Source of the DNA: Actinomycetota bacterium
GTDB lineage: Bacteria; Actinomycetota; Actinomycetes; Nanopelagicales; Nanopelagicaceae
Direction of reading: 5' to 3'
DNA length: 45,930 nucleotides
NCBI GenBank assembly: GCA_026392765.1
Contig: JAPLBL010000028.1
Span: forward strand, 1-45,930
This document shows positions 1-45,930 of the stretch, in pieces; positions within the stretch are counted from its first letter, which is position 1; the number at the start of each line of letters is the position of its first letter. The translations under genes and the position numbers were made by a program. The notes below the pieces were generated by a model, which worked only from the letters and a program-made list of their open reading frames with translations, did not search any database and had not been told where the DNA came from.

Positions 1-222
1 ATACGGAGGATTAACGCAGTTATAGATTGCAGCTGCACTCGGAGCAATCTGCAGGAGTTTAGAAAGGTCGGCTACATCTGCTGTAACTTTCTTGATGTTC
101 TTGTGAGTCGGCCCAGAGCCTGAGCGGGTTATGACAATGACATCTTGGCCATCATTGGCAAGCAACTCAGCAAGTGTGCTTCCGACTATGCCAGCACCTA
201 CGACTACATGTATTCCGCTCAT
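1..222 (-). CDS. NAD(P)-dependent epimerase/dehydratase or NmrA-like protein (partial, C-terminus outside window)
   Basis: Reverse-strand translation from ATG at 222: MSGIHVVVGAGIVGSTLAELLANDGQDVIVITRSGSG...; Rossmann GxGxxG motif; runs off the window edge. Confidence 0.75.
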   Translation of the reverse strand, partial: MSGIHVVVGAGIVGSTLAELLANDGQDVIVITRSGSGPTHKNIKKVTADVADLSKLLQIAPSAAAIYNCVNPPY

Positions 223-276
223 GACACTCCCTTTTGAAAATTGACTGAGCCGAACGATAATGGCACAATGTTAACA

Positions 277-891
277 ATGTCAACATTAAAGAAATCCCAT
301 GCTGAGTTCCACCATGGGGATTTACAGGCTGCTCTCGTTACTGCGGGGCTTCGCCATGTTGAAAAGCATGGGTTGAACTCTTTAGGTCTTCGCCAATTAG
401 CTCTGGTAACAGGAGTTAGCCCAACTGCTGTATATCGCCACTTTGCAGATCTTGAGCATTTAAAAGCTGCTGTTGGCAAAGCAAGCCGAGAAACTTTAGG
501 AAAGATGATGCTGGATGCTCTTAAATCTGCGCCAGCCAATAAAACCGCAAAGGGGGCAATAGCTCGCTTCCTTGCAATCGGCGGCGCTTATATCGATTTT
601 GGAATTAAGAAATCTAACCTTAGTGAGATCGCATTTATTTGCTTTGATTCCCCAGAACTTGAGCCAGACTCTCCAAATCCATCTGAATTGTTAATGGCCT
701 CACTCACTGAGTTAAATGAAATTGGGTGCTTGTCAGATAGGAACTACAAGACCGCTCCAACTATTGCCTGGAGTATGGTTCACGGCTTTGCTGGACTGGC
801 CGCACAAGGAGCAACGGGTAATTCTGGAGAGACGTTGGCTTCTAAAAGAGATGTCCTGATGGCAGTGCTTAAATCGCTTGATATTAAATAA
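277..891 (+). CDS. TetR/AcrR family transcriptional regulator
   Basis: HTH 'LNSLGLRQLALVTGVSPTAVYRHFADLEHLKAAV' typical of TetR_N. The ORF opens at 241; ATG 268 or 277 are more likely starts. Stop TAA at 889-891 overlaps the att repeat. Confidence 0.85.
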   Translation: MSTLKKSHAEFHHGDLQAALVTAGLRHVEKHGLNSLGLRQLALVTGVSPTAVYRHFADLEHLKAAVGKASRETLGKMMLDALKSAPANKTAKGAIARFLAIGGAYIDFGIKKSNLSEIAFICFDSPELEPDSPNPSELLMASLTELNEIGCLSDRNYKTAPTIAWSMVHGFAGLAAQGATGNSGETLASKRDVLMAVLKSLDIK

Positions 892-909
892 GAAGAGTCG
901 CCCTATAAG
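889..909. repeat. Left attachment site (attL); 21-bp direct repeat TAAGAAGAGTCGCCCTATAAG, remnant of original rnpB 3' end
   Basis: Identical to 7450-7470; integrase gene ends 4 bp inside it. Confidence 0.9.
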
Positions 910-912
910 TTC

Positions 913-2040
913 CTAGGCCAACATTCGCTGCTCATGCTGGATTTCGAGTTGTCCAACAACATAGGCGTCGAGACGTTCGCTAACTTCATGAAGATCTCGT
1001 GGGAAAAGATGGCCATAAGTATCCATAGTTTCAAGGATTGATTCATGACCAAGCCATTCTTGAATCTGTTTAGCGTTATTACCTAACTTAATTAGTACAG
1101 AGGCGCAAGTATGTCTCAATTGATGCATACCTTCACCTTTGTCAAAACCTAATGGACGAGCAATCAAACGAAACATTGCTGATGCATCTTTATATCGCCA
1201 GACATTTCCAGACCTATTCTGCAGAATCAAAGCATGAGGACCAAGACCATGTTGATCTCTATGTTCAAGCAACAACTTTTGCAAATACGGTGAGAAGGGG
1301 ATTGTTCTGTAGGACTTAGAAGTTTTCAAATGATCGGCAAATATCTTTTTGCTATCTCTACTAAGTTGACGATCTATGGTGATCTCTTGATTCTCAAAAT
1401 CTAAACGATCCCACGTTAATCCAAGAACTTCAGATGGACGCATGCCGGTAAAAAAGCCTATCCAGACCGCAATCTGCCAACGAGGAGCAAACCCGTCAAC
1501 AAGGTTCTTCACTGTTGCCATATCTAAGGGAACAATTCTTTTTTCGGTCTTAGGTTTTCTACGCTTAATCTTTGACATCGGATTCTTGTGGATTACCTCA
1601 TTGTCTAAAGCAACCCGGAGTATCGAACCTAGTTGATTGGTTAGTTTCTCAATATAACTTTGCTTTAACTGGTACCCAGTTGTTGCCACTGTGTTCTTTA
1701 GGCGAACTCTCCACCTTTGAATTTCAGATGGGGTGATTGAGCCAATTGCCCTATCTCCAAACTCAGGGTCGATGTGACTGTTGTAAATGTTCTCATAATC
1801 AATTTTCGTCTGATCCTCTACATCCAGAGAGGGACCCCAGATTTCTTGTACAAACTCACGAAGAGTCATGTTCACCTCTGACGGTCGAGTGTTCTTGCCT
1901 CTACGTTCCATTGCCTCTTGTTCTTCGGCAAACTGCTCGGCTTCCCGCTTGGTGGAAAAGCCACCTTTTTCAGCTTGTTGCCCCTGTCGGGTACGCCAAC
2001 GTGCTGAGAAATACTTTCCGCGTTTACGTGCATATGCCAT
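913..2040 (-). CDS. int: Tyrosine recombinase/site-specific integrase
   Basis: Catalytic motifs 'TGMRPSEVLGL', 'HQLRHTCASVLIKLGNNAKQIQEWLGHESILETMDTYGHL'; N-terminal AP2-like integrase DNA-binding region. Confidence 0.95.
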   Translation of the reverse strand: MAYARKRGKYFSARWRTRQGQQAEKGGFSTKREAEQFAEEQEAMERRGKNTRPSEVNMTLREFVQEIWGPSLDVEDQTKIDYENIYNSHIDPEFGDRAIGSITPSEIQRWRVRLKNTVATTGYQLKQSYIEKLTNQLGSILRVALDNEVIHKNPMSKIKRRKPKTEKRIVPLDMATVKNLVDGFAPRWQIAVWIGFFTGMRPSEVLGLTWDRLDFENQEITIDRQLSRDSKKIFADHLKTSKSYRTIPFSPYLQKLLLEHRDQHGLGPHALILQNRSGNVWRYKDASAMFRLIARPLGFDKGEGMHQLRHTCASVLIKLGNNAKQIQEWLGHESILETMDTYGHLFPRDLHEVSERLDAYVVGQLEIQHEQRMLA

Positions 2041-2828
2041 TACTTTGCACCTCCACGACTACGAGAGAGCCAGTTCGTTAATGTGATGTCTCCATCTAAT
2101 TCCTTAAATGCCTTCTCCCCCATTTTCGTGAGAGTGCCACCGGATTTGCCTTTGCCACTTGCAGTCAGCCACCCTTGTGATCTCGCTACTCGCAATGCTG
2201 CATAGATAGTCGTGCTCTCAACATCAAGGTCCACACATATTTGCTTAACAATGTTGCTACTTCCTGACTTCGATAATTCTGAGTAGATCATTGCGATCGC
2301 AATAGAGTCTGCTTTAGTTGAAACTATTTCCAATCTATTGCGTAATGCTTTCTCAAATGGTGAACCTGATTTACCGTCTTTAAAGGTAATTGTGGAAACA
2401 GAATCCACAGCAGATAAACGTAAGGGCTTACGGTATTCGTCTTCAATCTTCATGCGGCAAGCGCGCATACATTTAAGGTGCTCTATTTCAATCTTGGAGT
2501 AGGGCAGCTCACGAAATAGGGCTGCACGAAACCCTTGAGAAGGCGCATCTTTCTGGAGCGACGCCACATGCAGTCTGGCTACTTTCTCCTCATTGCTAAC
2601 TGGCAAGAATTTATCGATTTGCGCTTGCACCTCGACTCCTGCGATCTTGAATTGCATCCGTACATCTACTCGACTCTTAGACCGGTCTACAAAGTCATTA
2701 AGCAGCACAGATCCAATCGCATGTATCCACACGCGGTAGTTACCAAGATCTGGAATTACGACGTCGTGCCAGCTAATCGCGTGAGATGAGTCATGGGCTT
2801 TTGCTTCCCAGAAAATTCCGCTATCCAT
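2040..2828 (-). CDS. Hypothetical protein with C-terminal winged-helix-like region, co-transcribed with integrase
   Basis: ORF extends to 2909 but MDSGIFWEAK... (ATG at 2828) is a likely start. C-terminus 'IVKQICVDLDVESTTIYAALRVARSQGWLTASGKGKSGGTLTKMGEKAFKEL' resembles a wHTH. Stop overlaps the integrase ATG (TAATG). Confidence 0.6.
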   Translation of the reverse strand: MDSGIFWEAKAHDSSHAISWHDVVIPDLGNYRVWIHAIGSVLLNDFVDRSKSRVDVRMQFKIAGVEVQAQIDKFLPVSNEEKVARLHVASLQKDAPSQGFRAALFRELPYSKIEIEHLKCMRACRMKIEDEYRKPLRLSAVDSVSTITFKDGKSGSPFEKALRNRLEIVSTKADSIAIAMIYSELSKSGSSNIVKQICVDLDVESTTIYAALRVARSQGWLTASGKGKSGGTLTKMGEKAFKELDGDITLTNWLSRSRGGAK

Positions 2829-2860
2829 GAGTGCTCCTATCAACTTTTGACAGAATCCTA

Positions 2861-2904
2861 ACAGACCTCCTATAGTCTGTCTAATAGGTTTTAACCTAAA
2901 ACCT
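2861..2904. promoter_or_regulatory. Palindromic operator-like sites in the divergent intergenic region
   Basis: ACAGAC(2861-2866)...GTCTGT(2875-2880) and AGGTTTT(2886-2892)-AACCT-AAAACCT(2898-2904) between divergently transcribed genes. Confidence 0.45.
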
Positions 2905-2923
2905 AACACTAACGGAGGTATAA

Positions 2924-3166
2924 ATGATTGAATTGAACCGCAATACCCGGCTCACCATGCGTGAGGCGGCCGTATATCTAGGTCACTGCTATTCCTGGAT
3001 TCACGCTAACCACCGCGTACTTGGCCTTAAGGGTTACCAGATTGGCGGTCGCTGGTACTTCGATCGGGCGGACCTGGACGCATGGATCCGGAATGCAAAG
3101 GCTGGTTCTCAAACTAAGGGGTACCTACCGCTTCGTGAAACAAAGAAGGGCCGGGTGCGTTTGTAA
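2924..3166 (+). CDS. Small helix-turn-helix DNA-binding protein (AlpA/MerR/excisionase-like)
   Basis: 'LTMREAAVYLGHCYSWIHANHRVLGLKGYQIGGRWYFDRADLDAWIRN' matches the HTH_17/excisionase pattern; GGAGG RBS upstream. Confidence 0.75.
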   Translation: MIELNRNTRLTMREAAVYLGHCYSWIHANHRVLGLKGYQIGGRWYFDRADLDAWIRNAKAGSQTKGYLPLRETKKGRVRL

Positions 3167-3483
3167 TGTTTGAGGACGAGATTGATCTTGAAGACTTCTA
3201 TGGAATGCCATCCGCCGCTGCATTCGGTGTTCTCATGCAGATTATTACATCCAGCGGAAAAGTATCCACGACACATGATTTGTTGGAGTGCTTTTCGGAT
3301 GGGATCCATGACTTGAGTAGGGCTGTTGGTGAACTTCAAATGTTGGGTTTCTTAGACGTTACTGCAATAGAAGTAGAAGGCATGCCGACGGTAAAGCTAG
3401 ATATAACTTTTCTCGGCCATACGTATCTATCAATGTTTGCATGGGAACTTATTGATAGTTATCAGTCTTACTTTAGGAACTAA
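3166..3483 (+). CDS. Hypothetical protein, 105 aa
   Basis: ATG overlaps the upstream stop (TAATG), same strand, in operon with the rep-like gene. Confidence 0.55.
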   Translation: MFEDEIDLEDFYGMPSAAAFGVLMQIITSSGKVSTTHDLLECFSDGIHDLSRAVGELQMLGFLDVTAIEVEGMPTVKLDITFLGHTYLSMFAWELIDSYQSYFRN

Positions 3484-3489
3484 TGCCTG

Positions 3490-4788
3490 ATGAAGAATGA
3501 TAAAATAGTTTCATCGACTCAGCGATACGGTAGTTACACCAAACCGATAGATGATTTTGATAAATACCAGAAGAGGTCAATAGGCTCTAATAGGGGTCTT
3601 TATCTACCTATTTATACGAGTATTAGTGAGTTTGATGGTGCTCCTGCCTCCAGCGAATCGCAAGATTCAAAGGATGCGGAGCGGGGCTATCTATCTACTG
3701 GTACATGTGGGGTAGATAAGACCCGTATAGCGGTAGGAATACAGTCAGATAGCGTGCATATCCCAACATTTCTTGAAAAACTTCTCCCCGCGAGAGGCGG
3801 CGGAACGCCCAGCGATGGCGTTGTAAAGATTGAAGGCTTTCTTTCTGTCTACATTAAGTGGGACTTCTTAAATCAAAGACTGTACTTAGAATTCAACCCG
3901 TCTGATCTCTGCAGAGATGATGGAACAGAACTGCTGCCGCTAGAACTTCTATCCATGGCCACAGAGATAGTAATTCGTAGGGTCTTTTTACTAGGTGACC
4001 CGGATGCACTTCCTATAGGCGCCAAACCTGGAGCCAAAAAGGGTGAGCACTTCATACTTCCTGACGATTGGACCAAAGATATTGAGGTCTTTCGCCTCGA
4101 CCTGGCAAGGGATTTTCACATTACTGATCCTAGGTTCTCACTGCGGCAGCTTGAACATCTTTGGCCCAGTAGATCCAGGTACAAAGCGGCGACCCACTTT
4201 CTCAACGGCGGAAAGCTAAACACTTTGAGCTACCCGGTTGCAGACCGAACTACCAAGATCAAGCTGTATGACAAGCATGTAGAGAGAAAAAACAAGCCGA
4301 TAAAGGGCGCACCACCGATCCCCCCTGGGACATTTAGATTCGAGATTTCTATCCCTCGCTACCAGCTGAAGATTGTGCACCTAAATACATTGCATGTACT
4401 CACAAAGCCGCGATTAGTAAAGCTCCTAAAAGAAAAATGGGAAGTCTCTAACTATTGGAGCAACCTCATATGGGAGGGCGAAGCGATGGATTTAGCCCAT
4501 GAAGCCAAATTACCCGCTTCGAGAGTTAATGAAGTCCTTGGTTATGTGCAATGCCAAAGCCAGGGCATCTTTATGCGATACAGCAGAACGAGCGAGCGAG
4601 CGCTTAAAGCCGATGCAAAAAAGCTCGGGTTATCCCTAAGTAAACCGATTACTAAACAGGGAAAGCCCTACGCCCATCTGCACTTTATGTCGGGGAATCT
4701 CGCTGCCCCATTACCTGAGACGTTTAACAGTACAAAAGGCGGATTGTTCAGCATCATTGGTAGTAAACCCATACCAAAACTTATCTAG
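3490..4788 (+). CDS. Putative replication initiation protein (rolling-circle/phage gene II or Rep_trans-like)
   Basis: Motifs 'EVFRLDLARDFHI', 'TTKIKLYDKHVE', 'GTFRFEISIPRYQLK' resemble phage/plasmid rolling-circle Rep proteins; position before a xis-like gene. Confidence 0.6.
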   Translation: MKNDKIVSSTQRYGSYTKPIDDFDKYQKRSIGSNRGLYLPIYTSISEFDGAPASSESQDSKDAERGYLSTGTCGVDKTRIAVGIQSDSVHIPTFLEKLLPARGGGTPSDGVVKIEGFLSVYIKWDFLNQRLYLEFNPSDLCRDDGTELLPLELLSMATEIVIRRVFLLGDPDALPIGAKPGAKKGEHFILPDDWTKDIEVFRLDLARDFHITDPRFSLRQLEHLWPSRSRYKAATHFLNGGKLNTLSYPVADRTTKIKLYDKHVERKNKPIKGAPPIPPGTFRFEISIPRYQLKIVHLNTLHVLTKPRLVKLLKEKWEVSNYWSNLIWEGEAMDLAHEAKLPASRVNEVLGYVQCQSQGIFMRYSRTSERALKADAKKLGLSLSKPITKQGKPYAHLHFMSGNLAAPLPETFNSTKGGLFSIIGSKPIPKLI

Positions 4789-4794
4789 GAGATT

Positions 4795-4995
4795 ATGAGC
4801 ACTTACCTTTCCCCCGCCCAAGTAGCGCAGATTATGGGCGTTAGCCGAGACACCGTTTATTCCATGATCCATAGGAACCAATTAGATTCATACCTATTCG
4901 GAAGAAGTAGACGCATCACCCAGGAGCAGATTGATGATTGCTTGAATCGTAGATATCAACGCCCTATAGATGCAACTAAACCAAGGCGCCTGTGA
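4795..4995 (+). CDS. xis: Excisionase-family HTH DNA-binding protein
   Basis: 'YLSPAQVAQIMGVSRDTVYSMIHRNQLDSYLFGRSRRITQEQIDDCL' is a canonical HTH_17/excisionase domain. Confidence 0.8.
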   Translation: MSTYLSPAQVAQIMGVSRDTVYSMIHRNQLDSYLFGRSRRITQEQIDDCLNRRYQRPIDATKPRRL

Positions 4996-5341
4996 ACATA
5001 TCCGATATCTACTGCTAACTATCATGATAAGAATATGGAAAGTGACCTTGCAAATTAGTAATAACCTTAATCGGCTGCCTCACCATTTATGCCTGTGCCT
5101 GATAAACGGTTACTAAGATGCACATCTATTGGAACGGCCCTTGGAAACCAAGTGGTGCGCTCGCCGGCTTATTAATATATAAGAGCAGTAGCTTTGAAAA
5201 TCATACAGAAGAGGGGGTATGCCTTAAGACGGTGATTTCTAGGGAATGCCATCAGGCCGTCTCCGTAGGTAACGTTTTTTTCCTCAAGGCCGTAGCCTAA
5301 ATTGATTAATCGGTAACGAGTTCGTTGATGATGTCAGACCA

Positions 5342-7309
5342 ATGCGAGACACTTTAGGCATGGCGAGCGACAAGGACTCCGGAGTTCCAGTAAAGCGAGG
5401 CTCAATCAGTCTTGCTCAAAACAATCCTGAGCTAGCCAAAGAAGCATTCGGGTGGGACCCAGAGCTTGTTCCTTTCGGCAGTAAAAAGAAACTCAAGTGG
5501 AAATGTCCCCAGGGTCATATTTTTGAAGCAACAGTGTCGAATAGAGCTCGCGCAGGAACAAAATGCCCATATTGTGCAAATGTTTCAGTGTTACCCGGAT
5601 TCAATGACCTAGCAACCACAAATCCAGAATTAGCGAAACAAGCTAATGGTTGGGATCCAAAAATAGTCATTGCTGGAAGTAAAAAGAAATTACCTTGGAA
5701 ATGCGATCAAGGGCATGTTTGGGAAGCGACATTGGAAGGTAGATCAGGCCAAAATAGAGGTTGCCCCTACTGTTCAAATTATAAAGTGTTACCCGGATTC
5801 AATGACCTAGCAACCACAAATCCAGAATTAGCGAAACAAGCTAATGGTTGGGATCCCACAACTGTGATTGCAGGATCTGCGAGAAAAATGAGTTGGGTCT
5901 GTCAATTCCAACATACCTGGATTGCGGCGTTATATACCCGTACCGGGAAACAGAATCAAGGTTGTCCTTATTGTTCAGGCAAGAGAGTGCTTAGCGGATT
6001 TAATGATTTAAGAACGACCCATCCCGATATTGCGAAAGAAGCAGTCGATTGGGATACGACCAAAGTTAGTAAAGGTAGTGGCGGAGAGAAGAAGTGGCGC
6101 TGCAAATTTGACCATCAGTGGAATGCAACGATCGGTTCACGAGTGCGAGGTCGCGGTTGCCCTATTTGCTCGGGTGCCAAGATTCAAAAGGGTTTCAATG
6201 ATCTTGCCACTACACACCCAGAACTAAGTAAAGAAGCCCACGGTTGGGATGCATCAACAATTTCAAAGGGTTCACCAAAAAAACGTGAGTGGATATGCTT
6301 AATGGGTCATATTTGGGAGACATCAGTTGGAGCAAGAGCAGGGCTGAATAGTGGATGCCCGTATTGCTCTGGACTCAAACCAGTAATTGGTGAAACCGAT
6401 CTTTTAACAACGCACCCTGAAATTGCAGCCGAAGCACATGGTTGGGATCCAAGAACTATCAGTAGGGGTAGTGCTAGATCGTTAACATGGAAGTGTTCAA
6501 TCAACCATATTTACAAAGCTGCTCCCGCTAGCAGAGCCTTGCAAGGTAACGGCTGTCCGTATTGTTCCGGACATCAATTTTTAAAGGGCTTTAACGATCT
6601 TGCAACAAGATATCCCGAGATTGCGGCTGAAGCAGATGGTTGGGACCCTTCACTCTTTGGTAGAGCTAGCACGAAGAAGATGAACTGGCTTTGCCCCAAG
6701 AAACATAGCTACACAACAAGAATTTCACAGAGAACTCTGAATCAAAGCGGATGTCCTATCTGTGCGGGACGCACTGTGTTAGCTGGATATAACGATATTT
6801 CTACGCTGTTTCCAGATATCGCTCGTGAAGCCGATGGTTGGGATCCAAGATCTTTTGTGGCTGGAAGCAATAAGAAACTTCGCTGGAAATGCGAAGAGGG
6901 CCACAACTGGATGGCAATTGTTAATGATCGAACATATGGTTCAAGAGGCTGCCCTACATGTGCCAAAGCTGGATTCGATCCCAACAAAGATGGGTGGCTC
7001 TACTTCTTAACTCATCCGGAGTGGGAGCTTTTCCAAATTGGTATTACTAACAATCCCAACAAGCGAGTTGGAACTCACCTAAAGTCGGGATGGGAAGTAA
7101 TTGAGATTCGTGGTCCTATGGATGGCCACCTAACCCAGCAATGGGAAACGGCCATGTTAAGAATGTTGAGGTCCGAAGGAGCTGACTTATCTAACGGTTC
7201 TGTTGCAGGAAAGTTTGACGGCTACTCTGAAGCTTGGAGTAAATCCATATTTGAGGTTCATTCAATAAGCGAACTAATGCGCATGACCGAGCAGTACGAG
7301 GAAAAATAG
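5342..7309 (+). CDS. Eight-repeat zinc-ribbon (DUF4379-like/treble-clef) protein with C-terminal GIY-YIG-like nuclease domain
   Basis: Eight ~66-aa units of 'GFNDLATTxPELAKxAxGWDPxxxxxGSxKKxxWxCxxxHxWxAxxxxRxxxxxGCPYCSG', each with C-x3-H and C-x2-C. C-terminus 'WLYFLTHPEWELFQIGITNNPNKRVGTHLKSGWEVIEIRGPMDGHLTQQWETAML' fits GIY-YIG. Start may be ATG 5342 or 5360. Confidence 0.8.
   Translation: MRDTLGMASDKDSGVPVKRGSISLAQNNPELAKEAFGWDPELVPFGSKKKLKWKCPQGHIFEATVSNRARAGTKCPYCANVSVLPGFNDLATTNPELAKQANGWDPKIVIAGSKKKLPWKCDQGHVWEATLEGRSGQNRGCPYCSNYKVLPGFNDLATTNPELAKQANGWDPTTVIAGSARKMSWVCQFQHTWIAALYTRTGKQNQGCPYCSGKRVLSGFNDLRTTHPDIAKEAVDWDTTKVSKGSGGEKKWRCKFDHQWNATIGSRVRGRGCPICSGAKIQKGFNDLATTHPELSKEAHGWDASTISKGSPKKREWICLMGHIWETSVGARAGLNSGCPYCSGLKPVIGETDLLTTHPEIAAEAHGWDPRTISRGSARSLTWKCSINHIYKAAPASRALQGNGCPYCSGHQFLKGFNDLATRYPEIAAEADGWDPSLFGRASTKKMNWLCPKKHSYTTRISQRTLNQSGCPICAGRTVLAGYNDISTLFPDIAREADGWDPRSFVAGSNKKLRWKCEEGHNWMAIVNDRTYGSRGCPTCAKAGFDPNKDGWLYFLTHPEWELFQIGITNNPNKRVGTHLKSGWEVIEIRGPMDGHLTQQWETAMLRMLRSEGADLSNGSVAGKFDGYSEAWSKSIFEVHSISELMRMTEQYEEK
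5587..5856 (+). repeat. 72-bp exact intragenic duplication (5587-5658 = 5785-5856)
   Basis: AGTGTTACCCGGATTCAATGACCTAGCAACCACAAATCCAGAATTAGCGAAACAAGCTAATGGTTGGGATCC present twice, offset 198 nt (66 codons). Confidence 0.95.
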
Positions 7310-7401
7310 AAATAACTTTGCCCCTTTTCATGCCCCCACCGCCCCCAAAACATCCCCAAAAAGTTGAATTTTCTTAATATGTTTTGGGAAAAATTAACAA
7401 A

Positions 7402-7440
7402 GCTGCCACGCTCAATTTCGACATCCTTGAGCATGGCAGC
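7402..7440 (-). terminator. Probable rho-independent terminator for rnpB, carried by the element
   Basis: Stem GCTGCCAcGCTCAA / TTGAGCaTGGCAGC; read on the minus strand it is followed by TTTGTTAATTTTT. Confidence 0.65.
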
Positions 7441-7449
7441 GATGTAATT

Positions 7450-7470
7450 TAAGAAGAGTCGCCCTATAAG
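7450..7470. repeat. Right attachment site (attR), 21-bp direct repeat within the rnpB 3' end
   Basis: TAAGAAGAGTCGCCCTATAAG identical to 889-909. Confidence 0.9.
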
Positions 7471-7806
7471 CCGGATCCTGTAGTTCTTTCGAACCGATCA
7501 CCATCCATCTAGATCTGTAATTACTTACAGATTCAAGCAACCTACCCGATAGCTTGCGCGAGCAACGCACTATCTTCTTGGTCTTGCTTCAGGTGGGGTT
7601 TACATAGCTACATGTATTACTACATGCACTGGTGGTCTCTTACACCGCCGTTTCACCCTTACCAATATTGCTATTGGCGGTTTACTTTCTGTTGCACTAT
7701 TCCCGTGGATTGCTCCAGGTGGGCGTTACCCACCACCTTGCTCTGTGAAGTCCGGACTTTCCTCGGTGCATTGCTGCAACGCGGTGATCCGGGCGACTCT
7801 TCGTTG
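7451..7806 (-). ncRNA. rnpB: RNase P RNA (bacterial type A)
   Basis: Minus strand carries GAGGAAAGTCCGGACTTC, conserved GGTAAGGGTGAAACGGCG and a ...GGATCCGGCTTATAGGGCGACTCTTC 3' end. P1 pairing GAAGAGTCGCCC (5') with GGGCGACTCTTC (3'). Confidence 0.95.
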
Positions 7807-7823
7807 CCTAATGGTACGGGAAA

Positions 7824-8273
7824 TCAATTACCGCTTGTGACGTAATCCTTTAGGGCTTGACGCTCAGAATCGAGTTCGCTCATATGGTTCTTGACCACAT
7901 CACCAATGGAGACAATAGAGATTAGTGATCCTGCGGCATCAACTACCGGCACGTGGCGAATGCGTAGCTCAGTCATCATCTTCATCAGTTCGGCGATGGT
8001 GGAATCTGCTGTGCAGGTGTGAACATCAACAGTCATGATGTCTCGAACGTGCATGCCAATAAGTTGATCGAGTTTTCCAGGCATCGTGCGAACAACATCG
8101 CGTTCAGAGACGATTCCATCAATCTTCTTGCCATCACTGGATACGACCAGTGCGCCAACGTGATGTGAATTAAGGGAGTTGACTAAGTCATGAACACTGG
8201 CGCTGGCAGAGATAGTTTCAACGCGCTTGCCTGAAATGATTGCACTTACCTTCATCACTGACCTCCATCGCAC
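7824..8273 (-). CDS. CBS domain-containing protein
   Basis: Two CBS motifs: 'GIVSERDVVRTM', 'RIRHVPVVDAAGSLISIVSIGDVVK'. Confidence 0.9.
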   Translation of the reverse strand: MRWRSVMKVSAIISGKRVETISASASVHDLVNSLNSHHVGALVVSSDGKKIDGIVSERDVVRTMPGKLDQLIGMHVRDIMTVDVHTCTADSTIAELMKMMTELRIRHVPVVDAAGSLISIVSIGDVVKNHMSELDSERQALKDYVTSGN

Positions 8274-8317
8274 TGTGGTGGCTTCATAGTGCTCTTAAGG
8301 CATTGCTAGCGCAAGGG

Positions 8318-9205
8318 TTAAGGCTGGGGCTTGTCCACATTTCTGGTGGCATAGAGGCTAGTAATAGCGGTGACGGTGAGCGTGGTGATAATGACACCCA
8401 GACTTAGCTCGAGAGAAATCTCTGGGACGTGGACGCCAAGGCTGTGTATGGCGTGAAGAACCATCTTGACTCCGATGAAGGCCAAGATAAATGCCAGACC
8501 TCGTGAGAGGTGAATCAAGCGATCCATCAGCCCTTGAAGCAGGAAGTAGAGCTGGCGAAGACCCATGAGCGCAAAGATATTTGCTGTGATGACAACGTAA
8601 CTGCTTGTAGTCAGTCCAAGAATTGCTGGAATTGAGTCAAGAGCAAAGATTAAGTCGGTAACACCGAGTGCGACAAGTGCTATCGCAAAGTTGCTAAACC
8701 CTCGCTTACGCAGGAATGTGACGAGCTTTGCTTCGTCATCTTCCACATTCTCTTTCTCATTGACCAGCTTGTATGCGGTAAAGATAAGGAAGGCGCCAAA
8801 GAAGAAGAAGACCCAGGTAAAGCGAGTGACTAATGCAACGCCTAGGAAGATCAGGATGACGCGTAGAACGATTGCAATCATGATTCCTAGAAGCAGTACG
8901 AGCTGCTGAGATTCCTTCTTAATTTTAAGTGTTGAAAGCAAGATGATGAATACAAAGAGATTATCAACAGAGAGTGAGTACTCAGTGAGCCAGCCTGCAA
9001 TGAACTCCTTGCGGTATTCAGCAGGTGCCCACTGAGGGAGCAGGTAACCAAATGCGATAGCTGCAACGACATAGAAGAGAGTCCAGCTCAGCGCTTCGCG
9101 CGGTGTGGTCTCCTTATTGCGGCGGACAACGGCAAGGATGAGGTCCAAGATAATGACTGTGCCAAGAACTCCTATGGTCACAAGCCACTCTGTTGATGAA
9201 ATCAT
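8318..9205 (-). CDS. TerC family integral membrane protein
   Basis: 'EFIAGWLTEYSLSVDNLFVFIILLS' and 'VTDLIFALDSIPAILGLT' TerC/Alx motifs. Confidence 0.93.
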   Translation of the reverse strand: MISSTEWLVTIGVLGTVIILDLILAVVRRNKETTPREALSWTLFYVVAAIAFGYLLPQWAPAEYRKEFIAGWLTEYSLSVDNLFVFIILLSTLKIKKESQQLVLLLGIMIAIVLRVILIFLGVALVTRFTWVFFFFGAFLIFTAYKLVNEKENVEDDEAKLVTFLRKRGFSNFAIALVALGVTDLIFALDSIPAILGLTTSSYVVITANIFALMGLRQLYFLLQGLMDRLIHLSRGLAFILAFIGVKMVLHAIHSLGVHVPEISLELSLGVIITTLTVTAITSLYATRNVDKPQP

Positions 9206-10284
9206 CGTAGATGTCCTCTTTCGTTAAATGATCGCAGGGCGCGAAGGCCATCAGAGGGCCAGATAGAGATAGAGGATAGCGAACACGGTGTGACATCCAT
9301 ATGAAAGACCGCATCACTAGGGCCATCTACTGCAATTTTGGCTGCAGTTTTAATCACACCGTTATGCGTAACAACGATAATTTTCTTTCCTGGGTACTGA
9401 GCAACAAGCTTCTCAAGTGCCTCTTCAATGCGGATTGAGGCTTCATCGTATGACTCTCCCCCAGGAGGGGCATAGGAAGATGAGTTAAGCCATGCTTGAT
9501 ATGCATCTGGCTCTTGCTCTCTCACCTCTTCAATAGCTTTTCCATCCCATGAACCGAATGAGAGTTCAAACCACACTTCATCAAAGATGATCTCAAGACC
9601 TGTGGTTCGTGAAATCGCTTCAGCTGTTTGGCGCGTGCGATTAAGAGGCGATGCAATGAGCACTTCAGCACCTAACTTTGCACACTCTGCAGCAACAAGA
9701 TCTGCTTGATCAAGGCCTTCCTGCATCAGCTCTGGATCAAGGGAGCCTGTGCCTGAAAACTTTCGCTGTGGAGTCAGAACTGTTTCACCGTGACGCACGA
9801 AGTAGATAAAGGTAGGAATCTCAGTGCTACGAAGGCGATCTGTCAGAAAGTTCTGCTGGATTACTGCAATGGGCTTATGAGCGCTGCCGCCATCGAGTGC
9901 CTTATTGGCAAGGCGATCTGCATGTGAGTTCTCATCGCGGGGAATCCAGGAATAGGTAACAAGGGCAGCAGGATGTGCATCACGACATTGCTTAGCAAGG
10001 TTGCGCATATCTGCATGCTTTATCTGCCAGCGCCCTGACATCTGCTCCACCACAAGCTTTGAATCCATCGCCACTTCAACAGTTGCCTGGGCATCTAAAG
10101 TGTTGATATGTGAAAGGCCTGCAAGGAGGCCGTTATATTCAGCAACGTTATTGGTGGCAACTCCTATGACATCAAAGAGTTCCGCAACGATCTTTCCCCC
10201 TTCTGTAACAACGGCGCCATAGCCTGCAGGACCAGGATTACCGCGTGAGCCGCCATCGGCTGTGAGTTTGAAGTGACGTGCCAC
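9202..10284 (-). CDS. Bifunctional RNase HI / histidine (acid) phosphatase
   Basis: N-terminal RNase H 'TADGGSRGNPGPAGYGAV', C-terminal 'FVRHGETVLTPQRKFSG' phosphoglycerate mutase-like domain. Confidence 0.93.
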   Translation of the reverse strand: MARHFKLTADGGSRGNPGPAGYGAVVTEGGKIVAELFDVIGVATNNVAEYNGLLAGLSHINTLDAQATVEVAMDSKLVVEQMSGRWQIKHADMRNLAKQCRDAHPAALVTYSWIPRDENSHADRLANKALDGGSAHKPIAVIQQNFLTDRLRSTEIPTFIYFVRHGETVLTPQRKFSGTGSLDPELMQEGLDQADLVAAECAKLGAEVLIASPLNRTRQTAEAISRTTGLEIIFDEVWFELSFGSWDGKAIEEVREQEPDAYQAWLNSSSYAPPGGESYDEASIRIEEALEKLVAQYPGKKIIVVTHNGVIKTAAKIAVDGPSDAVFHMDVTPCSLSSISIWPSDGLRALRSFNERGHLR

Positions 10285-11012
10285 TACTTATCACGTACCA
10301 ATATGCAGCGACATTCCTCGCAGCGAACGACTTCATCCTGGGCAAGACCTGCAATACGTTGAAGTTCAATGGTGTTGAGTGTGAGGTTGCAGCCTTTGCA
10401 TTGATTACCAGCGAGTGCGGCAGCGCCAATTCCATTGCTTCCTGCGCGAATTTTCTCGTAGAGTGCAAGGAACTCAGCGCTGACAGAATGTGTCGTCGCC
10501 TTACGGTCAGTCTCAATACCTTCAAGTTCTGTGTGGATAGCAGCAAGAGCGTTCTCTTTACGGATATTCAGATCTGCTAAAACCATACCTAGTTCATTTT
10601 CTTCTTGAGAAAGTGTTGCGATGCGATCCTTAATTCCATCAACGCGCATCATGATTTCAAGTTCAACTTCTTCTAGCTCTGAGCGGCGTGCACCGAGTGT
10701 GCCAAGCTCATGCTGAGTCTGCTCCAGCTCTTTGGGAGTGCCCGTTCCTGAGGCTAAGCGCTTCTCATCGCGTTCAATGCGGGTAACAATCTGTTCCACA
10801 TCGCCTTCAGCACGTGCAAGCTCACGCTTAACATCACTGAGCTCAGTCTCTGCAGCAATACGCAGGTCTCGAACATTGTTTGACTTGATGGTCGTTGATG
10901 CAATCTCAGCAAGTTCAGGAAGGTTGGCTGCCTTATTCTTCAAGGTCGACATCTGGTGATCGAATTTCTGGATATCCAAAATCGATCTCTGGTCACTCTC
11001 GCTTGCCTTCAC
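10284..11012 (-). CDS. Coiled-coil zinc-ribbon protein (C4-type)
   Basis: Long coiled coil then 'CKGCNLTLNTIELQRIAGLAQDEVVRCEECRCILVR'. Confidence 0.85.
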   Translation of the reverse strand: MKASESDQRSILDIQKFDHQMSTLKNKAANLPELAEIASTTIKSNNVRDLRIAAETELSDVKRELARAEGDVEQIVTRIERDEKRLASGTGTPKELEQTQHELGTLGARRSELEEVELEIMMRVDGIKDRIATLSQEENELGMVLADLNIRKENALAAIHTELEGIETDRKATTHSVSAEFLALYEKIRAGSNGIGAAALAGNQCKGCNLTLNTIELQRIAGLAQDEVVRCEECRCILVRDK

Positions 11013-11029
11013 AGCGTTACCTTACTTCA

Positions 11030-11404
11030 TTACTTAACGGTGAATGTGTAGCTTCCTGCGACCACATGACCATCTGCTGATACAACTCGGTATTTCACCG
11101 TGTACTTACCTGGGCTCAGCGGAGCCTTGAGAGCGCTGGAGATTTTTGCCCCCAAGATAGTGGTGCTGCCAACGCTGACTTTCTTTCCACGGCTATCGGA
11201 GACAAGAATCGAATTGGGATTCTTTCCCTTAATGACCAAGATATCTTCACCAAAGTGCATAGTGACCTTATTGGTTGTCTTTGCAACTACAGCACCCTTT
11301 GCGGGAACAGTGCTTTCAAGAGCTGCATGGGCTTGAGCCACAGGTGAATTAAGAATTGGAAGAAAGAACAGTGCACTTACAACGAGCGAGATTCTTATCT
11401 TCAT
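11030..11404 (-). CDS. CopC domain-containing secreted protein
   Basis: Signal peptide plus 'AHAALESTVPAKGAVVAKTTNKVTMHFGEDI...VSADGHVVAGSYTFTV'. Start set to MKIRISL since the longer ORF runs into the tRNA. Confidence 0.88.
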   Translation of the reverse strand: MKIRISLVVSALFFLPILNSPVAQAHAALESTVPAKGAVVAKTTNKVTMHFGEDILVIKGKNPNSILVSDSRGKKVSVGSTTILGAKISSALKAPLSPGKYTVKYRVVSADGHVVAGSYTFTVK

Positions 11405-11455
11405 GTCGTGATTGTTGCACGCAATTGAAGAAGGGATTTTCCTATAAAGACTGTG

Positions 11456-11527
11456 TGGGCGGCGAGGGTTTCGAACCCCCGACATCCTCGGTGTAAACGA
11501 GGCGCTCTACCACTGAGCTAGCCACCC
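11456..11527 (-). tRNA. tRNA-Val (anticodon TAC)
   Basis: GGGTGGCTAGCTCAGTGGTAGAGCGCCTCGTTTACACCGAGGATGTCGGGGGTTCGAAACCCTCGCCGCCCA folds as a cloverleaf; loop TTTACAC; CCA not encoded. Confidence 0.95.
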
Positions 11528-11598
11528 GGCTATGTACTGCTCGCGAATACTACTTTATATAAGCGAAAGTACGAAAATCGTGCGTGAAGTATGCGTGG

Positions 11599-12057
11599 TT
11601 AGAGCGCTGCAATAGCGCTCTTGTAATCACCATTGTTACGAGCATCGCCAAGGCCATTAACTACAGTCCAACGGATGATGCCCTCTTTATCAATGATGAA
11701 TGTGCCGCGCAATGCGCAACCAAGATCTGCATTGAAGATTCCATATGCCTGTGCTGCAGCGCCATGAGGCCAGAAATCTGCAAGTACTGGGAACTTATAT
11801 CCCTCTTGCTCAGCGAAAATCTTCTGTGTAAATGGAGAGTCACATGAGATTGCAAGAACTTGAACGTTATCGTTTTGAAATGCTGCAAGGTCATCGCGGA
11901 TTGCGCAGAGTTCACCAGTGCATGTGCCTGTGAATGCAAAGGGGATAAAGAGAACGACTACGTTCTTCTCTCCCTTAAAGGATGAGAGCTTTACTAGTTC
12001 TCCATATTGATTCTTTAATTCGAAATCTGGTGCGGCTTGGCCAATTGTCAGAGTCAT
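11599..12057 (-). CDS. Peroxiredoxin (AhpC/TSA, AhpE-like)
   Basis: 'NVVVLFIPFAFTGTCTGELCAIRDDL' peroxiredoxin active site. Confidence 0.93.
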   Translation of the reverse strand: MTLTIGQAAPDFELKNQYGELVKLSSFKGEKNVVVLFIPFAFTGTCTGELCAIRDDLAAFQNDNVQVLAISCDSPFTQKIFAEQEGYKFPVLADFWPHGAAAQAYGIFNADLGCALRGTFIIDKEGIIRWTVVNGLGDARNNGDYKSAIAAL

Positions 12058-12066
12058 TGCGCGAAT

Positions 12067-12600
12067 CTATCGCTTGCCCGCCTTACGTGCCACTAGACGC
12101 GTTGCAGTCCAATCCTGCGCAACAACGAGTGTGGATGTTTGGCTCAGCCCACATGTTGGAGCTGCATCTTGGATATCACTGGGTTCAACATGGCCATCGC
12201 GGCCAACCTTGGGAGTTAGAACCCAGATAGGTCCGGTCTCAGATAGATATGCCATGGCATCCATTAATTCATCGACGAGATCACCATCGCCATCGCGGAA
12301 CCAGAGCAAGACAGCATCCACAACTTCATTGGTGGAATTTTCATGAAAATCAGTTGCAACTATCTTCTTAATCTCAGTGCGCAGAGCATCATCACAATCG
12401 GCTCCATAGCCGATTTCAAGGATGAGCTCTCCTTTAGCAAAACCCATGCGTATTGCCACGGGATAAGTCCAACGGATGAGACCGATATTTACAAGGGTTT
12501 TGGCGCCCTCACAGCCGATTTTTTTGCGCTCATCCCCCTTTGACGGAAGAATACGGCCATGACCGAATTTGCCGGATCGCCAGATCAGATAATCGACCAA
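12067..12600 (-). CDS. DUF3052 family protein (start uncertain; ATG at 12447 possible)
   Basis: '[25 protein letters not shown]...[64 protein letters not shown]'. The longest ORF overlaps the divergent aceE start. Confidence 0.8.
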
Positions 12601-15279
12601 TTAGTAGATACAGATCCTGCTGAAACAGCTGAATGGCAAGCCTCTTTTGATGCAGCACTGAATGCTGCTGGCCCAGTTCGCGCGCGTTACCTAATGCTCC
12701 AACTTCTCAAGCGAGCACATGAGAAGAAGATTGGTCTTCCTGACCTTCGCACAACCGATTACATCAACACAATTTCTCCAGAGAATGAACCAGATTTTCC
12801 AGGAGACGAAGATATTGAGCGCCGTATTCGCGCAGCTGTTCGTTGGAACGCAGCAATCTTGGTGCACCGTGCTCAGCGTCCGGGAATTGGCGTAGGAGGA
12901 CACATCTCTACATACGCATCTTCTGCTGCGCTCTATGAAGTTGGTTTTAACCACTTCTTCCGCGGACAAGACCACCCAGGTGGCGGAGATCAAATCTTCT
13001 TCCAAGGTCACGCATCTCCTGGAATGTATTCACGTGCATTTCTTGAAGGTCGCTTTAGTGAGAACCAGCTTGATGGATTCCGCCAAGAACTTTCACATGA
13101 AGGTGGCGGTCTATCGTCATACCCACATCCACGTTTGATGCCGGACTTCTGGCAATTCCCAACGGTCTCTATGGGTATTGGGCCAATCAATGCAATTTAT
13201 CAAGCGCGCTTTAACCGCTACTTACATAACCGTGGCATCAAGGACACCAGCGATCAGAACGTCTGGGCATTCCTAGGCGATGGTGAAATGGATGAGGTCG
13301 ACACACTCGGTGCTATTGGCTTGGCATCGCGCGAGAAGCTCGACAACCTCACCTTCGTTGTGAACTGTAATTTGCAGCGTCTTGATGGCCCTGTGCGCGG
13401 TAATGGCAAGATTATTCAAGAGCTTGAATCAATCTTCGGTGGAGCTGGATGGAATGTCATCAAGGTTGTGTGGGGTCGTGGATGGGATCCACTCCTTGCA
13501 CAAGACCGCGAAGGCGCACTCGTTAACATCATGAACACCACACTCGATGGTGATTACCAGACATTTAAGGCTGAAAGTGGCGCATTTGTTCGCGAACACT
13601 TCTTCAACCGTGATCCACGCACTGCAGCGATGGTCTCTAACTATTCAGATGATCAGATTTGGAACCTAAAGCGCGGTGGCCATGACTATCGCAAACTCTT
13701 TGCTGCATACACAGCTGCAACAGAGAAGAATGGTCGCCCAACAGTAATTCTGGCAAAGACAGTCAAGGGCTGGACACTTGGTTCCCACTTCGAGGGACGT
13801 AACTCAACGCACCAGATGAAGAAGATGACTCTTGAAGACATCATCGAATTCCGCGATCGCCTTGAAATTCCATTGCCAGATAGCGCTTTGGATAAGTACA
13901 CACCTTCTTACTACAAGCTTCCGGCAGATTCTCCTGAGATGAAGTACTTGGAAGAACGTCGTCGCGAACTCGGTGGCTCTATCCCAACTCGTCGCAAGGT
14001 CTCTCGCCCACTTCAACAGCCTGCTGATGAGGCATATGAATCAGTGCGTCGTGGTTCAGGACAACAAGAAGTGGCAACAACGATGGCTTTTGTCCGTATG
14101 TTGAAGGACCTCATTAAGGACCCAGGACTTGGCAGCCGCCTTGTTCCGATCATCCCTGATGAAGCCCGCACATTTGGACTTGATTCACTATTTCCAACTT
14201 TGAAGATCTACTCACCACATGGTCAGCAATACATGGCAGTCGACCGTGAATTGATGTTGTCCTATAAAGAATCAACATCGGGTGTCATCCTTCACGAGGG
14301 TATTAATGAAGCAGGATCTGTTGCTTCATTTACCGCTGTGGGCTCTTCTTACTCAACTCATAACGAACCAATGATTCCTATCTACATCTTCTACTCCATG
14401 TTTGGATTCCAGCGCACAGGAGATGCCTTCTGGGCAGCTGCTGACCAGTTAGTTCGTGGATTCGTTTTCGGTGCAACAGCAGGTCGCACAACTCTTAACG
14501 GTGAAGGCCTGCAGCATGAAGATGGCCATTCACACCTACTTGCAGCAACGAACCCAGCAGTTGTCTCCTATGACCCAGCGTTTGCCTATGAAGTCGGACA
14601 TATCTTTAAAGATGGTCTGCGCCGTATGTATGGAGAAGATAGCGAGAACATTTATTACTACATGACTGTTTATAACGAGCCATATATGCAACCTGCTGAA
14701 CCAGATAATTTAGATCTCGAAGGTCTGCTTAAGGGAATTTATCTCTATGCAGGTGCTTCAAAGCAGCGCAAGAAGAATGCGCAGCTCTTGGCATCCGGTG
14801 TTGGTGTTAACTGGGCTCTTAAGGCACAGAAGCTCCTTGCCGAAGATTGGGGCGTTGCAGCCTCCGTCTGGTCTGTTACTTCTTGGAATGAGCTACGTCG
14901 TGATGGTCTAGAAGTAGATCGCCATAACATGCTTAATCCCAAGGATAAGAAGAGCGCATATGTCTATGACAAGCTCAAGGGAACGCATGGACCTGTCATT
15001 GCAGTCTCTGACTTCATGCGCGCTGTCCAAGATCAAATTTCACCTTGGGTGCCAAATGCATTCCATTCACTGGGAACAGATGGCTTTGGTTTATCTGATA
15101 CTCGAGGTGCTCTTCGTCGCCACTTCAAGGTCGATGCAGAGTCAATCGTGGTTGCAACTTTGGCTGAACTTGCTAAGGCAGGAGAAGTAAAGGAATCTGT
15201 GGTTCAAGAAGCTATCGATAAGTACCGCATCTTCGATGTGCGCTCAGCAGATGCTGGCAACACCGAAGGTTCTGGCTGA
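12559..15279 (+). CDS. aceE: Pyruvate dehydrogenase E1 component (homodimeric type)
   Basis: 906 aa; '[33 protein letters not shown]', '[19 protein letters not shown]'. Confidence 0.97.
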
Positions 15280-15288
15280 TCTACCTTC

Positions 15289-16494
15289 TTAGACCTTTGA
15301 CTTAGAGTCTTCTTTCAGGGAATCAACAAAGAAGATGGTTGCAAGCATCATCACCGTTGGAATCATCATCGCTAGTGCGATAGATCCAGTGAATTGAATT
15401 GTCCACGCAACAATCCACTTAATGCCAAAGAGCAGAACGTTATTGACGACGCCAAATTGACCCACAACCACAGCACTTGGCTGTGAAGAGCGCCTATTTG
15501 CTGCTGCAAAGAAAGATGGCCCAAGAAATGATGAGCCAAGGCCTGCAAAGAAGAAGGCTAGGAGGAAGAGTCCGTAAGACCACCACTTTAAGGTGGCAGG
15601 TAGATGCGTTGCGATAATGATGCAGATACCAAAGCCAGCACCTGCAAGAAGTACTGCACGCTTAACCCAGAGATGCAGCGGTGCTTTTGGAAGTATGCGA
15701 TGGATGAGTAATCTGCCAAAGATCATCATCGCAGTGAAGATAATGTAGGGGGCAGTACTCAAACCTGCATTGATTCCAAGACGATCTTTGGTAAAAATTG
15801 TTCCCCAGTCACCGATAGCAAATTCGAGATAGACAGCACACGCCATTCCCAAACTCACCGGCCAGTCGATTCTGAAACCAGTAAAGATCTCCTTGATTGA
15901 GTAATCACTCTCAGAATCTTCATTAGATTCTATGAGCACTGATCTCAAGCGAATAACGAGTCCAAACATTAAAATGGTAATTACCACGCTGAGAAAATCG
16001 ATGTGAGTAACAAGCTCTACACGCCCCACTAAGAATCCAGAGAGAATTGCAGTGCTTAAAGCACCAGCGCTCCAATATCCGGCGGTACTTGTAATCAAGT
16101 TGATCTTGCTGCGCTCAAAGAAGTGAAAGACCTGGCTATTGAGGCAGACGTGGACTGAGGTGATTCCAAATCCAAAGAGAATGTTAAATACAAGGAAAAG
16201 AAAACTAGCCTGCACGTGGACAAGTGCCACAAGGCTTGAGAAAAGAATTGTGATTGATATCAAGGTAACTTTAAATGCGCCAAATCTATGGATGATGTGA
16301 CCGACGGTGAGCAATCCAAAGAAAGCACCGATGGAACCTGTACTCATGAGGGAACCAAATGCTCCGTTATCAAGGCCAAGATTTGCCTTTACTTCGGGAA
16401 AGCGAGGAACCCAGGCCATAATGCCAAAGCCAAAGAGGAAGAGAAGCGTGTAGAGAAACTTCTGCTCTTGCGAGTGGTCGACGTCTTTAGCCAT
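15289..16494 (-). CDS. MFS transporter
   Basis: Multiple TM segments; 'GFGIMAWVPRFPEVKANLGLDNGAFGSLMSTGSIGAF'. Confidence 0.88.
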   Translation of the reverse strand: MAKDVDHSQEQKFLYTLLFLFGFGIMAWVPRFPEVKANLGLDNGAFGSLMSTGSIGAFFGLLTVGHIIHRFGAFKVTLISITILFSSLVALVHVQASFLFLVFNILFGFGITSVHVCLNSQVFHFFERSKINLITSTAGYWSAGALSTAILSGFLVGRVELVTHIDFLSVVITILMFGLVIRLRSVLIESNEDSESDYSIKEIFTGFRIDWPVSLGMACAVYLEFAIGDWGTIFTKDRLGINAGLSTAPYIIFTAMMIFGRLLIHRILPKAPLHLWVKRAVLLAGAGFGICIIIATHLPATLKWWSYGLFLLAFFFAGLGSSFLGPSFFAAANRRSSQPSAVVVGQFGVVNNVLLFGIKWIVAWTIQFTGSIALAMMIPTVMMLATIFFVDSLKEDSKSKV

Positions 16495-17354
16495 TAAAAG
16501 AGGGCATTCGCAAGCTGAGTACGGGCTTTCATTACTCGTGGATCTGCAGGATCGACGAGTGCAAAGAGTTCAAGGAGGCGATCTTTAATCCGCTTTTGTT
16601 CATCGCCATCAAAGAGCACGAGAAGACGTAGTAAGCGATCAAATGCTGGCTCTAAATATCCGCTCATGACTTCAACATCTGCGCATTGAATCTGAAGTTC
16701 AATATCATCAGGGCTCTTAATGGCATCTTCCATAATCTTGGCAGCATCAAGGCCGTTTGTGCGAGCAAGAAGTTGAACTTGGGCAAGACCTAACTTTGCA
16801 TAGCTATCAGCAGGTTTGCGTGCGATTAAACGCTTATAGGCAGCCTCAGCGGTTGCGTAATCTCCTTGATCAAGGGCTGCCAGTGCTTCATCTTCCTCTG
16901 GCTCAGTCTCTTCAACTGGCTCTTCACCAACTCCTTGTTGGGCAGCCAGAGCGAGAATCTTGCTGATTACTTCGCGTAGTTGAGGTTCAGTCAATGGCTG
17001 CTCAAGGAATGGAACTGCTTGTCCGCCGATGAAGACAACGCCATAAGGAATGGTGCGCACTTGAAGTGCTTGTGCAACAGGTGCTTGCTCATCAAAATTG
17101 ACTTGGGCAAGAATCCATTTGCCTGCATCATCGTTCTCAATTTTTCCGAGAGTGCGTAGAAGTTCTACTGATTCAGCAGAGCGTGGACTCCAACAGAGAA
17201 CAATGACTGGTTTTGTTTTAGATAGTGGTAACACTTCTGCCTGCAAATTAAGGGGTGTGACTTCAATACCTGGAAGAGGTGTAGTCATATCGGGAGCTGG
17301 CTTTCCTAGTGAGCTCAGATCTACCGCTTGCGAAAAGTTTGGTGGCAAACTCAT
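16494..17354 (-). CDS. Thioredoxin-like/TPR co-chaperone (YbbN-type)
   Basis: Thioredoxin fold lacking CxxC ('LCWSPRSAESVELLRTLGKI') plus C-terminal TPR-like region 'AALDQGDYATAEAAYKRLI'. Confidence 0.85.
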   Translation of the reverse strand: MSLPPNFSQAVDLSSLGKPAPDMTTPLPGIEVTPLNLQAEVLPLSKTKPVIVLCWSPRSAESVELLRTLGKIENDDAGKWILAQVNFDEQAPVAQALQVRTIPYGVVFIGGQAVPFLEQPLTEPQLREVISKILALAAQQGVGEEPVEETEPEEDEALAALDQGDYATAEAAYKRLIARKPADSYAKLGLAQVQLLARTNGLDAAKIMEDAIKSPDDIELQIQCADVEVMSGYLEPAFDRLLRLLVLFDGDEQKRIKDRLLELFALVDPADPRVMKARTQLANALF

Positions 17355-17367
17355 GACATCTTCCTCG

Positions 17368-18615
17368 CTATTGCATCACGCCATCTACACGTACATCGAC
17401 TCCTGAGTCGCGTCGGTATGGCAATACTTCTGCTACAAATGACTTCGCGGCAAACTCTAGTCCAACATCGTGGCCTGCGCGTTCACTCAAATACCAGCGG
17501 TGCTCAAGGGCTTCATGGAAAAATTGAGCACGTTCAATACGGCCTTCAAGTTCTGGTGGGATGAGATTAACAGTGGGGTGAAAGACTTCATTTAACCAAC
17601 GCATGGCTGAATCTGACATCGGAGGCTTGGGAGATTTCTCTCGTCCCCTAAAGCGATCAAAGGATGCAAGTAATCTCTTTGCTTGCAACTCTTCTGTATC
17701 AAGACCCATTAATTCACGCAGTCGATTCTTGTGATAGCCGGCTGCAACAAGCTTTGGTTGGAAGACGAGCTTTCCTGCATTCTCGCCCTCTTCCATAGAA
17801 ACCGATACTTCTTCCACAGCAAAACCAAGATCATGAAGTTGTCGCATTGCACGCTCTACTGCATGACGATCTGTGGGATCGAGAACTTGACGATCTTTCA
17901 GCGCTGACCACAAACGGTGATAACGCTTAATCAGCGCTGTACTTGCTCGGATTGGATCCATTCCTGGATAGAGAACGCCAGAGAGTTGAAGGTCTTCTAG
18001 CTCTGCAGCAACGTTGAAGTGCGCAATCTCTAAATCATGCTCGCGTTGGCCGGCAGTTAGAGTCTTTTGAAATTCACCAGTTTCGGCATCTACAAGATAT
18101 GCGGCATAGCCTTCAGCATCTCGTCTAAAGAGTGTGTTGGAGAGTGAACAGTCGCCCCACCAGAAACCAAGCAGGTGCATGCGCACCAGAAGCAGTGCAA
18201 GGGCACTTGCCATCAGCGCGACATCTTCTGCGGTTACGTTCTTATCGCTAAGAACTACGCGATAAGGAAGTGAATACGGCAAGAAGCGAGTAACCAGTGC
18301 ACAGGGAAGTTCTTCCCCATTGCGATCGGTGCGACCTTCAATAACAGCAATCGATTGCACGCTCGGTGAATTGAGCTGGGTGAGCTCACGAAGAATTTTG
18401 TATTCACGATTAGCAAACTCTGAGACGGTCTCTTTCACTGCATAGACTTCAGAATCTGGGTCATCGGTGGAGCGAACTAGGCGAACGATGTGGCGAGAGA
18501 TACCGCGCTTTTCAGCGAGCATCGGATCTTCTGGCCACTCCTCAAGGGGGATGTTCCAGGGCAGGCCTGTGACGGCAGCGATCTCCTCACCTAGTCCTGT
18601 TATCCGTAGCGCCAT
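17368..18615 (-). CDS. DUF4032 domain / LPS kinase-like protein
   Basis: Kinase-like 'LGFWWGDCSLSNTLFRRDAEGYAAYLVDAETGE' followed by a DUF4032-like C-terminus. Confidence 0.83.
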   Translation of the reverse strand: MALRITGLGEEIAAVTGLPWNIPLEEWPEDPMLAEKRGISRHIVRLVRSTDDPDSEVYAVKETVSEFANREYKILRELTQLNSPSVQSIAVIEGRTDRNGEELPCALVTRFLPYSLPYRVVLSDKNVTAEDVALMASALALLLVRMHLLGFWWGDCSLSNTLFRRDAEGYAAYLVDAETGEFQKTLTAGQREHDLEIAHFNVAAELEDLQLSGVLYPGMDPIRASTALIKRYHRLWSALKDRQVLDPTDRHAVERAMRQLHDLGFAVEEVSVSMEEGENAGKLVFQPKLVAAGYHKNRLRELMGLDTEELQAKRLLASFDRFRGREKSPKPPMSDSAMRWLNEVFHPTVNLIPPELEGRIERAQFFHEALEHRWYLSERAGHDVGLEFAAKSFVAEVLPYRRDSGVDVRVDGVMQ

Positions 18616-18648
18616 GGGGGTTATTCTCTCTTACCTTTACAATAAAGC

Positions 18649-19764
18649 ATGGCCATTTCAGAGCGCATGAAGAGAAAACCAAAAGAAACACCTGTTGCTG
18701 CAGATTTTGGAGCAGCAGGGGCTCCTATAGACCGCGGTCATCCCTTCTACTTTGGCTTTGTTGCAACAGTCGGAGCTCTCAGCGCCTTCGTTCTGATGCG
18801 CGCACTGGCAAGCGCATCTGGGGTCTTTGTTTTAATCCTTGTTGCACTCTTCTTAGCAACAGGACTTAATCCTGCGGTGGAAGCAATTCGCAGACGTGGT
18901 TTGTCCCGAGCTGGCGCAGTTGCTGTGATCTTTGTTGCAGTTATTGCCTTTGTTGGACTTTTTGCAGCACTCATTGTGCCTCCCATTATTTCTCAGGGTA
19001 CTAACCTCATTGAATCAGCACCTTCACTTCTTGAAAGTCTGAAGAACAATGCAACGATTGCCAACCTCAACGATCAATACGGAATCATTGATACTCTGCA
19101 GAAGAAATTGAGCTCCGTCACATCAGATGGAACTCTCTTGATTACCGCATTTGGTGGCGTTATTGGCGTTGGTAAGAGCGTTCTCTCTGGAACCTTTACT
19201 GCGCTCACAATTCTTGTTCTCACTCTCTACTTCATCACATCGCTTCCACAAGCAACTGAGCTTGGACTTAAGTTGGTTCCAGCTTCTCGCAGACCACGTG
19301 TTGCTGCCCTTACCGAAGCCATTATTTCTCGCGTTGGAGCATTTGTGGGAAGTCAGATTTTGGTCTCATTCTTTGCTGCAATATTTATGACTGTGCTCGC
19401 ACTTATCTTGGGTCTGCCATCCCCTGTTGCAATCGGCATCATCATCTTTATCTGTGGTCTAGTTCCACTTATTGGCCACTTTATCGGCGCAAGTGTTTAC
19501 ACAATCATTGCACTCACACAATCAATCACAATCGGTGTTGCAGCATTTATCGGTTATGTCGTCTATGTGCAGGTGGAGAATTACATTCTCACACCGAAGA
19601 TTATGAAGCGCACACTGAACGTCCCGGGTGCTGTCACCATCATTGCTGCGCTCTTGGGAACATCACTTCTTGGATTAGTCGGTGGACTACTTGCCGTGCC
19701 AGTTGCGGCCTCTATCATTTTGATTCTTGAAGAAGTTGTTTATCCTCGCGCGGAGAAGTCTTAA
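18649..19764 (+). CDS. AI-2E family transporter (permease)
   Basis: 'VLTLYFITSLPQA', 'PKIMKRTLNVPGAVTIIAALLGTSLLGLVGGLLAVPVAASI'. Confidence 0.9.
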   Translation: MAISERMKRKPKETPVAADFGAAGAPIDRGHPFYFGFVATVGALSAFVLMRALASASGVFVLILVALFLATGLNPAVEAIRRRGLSRAGAVAVIFVAVIAFVGLFAALIVPPIISQGTNLIESAPSLLESLKNNATIANLNDQYGIIDTLQKKLSSVTSDGTLLITAFGGVIGVGKSVLSGTFTALTILVLTLYFITSLPQATELGLKLVPASRRPRVAALTEAIISRVGAFVGSQILVSFFAAIFMTVLALILGLPSPVAIGIIIFICGLVPLIGHFIGASVYTIIALTQSITIGVAAFIGYVVYVQVENYILTPKIMKRTLNVPGAVTIIAALLGTSLLGLVGGLLAVPVAASIILILEEVVYPRAEKS

Positions 19765-20471
19765 ACTTCAGTAGGCAGAGGCAAGCGATTTGGTGCAACT
19801 ATTCGGGTGATTTCACTGAGCACGCGATGCACAGATGGTTCTCCCACCCATAAGTGCTTTGCGCCATCGACAGGAATCAAATCAATCTGTGGCACAACAG
19901 CAAATCTAATCTTTGCTTGATCTGGCTTTAAGTAATCGTCAAATTCTGGAATGAGCGCTGTCATCGGCCTTCCATCTGTGGCCCAAAATTCAAGATCTCC
20001 ATCGACGATATCGAGCAAAGTCGGACTTAAGAGAATGAGTCCTTTCACACGTGGATCACGTGCATGACTTATGGCAATACTTGTTCCAAATGACCAACCA
20101 ACAACCCAGAGTTCAGTAAGTTCTAAAGTATCGAAGCAGTAACGAATCATCGCTTCAACATCGTATTTCTCAGCCCGACCATTGTCATACGTACCCGTGC
20201 TTGTTCCTGCTTCACTGCTTGTTCCACGGGTGTTAAAGCGAACAACAGTAATTCCAGCCATCGCAGGCAACCGATTAGCTGCCTTCTTATAGATATGGCT
20301 ATCCATCATTCCGCCACCGGTTGGATTGGGATGACAGCAGAGAATTGCAGAGGTTGGATTACTCAAAGGCGCACTGACCTCACCGATCAAGGTTTGGCCA
20401 TCTTCTGTAGTGACGGTAAATGGGGTGCGCAGCCCAGCAAGATTTGTGCTGGGGCGGATTGGTTCCGACAT
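19761..20471 (-). CDS. Alpha/beta hydrolase
   Basis: 'CHPNPTGGGMMDSHIYKKAA', 'VVGWSFGTSIAI' nucleophile elbow. Confidence 0.88.
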   Translation of the reverse strand: MSEPIRPSTNLAGLRTPFTVTTEDGQTLIGEVSAPLSNPTSAILCCHPNPTGGGMMDSHIYKKAANRLPAMAGITVVRFNTRGTSSEAGTSTGTYDNGRAEKYDVEAMIRYCFDTLELTELWVVGWSFGTSIAISHARDPRVKGLILLSPTLLDIVDGDLEFWATDGRPMTALIPEFDDYLKPDQAKIRFAVVPQIDLIPVDGAKHLWVGEPSVHRVLSEITRIVAPNRLPLPTEV

Positions 20472-20487
20472 AGTTGCAGTCTAGTCT

Positions 20488-21975
20488 TTGCTCATGGCTC
20501 CCTCAAAAACTGCGACATTCGATTCTCATAACCCTGTCACCAATGAGGTTATCGCCTCTCATGAAATCTATAGCGAAGCTGCAGTCAAAGCTGCAGTTGA
20601 AAGAGCGCGCACTGCTTCACAAGAGTGGCGTGATTTAGGTTTTCGGGGACGTCGCAAAGTCTTGTTGAAGTGGAGTTCAGATCTGCTTGCCAATATTGAT
20701 TCGCTCACTGAACTTGTCTCCCTTGAAACTGGAAAACCAGTCAGTGATGCAAAACTTGAGGCAGCATTGGCTGCAGGACATATTGCATGGGCTGCTCGTC
20801 ATGCAGAGTCCGTCATGCGCACATCTCATCGCTCCCCTGGTCTTCTGATGGCAAATATGTCAGCAACAGTTGAGCGTTCCCCTGTTGGTGTCGTCGGAGT
20901 CATTGGTCCATGGAATTACCCCGTCTTTACTCCTCTTGGTTCGATTGCGTATGCACTGGCTGCAGGAAATACCGTTGTCTTTAAACCGAGTGAATACACA
21001 CCTGGTGTGGGCCAATACCTTGCGCAATCTTTTCTTGATTCCTGCATGCTCGCAGATATCTTCACCTGCATCACCGGCCTTGGTGAAACAGGAAAGTTCT
21101 TATGCGAAAGTGGCATAGATAAGTTGGCATTTACTGGTTCAACGCGGACCGCAAAGCTTGTTGCGGCAACGTGTGCCTCACATATGACCCCAGTTGTTCT
21201 TGAATGTGGTGGAAAAGATCCTGTGATTGTGGCTCACGATGCTGATATCAAGAGAGCTGCTGATGCGACCGTGTGGTCAGCATTTTCTAATGCAGGTCAG
21301 ACCTGTATTGGTGCAGAGCGCGTTTATGTGGATGAACGCGTTGCCGATAAATTCATTGAGAAGGTTTTAGAGATTACACGAGATATTCATCCCGGTGCTC
21401 CTGGCTCTGGCAAATATGGCCCCACAACAATGCCTAAGCAAATACCTATTATTCAATCCCATATTGATGATGCCATAGCACGTGGTGCCAAGGTCTTGAT
21501 GGGCGGCTCAGATTCAGTTAAAGCCCCCTTTGTTGAACCAGTAATTCTCTGCGATGTTCCTGAAGATTCCATTGCAATGACGGAGGAAACCTTTGGGCCA
21601 ACGATTGCGATTAATCGTGTGAAGAATATGGCGCAGGCGATTGAGCTCACCAACGCTTCGCGTTATGGGTTAGGTGCTGCTGTCTGGTCAAAGCACCGCG
21701 GAAAACATATTGCATCCCAACTACACACAGGAATGGTTGCTATCAACTCTGTGATCTCATTTGCAGCAGTTGATTCAGTTCCATTCGGTGGTGTGAAAGA
21801 TAGTGGTTATGGACGTATCCATGGACCTGAAGGAATTCTTGAATTTACCTACCCTCGCACAGTTGTTCGTGCGCGATTCCAGCTACCGATTGCATTCACA
21901 AGCTTCTCTCGCACGCCAAGTAATGACAGATTAATTGTGAGAGTGACAAAGCTACTTAAGGGACGCCTTAGCTAA
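20488..21975 (+). CDS. Aldehyde dehydrogenase family protein
   Basis: 'VLECGGKDPVIV', 'SNAGQTCIGAERVYV', 'EETFGPTIAINRV'. Confidence 0.94.
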   Translation: MLMAPSKTATFDSHNPVTNEVIASHEIYSEAAVKAAVERARTASQEWRDLGFRGRRKVLLKWSSDLLANIDSLTELVSLETGKPVSDAKLEAALAAGHIAWAARHAESVMRTSHRSPGLLMANMSATVERSPVGVVGVIGPWNYPVFTPLGSIAYALAAGNTVVFKPSEYTPGVGQYLAQSFLDSCMLADIFTCITGLGETGKFLCESGIDKLAFTGSTRTAKLVAATCASHMTPVVLECGGKDPVIVAHDADIKRAADATVWSAFSNAGQTCIGAERVYVDERVADKFIEKVLEITRDIHPGAPGSGKYGPTTMPKQIPIIQSHIDDAIARGAKVLMGGSDSVKAPFVEPVILCDVPEDSIAMTEETFGPTIAINRVKNMAQAIELTNASRYGLGAAVWSKHRGKHIASQLHTGMVAINSVISFAAVDSVPFGGVKDSGYGRIHGPEGILEFTYPRTVVRARFQLPIAFTSFSRTPSNDRLIVRVTKLLKGRLS

Positions 21976-21978
21976 CTA

Positions 21979-22296
21979 TTAGTAACGAGGTGCATTACGT
22001 GTGCGCTCTGTGCGCGGACCGCGGTTGTTGCGCTTACTCCAGCATGCGTTATGCCAATGTCTACGGTTATCTTCATCCCCATCAAGCCATGCAACAGTAT
22101 GTGGCGTTGCCATTGGAATTACTTGATCACATCCAGGACAGCGATATGGTTTATTGGCCGCAGACCCAGTTAACTTTCTAACAATCCATAAACCATTCTC
22201 ATCTTCTTCAAAACTTTGATTGGATGCAATGGTGATGGGTTCATCATCGCCACTTTTAGGCCTACGATTTTTGGGATAATTCTTACGCGGGCTCAT
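21979..22296 (-). CDS. Small zinc-finger-like hypothetical protein
   Basis: 'YRCPGCDQVIPMATPHTVAWLDGDEDNRRHWHNACW' conserved Cys/His; start at MSPRKNYPK. Confidence 0.7.
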   Translation of the reverse strand: MSPRKNYPKNRRPKSGDDEPITIASNQSFEEDENGLWIVRKLTGSAANKPYRCPGCDQVIPMATPHTVAWLDGDEDNRRHWHNACWSKRNNRGPRTERTRNAPRY

Positions 22297-22343
22297 GCTC
22301 CTATTTTCTCGCACTTTTGCGCCGTCGGTGACAAGATAGCCAT

Positions 22344-23198
22344 GTGAGCACAGTCATTAGCGTTTCGGGTCTTCGTAAGAGCTATGGCTCAACCCACGCA
22401 GTCGATGGCCTAGACCTGGCTATCGAGCAAGGTGAGATATTCGCACTCCTTGGCCCCAATGGCGCCGGAAAGACAACCACAGTTGAAATCCTTGAGGGCT
22501 TTCGTGACCGTGATGCAGGAGAGGTAAAGGTCCTTGGCTTTGACCCCGCCACCAAAGGAAGAGCTGGGCAAGCTTGGCGCGATCGCATCGGCATCGTTCT
22601 GCAATCAACTGCTGATGCAGGAGATCTCACCGTCTATGAATCTGTTTCACATTTTGCCAAATATTACGAAAATTCTAAAGATCCTCGTGAAGTCATTGAA
22701 CTTGTTGGGCTCACAGAGAAATCAGATGCGCTAGGGCGCACATTATCTGGCGGTCAACGACGACGCCTCGATGTTGCACTCGGCATTATTGGTAGCCCTG
22801 AACTGATCTTCCTTGATGAACCCACAACTGGCTTTGACCCAGAAGCGCGTCGCGCATTCTGGCAGCTGATTCGAAAGCTTCGCGATGAGGGCGCAACGAT
22901 TCTTCTGACAACGCATTACCTGGATGAGGCTGAAGCACTCGCCGATCGTGTTGCCGTGATTAACCGCGGAAAGATTATTGAAGTATCAACTCCTGCACTC
23001 TTGGGTGGCCGAGCAACTTCTCTTGCAACTATTTCTTGGCGTGATGGCACAGAACTTCGCAGTGAGAAATCTGCCAACCCAACGCAACTTGTAAATCAAC
23101 TCTCTGCTCAATTCGGTGGCGAAGTTCCTGAACTGAATGTCAAGCGTGCTTCCCTTGAAGATATCTACCTCGAGATGATTGGGGGCACACATGAGTAA
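22344..23198 (+). CDS. ABC transporter ATP-binding protein
   Basis: Walker A 'GPNGAGKTTTVEIL', signature 'LSGGQRRRLDVAL', Walker B 'LIFLDEPTTGFD'. GTG start. Confidence 0.95.
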   Translation: MSTVISVSGLRKSYGSTHAVDGLDLAIEQGEIFALLGPNGAGKTTTVEILEGFRDRDAGEVKVLGFDPATKGRAGQAWRDRIGIVLQSTADAGDLTVYESVSHFAKYYENSKDPREVIELVGLTEKSDALGRTLSGGQRRRLDVALGIIGSPELIFLDEPTTGFDPEARRAFWQLIRKLRDEGATILLTTHYLDEAEALADRVAVINRGKIIEVSTPALLGGRATSLATISWRDGTELRSEKSANPTQLVNQLSAQFGGEVPELNVKRASLEDIYLEMIGGTHE

Positions 23199-23982
23199 GC
23201 CAACTGCGCTCTCGATTGGTATTGCCCGTGGTGGCCTTGAGGTCAAACAATTTATGCGCCAACGTGAATCTGTTGTCTTCACCATGCTCTTTCCGCTGAT
23301 CTTGCTTGCCATCTTCGGCTCAGTCTTCTCTAACTCCATCGCAGAAGGTGTGACCTTTAGCCAGTACTTTGTTGCAGGAATGATCGCATCAGGACTTGTT
23401 AACACTGGTTTTCAACAACTCGCCATCATGATTCCTATGGAGCGCGAATTCGGAACCTTGAAGCGATTGCGTGGCACTCCAATGCCAGCTAGTAGCTACT
23501 TCATCGGCAAGGCAATCTTGGTCACCTTAAGCATGCTGATTCAGGTCTTCCTACTTCTGGCAGCTGGTGTTGCATTCTTTGGCGTGAACCTTCCGACGGG
23601 TGCCGATAAGTGGTTATTACTTGCTGCACTCCTTGTTTTAGGAAGTGCATGTTCGACAGTTCTTGGAATTGCATTCTCTAATGTTCCAAAGAGTGGACGT
23701 GGCGCTTCCGCTGTCGTATCCCCTGTTGTGATCGTTCTTCAATTCTTTAGTGGAGTCTTTTTTATCTTCACCGATCTTCCACATTGGATGCAGCAAGTTG
23801 CTGCGATATTTCCACTCAAGTGGATGACACAAGGAGCGCGTTCAGTCTTCCTTCCCGACTCCTTCGCTACGCGTGAAGTTGCCGGTAATTGGGAAACTGG
23901 CCGCACCTTTGCCATTATTGCTGCATGGCTCGTAGTCGGATTGATCTGGGCAGTGCGCAGCTTCAAGTGGGAGCGCGATTGA
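23191..23982 (+). CDS. ABC-2 type transporter permease
   Basis: Hydrophobic ABC-2 membrane protein directly downstream of the ATPase; probable start MSKPTALSIG. Confidence 0.9.
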   Translation: MSKPTALSIGIARGGLEVKQFMRQRESVVFTMLFPLILLAIFGSVFSNSIAEGVTFSQYFVAGMIASGLVNTGFQQLAIMIPMEREFGTLKRLRGTPMPASSYFIGKAILVTLSMLIQVFLLLAAGVAFFGVNLPTGADKWLLLAALLVLGSACSTVLGIAFSNVPKSGRGASAVVSPVVIVLQFFSGVFFIFTDLPHWMQQVAAIFPLKWMTQGARSVFLPDSFATREVAGNWETGRTFAIIAAWLVVGLIWAVRSFKWERD

Positions 23983-24638
23983 GGAAACTCTCCATCTTCC
24001 TTGCACTCACTTTGGTGATGTCAGGAAGTTCAGCATTTGCTGCCACACAGAAGCCGACTCCAACACCGACCGCGAAGACAACTTCAAAGAGCACTGCAAA
24101 GCCAGCTACTACTGCCAAAGCAACTGCAAAACCAACTGCAACTGGAACCTCGGCCACAACAGCAAAGCCGACGGTCAAACCAAAACCGAAGCCAAAGCCA
24201 AAGCCTCGTAAGAAGGTGAAGGTTTCACCTTCTCCGAAACCAAAATGGCCTCCCGTTGACTTTGAATATGCATCAGGGATCTATGCAAAGATCCCGACTA
24301 GCAAAGAACTTGTTGGCGTAATCTCAGCTAAAGGAAACCTTGCATCACAGGTTGCAGCCTGTTCCACATTTATCTGTGGCGCAGTACAAGTGGCTGCTGA
24401 AACAGGATGTGTGTGGTGGGAAGTAAATTCAAAGGTCTATGCACAAAATAAGGATCTCATCGGCAACCTGCGCACTATCACTGGTGCCAGCCTTGCCCGA
24501 GAAGTGAAGACAATCTTGCTCATTTCTCCTGAACCCATTGCGACCTCTGAATATGTCTCCAGTATTGAAGTTGTCTGCCATCAAGAGGCAAAGCCTGAAG
24601 GAACTCAAACTGTGACATTTACAAAGGTCAACGGCTAA
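23979..24638 (+). CDS. Secreted/exported hypothetical protein with Thr/Pro/Lys-rich linker
   Basis: TTG start overlapping the permease stop; signal peptide 'LRKLSIFLALTLVMSGSSAFA' then ATQKPTPTPTAKTTSKSTAKPATTAKATAKPTA...KPKPKPKPRKK. Confidence 0.7.
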   Translation: MRKLSIFLALTLVMSGSSAFAATQKPTPTPTAKTTSKSTAKPATTAKATAKPTATGTSATTAKPTVKPKPKPKPKPRKKVKVSPSPKPKWPPVDFEYASGIYAKIPTSKELVGVISAKGNLASQVAACSTFICGAVQVAAETGCVWWEVNSKVYAQNKDLIGNLRTITGASLAREVKTILLISPEPIATSEYVSSIEVVCHQEAKPEGTQTVTFTKVNG

Positions 24639-24964
24639 TGCTCGGCGGAGTTGATAACAAGCTCTTCCTTATGAGCCTTGCTGGGTTTCCTGTCGTGCTC
24701 TTTCTTATTCTAATTCTGAAATGGACATCTGCGCGTGGAAAATCTGTTGTGATGCGAACACCACGTGCTGGACTCGATAGTGAATATGGAACTCTCGTGG
24801 CAGTTGCAAAACCCACAAATCATATTGAGGGTGAAGTACTACGCCAGAAACTTATTGCTGTGGGGATTAAGGCAACACTGACACAGACAAAAGAAGGACC
24901 ACGAATCTTTGTCTTTCCAGAGGAAGAGAGCGCAGCTCGCGCTCACCTGAAAAGCTTTGCTTAG
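24638..24964 (+). CDS. Small membrane protein with DUF2007-like C-terminus
   Basis: N-terminal TM helix; 'LVAVAKPTNHIEGEVLRQKLIAVGIKATLTQTKEGPRIFVFPEEESAARAHL'; TAATG-coupled to the upstream CDS. Confidence 0.65.
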   Translation: MLGGVDNKLFLMSLAGFPVVLFLILILKWTSARGKSVVMRTPRAGLDSEYGTLVAVAKPTNHIEGEVLRQKLIAVGIKATLTQTKEGPRIFVFPEEESAARAHLKSFA

Positions 24965-25533
24965 CGATTAGCTCCAGGAACCCAGAGCTGATCACCAATC
25001 TTCTTATTGGCAACACGTGCAAGAACGAAGAGCAAATCTGAACAACGGTTGAGGTATTTAGCTGTTAATGGATTCACACCGCCACCGAATGCGTGGATAG
25101 CAGCCCATGTGCGGCGCTCTGCGCGACGAACAACGGTGCGAGCAACGTGAAGGTGGGCAGCAGCTGGTGTGCCTGATGGAAGAACGAATGAGCGAAGTGC
25201 TTCAAGATCCTTGTTATAGAAATCGATCTGCTCTTCCAAATAGACAACCTGTGACTCAAGGACGCGAAGGGGTTCAAATGCAGGTGCATCAACTACTGGA
25301 GTACAGAGATCTGCTCCTACATCAAATAAGTCATTTTGAATGCGGACTAAGAGCTCGCGAACTGAATCGGCTAATTCATCTGTTGCGATCACAACACCAA
25401 TAGTGGAGTTAGCTTCATCGACAGTTGCATAGGCTTCAAGGCGAGGGTCATTTTTAGATGTGCGGCTCATATCTCCAAGAGATGTAGTTCCGTCATCGCC
25501 TGTCTTTGTGTAAATACGCGTTAAATTAACCAT
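24961..25533 (-). CDS. Cob(I)yrinic acid a,c-diamide adenosyltransferase (PduO type)
   Basis: 'LTRIYTKTGDDGTTSLGDMSR', 'VARTVVRRAERR', 'YLNRCSDLLFVLAR'. Confidence 0.95.
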   Translation of the reverse strand: MVNLTRIYTKTGDDGTTSLGDMSRTSKNDPRLEAYATVDEANSTIGVVIATDELADSVRELLVRIQNDLFDVGADLCTPVVDAPAFEPLRVLESQVVYLEEQIDFYNKDLEALRSFVLPSGTPAAAHLHVARTVVRRAERRTWAAIHAFGGGVNPLTAKYLNRCSDLLFVLARVANKKIGDQLWVPGANR

Positions 25534-25561
25534 GTCCCTAGCCTATAAGTAGTATTCGGAT

Positions 25562-26827
25562 ATGGCATCTTCGTCCGACGACCGTTTCCGCATCACTGGA
25601 GGCTGCCGCCTCCAGGGCGAAGTAACGGTTACTGGCGCTAAGAATTCAGTCCTTAAGCTGATGGCAGCATCCCTGCTAGCCGTCGGCACAACAACAATTC
25701 GCAATGTTCCAGATATTGCCGATGTCGACATCATGGCAGACCTGCTCACACGTCTTGGCTGCACGGTAGCGCACGATGGATCTGTCGTGACCATCGATGT
25801 TCCTGCTACTCCCCTGCACCGCGCAGATTACGATCTCGTGCGCAAGATGCGCGCATCTATCAACGTTCTTGGCCCACTTGTTGCACGCCTTGGTAAAGCT
25901 GAAGTGGCACTGCCTGGTGGAGATGCAATCGGTTCACGTGGACTTGATTTCCACATCAAGGGCCTTGAATCACTCGGTGCAAAAGCTCACGTCGAACATG
26001 GTTATGTCATCGCAGAAGCACCAAACGGTCTTACTGGAACATCAATTGATTTAGATTTCCCATCAGTGGGTGCAACAGAGAACATCATGACTGCTGCAGT
26101 CCTTGCTAAAGGTGTCACGACAATTGATAACGCAGCACGCGAACCAGATCTTGTTGACCTTGGACAATTCCTTGTTGGTATGGGTGCGAAGATTGAAGGC
26201 CTTGGAACACCCACCATCACCATCACAGGCGTTACAGAACTCAAGCCAACAGATCACACCACTATTACCGATCGCATCATTGCCGGCACATGGGCATTTG
26301 CCGCTGCTATGACGCAAGGTGATATCACCATCCATGGCGGTCGTGCTGATCACATGGAAGTGATGTTAGAAAAACTCACATCTGCCGGCGCCATCATCAC
26401 CTCAACGCAGGATGGCATCCGCGTTCAGATGAATCAGCGCCCTAAGGCAATTGATGTTGCAACACTTCCCTACCCAGGTTTTGCAACTGACCTTCTTCCC
26501 TTCATCATCGGCATGAATGCCATCGCAGAAGGTCACTCAATTGTGACTGAAAATGTCTTTGAATCACGCTTTATGTTCGTCAATGAACTCATGCGATTAG
26601 GTGCTCAAATCACTGTTGATGGCCACCATGCCTCTATCGACGGTATCCCACAGCTATCTGGTGCCCCAGTTGAGGCAACTGATATTCGTGCAGGTGCCGG
26701 TCTTGTATTAGCAGCGCTTGTATCTGATGGTGAAACAACAGTCGATGGTTCATTTCACATCGATCGTGGATATCCAAACTTTGCGGAGCAGCTTGTAGAG
26801 CTCGGTGCAAAAGTTTCTAGAGAGTAA
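25562..26827 (+). CDS. murA: UDP-N-acetylglucosamine 1-carboxyvinyltransferase
   Basis: '[16 protein letters not shown]', '[16 protein letters not shown]', '[13 protein letters not shown]'. Confidence 0.97.
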
Positions 26828-27079
26828 TTAACCTACAGATTCAGTAAGAATCGAAACGCGATCGTTAGAGACTGATAAGAAGCCTCCGCGGACTTGAAAT
26901 TCCTGTGTTGATCCATCAGTGCCTTTAATGCTGACAGCTCCATCGACTAGTACGCCAAACAAAGGTGCGTGACCTGGAAGAACTCCAAGGTCACCTTCTG
27001 TGGTGCGAGCTGAGACAAAAGTTGCCTCGCCCGACCACACCTGTTGTGTTGGCGATACTAGTGCGACGTTAAGAGCCAT
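26828..27079 (-). CDS. atpC: F0F1 ATP synthase epsilon subunit
   Basis: 'EGDLGVLPGHAPLFGVL'; end of atp operon. Confidence 0.95.
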   Translation of the reverse strand: MALNVALVSPTQQVWSGEATFVSARTTEGDLGVLPGHAPLFGVLVDGAVSIKGTDGSTQEFQVRGGFLSVSNDRVSILTESVG

Positions 27080-27081
27080 TT

Positions 27082-29414
<2,333 letters not shown>

Positions 29415-29417
29415 GAG

Positions 29418-31058
29418 TTACTTCTTCACCGCCGGTGGGACGTGCTTAGTAATTGCTTCTGCTGCTTCAGAATCAAGGGCATCGGCTGCTGCTTCATTGA
29501 GAGCAGGAGCCACAGATGACTTGAACTGCTTCTTAAAGTCAGCAACTGCTGCTTCCATCTTTGCCACAGTGTCATCTTCAAGGACCTTGGTCTCTGAGAT
29601 TACTGTGAAGATTTCTTTGCGTTCACGGCCGATGAAGTCCAGAAGCTCTGATTCAAAGCGACGGATATCAGCAACTGCAACATCATCAAGATTGCCTGTT
29701 GTGCCGGCCCAGATTGAAACAATCTGACGCTCAAGTGAATATGGTGAGTACTGACCCTGCTTAAGAAGTTCAACCATGCGCGCACCGCGCTCAAGCTGAG
29801 CCTTTGATGCAGCATCAAGATCTGAACCGAAAGCTGCAAATGCTTCAAGCTCACGGAACTGTGCAAGGTCAAGACGCAGACGACCTGCGATCTTCTTCAT
29901 CGCCTTAGTCTGAGCTGAGCCACCCACGCGAGAGACAGAGATACCTACGTTAATCGCTGGGCGAACGCCTGCGTTAAAGAGATCTGTTTCAAGGAAGCAC
30001 TGTCCGTCAGTAATAGAAATTACGTTGGTAGGAATAAAGGCAGAGACGTCATTTCCCTTAGTTTCAATGATTGGCAAACCAGTCATTGAACCGCCACCCA
30101 ATTCATCAGAGAGCTTTGCGCAACGCTCGAGAAGACGTGAGTGTAAGTAGAAAACATCTCCTGGGTAGGCTTCGCGACCTGGTGGACGACGAAGAAGAAG
30201 TGAGACTGAACGATATGCCTCAGCTTGCTTAGAAAGATCATCAAAGACAATAAGAACGTGCTCGCCGTTATACATCCAGTGCTGACCAATTGCAGAACCG
30301 GTATATGGAGCAAGATACTTAAAGCCTGCTGGGTCTGATGCAGGGGACGCAACGATTGTTGTGTACTCCATTGCGCCTGCTTCTTCGAGTGATCCTCTTA
30401 CAGATGCAATCGTTGAACCCTTCTGACCAATAGCAACATAGATGCACTTAACCTGCTTCTTCTTATCGCCTGTGAGCCAGTTTTCGCGCTGGTTAATAAT
30501 GGTGTCGATTGCAACTGCAGTCTTACCTGTCTGACGGTCACCAATAATCAACTGGCGCTGTCCACGACCGATTGCTGTCATCGCATCGATTGCCTTAATA
30601 CCTGTGGCCATTGGCTCCTTCACAGGTTGGCGCTGCACTACTGATGGTGCCTGAAGTTCAAGAGCACGACGTGCATCAGGCTTAATTTCGCCTTTGCCAT
30701 CGATAGGACGACCAAGTGGGTCAACAACGCGACCGAGGAAGCCATCACCAACAGGAACAGAGAGAACTTCACCTGTGCGTCGCACAGATGTTCCTTCTTC
30801 AATGCCTGCGTAATCGCCCAAGATAACAACACCGATTTCGCGCACGTCGAGGTTGAGTGCGAGTCCTAGTGTTCCGTTCTCGAACTGAAGTAGTTCATTA
30901 GCCATTGTTGAAGGAAGTCCTTCAACGCGAGCGATTCCATCGCCTGCCTGGCTAACTGTTCCGACTTCATCACGAGCCGCGGTGCCTGGATCGTATGACT
31001 TAACGAAGTTCGCTAAGGCATCCCGAATTTCATTCGGTTGGATCTTGAGCTCTGCCAT
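29418..31058 (-). CDS. atpA: F0F1 ATP synthase alpha subunit
   Basis: '[20 protein letters not shown]', '[23 protein letters not shown]'. Confidence 0.98.
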
Positions 31059-31069
31059 GAGTTTCCCCT

Positions 31070-31903
31070 TTATTTGTTTCCAGCTAGTGCGCGTCCGGCG
31101 CTAGCAAGTCGATTTGAAACGCTTCCATCTACTAACTCATCTGCAAACTTGACCGATACTCCACCAAGAATCGATGGTTCGATCTCGATATTGACGCGGA
31201 TTGGTTGCCCAACCTGCTTCTCAATCGCTGTTGCAAGACGTGATTTCTGAGCATCTGTAATGACAGATGCAACGCGGACAACCGCGATAAGACGATTACG
31301 GCGATTTGCTAGACCAAAGAGATAGTCAGCAAATGCTGCTTCAATACTACGTCCACGAAGGCTTGTTACAAGAGCGACTGCAAGTCTCACAGTTGATGCT
31401 GATGCCTTCTTGGAAAGTACTTCAGTAATAAGTGCGGCCTTGGCTTCAGGTGTTCCAGTACCTACGAGAGCCTTGCGCAATTCAAAGTTATCGACAACGA
31501 GCTGTGATGTTTCAAAGAGTTCATCTTCTATGCGATCCAGTTCATTATTGATATTAGCTGCAGATGCTTCAGCCTCAATCGCTAGCTGCTCGAGCACATG
31601 CACTAGGTCTCCTGCAGCTGACCAACGAAGAGTTGATACCGCTGTGAGTATTTCTAGGGCAGTGGAAGCAAGTGACTTTGCGAAGAGATCCTTCACGAGT
31701 ACGCCCTTTGAGGCAACATCACGGGAAGGATCTGCAAAGGCGCGGCGGATTGAGGTGTTCTTTGAGAGAACATCAGCTGCAAAGAAGAGTTGAGATGAGA
31801 GCTCAGATGCGTTAGCCGCTGTTGCGCCCTTGACGGCAGCATCGAGCTTGCCGCGTGCAATCACAAGTGATTGACGGCTGCTTCCTCCGAGATGGATTCT
31901 CAT
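31070..31903 (-). CDS. atpH: F0F1 ATP synthase delta subunit
   Basis: OSCP/delta C-terminus '[33 protein letters not shown]'. Confidence 0.95.
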
Positions 31904-31922
31904 TCTCTTCTTTCTCTACCTA

Positions 31923-32456
31923 CTACTTGGACTTTTCGAGATCTTCGATGAAGCGTTCCACGATCCGTGATTGACGGGCCTGGTCATCAAGTGCTTCTCC
32001 GACAATCTTTGATGCGAGTTCAACTGCAAGTGCACCGACTTCATTACGAAGAGATGTAATTGCCTGCTGACGCTCTGCCTCAATAGATGCATGAGCTGCC
32101 GCTGTGATGCGTGCTGCTTCATCTTGAGCCTTTGTGCGAAGCTCTTCTAGAATTGCTGCGCCTTGAACGCGCGCTTCTTCACGAAGCTTTGATGCTTCAC
32201 CTTGTGCTGATGAAAGTTGCTCGTTGTACTGGACAAGTGCGCGCTGTGCTTCGAGCTGCGCCTTCTCAGCACGTTCGATGCCACCTTCAATTGCTTCGGC
32301 GCGGTCTGTGAAAGCTTTTTCAAACTTTGGCACAACTGCTTTACGAAGAACGAGAAATAGCAGGGTGAAGGCAATCGCACCGACAACTAATTCAGCGGTA
32401 TGCGGAATTAGTGGGTTGAGTGGTTCTTCCCCGCTAAGGAAATTAAATGAGCGCAT
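31923..32456 (-). CDS. atpF: F0F1 ATP synthase subunit b
   Basis: Single TM plus long Glu/Ala/Arg coiled coil; operon position. Confidence 0.95.
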   Translation of the reverse strand: MRSFNFLSGEEPLNPLIPHTAELVVGAIAFTLLFLVLRKAVVPKFEKAFTDRAEAIEGGIERAEKAQLEAQRALVQYNEQLSSAQGEASKLREEARVQGAAILEELRTKAQDEAARITAAAHASIEAERQQAITSLRNEVGALAVELASKIVGEALDDQARQSRIVERFIEDLEKSK

Positions 32457-32482
32457 TGTTTACCCTAATTAATCTTTATTGA

Positions 32483-32686
32483 TTAGAGGACGAATGCGAG
32501 AACGAGACCGAAGAGTGCAAGTGCTTCAGCGAGCGCGAATCCAAGGAACGCGATTGGCTGGAGAACGCTGCGTGCTTCTGGCTGACGAGCTACGCCGTTG
32601 ATATAAGCAGCGAAGATCATTCCTGTTGCAATTGCTGGACCAATTGCTGATAGGCCAAAACCGACCAGGTTGAGTGTGCCTGTCAT
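32483..32686 (-). CDS. atpE: F0F1 ATP synthase subunit c
   Basis: '[48 protein letters not shown]'. Confidence 0.98.
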
Positions 32687-32714
32687 TTTTTCTTACCTTT
32701 CGTTAGTTTCTTAC

Positions 32715-33512
32715 TTAGTGCTCGTCGGCAAGGGCGCCGGCGATGTATAGAGCTGTGAGCAGGGTGAAGATGTATGCCTGTAGGCATTGCACCATAAATT
32801 CGAAGAATGTAAGGGCAATACCAAATGCAAATGAGAATGGGCTAAATAGCTTCATGATCAGATGTGAATCATGCATCATGTAGTCACCACCCATAATGAA
32901 GACGAGCAACAACAAGTGGCCCGCGAACATATTTGCAAAGAGACGAAGTGAGAGCGTCAATGGACGCACGAGGAAGAATGTGGCAATTTCAATAGGTGTC
33001 AGCAAGATGTAGACAGGCTTTGGAACACCTGGCATAAATGCAATCTCTTTGAGGTATTTGAAAAGTCCATGCTTTTGAATTCCCACATAGTGAAAGACAC
33101 CGAATGAGAAGATTGCAAGCACGTATGGGAATGCAACGTGTGACATTGCAGGGAACTGCAAGAACGGAACAATTCCAAAGAGGTTATTGGTGAGAACAAA
33201 GGTAAAGAGCGTGAAGAGGTATGGCACAAAGCGCATGAATTCATGGCCGATAACATCGCGAGCAAGATCATTACGGACAAAGCCGTAGATACTTTCTCCA
33301 GCGAATTGCAGCTTTGAAGGCACAACGGCTGCCTTGCGTGAGGAGAGAATAAAGAAGACTGAAACGAGAATTACTGAGAGAAATACGAGAAGAACAGGCT
33401 TTGTGAGCCATGCAATCGACTCAGTAATGGGAGGAAGGTTGAAGTCGTTTGTACTAGGTGGGACGAATCCATCACCTTCTGCGTGTAATTTAACAAACGC
33501 GCGCACACACAC
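32715..33512 (-). CDS. atpB: F0F1 ATP synthase subunit a
   Basis: 'PLTLSLRLFANMFAGHLLL'; AAGGAG upstream of a GTG start. Confidence 0.96.
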   Translation of the reverse strand: MCVRAFVKLHAEGDGFVPPSTNDFNLPPITESIAWLTKPVLLVFLSVILVSVFFILSSRKAAVVPSKLQFAGESIYGFVRNDLARDVIGHEFMRFVPYLFTLFTFVLTNNLFGIVPFLQFPAMSHVAFPYVLAIFSFGVFHYVGIQKHGLFKYLKEIAFMPGVPKPVYILLTPIEIATFFLVRPLTLSLRLFANMFAGHLLLLVFIMGGDYMMHDSHLIMKLFSPFSFAFGIALTFFEFMVQCLQAYIFTLLTALYIAGALADEH

Positions 33513-33653
33513 TCCTTGATACCTAAAAGGGCTTGTAAACCTATTGCTGAGGAAGCGGTAATTCAGGGCAACCTTATGGGCAAACCTGCCCGCCTGTGAA
33601 ATCGAACCTTGAGAGTTTTAGGTGGGTCTAGTCACTTATTTCAAGGCTGGTGG

Positions 33654-33857
33654 CTACTTCCGGCCGAACCGTAACCAGACGAGATAGAGGGCCCCGCCCA
33701 TGCCGACCAAGAGGCCAATGAGGACGAGGTAGGTGGTGCCAAAGAAGTGGTCTGCAGCCCAGCCGATGCCGCCCCAGAAGAGAAGGCCTGAGACGAGATA
33801 TCCAAAGATCGACCAGAGGGCGTTCTCTTCGCGGCGGTTACTTGGTTCGTGGGTCAT
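33654..33857 (-). CDS. AtpZ/AtpI-like small membrane protein
   Basis: 'LVSGLLFWGGIGWAADHFFGTTYLVLIGLLVGMGGALYLVWLRFG' upstream of atpB. Confidence 0.8.
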   Translation of the reverse strand: MTHEPSNRREENALWSIFGYLVSGLLFWGGIGWAADHFFGTTYLVLIGLLVGMGGALYLVWLRFGRK

Positions 33858-34266
33858 GCGGCAATGGTAGATGAGTTTTGAGCTTTAGATAACTAGCGAT
33901 TTCTCCACCCAGCCAGGCAAAGGTGAGCGCGATTGCTGTGACCCCAAAGCTGGTTCGGTCGATGGTGGAGCGCGATGTGTATTTGGTCAGCGCCCACAAG
34001 AAAGCTCCAAGGAGCATGAACTTTGCGAAGTAGGAGAACATCGCAAGTGCCATGGTGCTCATGGGATCGAGGTTACGTGAAATCTTTGAGACGAGGATAT
34101 GAACCAAAAAATAAATCAAGACAACAGCTTGAGCAAGAAAAGCACCGCTTAAACCAGGAAGTCCTTTGGCAAATCCAAATATTCCAATGGCGATGATGCC
34201 GACGATAAATGTGGGAACGAGTGCTCCCTTGAGAAGTTGTTCTTCGTTACTTGGTTGAGTCGACAT
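33838..34266 (-). CDS. ATP-operon-associated membrane protein (AtpI-like position)
   Basis: Four predicted TM segments; start at MSTQPSNEEQLLKG; overlaps the wecA-like stop. Confidence 0.7.
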   Translation of the reverse strand: MSTQPSNEEQLLKGALVPTFIVGIIAIGIFGFAKGLPGLSGAFLAQAVVLIYFLVHILVSKISRNLDPMSTMALAMFSYFAKFMLLGAFLWALTKYTSRSTIDRTSFGVTAIALTFAWLGGEIASYLKLKTHLPLPHDPRTK

Positions 34267-35338
34267 GTGTCGAAACTCCACTCTTTGAGTAATACATAGT
34301 AAATGCAAGCATGGCGCCAGCAACAATCGCTGCAACCCATAGTTGGGCAAAGGCTGAGACCACAACTGGAAATGCGATTGTTGCTGTCCATAAATACATA
34401 ATCAGTGTTGTGCGCAGATGCGTGTTTCCTGCGCGAAGAATTCTGTGGTGCATATGCTCTTTATCTGAGCTAAATGGTGATTGTCCTGCGCGAAGGCGGC
34501 GAAAGATTGCTGAGAAGAGATCAATGAGTGGAATAGCAAGAACTGCAAAGGGAAGCATCAAAGGAAGTAGCGTTGGCCCTAACTTCTCAGCAGAGATTGC
34601 ATTGGGATCAATTTGCCCAGTGAGGGTAACTGCAGAGGCAGCAAGTAATAGCCCTAAGAACATCGATCCTGAGTCGCCCATAAATATCTTTGCTGGGTGG
34701 ACGTTATGAGGCAGAAAACCAATACAGATGCCGATAATTACAGCGGTAATCAGCGATGGAGCACCTGCGCGGCTAAAGCCATAGATAACAGCTAAGAGAT
34801 AGGCGAAGGCAAAAAATGCTGCTCCTGATATCGCAACAATTCCTGCAGCTAAGCCATCTAGACCATCAATAAAGTTCACAGCATTGATGGTCACGAGAAC
34901 AATCATGACTGTGACAAGTTGGCCGATGCTCGGTGGCAATGTGATGACTCCATTAATGGGAAGCCACAGAACTTGGATACCAAAGATGAGCAGGATTCCT
35001 GCAGCAAGTGCCTGTCCTGCCAGTTTGGTGAGCGCATCTAATTCAAAGCGGTCATCGACGAGGCCAATTGCCACAAGAAGAGTTGCAGCTAAGAAGATAC
35101 CGAGTGATTCACGACCAAATGATTTTCCAACAAGGGATAAGTGATTGACCATCGCAAAGGTGAGCGCCATAGCAATCCACATAGCAAGGCCTCCCCAACG
35201 TGGTGTGGGGGTGGTGTGAATATCACGGGTGCGAATCTGCGCGACTGCGCCGACTTTGATTGCCAATGAACGAACAAAAGGTGTGACTACATAACAGAGC
35301 GCTGCCGCCAGCAGAAGTGTGACGAGGTACTCGCGCAT
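34247..35338 (-). CDS. wecA: MraY/WecA family glycosyl-1-phosphate transferase
   Basis: 'TPRWGGLAMWIA', 'NAVNFIDGLDGLAAG', 'PAKIFMGDSGSMFLG'. Confidence 0.92.
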   Translation of the reverse strand: MREYLVTLLLAAALCYVVTPFVRSLAIKVGAVAQIRTRDIHTTPTPRWGGLAMWIAMALTFAMVNHLSLVGKSFGRESLGIFLAATLLVAIGLVDDRFELDALTKLAGQALAAGILLIFGIQVLWLPINGVITLPPSIGQLVTVMIVLVTINAVNFIDGLDGLAAGIVAISGAAFFAFAYLLAVIYGFSRAGAPSLITAVIIGICIGFLPHNVHPAKIFMGDSGSMFLGLLLAASAVTLTGQIDPNAISAEKLGPTLLPLMLPFAVLAIPLIDLFSAIFRRLRAGQSPFSSDKEHMHHRILRAGNTHLRTTLIMYLWTATIAFPVVVSAFAQLWVAAIVAGAMLAFTMYYSKSGVSTHVDSTK

Positions 35339-35354
35339 CTGTTAGATGACTTCT

Positions 35355-36617
35355 TTACGCCTGGTAGATAGGAAAACGTGCAGTAAGTGCATGGACTTCA
35401 GATTTAATCGCAGCATGTGCTGCAGCATCATCGGTCTTAATAGCACGAGCAATCAGAGATGCAATTGTTGCCATTTCTGGTGTGCCCATTCCCTGTGTTG
35501 TTGTTGCAGGAGTTCCCACACGAATACCTGAAGTCACAGAAGGTGCCTCTGGATCGTATGGAATCGAGTTCTTATTGAGAACAATTCCTGCAGCTCCACA
35601 ACGCTCATCTGCCACCTTGCCGTTTACACCTGTGGAGCGAATATCAATGAGCGCTAGGTGAGTTTGAGTGCCACCAGATACTGCGCGCATTCCTTCACCT
35701 TCAAGAGCTGCTGCAAGTGCCTTGGCATTGACGATGACATCCTTTGCATACTGTTGGTATGCAGGTGTTGCGCACTCAGCTAGTGCAATAGCTTTTCCTG
35801 CAACTGCAGACATGATGGGACCGCCCTGCATGCCAGGAAAGACTGCCTTATCAATGGCAGCTGCATGCTCTGCCTTAGACAAGATCATTCCACCGCGTGG
35901 TCCACGCAAAACTTTATGAGTAGTAAATGAGACAACATCTGCATAAGGCACGGGTGAAGGAATTGCCTTACCTGCAACAAGGCCGATGAAGTGAGCAGCA
36001 TCGACCCACATGATGGCGCCAACTTCATCGCAGATTGCGCGCACCTTCTCGAAATCAATCAGTGATGGGTAGGCAGTAGCACCTGAACAAATCATCTTTG
36101 GCTTATTAGCAATAGCAAGATCGCGTAGCTCGTCATAATCAATGAGTTCGTTATCTTGGCGAACACCATAGGAAACAATGTTGAACCACTTACCTGAGAA
36201 GTTGACCTTAGATCCGTGTGTGAGGTGGCCACCGTGTGGAAGTGACATTGCAAGAACGGTATCGCCTGGCTTAGTAAATGCTTGATAGACAGCAACGTTT
36301 GCACTGGCACCTGAGTGGGGCTGAACGTTTGCATGTTCTGCGCCAAAGAGCGCCTTTGCGCGATCTATCGCAATTACTTCTGCCTTATCAACTTCTTCGC
36401 ATCCACCGTAGTAACGCTTACCTGGATAGCCTTCTGCATACTTATTGGAAAGCGATGAACCGAGTGATGCAAGTACCGCGCGTGATGTGAAGTTCTCAGA
36501 TGCAATCAGCTGCAGGTTTGTCTGCTGGCGCTTGAGCTCAGAGAGCAGCACCGCTGCGATATCTGGATCTTGCTTGGAGAGAAGGTTGAAATCAGGGCCA
36601 TAGAAGGTTTCGGACAT
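35355..36617 (-). CDS. glyA: Serine hydroxymethyltransferase
   Basis: 'LIASENFTSRAVLASLGSSLSNKYAEGYPGKRYYGGCEEVD', 'VVSFTTHKVLRGPRGGMIL'. Confidence 0.98.
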   Translation of the reverse strand: MSETFYGPDFNLLSKQDPDIAAVLLSELKRQQTNLQLIASENFTSRAVLASLGSSLSNKYAEGYPGKRYYGGCEEVDKAEVIAIDRAKALFGAEHANVQPHSGASANVAVYQAFTKPGDTVLAMSLPHGGHLTHGSKVNFSGKWFNIVSYGVRQDNELIDYDELRDLAIANKPKMICSGATAYPSLIDFEKVRAICDEVGAIMWVDAAHFIGLVAGKAIPSPVPYADVVSFTTHKVLRGPRGGMILSKAEHAAAIDKAVFPGMQGGPIMSAVAGKAIALAECATPAYQQYAKDVIVNAKALAAALEGEGMRAVSGGTQTHLALIDIRSTGVNGKVADERCGAAGIVLNKNSIPYDPEAPSVTSGIRVGTPATTTQGMGTPEMATIASLIARAIKTDDAAAHAAIKSEVHALTARFPIYQA

Positions 36618-36633
36618 GGCGATAGCCTAATAG

Positions 36634-37275
36634 TTAGGCCCAAGAAATGCGCGGCGCGACCTTTTCCATCTCAGCTACCGAAATAGCGCCTTCACGCACT
36701 ATTCGCACGCCTCCAGCATCGGCTTCGATAATGGTGGAGCGGGGGCCAGATTTCAGGGCGCCGTTATCAAAGACCACAGCCACCTTCCAATCCTTTACTT
36801 GCATGCGATCAATCTTGAGCATCGGTTCTGCACCGGCATTAGAAGCGCTTGCTACAGCAAGTGGACCGGATGCCTTTAGCAGAGCACGAACAAATTTAGA
36901 TTTCGGCACTCGCACATTAAACCAATCCAAATCTTTATCATCACCGAGATCCCAATTAAGGACAGAGCTTGGTCTGAGTGTGACTGATAGAAGTCCGGGC
37001 CAGAATTGATTACAGAGGGCTTGTGTGTCAGGTGAGACGTCGCGAGAGATTCCTTTCACGGTATCCAAGCTATGTGCGAGTACTTGCGCGACTACGCCAG
37101 TCTTATCTCCACGCAATACGTGCATTGCGCGCACAGCAAAAGGTGAGAATGCATCAGCGAGATAGACATAGCCATGTTCAAGGGGTGCAACGATGACAAA
37201 GCCAGCTTGAATTTCTTTAAGAGCGCGAGCAACATGCTTAGCCTGTTCACCCTGCTTGAGGTCGATACGTGGCAT
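36634..37275 (-). CDS. tsaC: L-threonylcarbamoyladenylate synthase (Sua5/YciO/YrdC)
   Basis: YrdC-type sequence 'FWPGLLSVTLRPS', 'VRVPKSKFVRALLKASGPLAVASASNAGAEP'; adjacent to prmC. Confidence 0.9.
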   Translation of the reverse strand: MPRIDLKQGEQAKHVARALKEIQAGFVIVAPLEHGYVYLADAFSPFAVRAMHVLRGDKTGVVAQVLAHSLDTVKGISRDVSPDTQALCNQFWPGLLSVTLRPSSVLNWDLGDDKDLDWFNVRVPKSKFVRALLKASGPLAVASASNAGAEPMLKIDRMQVKDWKVAVVFDNGALKSGPRSTIIEADAGGVRIVREGAISVAEMEKVAPRISWA

Positions 37276-37277
37276 TG

Positions 37278-38132
37278 CTATCTCCTCACTGCTGTCGTAA
37301 ATCGCGGGCGGCCTGACAAATCCTGATGCAGAAGAATATCTGTGAAATCATCGCTGAGTACATCTGCAATTGCAGCACCTTGCTCCTCATGATGCTCAAT
37401 GGCAAGAAAGCCACCCTCTTTAAGCAAGCGAGAAGCTGTTGAGATGAATAGACGTGGAGCCTTCATTCCATCTACTCCCCCGAATAAGGCGATTGCTGGT
37501 TCATGCTCTGCAACATCTCGTGGCAGCTCCTGTGCATCTGGAACATACGGTGGGTTGGCAATCACAACATCGCACTTGATGCCATCAAGGGCAGTTGCAA
37601 CATCGCTTTCAAGAATACGCACCTTCTCATGGATGAAGGAGACATTCTCTTTCAGCCAATGTATTGCTTCAGGACTTTTCTCAACAGCAATCACATGTGT
37701 CTGTGGGGCCTCCGTTGCAATGGCAAGAGCCAGTGCACCAGAGCCTGATCCCAGATCGACAACGCTTACTGCGCCACTTAACTTTTCAATGTGAGTAAGT
37801 GCTGCTTCAACAAGTAGCTCACTCTCAGGACGTGGAACAAGAACGCCAGGTCCGACCTTTAATTCAAGGTGTCGGAAATAAGCAACACCTGTCAGGTATT
37901 GCAGTGGTTCATGGGCGCAGCGGCGATCGAGTAACTTCCAGAAAGTCTCTTCAACAATTGTCATATCGCCGATTGCTGAAAGAGCATTCTCAACCGTTAA
38001 AGGATTATGTAGATCCATCCGAGAGATCCCGAGGGTGTGTGCGAGCAATATCTCTGCCTCTACTTCAGCAAAACCTGCTGTGGCTAATTGCTCTTTTCCG
38101 CCTCGCAAGAATTCTTTAAAGGTCAGTTCCAT
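37278..38132 (-). CDS. prmC: Peptide chain release factor N5-glutamine methyltransferase
   Basis: 'VVDLGSGSGALALAIA', 'CDVVIANPPYVP'. Confidence 0.96.
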   Translation of the reverse strand: MELTFKEFLRGGKEQLATAGFAEVEAEILLAHTLGISRMDLHNPLTVENALSAIGDMTIVEETFWKLLDRRCAHEPLQYLTGVAYFRHLELKVGPGVLVPRPESELLVEAALTHIEKLSGAVSVVDLGSGSGALALAIATEAPQTHVIAVEKSPEAIHWLKENVSFIHEKVRILESDVATALDGIKCDVVIANPPYVPDAQELPRDVAEHEPAIALFGGVDGMKAPRLFISTASRLLKEGGFLAIEHHEEQGAAIADVLSDDFTDILLHQDLSGRPRFTTAVRR

Positions 38133-38141
38133 ATGGGCTAC

Positions 38142-39224
38142 TTAATTCGTTGATGAAAGCTTTGCGGCTCTATCGGCATCGAGAAGCGCCTGAACGACTT
38201 CATCAAGCTCACCATTGAGCACTGCATCTAAGTTATTCGCCTTGTAATTCACGCGGTGATCGCTGAGGCGATTTTCGGGGTAGTTATATGTACGAATGCG
38301 CTCTGAGCGATCGACTGTGCGCACCTGGCTCTTACGCTCTGCCATCGCAACTGCCTCTGCTTTTTCCTGTGCATCAGCAAGAAGACGAGCACGCAAGATA
38401 CGTAGCGCTGATTCTTTATTCTGAAGCTGAGATTTTTCGTTCTGACAGGAGACAACAATGCCGGTGGGAACGTGGGTCAAGCGAACTGCAGAGTCAGTGG
38501 TATTTACTGACTGTCCACCAGGACCTGATGATCGATAGACATCTACGCGCACATCATTCATATTGAGCTCAACATCTACTTCTTCTGCTTCAGGAAGTAC
38601 GAGAACACCGGCTGCTGATGTGTGGATACGGCCTTGGCTCTCAGTTTCTGGAACGCGTTGCACGCGGTGTACTCCGCCTTCAAATTTAAGTCGTGCATAA
38701 GGAGTAGTTCCGGGCTCTGGTGTTCCCTTTGATTTAACCGCCATAGAAATATCTTTATAGCCACCGAGCTCTGATTCAGTCATATCGATGATTTCAATCT
38801 TCCAGCCACGCTTTTCTGCATAGCGCTGATACATGCGCACCAAATCACCTGCAAAGAGTGCTGATTCATCTCCACCAGCTCCAGCTTTAACTTCAATAAT
38901 CACATCGCGATCATCATTGGGATCGCGTGGAAGCAAGAGCTCTTCCAATTTATCTGCAGCAGCTTCAACAATGATTTCCATCGCTGGAATCTCAGAGGCA
39001 AATGATGCATCCTCTAAAGCCATCTCTTTGGCAGCTTCTAAATCATCAGCAGCGCTCTTCCAAGCATTAAACCCTGCAACGACAGGTCCAAGTTGGGCAT
39101 AACGGCGACCAAGCTTGCGGGCATTTCCTTGATCTTCATGGATAGAAGGATCGGCCATCTTTAACTCAAGCTCTTGATATTCACGCACCATTTCATGTGC
39201 TGATGCAAAACGATCGTTAGCCAT
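38142..39224 (-). CDS. prfA: Peptide chain release factor 1
   Basis: '[46 protein letters not shown]' GGQ motif; PAT-like tripeptide region in RF1 context. Confidence 0.97.
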
Positions 39225-39271
39225 ATGACTTCATCCCTTCTCACTCGTTGATTAATCCTTCTTTGGAGAAA

Positions 39272-39312
39272 TAAAAAGACCGCGCCGCAACCTTTCGGCT
39301 GCGATGCGGTCT
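39272..39312 (-). terminator. Rho-independent terminator downstream of rpmE
   Basis: Minus strand AGACCGCATCGCAGCCGAAAGGTTGCGGCGCGGTCTTTTTAT stem-loop plus T tract. Confidence 0.8.
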
Positions 39313-39322
39313 CTTTAGAAAG

Positions 39323-39555
39323 CTAGTTAGCTGCTTTTTTACCGAAACGCTCTTCGAACTTAGCGACGCGTCCACCAGTATCAAGGATGCGCTGCTTACC
39401 TGTGTAGAACGGGTGGCAGACTGAGCAAACTTCAACGTAGATGGAACCGCTTGCAACTGTTGAGCGGGTAACAAACTTTTCACCGCAACCACAAGTTACT
39501 TGAGTATCTTTGTACTCTGGGTGGATATGTACTCTGGGTGGATATCTTTCTTCAT
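39323..39555 (-). pseudogene. rpmE: 50S ribosomal protein L31, frameshifted by a 17-bp tandem duplication
   Basis: MKKDIHPEY then shift; the remaining frame reads [80 protein letters not shown] occurs twice at 39512-39545. Confidence 0.85.
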
Positions 39556-39689
39556 ATTCTTCTTTTCCTTTTCTTGAGTCTGGGTCCAGCCGCAGCTGGT
39601 GAACCAGGTCATCGCCATAAGGTGTGGCAATAGGGGTTAATCCTCTCGCAGGCCTTGAATTTCTTCAAATCCGTGCGTGATTGGCAGCC

Positions 39690-41255
39690 TTACTTGCTGT
39701 CGTCAGGTCCTGACGTTGTCTTCTGGATCTGCATCAAGAATTCGACGTTGGACTTTGTACCCTTCATCTTCTCAAGCAAGAGCTCGAGAGCTGCTTGTGG
39801 TTCGAGAGCGTGAAGCACGCGACGAAGCTTCCACACAATGTTGAGTTCTTCAGCACCCATAAGGATTTCTTCCTTACGTGTTCCTGATGCAACAACGTTG
39901 ACTGCAGGGAAGATGCGCTTATCGGCCATTCTGCGATCGAGGATGAGCTCCATATTTCCTGTGCCCTTGAACTCTTCGAAGATCACTTCATCCATACGAG
40001 AGCCGGTATCGACGAGCGCAGTTGCAAGAATGGTCAGTGATCCGCCATCTTCAATATTACGAGCTGCACCAAAGAACTTCTTTGGTGGATAGAGAGCTGC
40101 TGAATCAACGCCACCAGAAAGGATGCGGCCTGATGCAGGAGCTGCGATGTTATATGCGCGACCAAGACGTGTGATGGAGTCAAGAAGAACAACAACATCA
40201 TGGCCCATTTCAACCAGGCGCTTTGCGCGCTCGATTGCAAGCTCTGCAATTGTTGTGTGGTCATCAGCTGGGCGATCAAAGGTCGAAGCAATAACTTCAC
40301 CCTTCACGCTGCGCTGCATATCTGTAACTTCTTCTGGACGCTCATCAACAAGAACAACCATCAAGTGACACTCTGGGTTATTTGTTGTGATCGCATTCGC
40401 AATTGCTTGCAAGACCATTGTCTTTCCAGCCTTAGGAGGCGAAACGATAAGTCCGCGCTGACCCTTACCGATTGGTGCAATCAGATCGATAACGCGAGTT
40501 GTGAGAATGTTTGGCTCTGTCTCAAGGCGTAGTCGCTCTTGTGGGTAGAGAGGAACAAGCTTTCCAAACTCAACGCGGCCACGGGCTTCTTCATATGGCA
40601 ATCCGTTGATTGTTTCGAGAGTAATAAGTGGGTTGTACTTCTGACGAGTTTCACCTTCGCGTAATTGACGAACCTGACCTGTCACAACATCTCCCTTACG
40701 GAGACTGTACTTACGTACCTGTCCTTGTGAGACATAGACATCATCAGGTCCTGGAAGGTATCCACCTGTGCGAATAAATGAGTAGTTATCCATGATGTCG
40801 ACAAGGCCGCCTACTGGCACCAAGACATCATCTTCACCAATTACTGGTTCGCGCTCTTCGCGGTTACCGCGTTCGCGATTTCCACGATCACGGCCACGGT
40901 TGCGATCGCGGCCACGGTTGCGACCACCACGGTCATCACGGTCGTTGCTGCGCTCATTATTCGATGGTGCGCTATCTGATGAATATTCTTCATCACCTTC
41001 ATCGGATGAGTTATCTGAATTCTTATTGTCGCGATTGCTCTTCTTGGCATTACGAGCTTCGCGGCGTGCTTCGCGTTCTGCCTTAGCTGCTTCGCGGTTT
41101 GCTGACTGGAGATCTGCAATTGCTGTGACGAGATCATCCTTCTTAAGCTTTGCTGCACCGTCGATACCGAGCTGAGACGCAACTTCCTTTAACTTAGGAA
41201 GGGTCATGCTAGAGAGCTCTGGACTGCTAGAACGAACTGGTTCTGTTGTTGTCAT
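39690..41255 (-). CDS. rho: Transcription termination factor Rho with Arg/Asp/Asn-rich N-terminal insertion
   Basis: '[19 protein letters not shown]', '[30 protein letters not shown]'; low-complexity [30 protein letters not shown]. Confidence 0.97.
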
Positions 41256-41397
41256 GTATTTCTTTTCACTTTGGGGCTAACCATATGAGTCGAGCCCTGG
41301 CTTTTATAGTTTGGGATTTATTTCTTGATTTTTACTACTTGGATTTATCAATTCTTAAAGTTGACCCTTAACTTACGGGGCTGAACTGATGGCCAAA

Positions 41398-42324
41398 CTA
41401 TAGCAGGGTGGCTCCACGGCTAGCAATTTCGAGAGATTTACCCTCAAATTTCGCTCCGCCAGCCCGTGCGAGCTGAGTAGTTTCATCATCGCCTTCTGTG
41501 TGAAGGGCAAGCACTGTTGGCCCAGCACCTGAAATAAATGCAGCAATTCCTGCAGCACGAAGCTTTGTCATCAAGGCAAAGGATGAAGGCATCGCTTCTT
41601 GGCGATATGACTGATGTAAGAAATCTTCTGTTGCTGTGAAGAGTAAGTCTGGGCGGATTGTGAGCGCCTGAGTCATGATCGCAGCATTGCTTGTATTGCG
41701 CTGAGCATCTGCAAATGGAATGGATTCAGGCAACATCTTTCGCGCCTTCGATGTTGCAAGTGCACTTGCAGGAATAAATGCCATCACCTTGATGCGTGGA
41801 TCCACAGGTAGGTGAACTGCGTGAGCGACAGATTTAGCCTTCACAAGATCTTGCCATGCAATTGTTGCTCCGCCATAGAGAGCTGCTGCCACATTATCAG
41901 GATGGCCTTCCATTTCAGTCGCAAGATTGAGAAGTGCTTCATCGCTCATCTTGTCTGTGCCAGTAAGTACTAAGGAGCGAGCAAGAACGAGTCCGCCCAC
42001 TATCGCTGATGCTGAAGATCCAAGTCCGCGACCATGTGGAATGACATTGAGTGCGCGAACTGCAAGTCCCTTTGGTCGCCCACCGAGGTAGTCAAAACCT
42101 TTATTGATTGCCTTCACGAGCAAGTTCTTATCTGTTCGAGGAACTTCATCAGAGCCTTCACCGGTGACATCGATATCAAGGCCACCTTCATCAAGAATCT
42201 GCGCTACATATCGGTCGTGCATTCCAAAGGCTAAGGCGAAAGAATCAAAGCCAGGACCTAAGTTGGCAGAGGTTGCAGGAACCTGCACCTGAATCGGGTT
42301 AGCTTTAAAAGTTGGCTTGGCCAT
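41398..42324 (-). CDS. thrB: Homoserine kinase
   Basis: 'VPATSANLGPGFDSFALAF', 'VIPHGRGLGSSASAIVGG'. Confidence 0.96.
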   Translation of the reverse strand: MAKPTFKANPIQVQVPATSANLGPGFDSFALAFGMHDRYVAQILDEGGLDIDVTGEGSDEVPRTDKNLLVKAINKGFDYLGGRPKGLAVRALNVIPHGRGLGSSASAIVGGLVLARSLVLTGTDKMSDEALLNLATEMEGHPDNVAAALYGGATIAWQDLVKAKSVAHAVHLPVDPRIKVMAFIPASALATSKARKMLPESIPFADAQRNTSNAAIMTQALTIRPDLLFTATEDFLHQSYRQEAMPSSFALMTKLRAAGIAAFISGAGPTVLALHTEGDDETTQLARAGGAKFEGKSLEIASRGATLL

Positions 42325-42339
42325 GGCTCAATTGTTTCT

Positions 42340-43428
42340 CTAGTTCTTCACTAAGCCAAGTGCTTTAGCGGCAACGTCTGCATTGACAGGAACGACAACA
42401 GGATCTGAAGCACCTTCTAGTGCCCACGGAATATCTTTTAGGCCATTGCCGGTGCAGGTAATAACGATTGTCTTATCTTTAGGAAGCTTTCCTGCATTCT
42501 TATATTTGATAAGCCCAGCAAGGCCTGCAGCAGATGATGGCTCACAGAAGATTCCTTCCTTCGATGCAAGAAGGTGATAGGCAGAGAGAATTTCTTCATC
42601 AGTGACAGAATCAATAAGTCCGCCTGATTCATCGCGGGCAGCAATTGCTTGATCCCATGAAGCTGGATTACCAATACGGATTGCTGTGGCAATTGTCTCT
42701 GGCTTTGCAACGGGCTTGCCTGTAACAAGAGGTGCGGCACCTGCAGCTTGGAATCCCCACATCTGTGGCAACTTCGTAGACATCTTGTCGCTGCGGTATT
42801 CGTTATAGCCCTTCCAATATGCAGTGATATTTCCTGCATTTCCCACTGGCATCGTATGAATATCTGGAGCATCACCCAACATATCTACGACTTCAAAGGC
42901 TGCTGTCTTTTGGCCTTCAATACGATATGGATTGACTGAATTCACAAGTGAGACTGGATAGTGCTCAGAAAGATCACGAGCAAGAACGAGACAATCATCG
43001 AAGTTTCCATCAACCTGTAACAACTTTGCTCCATGCACAACAGCTTGTGCGAGCTTGCCCAATGCAATCTTGCCTTCAGGGATAAGAACTGCAGGAACCA
43101 TGCCAGCTTTAACTGCATAGGCAGCTGCTGCTGCTGAAGTATTTCCAGTTGAAGCACAGATAACTGCTTTGGCGCCAGCTTCGGCTGCCTTTGAAATCGC
43201 CATAGTCATACCGCGATCTTTAAAGGATCCTGTTGGGTTAATTCCTTCGAACTTCACCCAGACATTGTTGCCAAGCATTTCAGAGAGAACGTATGCATAG
43301 ATAAGAGGTGTTCCACCTTCGCGCAGAGTCACGACAGGAGTCTTGGCAGAGACAGGCAAACGGTGGCGATATTCCTCAATGACTCCGCGCCACTGATGCG
43401 CTCCTGTCTTCTTTGAAAAGATTCCCAT
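42340..43428 (-). CDS. thrC: Threonine synthase
   Basis: '[22 protein letters not shown]' PLP lysine motif, operon with thrB/hom. Confidence 0.97.
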
Positions 43429-44723
43429 TAGGAGATTGCTCCCTCAACACGAATAACGCTAGAGATCTTTGTGACCATTGGCATCTTCTTCAACGCTTCA
43501 ACAGTTGCTTTGAGTTCACCTTCTGTTGCGCGGTGAGTAACAATGATGAGTTCGGCATCTTGATGGCGACCATTTTGATCAACTGTCTGAATAGAGACGC
43601 CTTGATCAGCAAATACCTTGGCAATTGCAGCCAAAACACCTGATTTATCTTCTACTTCAAGGCGGATAAGAAACTTAGTCTTTGTTGTTTCAATAGGAGC
43701 AATATCGCGATCTGCATAATCTGTCTCGCGCTGGCCAATTGAGTTCAGGGCAATGTGTCTAGAGACTGCAACGATGTCTCCCAAGATTGCAGATGCAGTG
43801 GGTTGTCCACCAGCTCCGCGACCATAGAACATCAAAGGCCCGGCAGATTCTGCCTCGATAAAGACTGCGTTGAAAGCATCGCGCACAGATGCAAGAGGGT
43901 GGCTCTTATCAATCATGACTGGGTGCACACGGACAGAGATTTCATCTGCTGGTGTGAGCTCTGCGATGGCAAGCAACTTAATGACATGGTCCATTGATTT
44001 AGCAATGGAAACATCTTCAAGAGTGATCTTAGAAATTCCTTCGCGATAGACGTCATCGACAGTCACGCGTGTGTGGAAGGCAAGACCAGAGAGAATCGCA
44101 GCCTTTGCAGCAGCATCAAATCCTTCAATATCTGCAGTCGGATCTGCCTCTGCATATCCAAGTGCTTGAGCTTCTTTAAGGACATCATCGAATTCGCGAT
44201 TATCTTCATGCATCTTTGTGAGAATGTAATTTGTTGTTCCATTGACGATACCCATCAAGCGAGTAACAAAGTCACCGGCTAAAGAATCGCGAAGAGGGCG
44301 GATAATTGGAATAGCACCTGCAACGGAGGCCTCGTAGTAAATATCTTCACCCTTTGCATAAGCTGCTGTAAATAGATCTGCGCCGTGGCTAGCAAGCAGT
44401 GCTTTATTCGCTGTAACAATAGATTTGCGATTATTGATTGCAGTCATTGCAAGTTCGCGCGCAGGTTCGATTCCACCCATAACTTCCACAATCAAATCGA
44501 TATCTGGATCATTCACAATCGAGAATGGATCTGTTGTGAAGAGAGCAGGGTTAAGTCCTGGGTAATCCTTGATAGTGCGCACTGCAATGCGAGTGAGTTC
44601 AATCTTCACGCCAGCGCGAGTAGAGAGTTCAGCTGTATCTGAAAGGAGCAGGCGGGCTACTTGGCTTCCGACAACGCCGCAGCCGAGCATGCCAACGCGA
44701 ACTGGTTTATCTGCGGGGCTCAT
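43428..44723 (-). CDS. hom: Homoserine dehydrogenase
   Basis: '[17 protein letters not shown]', '[25 protein letters not shown]', C-terminal ACT domain. Confidence 0.97.
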
Positions 44724-44727
44724 AAAC

Positions 44728-45930
44728 CTATTCTTTCACATCAAGTGAGAGCAGGTCTGCCTCATTTTCTCGGCGCACAATTACGCGGGCTTTTCCATCT
44801 TTTACTGCAACAACAGGTGGTCTTGGCACATGATTGTAATTACTAGCCATGCTGCGGCCATATGCACCTGTTGCTGGAGTTGCAACCAGATCACCAGGGG
44901 CAACATCTGATGGAAGTTGAATCTCATTGATAATGATGTCGCCTGTTTCGCAATGCTTTCCAACAAGGCGAGTAAGAGCCAGAGGCGCAGTTGAATTGCG
45001 CTGTGCAATCACTGCTGTGTATTGCGCATCATAAAGAGAAGTACGTGCGTTATCGCTCATGCCGCCATCGACAGAGACGTACTTACGAATCTTTCCACCA
45101 TCTATAACAACGTCTTTGACGGTTCCCACTTCATACAGAGTAAACATCGTAGGTCCCACAATATTGCGACCTGGTTCCAGTGATACCAATGGGATTGCAA
45201 GGTTGTGCTGAGCACATGCCTTCTTCACAGCAGCATGGATCTGTGGCAGAACATCACTAGGTTCAACGGTGACATCACCATCGATATAGGCAATACCAAA
45301 TCCACCACCAAGGTCTAGCTCCGGCAATTCACTTCCATAGGCATCGCGATACTTGGCCATAAATCCAATAAGGCGATCTGTTGCAATCTCATGCGCTTCA
45401 GATCCAAAGATCTGTGAACCAATATGGCAATGCACCCCAAGGAGTTCAAGTTCAGGATGTGTTGCAACAGATTCAACAGCAGCCCAGGCAGCACCAGAGG
45501 CAATCGAGAATCCAAACTTCACATCTTCATGCGCAGTGGAAATCTTCTCGTGAGTGTGGGCTTCAATACCAGGGGTCAGGCGAAGCATCACCGCTTGGCG
45601 CACTCCATGCTTTTTTGCAGCTGCTGCAACGCGTTCGATTTCAAAGAGTGAGTCCATCACGATGGTCTTTACTCCAACAGAGACTGCGCGATCAATTTCA
45701 GCTACAGATTTATTGTTGCCATGCACTTCAATCTTCTTTGGGTCAATTCCACCGTTCAGCGCAACAGCGAGTTCTCCCCCTGTGCAGACATCGATACCGA
45801 TTCCGATATCAGCAATCCACTGTGCAACAGCAGTACAGATAAAGGACTTTGCGGCGTAGTAGATAGTGCCTGCATTTGGACCAAATTCAGAGTGCAATCC
45901 ATTGTGCCAAGCAAGGGCACGTGAACGATA
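44728..45930 (-). CDS. lysA: Diaminopimelate decarboxylase (partial, N-terminus outside window)
   Basis: 'YYAAKSF', 'GVHCHIGSQIF', 'LDLGGGFGIAY', 'EPGRNIVGP'; frame open through the window end. Confidence 0.95.
   Translation of the reverse strand, partial: YRSRALAWHNGLHSEFGPNAGTIYYAAKSFICTAVAQWIADIGIGIDVCTGGELAVALNGGIDPKKIEVHGNNKSVAEIDRAVSVGVKTIVMDSLFEIERVAAAAKKHGVRQAVMLRLTPGIEAHTHEKISTAHEDVKFGFSIASGAAWAAVESVATHPELELLGVHCHIGSQIFGSEAHEIATDRLIGFMAKYRDAYGSELPELDLGGGFGIAYIDGDVTVEPSDVLPQIHAAVKKACAQHNLAIPLVSLEPGRNIVGPTMFTLYEVGTVKDVVIDGGKIRKYVSVDGGMSDNARTSLYDAQYTAVIAQRNSTAPLALTRLVGKHCETGDIIINEIQLPSDVAPGDLVATPATGAYGRSMASNYNHVPRPPVVAVKDGKARVIVRRENEADLLSLDVKE

Follow-up and report, generated by a model that had tools for sequence, protein, structure and literature searches.

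Barth, Dunham and Seed (2023; PMC10448857) described phage homing endonucleases with a T5orf172 domain, 200 of 229 of which carried at least one zinc-finger domain. The zinc-finger types were CapR, DUF723 and a third, printed as DUF4397 in the text and as 4379 in one figure legend. The authors reported that internal repeats recombine and domains are exchanged, and they connected these nucleases with phage satellites and phage-satellite conflict. Odn, the origin-directed nuclease of phage ICP1, shows that a T5orf172-type domain can be directed against a competing element (PMC8263062). Related in theme are the Hef-like free-standing homing endonucleases of T4-type phages (PMC3296691, PMC2988022), and homing endonucleases of T4-type phages exclude the markers of rivals (PMC2988022). 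Our literature search by name returned only incidental mentions of DUF4379, and PF14311 was not found.

The window, which is the whole 45,930-nt stretch of DNA that we analysed, contains a 6.6-kb integrative element in the 3' end of rnpB that carries a gene for a zinc-repeat array joined to a nuclease-like domain (array nuclease; Table 1), present as a single copy in the 1.16-Mb MAG. The element is bounded by the 21-nt direct repeat TAAGAAGAGTCGCCCTATAAG, and its integrase, excisionase and Rep genes form, in a small att-flanked element, the combination expected of a phage satellite, with the reservation that the Pfam match of Rep was sub-threshold; distant homologues of this Rep occur in other elements. 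The description of the gene as element cargo in the initial annotation thus agrees with the att-flanked arrangement, and with a sister element that uses the same site for a type III restriction-modification (R-M) system. To that annotation the function also appeared uncharacterised. The protein matched no model in PADLOC-DB 2.0.0. The architecture is not entirely uncharacterised, because phage T5orf172 nucleases with CapR/DUF723/DUF4379-type repeats have been described (PMC10448857).

Table 1. Coordinates of the rnpB element and its array-nuclease gene in the window.
Feature	Position	Strand	Basis or remark
attL, left attachment repeat	889..909	+	21/21 match to 7450-7470
Tyrosine recombinase (integrase)	913..2040	-	PF00589 Phage_integrase, E=3.5e-21; 87-90% identical in L035/L044
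Backbone protein, 289 aa	2040..2909	-	weak C-terminal winged-helix match; conserved in sister elements
xis1, excisionase-like HTH	2924..3166	+	HTH_17 PF12728, E=1.4e-7; TIGR01764 just below cut-off
Backbone protein, 105 aa	3166..3483	+	97% identical in L044, 50% in L035
Replication initiator (Rep), CRI/G2P-like	3490..4788	+	PF05144 sub-threshold, 16.6 bits vs 21.7
xis2, excisionase-family HTH	4795..4995	+	TIGR01764, E=1.1e-12; 91-92% identical in sisters
Array nuclease, 8 x DUF4379 + C-terminal T5orf172/GIY-YIG-like domain	5342..7309	+	655 aa, ORF open
Eight treble-clef units	5423..6988	+	Pfam, unit alignment, DNA-level repeats D1-D3
Unit starts (nt)	5423, 5621, 5819, 6020, 6215, 6413, 6611, 6809	+	
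GIY-YIG/T5orf172-like nuclease domain	6989..7306	+	Pfam, alignment, profile-profile, AF2
attR, right attachment repeat = 3' end of rnpB	7450..7470	+	match to 889-909
rnpB (RNase P RNA), integration target	7451..7800	-	RF00010, E=5.5e-100

The other genes of the element look like mobility, replication and regulation genes, and a role in defence could not be read from these neighbours. No methyltransferase was found among the element ORFs, apart from a 14-bit PADLOC match of ORF 2040-2909, and no packaging gene or capsid- or helper-interference gene was recognised in them with Pfam, NCBIfam or PHROGs. Upstream of the cargo gene, positions 5118-5199 are 86-88% identical in the rnpB sisters and could encode a short conserved peptide (MH-YW--PWKPS-ALA). 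A promoter or leader common to all relatives was considered and rejected, as upstream sequence is shared only by the three rnpB sisters and by the near-identical pair L041/L042.

The array had been noticed as eight consecutive units of about 66 aa with C-x3-H and C-x2-C and compared to DUF4379, and both points were borne out. Pfam found eight stretches of PF14311 (DUF4379, 'probable treble clef zinc finger') at E=4e-88 and 290 bits, against a cut-off of 24.5, and both the gathering score and the zinc ligands place the 655-aa protein in DUF4379. The units begin at residues 28, 94, 160, 227, 292, 358, 424 and 490, are 65-67 aa each with the eighth truncated, and have both motifs in all eight cases; among relatives the ligand columns C28, H32, C48 and C51 are kept in 82-83 of 83 units. 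The window array is net positive (71 K+R vs 46 D+E). At the DNA level units 1/2 and 2/3 are partly near-identical (89% for 5564-5677 vs 5762-5875), a pattern suggestive of a recent duplication or of gene conversion within the array. A two-residue 'code' in the repeats was rejected, since the variability extends over about 18 columns with no discrete hypervariable pair.

Foldseek searches of the PDB matched the DUF4379 part to trypanosome mitoribosome proteins, and these kinetoplastid proteins are the sole solved DUF4379 relatives. DUF4379 arrays also occur in other fusions, with REase-type or helicase/methyltransferase domains. Two Rhodococcus plasmids encode very large DUF4379-array proteins of 1346 and 1416 aa (L097:4229-8269 and L098:2905-7155); the former also contains a ResIII helicase and a methyltransferase domain and may be a single-polypeptide restriction-like system, and the C-terminal sequence of the latter resembles it.

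The C-terminal domain, with its WLYFL at 6992, had been described as a single GIY-YIG-like domain, and profile comparison upheld this. In hhalign it matched phage T5orf172/MUG113 domains with a probability of 98.7% (E=3.8e-16), the partners being C-terminal domains of phage proteins with the same repeat-plus-nuclease layout, five of six of which pass the Pfam cut-offs (T5orf172, MUG113). The direct match to PF01541 (GIY-YIG) was sub-threshold, at 17.7 bits for the whole protein (residues 551-587) and 21.6 bits for the domain alone against a cut-off of 22.6. An alignment of 21 relatives showed an invariant Y, GI-N, R, H, E and G-Y-S/T-E-x-W, including Y13, R34 and E61 down to about 35% identity. 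The tyrosine of the YIG motif is Q or K, being replaced by Q in the window protein; phage T5orf172 domains have K at this position. By its profile, we assign the domain to the T5orf172/MUG113 branch of the GIY-YIG superfamily, and we predict that it acts as a nuclease.

A GIY-YIG-like fold is predicted as well: the AF2 models (pLDDT 89.8 for the domain with two units, 88.6 for the domain alone) have the order strand-strand-helix-strand-helix. The GIY-YIG kinship proposed in the initial annotation is shown by the sequence profile, but not by a structure search of the PDB, in which Foldseek returned no significant match to the nuclease model and the UPF0213 protein 1zg2, of the GIY-YIG family, came second at E=0.48. 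We accordingly dropped these matches as structural proof of a nuclease. Among viral models (BFVD), Foldseek matched phage zinc-ribbon, T5orf172 and 'Hef-like homing endonuclease' proteins, as well as a 'Homing endonuclease' of phage UB.

Related proteins were present in 21 of 201 genomes in the family search, the close ones being 44-66% identical with differing repeat numbers; complete arrays have 4-9 units, against eight in the window. Named Planktophila and Nanopelagicaceae records were among the relatives in one scan with one short pattern, which places the host among the freshwater actinobacteria of this family, and several relatives lie on MAG contigs, for which binning errors are possible. 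The gene recurs in 6-8 kb elements with differing recombinases and with rnpB, tRNA-Arg, tRNA-Leu or tRNA-Val as targets. Homologous rnpB elements occur at L035 (genome G017) and L044 (genome G085), and tRNA-derived direct repeats flank the tRNA-Arg element L034 (43 bp), the tRNA-Leu elements L037 (49 bp) and L079 (54 bp), and the tRNA-Val elements L045 (24 bp) and L082 (32 bp); at L042 and L092 the recombinase adjoins tRNA-Lys or tRNA-Val. The L094 relative lies within an 89-kb IMG/VR viral contig, and phage relatives stand singly between core phage genes, in RB49 between gene 32 and frd and in others beside tail or neck genes. The expectation that homologues would lie in mobile elements held for most of them but not for five (L038, L039, L040, L043 and L087), near which neither an integrase nor an att repeat was seen. 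PADLOC, applied to the neighbours in five tRNA-integrated elements, gave one weak diadenylate-cyclase match only.

A 1618-bp segment with the array-nuclease gene, beginning 140 bp upstream of it, is 99.75% identical between two genera (L041:3114-4731 vs L042:18384-20000) with differing flanks, a case of recent horizontal transfer. The 3695-bp contig L036 (G060:C10) has an exact 99-nt terminal overlap, most simply read as an excised circle of 3596 bp; besides the rnpB att core it has genes for an array nuclease and for a protein that may be secreted, and a 111-aa ORF whose winged-helix matches are weak, and no integrase was found on it. At L074 and L082 two array nucleases with differing arrays stand in tandem, and in the second L074 gene the two array types are combined in a hybrid. 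All complete copies among the relatives have an open ORF, and fragments or broken copies occur at L014/L029 and L091.

Comparison of the rnpB sisters separated the history of the array from that of the rest of the element. Between the window and L035/L044 the integrase is 87-90%, Rep 72-73% and xis2 91-92% identical, whereas an all-against-all comparison of the repeats gave a mean identity of about 46-47% and no diagonal. Units within a single protein resemble each other to the same degree (mean 47.6% for within-protein unit pairs of all relatives, n=165). The 25 protein pairs whose nuclease domains are most alike (66-87% identical) gave a similar picture, with array means of 43-48% and collinearity p values of 0.08-1.0 by permutation; L038 and L039, with nuclease domains 87% identical, share zero orthologous units. 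In a DNA comparison of the window with the G085 element, homology ends at about 5199 and restarts at about 7298, where the gene has its stop codon, indicating that the gene was exchanged as a unit between conserved flanks. Against the G017 element it ends at 5199 and restarts in the last unit, with scattered repeat cross-matches between. Judged from these identities, the arrays appear to be exchanged much more rapidly than the remainder of the element, the array being uncoupled from both backbone and nuclease. As the arrays of the three elements at the rnpB site are unrelated, we rejected that site itself as the target and consider it unlikely that the element's own integration site is a constant target. 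This narrows the options left side by side in the initial annotation (defence, inter-element exclusion and homing).

The position occupied by the array nuclease also holds other genes. A search for the window-type integrase found it in six genomes (the window, G017, G085, G173, G156 and G242), the G242 element being broken by contig ends, and four of the five complete rnpB elements found have an array nuclease. In G173 (L049) the slot holds a CapR-type zinc array, whose Pfam match to CapR is just below the cut-off, with a GIY-YIG-like C-terminus. Among more distant Rep elements, L067 and L068 have CxxC/CapR-like array nucleases beside xis2/Rep, assigned to CapR by resemblance to L049, and in L066 no array nuclease was found beside xis2. 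In G156 (L116/L113, G156:C43) the slot between xis2 and the rnpB att contains a complete type III R-M system, with a mod of 671 aa and a res of 893 aa (PADLOC matches of 1.4e-122 and 8.5e-110); this is the one element with R-M in the slot. The G156 element is 11.1 kb long and has a related integrase/xis backbone and a differing replication module (540 aa + 278 aa).

A separate observation concerns the rnpB locus itself. The 26-nt sequence AAAGAAGAGTCGCCCTATAAGCCGGA, from the rnpB 3' end, is repeated in one orientation next to rnpB in integron-like arrays at L060, L061, L062, L063, L064, L065, L069, L071 and L115, with copies spaced about 160-1300 bp apart (2.8 kb in one interval), mostly enclosing a single ORF, and without a recombinase. 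At least three copies were present in about 50 of 298 family genomes, and the window-type integrase in six only. Their pattern resembles that of gene cassettes mobilised in trans, here at rnpB; a literature search for such arrays found nothing.

We propose that the gene encodes an array-guided DNA endonuclease that serves as an accessory defence gene of a small rnpB-integrating element against competing DNA, a reading that we judge to be evenly poised between right and wrong. The zinc modules would bind DNA side by side, like beads on a string, and would jointly specify one long site, beside which the C-terminal domain would cut. The element's own genome would lack this site, so that self-DNA would be spared and a methylase would presumably not be needed; the targets would be competing phages, satellites or elements. 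With arrays replaced or rearranged and nuclease and backbone staying in place, the target would shift over time, as expected in an arms race. Use against competing DNA is favoured by the combination of a constant cutter, a changing reader and a slot shared with R-M. Counterpoints are that the closest described relatives are homing endonucleases and not defence nucleases, that PADLOC gave no match, that the R-M example in the slot is single, that some relatives show neither integrase nor att repeat nearby, that the nuclease model had no significant PDB match, and that the mitoribosomal DUF4379 kin allow for RNA or protein binding. The last point bears on the explanation to which we give least credence, in which the modules bind RNA or protein in an RNA-processing or ribosome-related factor like the mitoribosomal DUF4379 proteins; the T5orf172-type fusion, the mobile-element location and the rapid array turnover misfit such a housekeeping role, as do further DUF4379 arrays fused to REase-type and helicase/methyltransferase domains.

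The main rival to the defence reading is homing proper, in which a free-standing homing endonuclease parasitises the element, cuts related elements or phages that lack the gene and is copied into the break with its flanks, rival exclusion being a by-product. We consider this possible, if on the whole unlikely. It fits the domain family and architecture shared with phage T5orf172 homing endonucleases (PMC10448857, PMC3296691), the single phage relatives between core genes, such as that of RB49, and the close relative in viral contig L094, and it would account for exchange as a unit between conserved flanks and for the near-identical cargo segment in two genera. However, the gene recurs in unrelated backbones and different target genes with no common homing site apparent, unrelated arrays occupy one slot, although constancy of target would be expected of an enzyme homing to it, and the same slot in a sister element holds an R-M system. 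The two readings are not mutually exclusive, because T4-type homing endonucleases exclude rivals' markers (PMC2988022). CapR and I-TevI have DNA-binding roles, and on their model the array could act in the element's life cycle, as a repressor, a copy-number factor, or a replication or transfer nuclease at the origin or ends. The gene adjoins xis2 and Rep, a CapR-type array substitutes for the DUF4379 array in more distant elements, and most complete rnpB elements carry an array nuclease; yet we find such a role improbable, given that the element ends and backbone are conserved and the arrays are not, that one complete element is without the gene, and that the gene is also found in unrelated elements and a viral contig. 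It is very improbable that the nuclease has lost its catalytic activity or is decaying and that the arrays vary by neutral drift, as might be read from the YIG tyrosine replaced by Q, the Pfam match below the cut-off and the broken copies. Against this, Y, R and E are invariant in the 21 relatives, the zinc ligands are kept in essentially all 83 units, the ORF is open in complete copies, and phage T5orf172 domains have K at the same YIG position.

If the defence reading is true, a homing-endonuclease architecture known from phages serves minimal elements as exchangeable cargo, in a slot also used for classical R-M, and its hosts belong to a bacterial group that ranks among the most abundant in fresh water. 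The uncoupled evolution of array and nuclease predicts that each array reads a different DNA sequence. Should the units act additively, DUF4379 would join zinc fingers and TALEs as a new modular scaffold for DNA binding. More speculatively, and in our view doubtful, DUF4379/CapR arrays could form an evolvable modular DNA-reading system for a protein-guided immunity of small integrative elements, in which the cutter stays constant and whole arrays would be rebuilt from zinc units so as to target new phages or competing elements.

Among known systems, PICI and PLE phage satellites with accessory defence genes resemble the window element in being small and integrative, with a recombinase, an excisionase, Rep and a variable accessory slot, and differ in that no packaging or capsid-interference gene was recognised in it. 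The DUF4379 proteins of actinobacterial and Bacillus plasmids have the same repeat family in long arrays on mobile DNA, joined to a different effector, either REase-type (MTES_1575/DUF559) or helicase-methyltransferase, in place of the T5orf172-like domain. Hef-like endonucleases, to which the likeness lies in the annotation of BFVD fold matches, have fewer zinc units and are phage-borne. Odn likewise combines a T5orf172 nuclease with an exchangeable DNA-binding part in a conflict between mobile elements, but it is phage-borne and its binding part is a RepA_N domain resembling the victim's own, whereas here the reader would be a zinc array carried by the element. The phage T5orf172 endonucleases of PMC10448857 are the most similar, with zinc repeats followed by a C-terminal T5orf172/GIY-YIG domain, repeat-driven recombination, and exchange of array and nuclease parts. 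To that phage-encoded dataset the present case adds carriage as cargo by small integrative elements of freshwater actinobacteria, and arrays that are long and uniform and apparently uncoupled from both backbone and nuclease.
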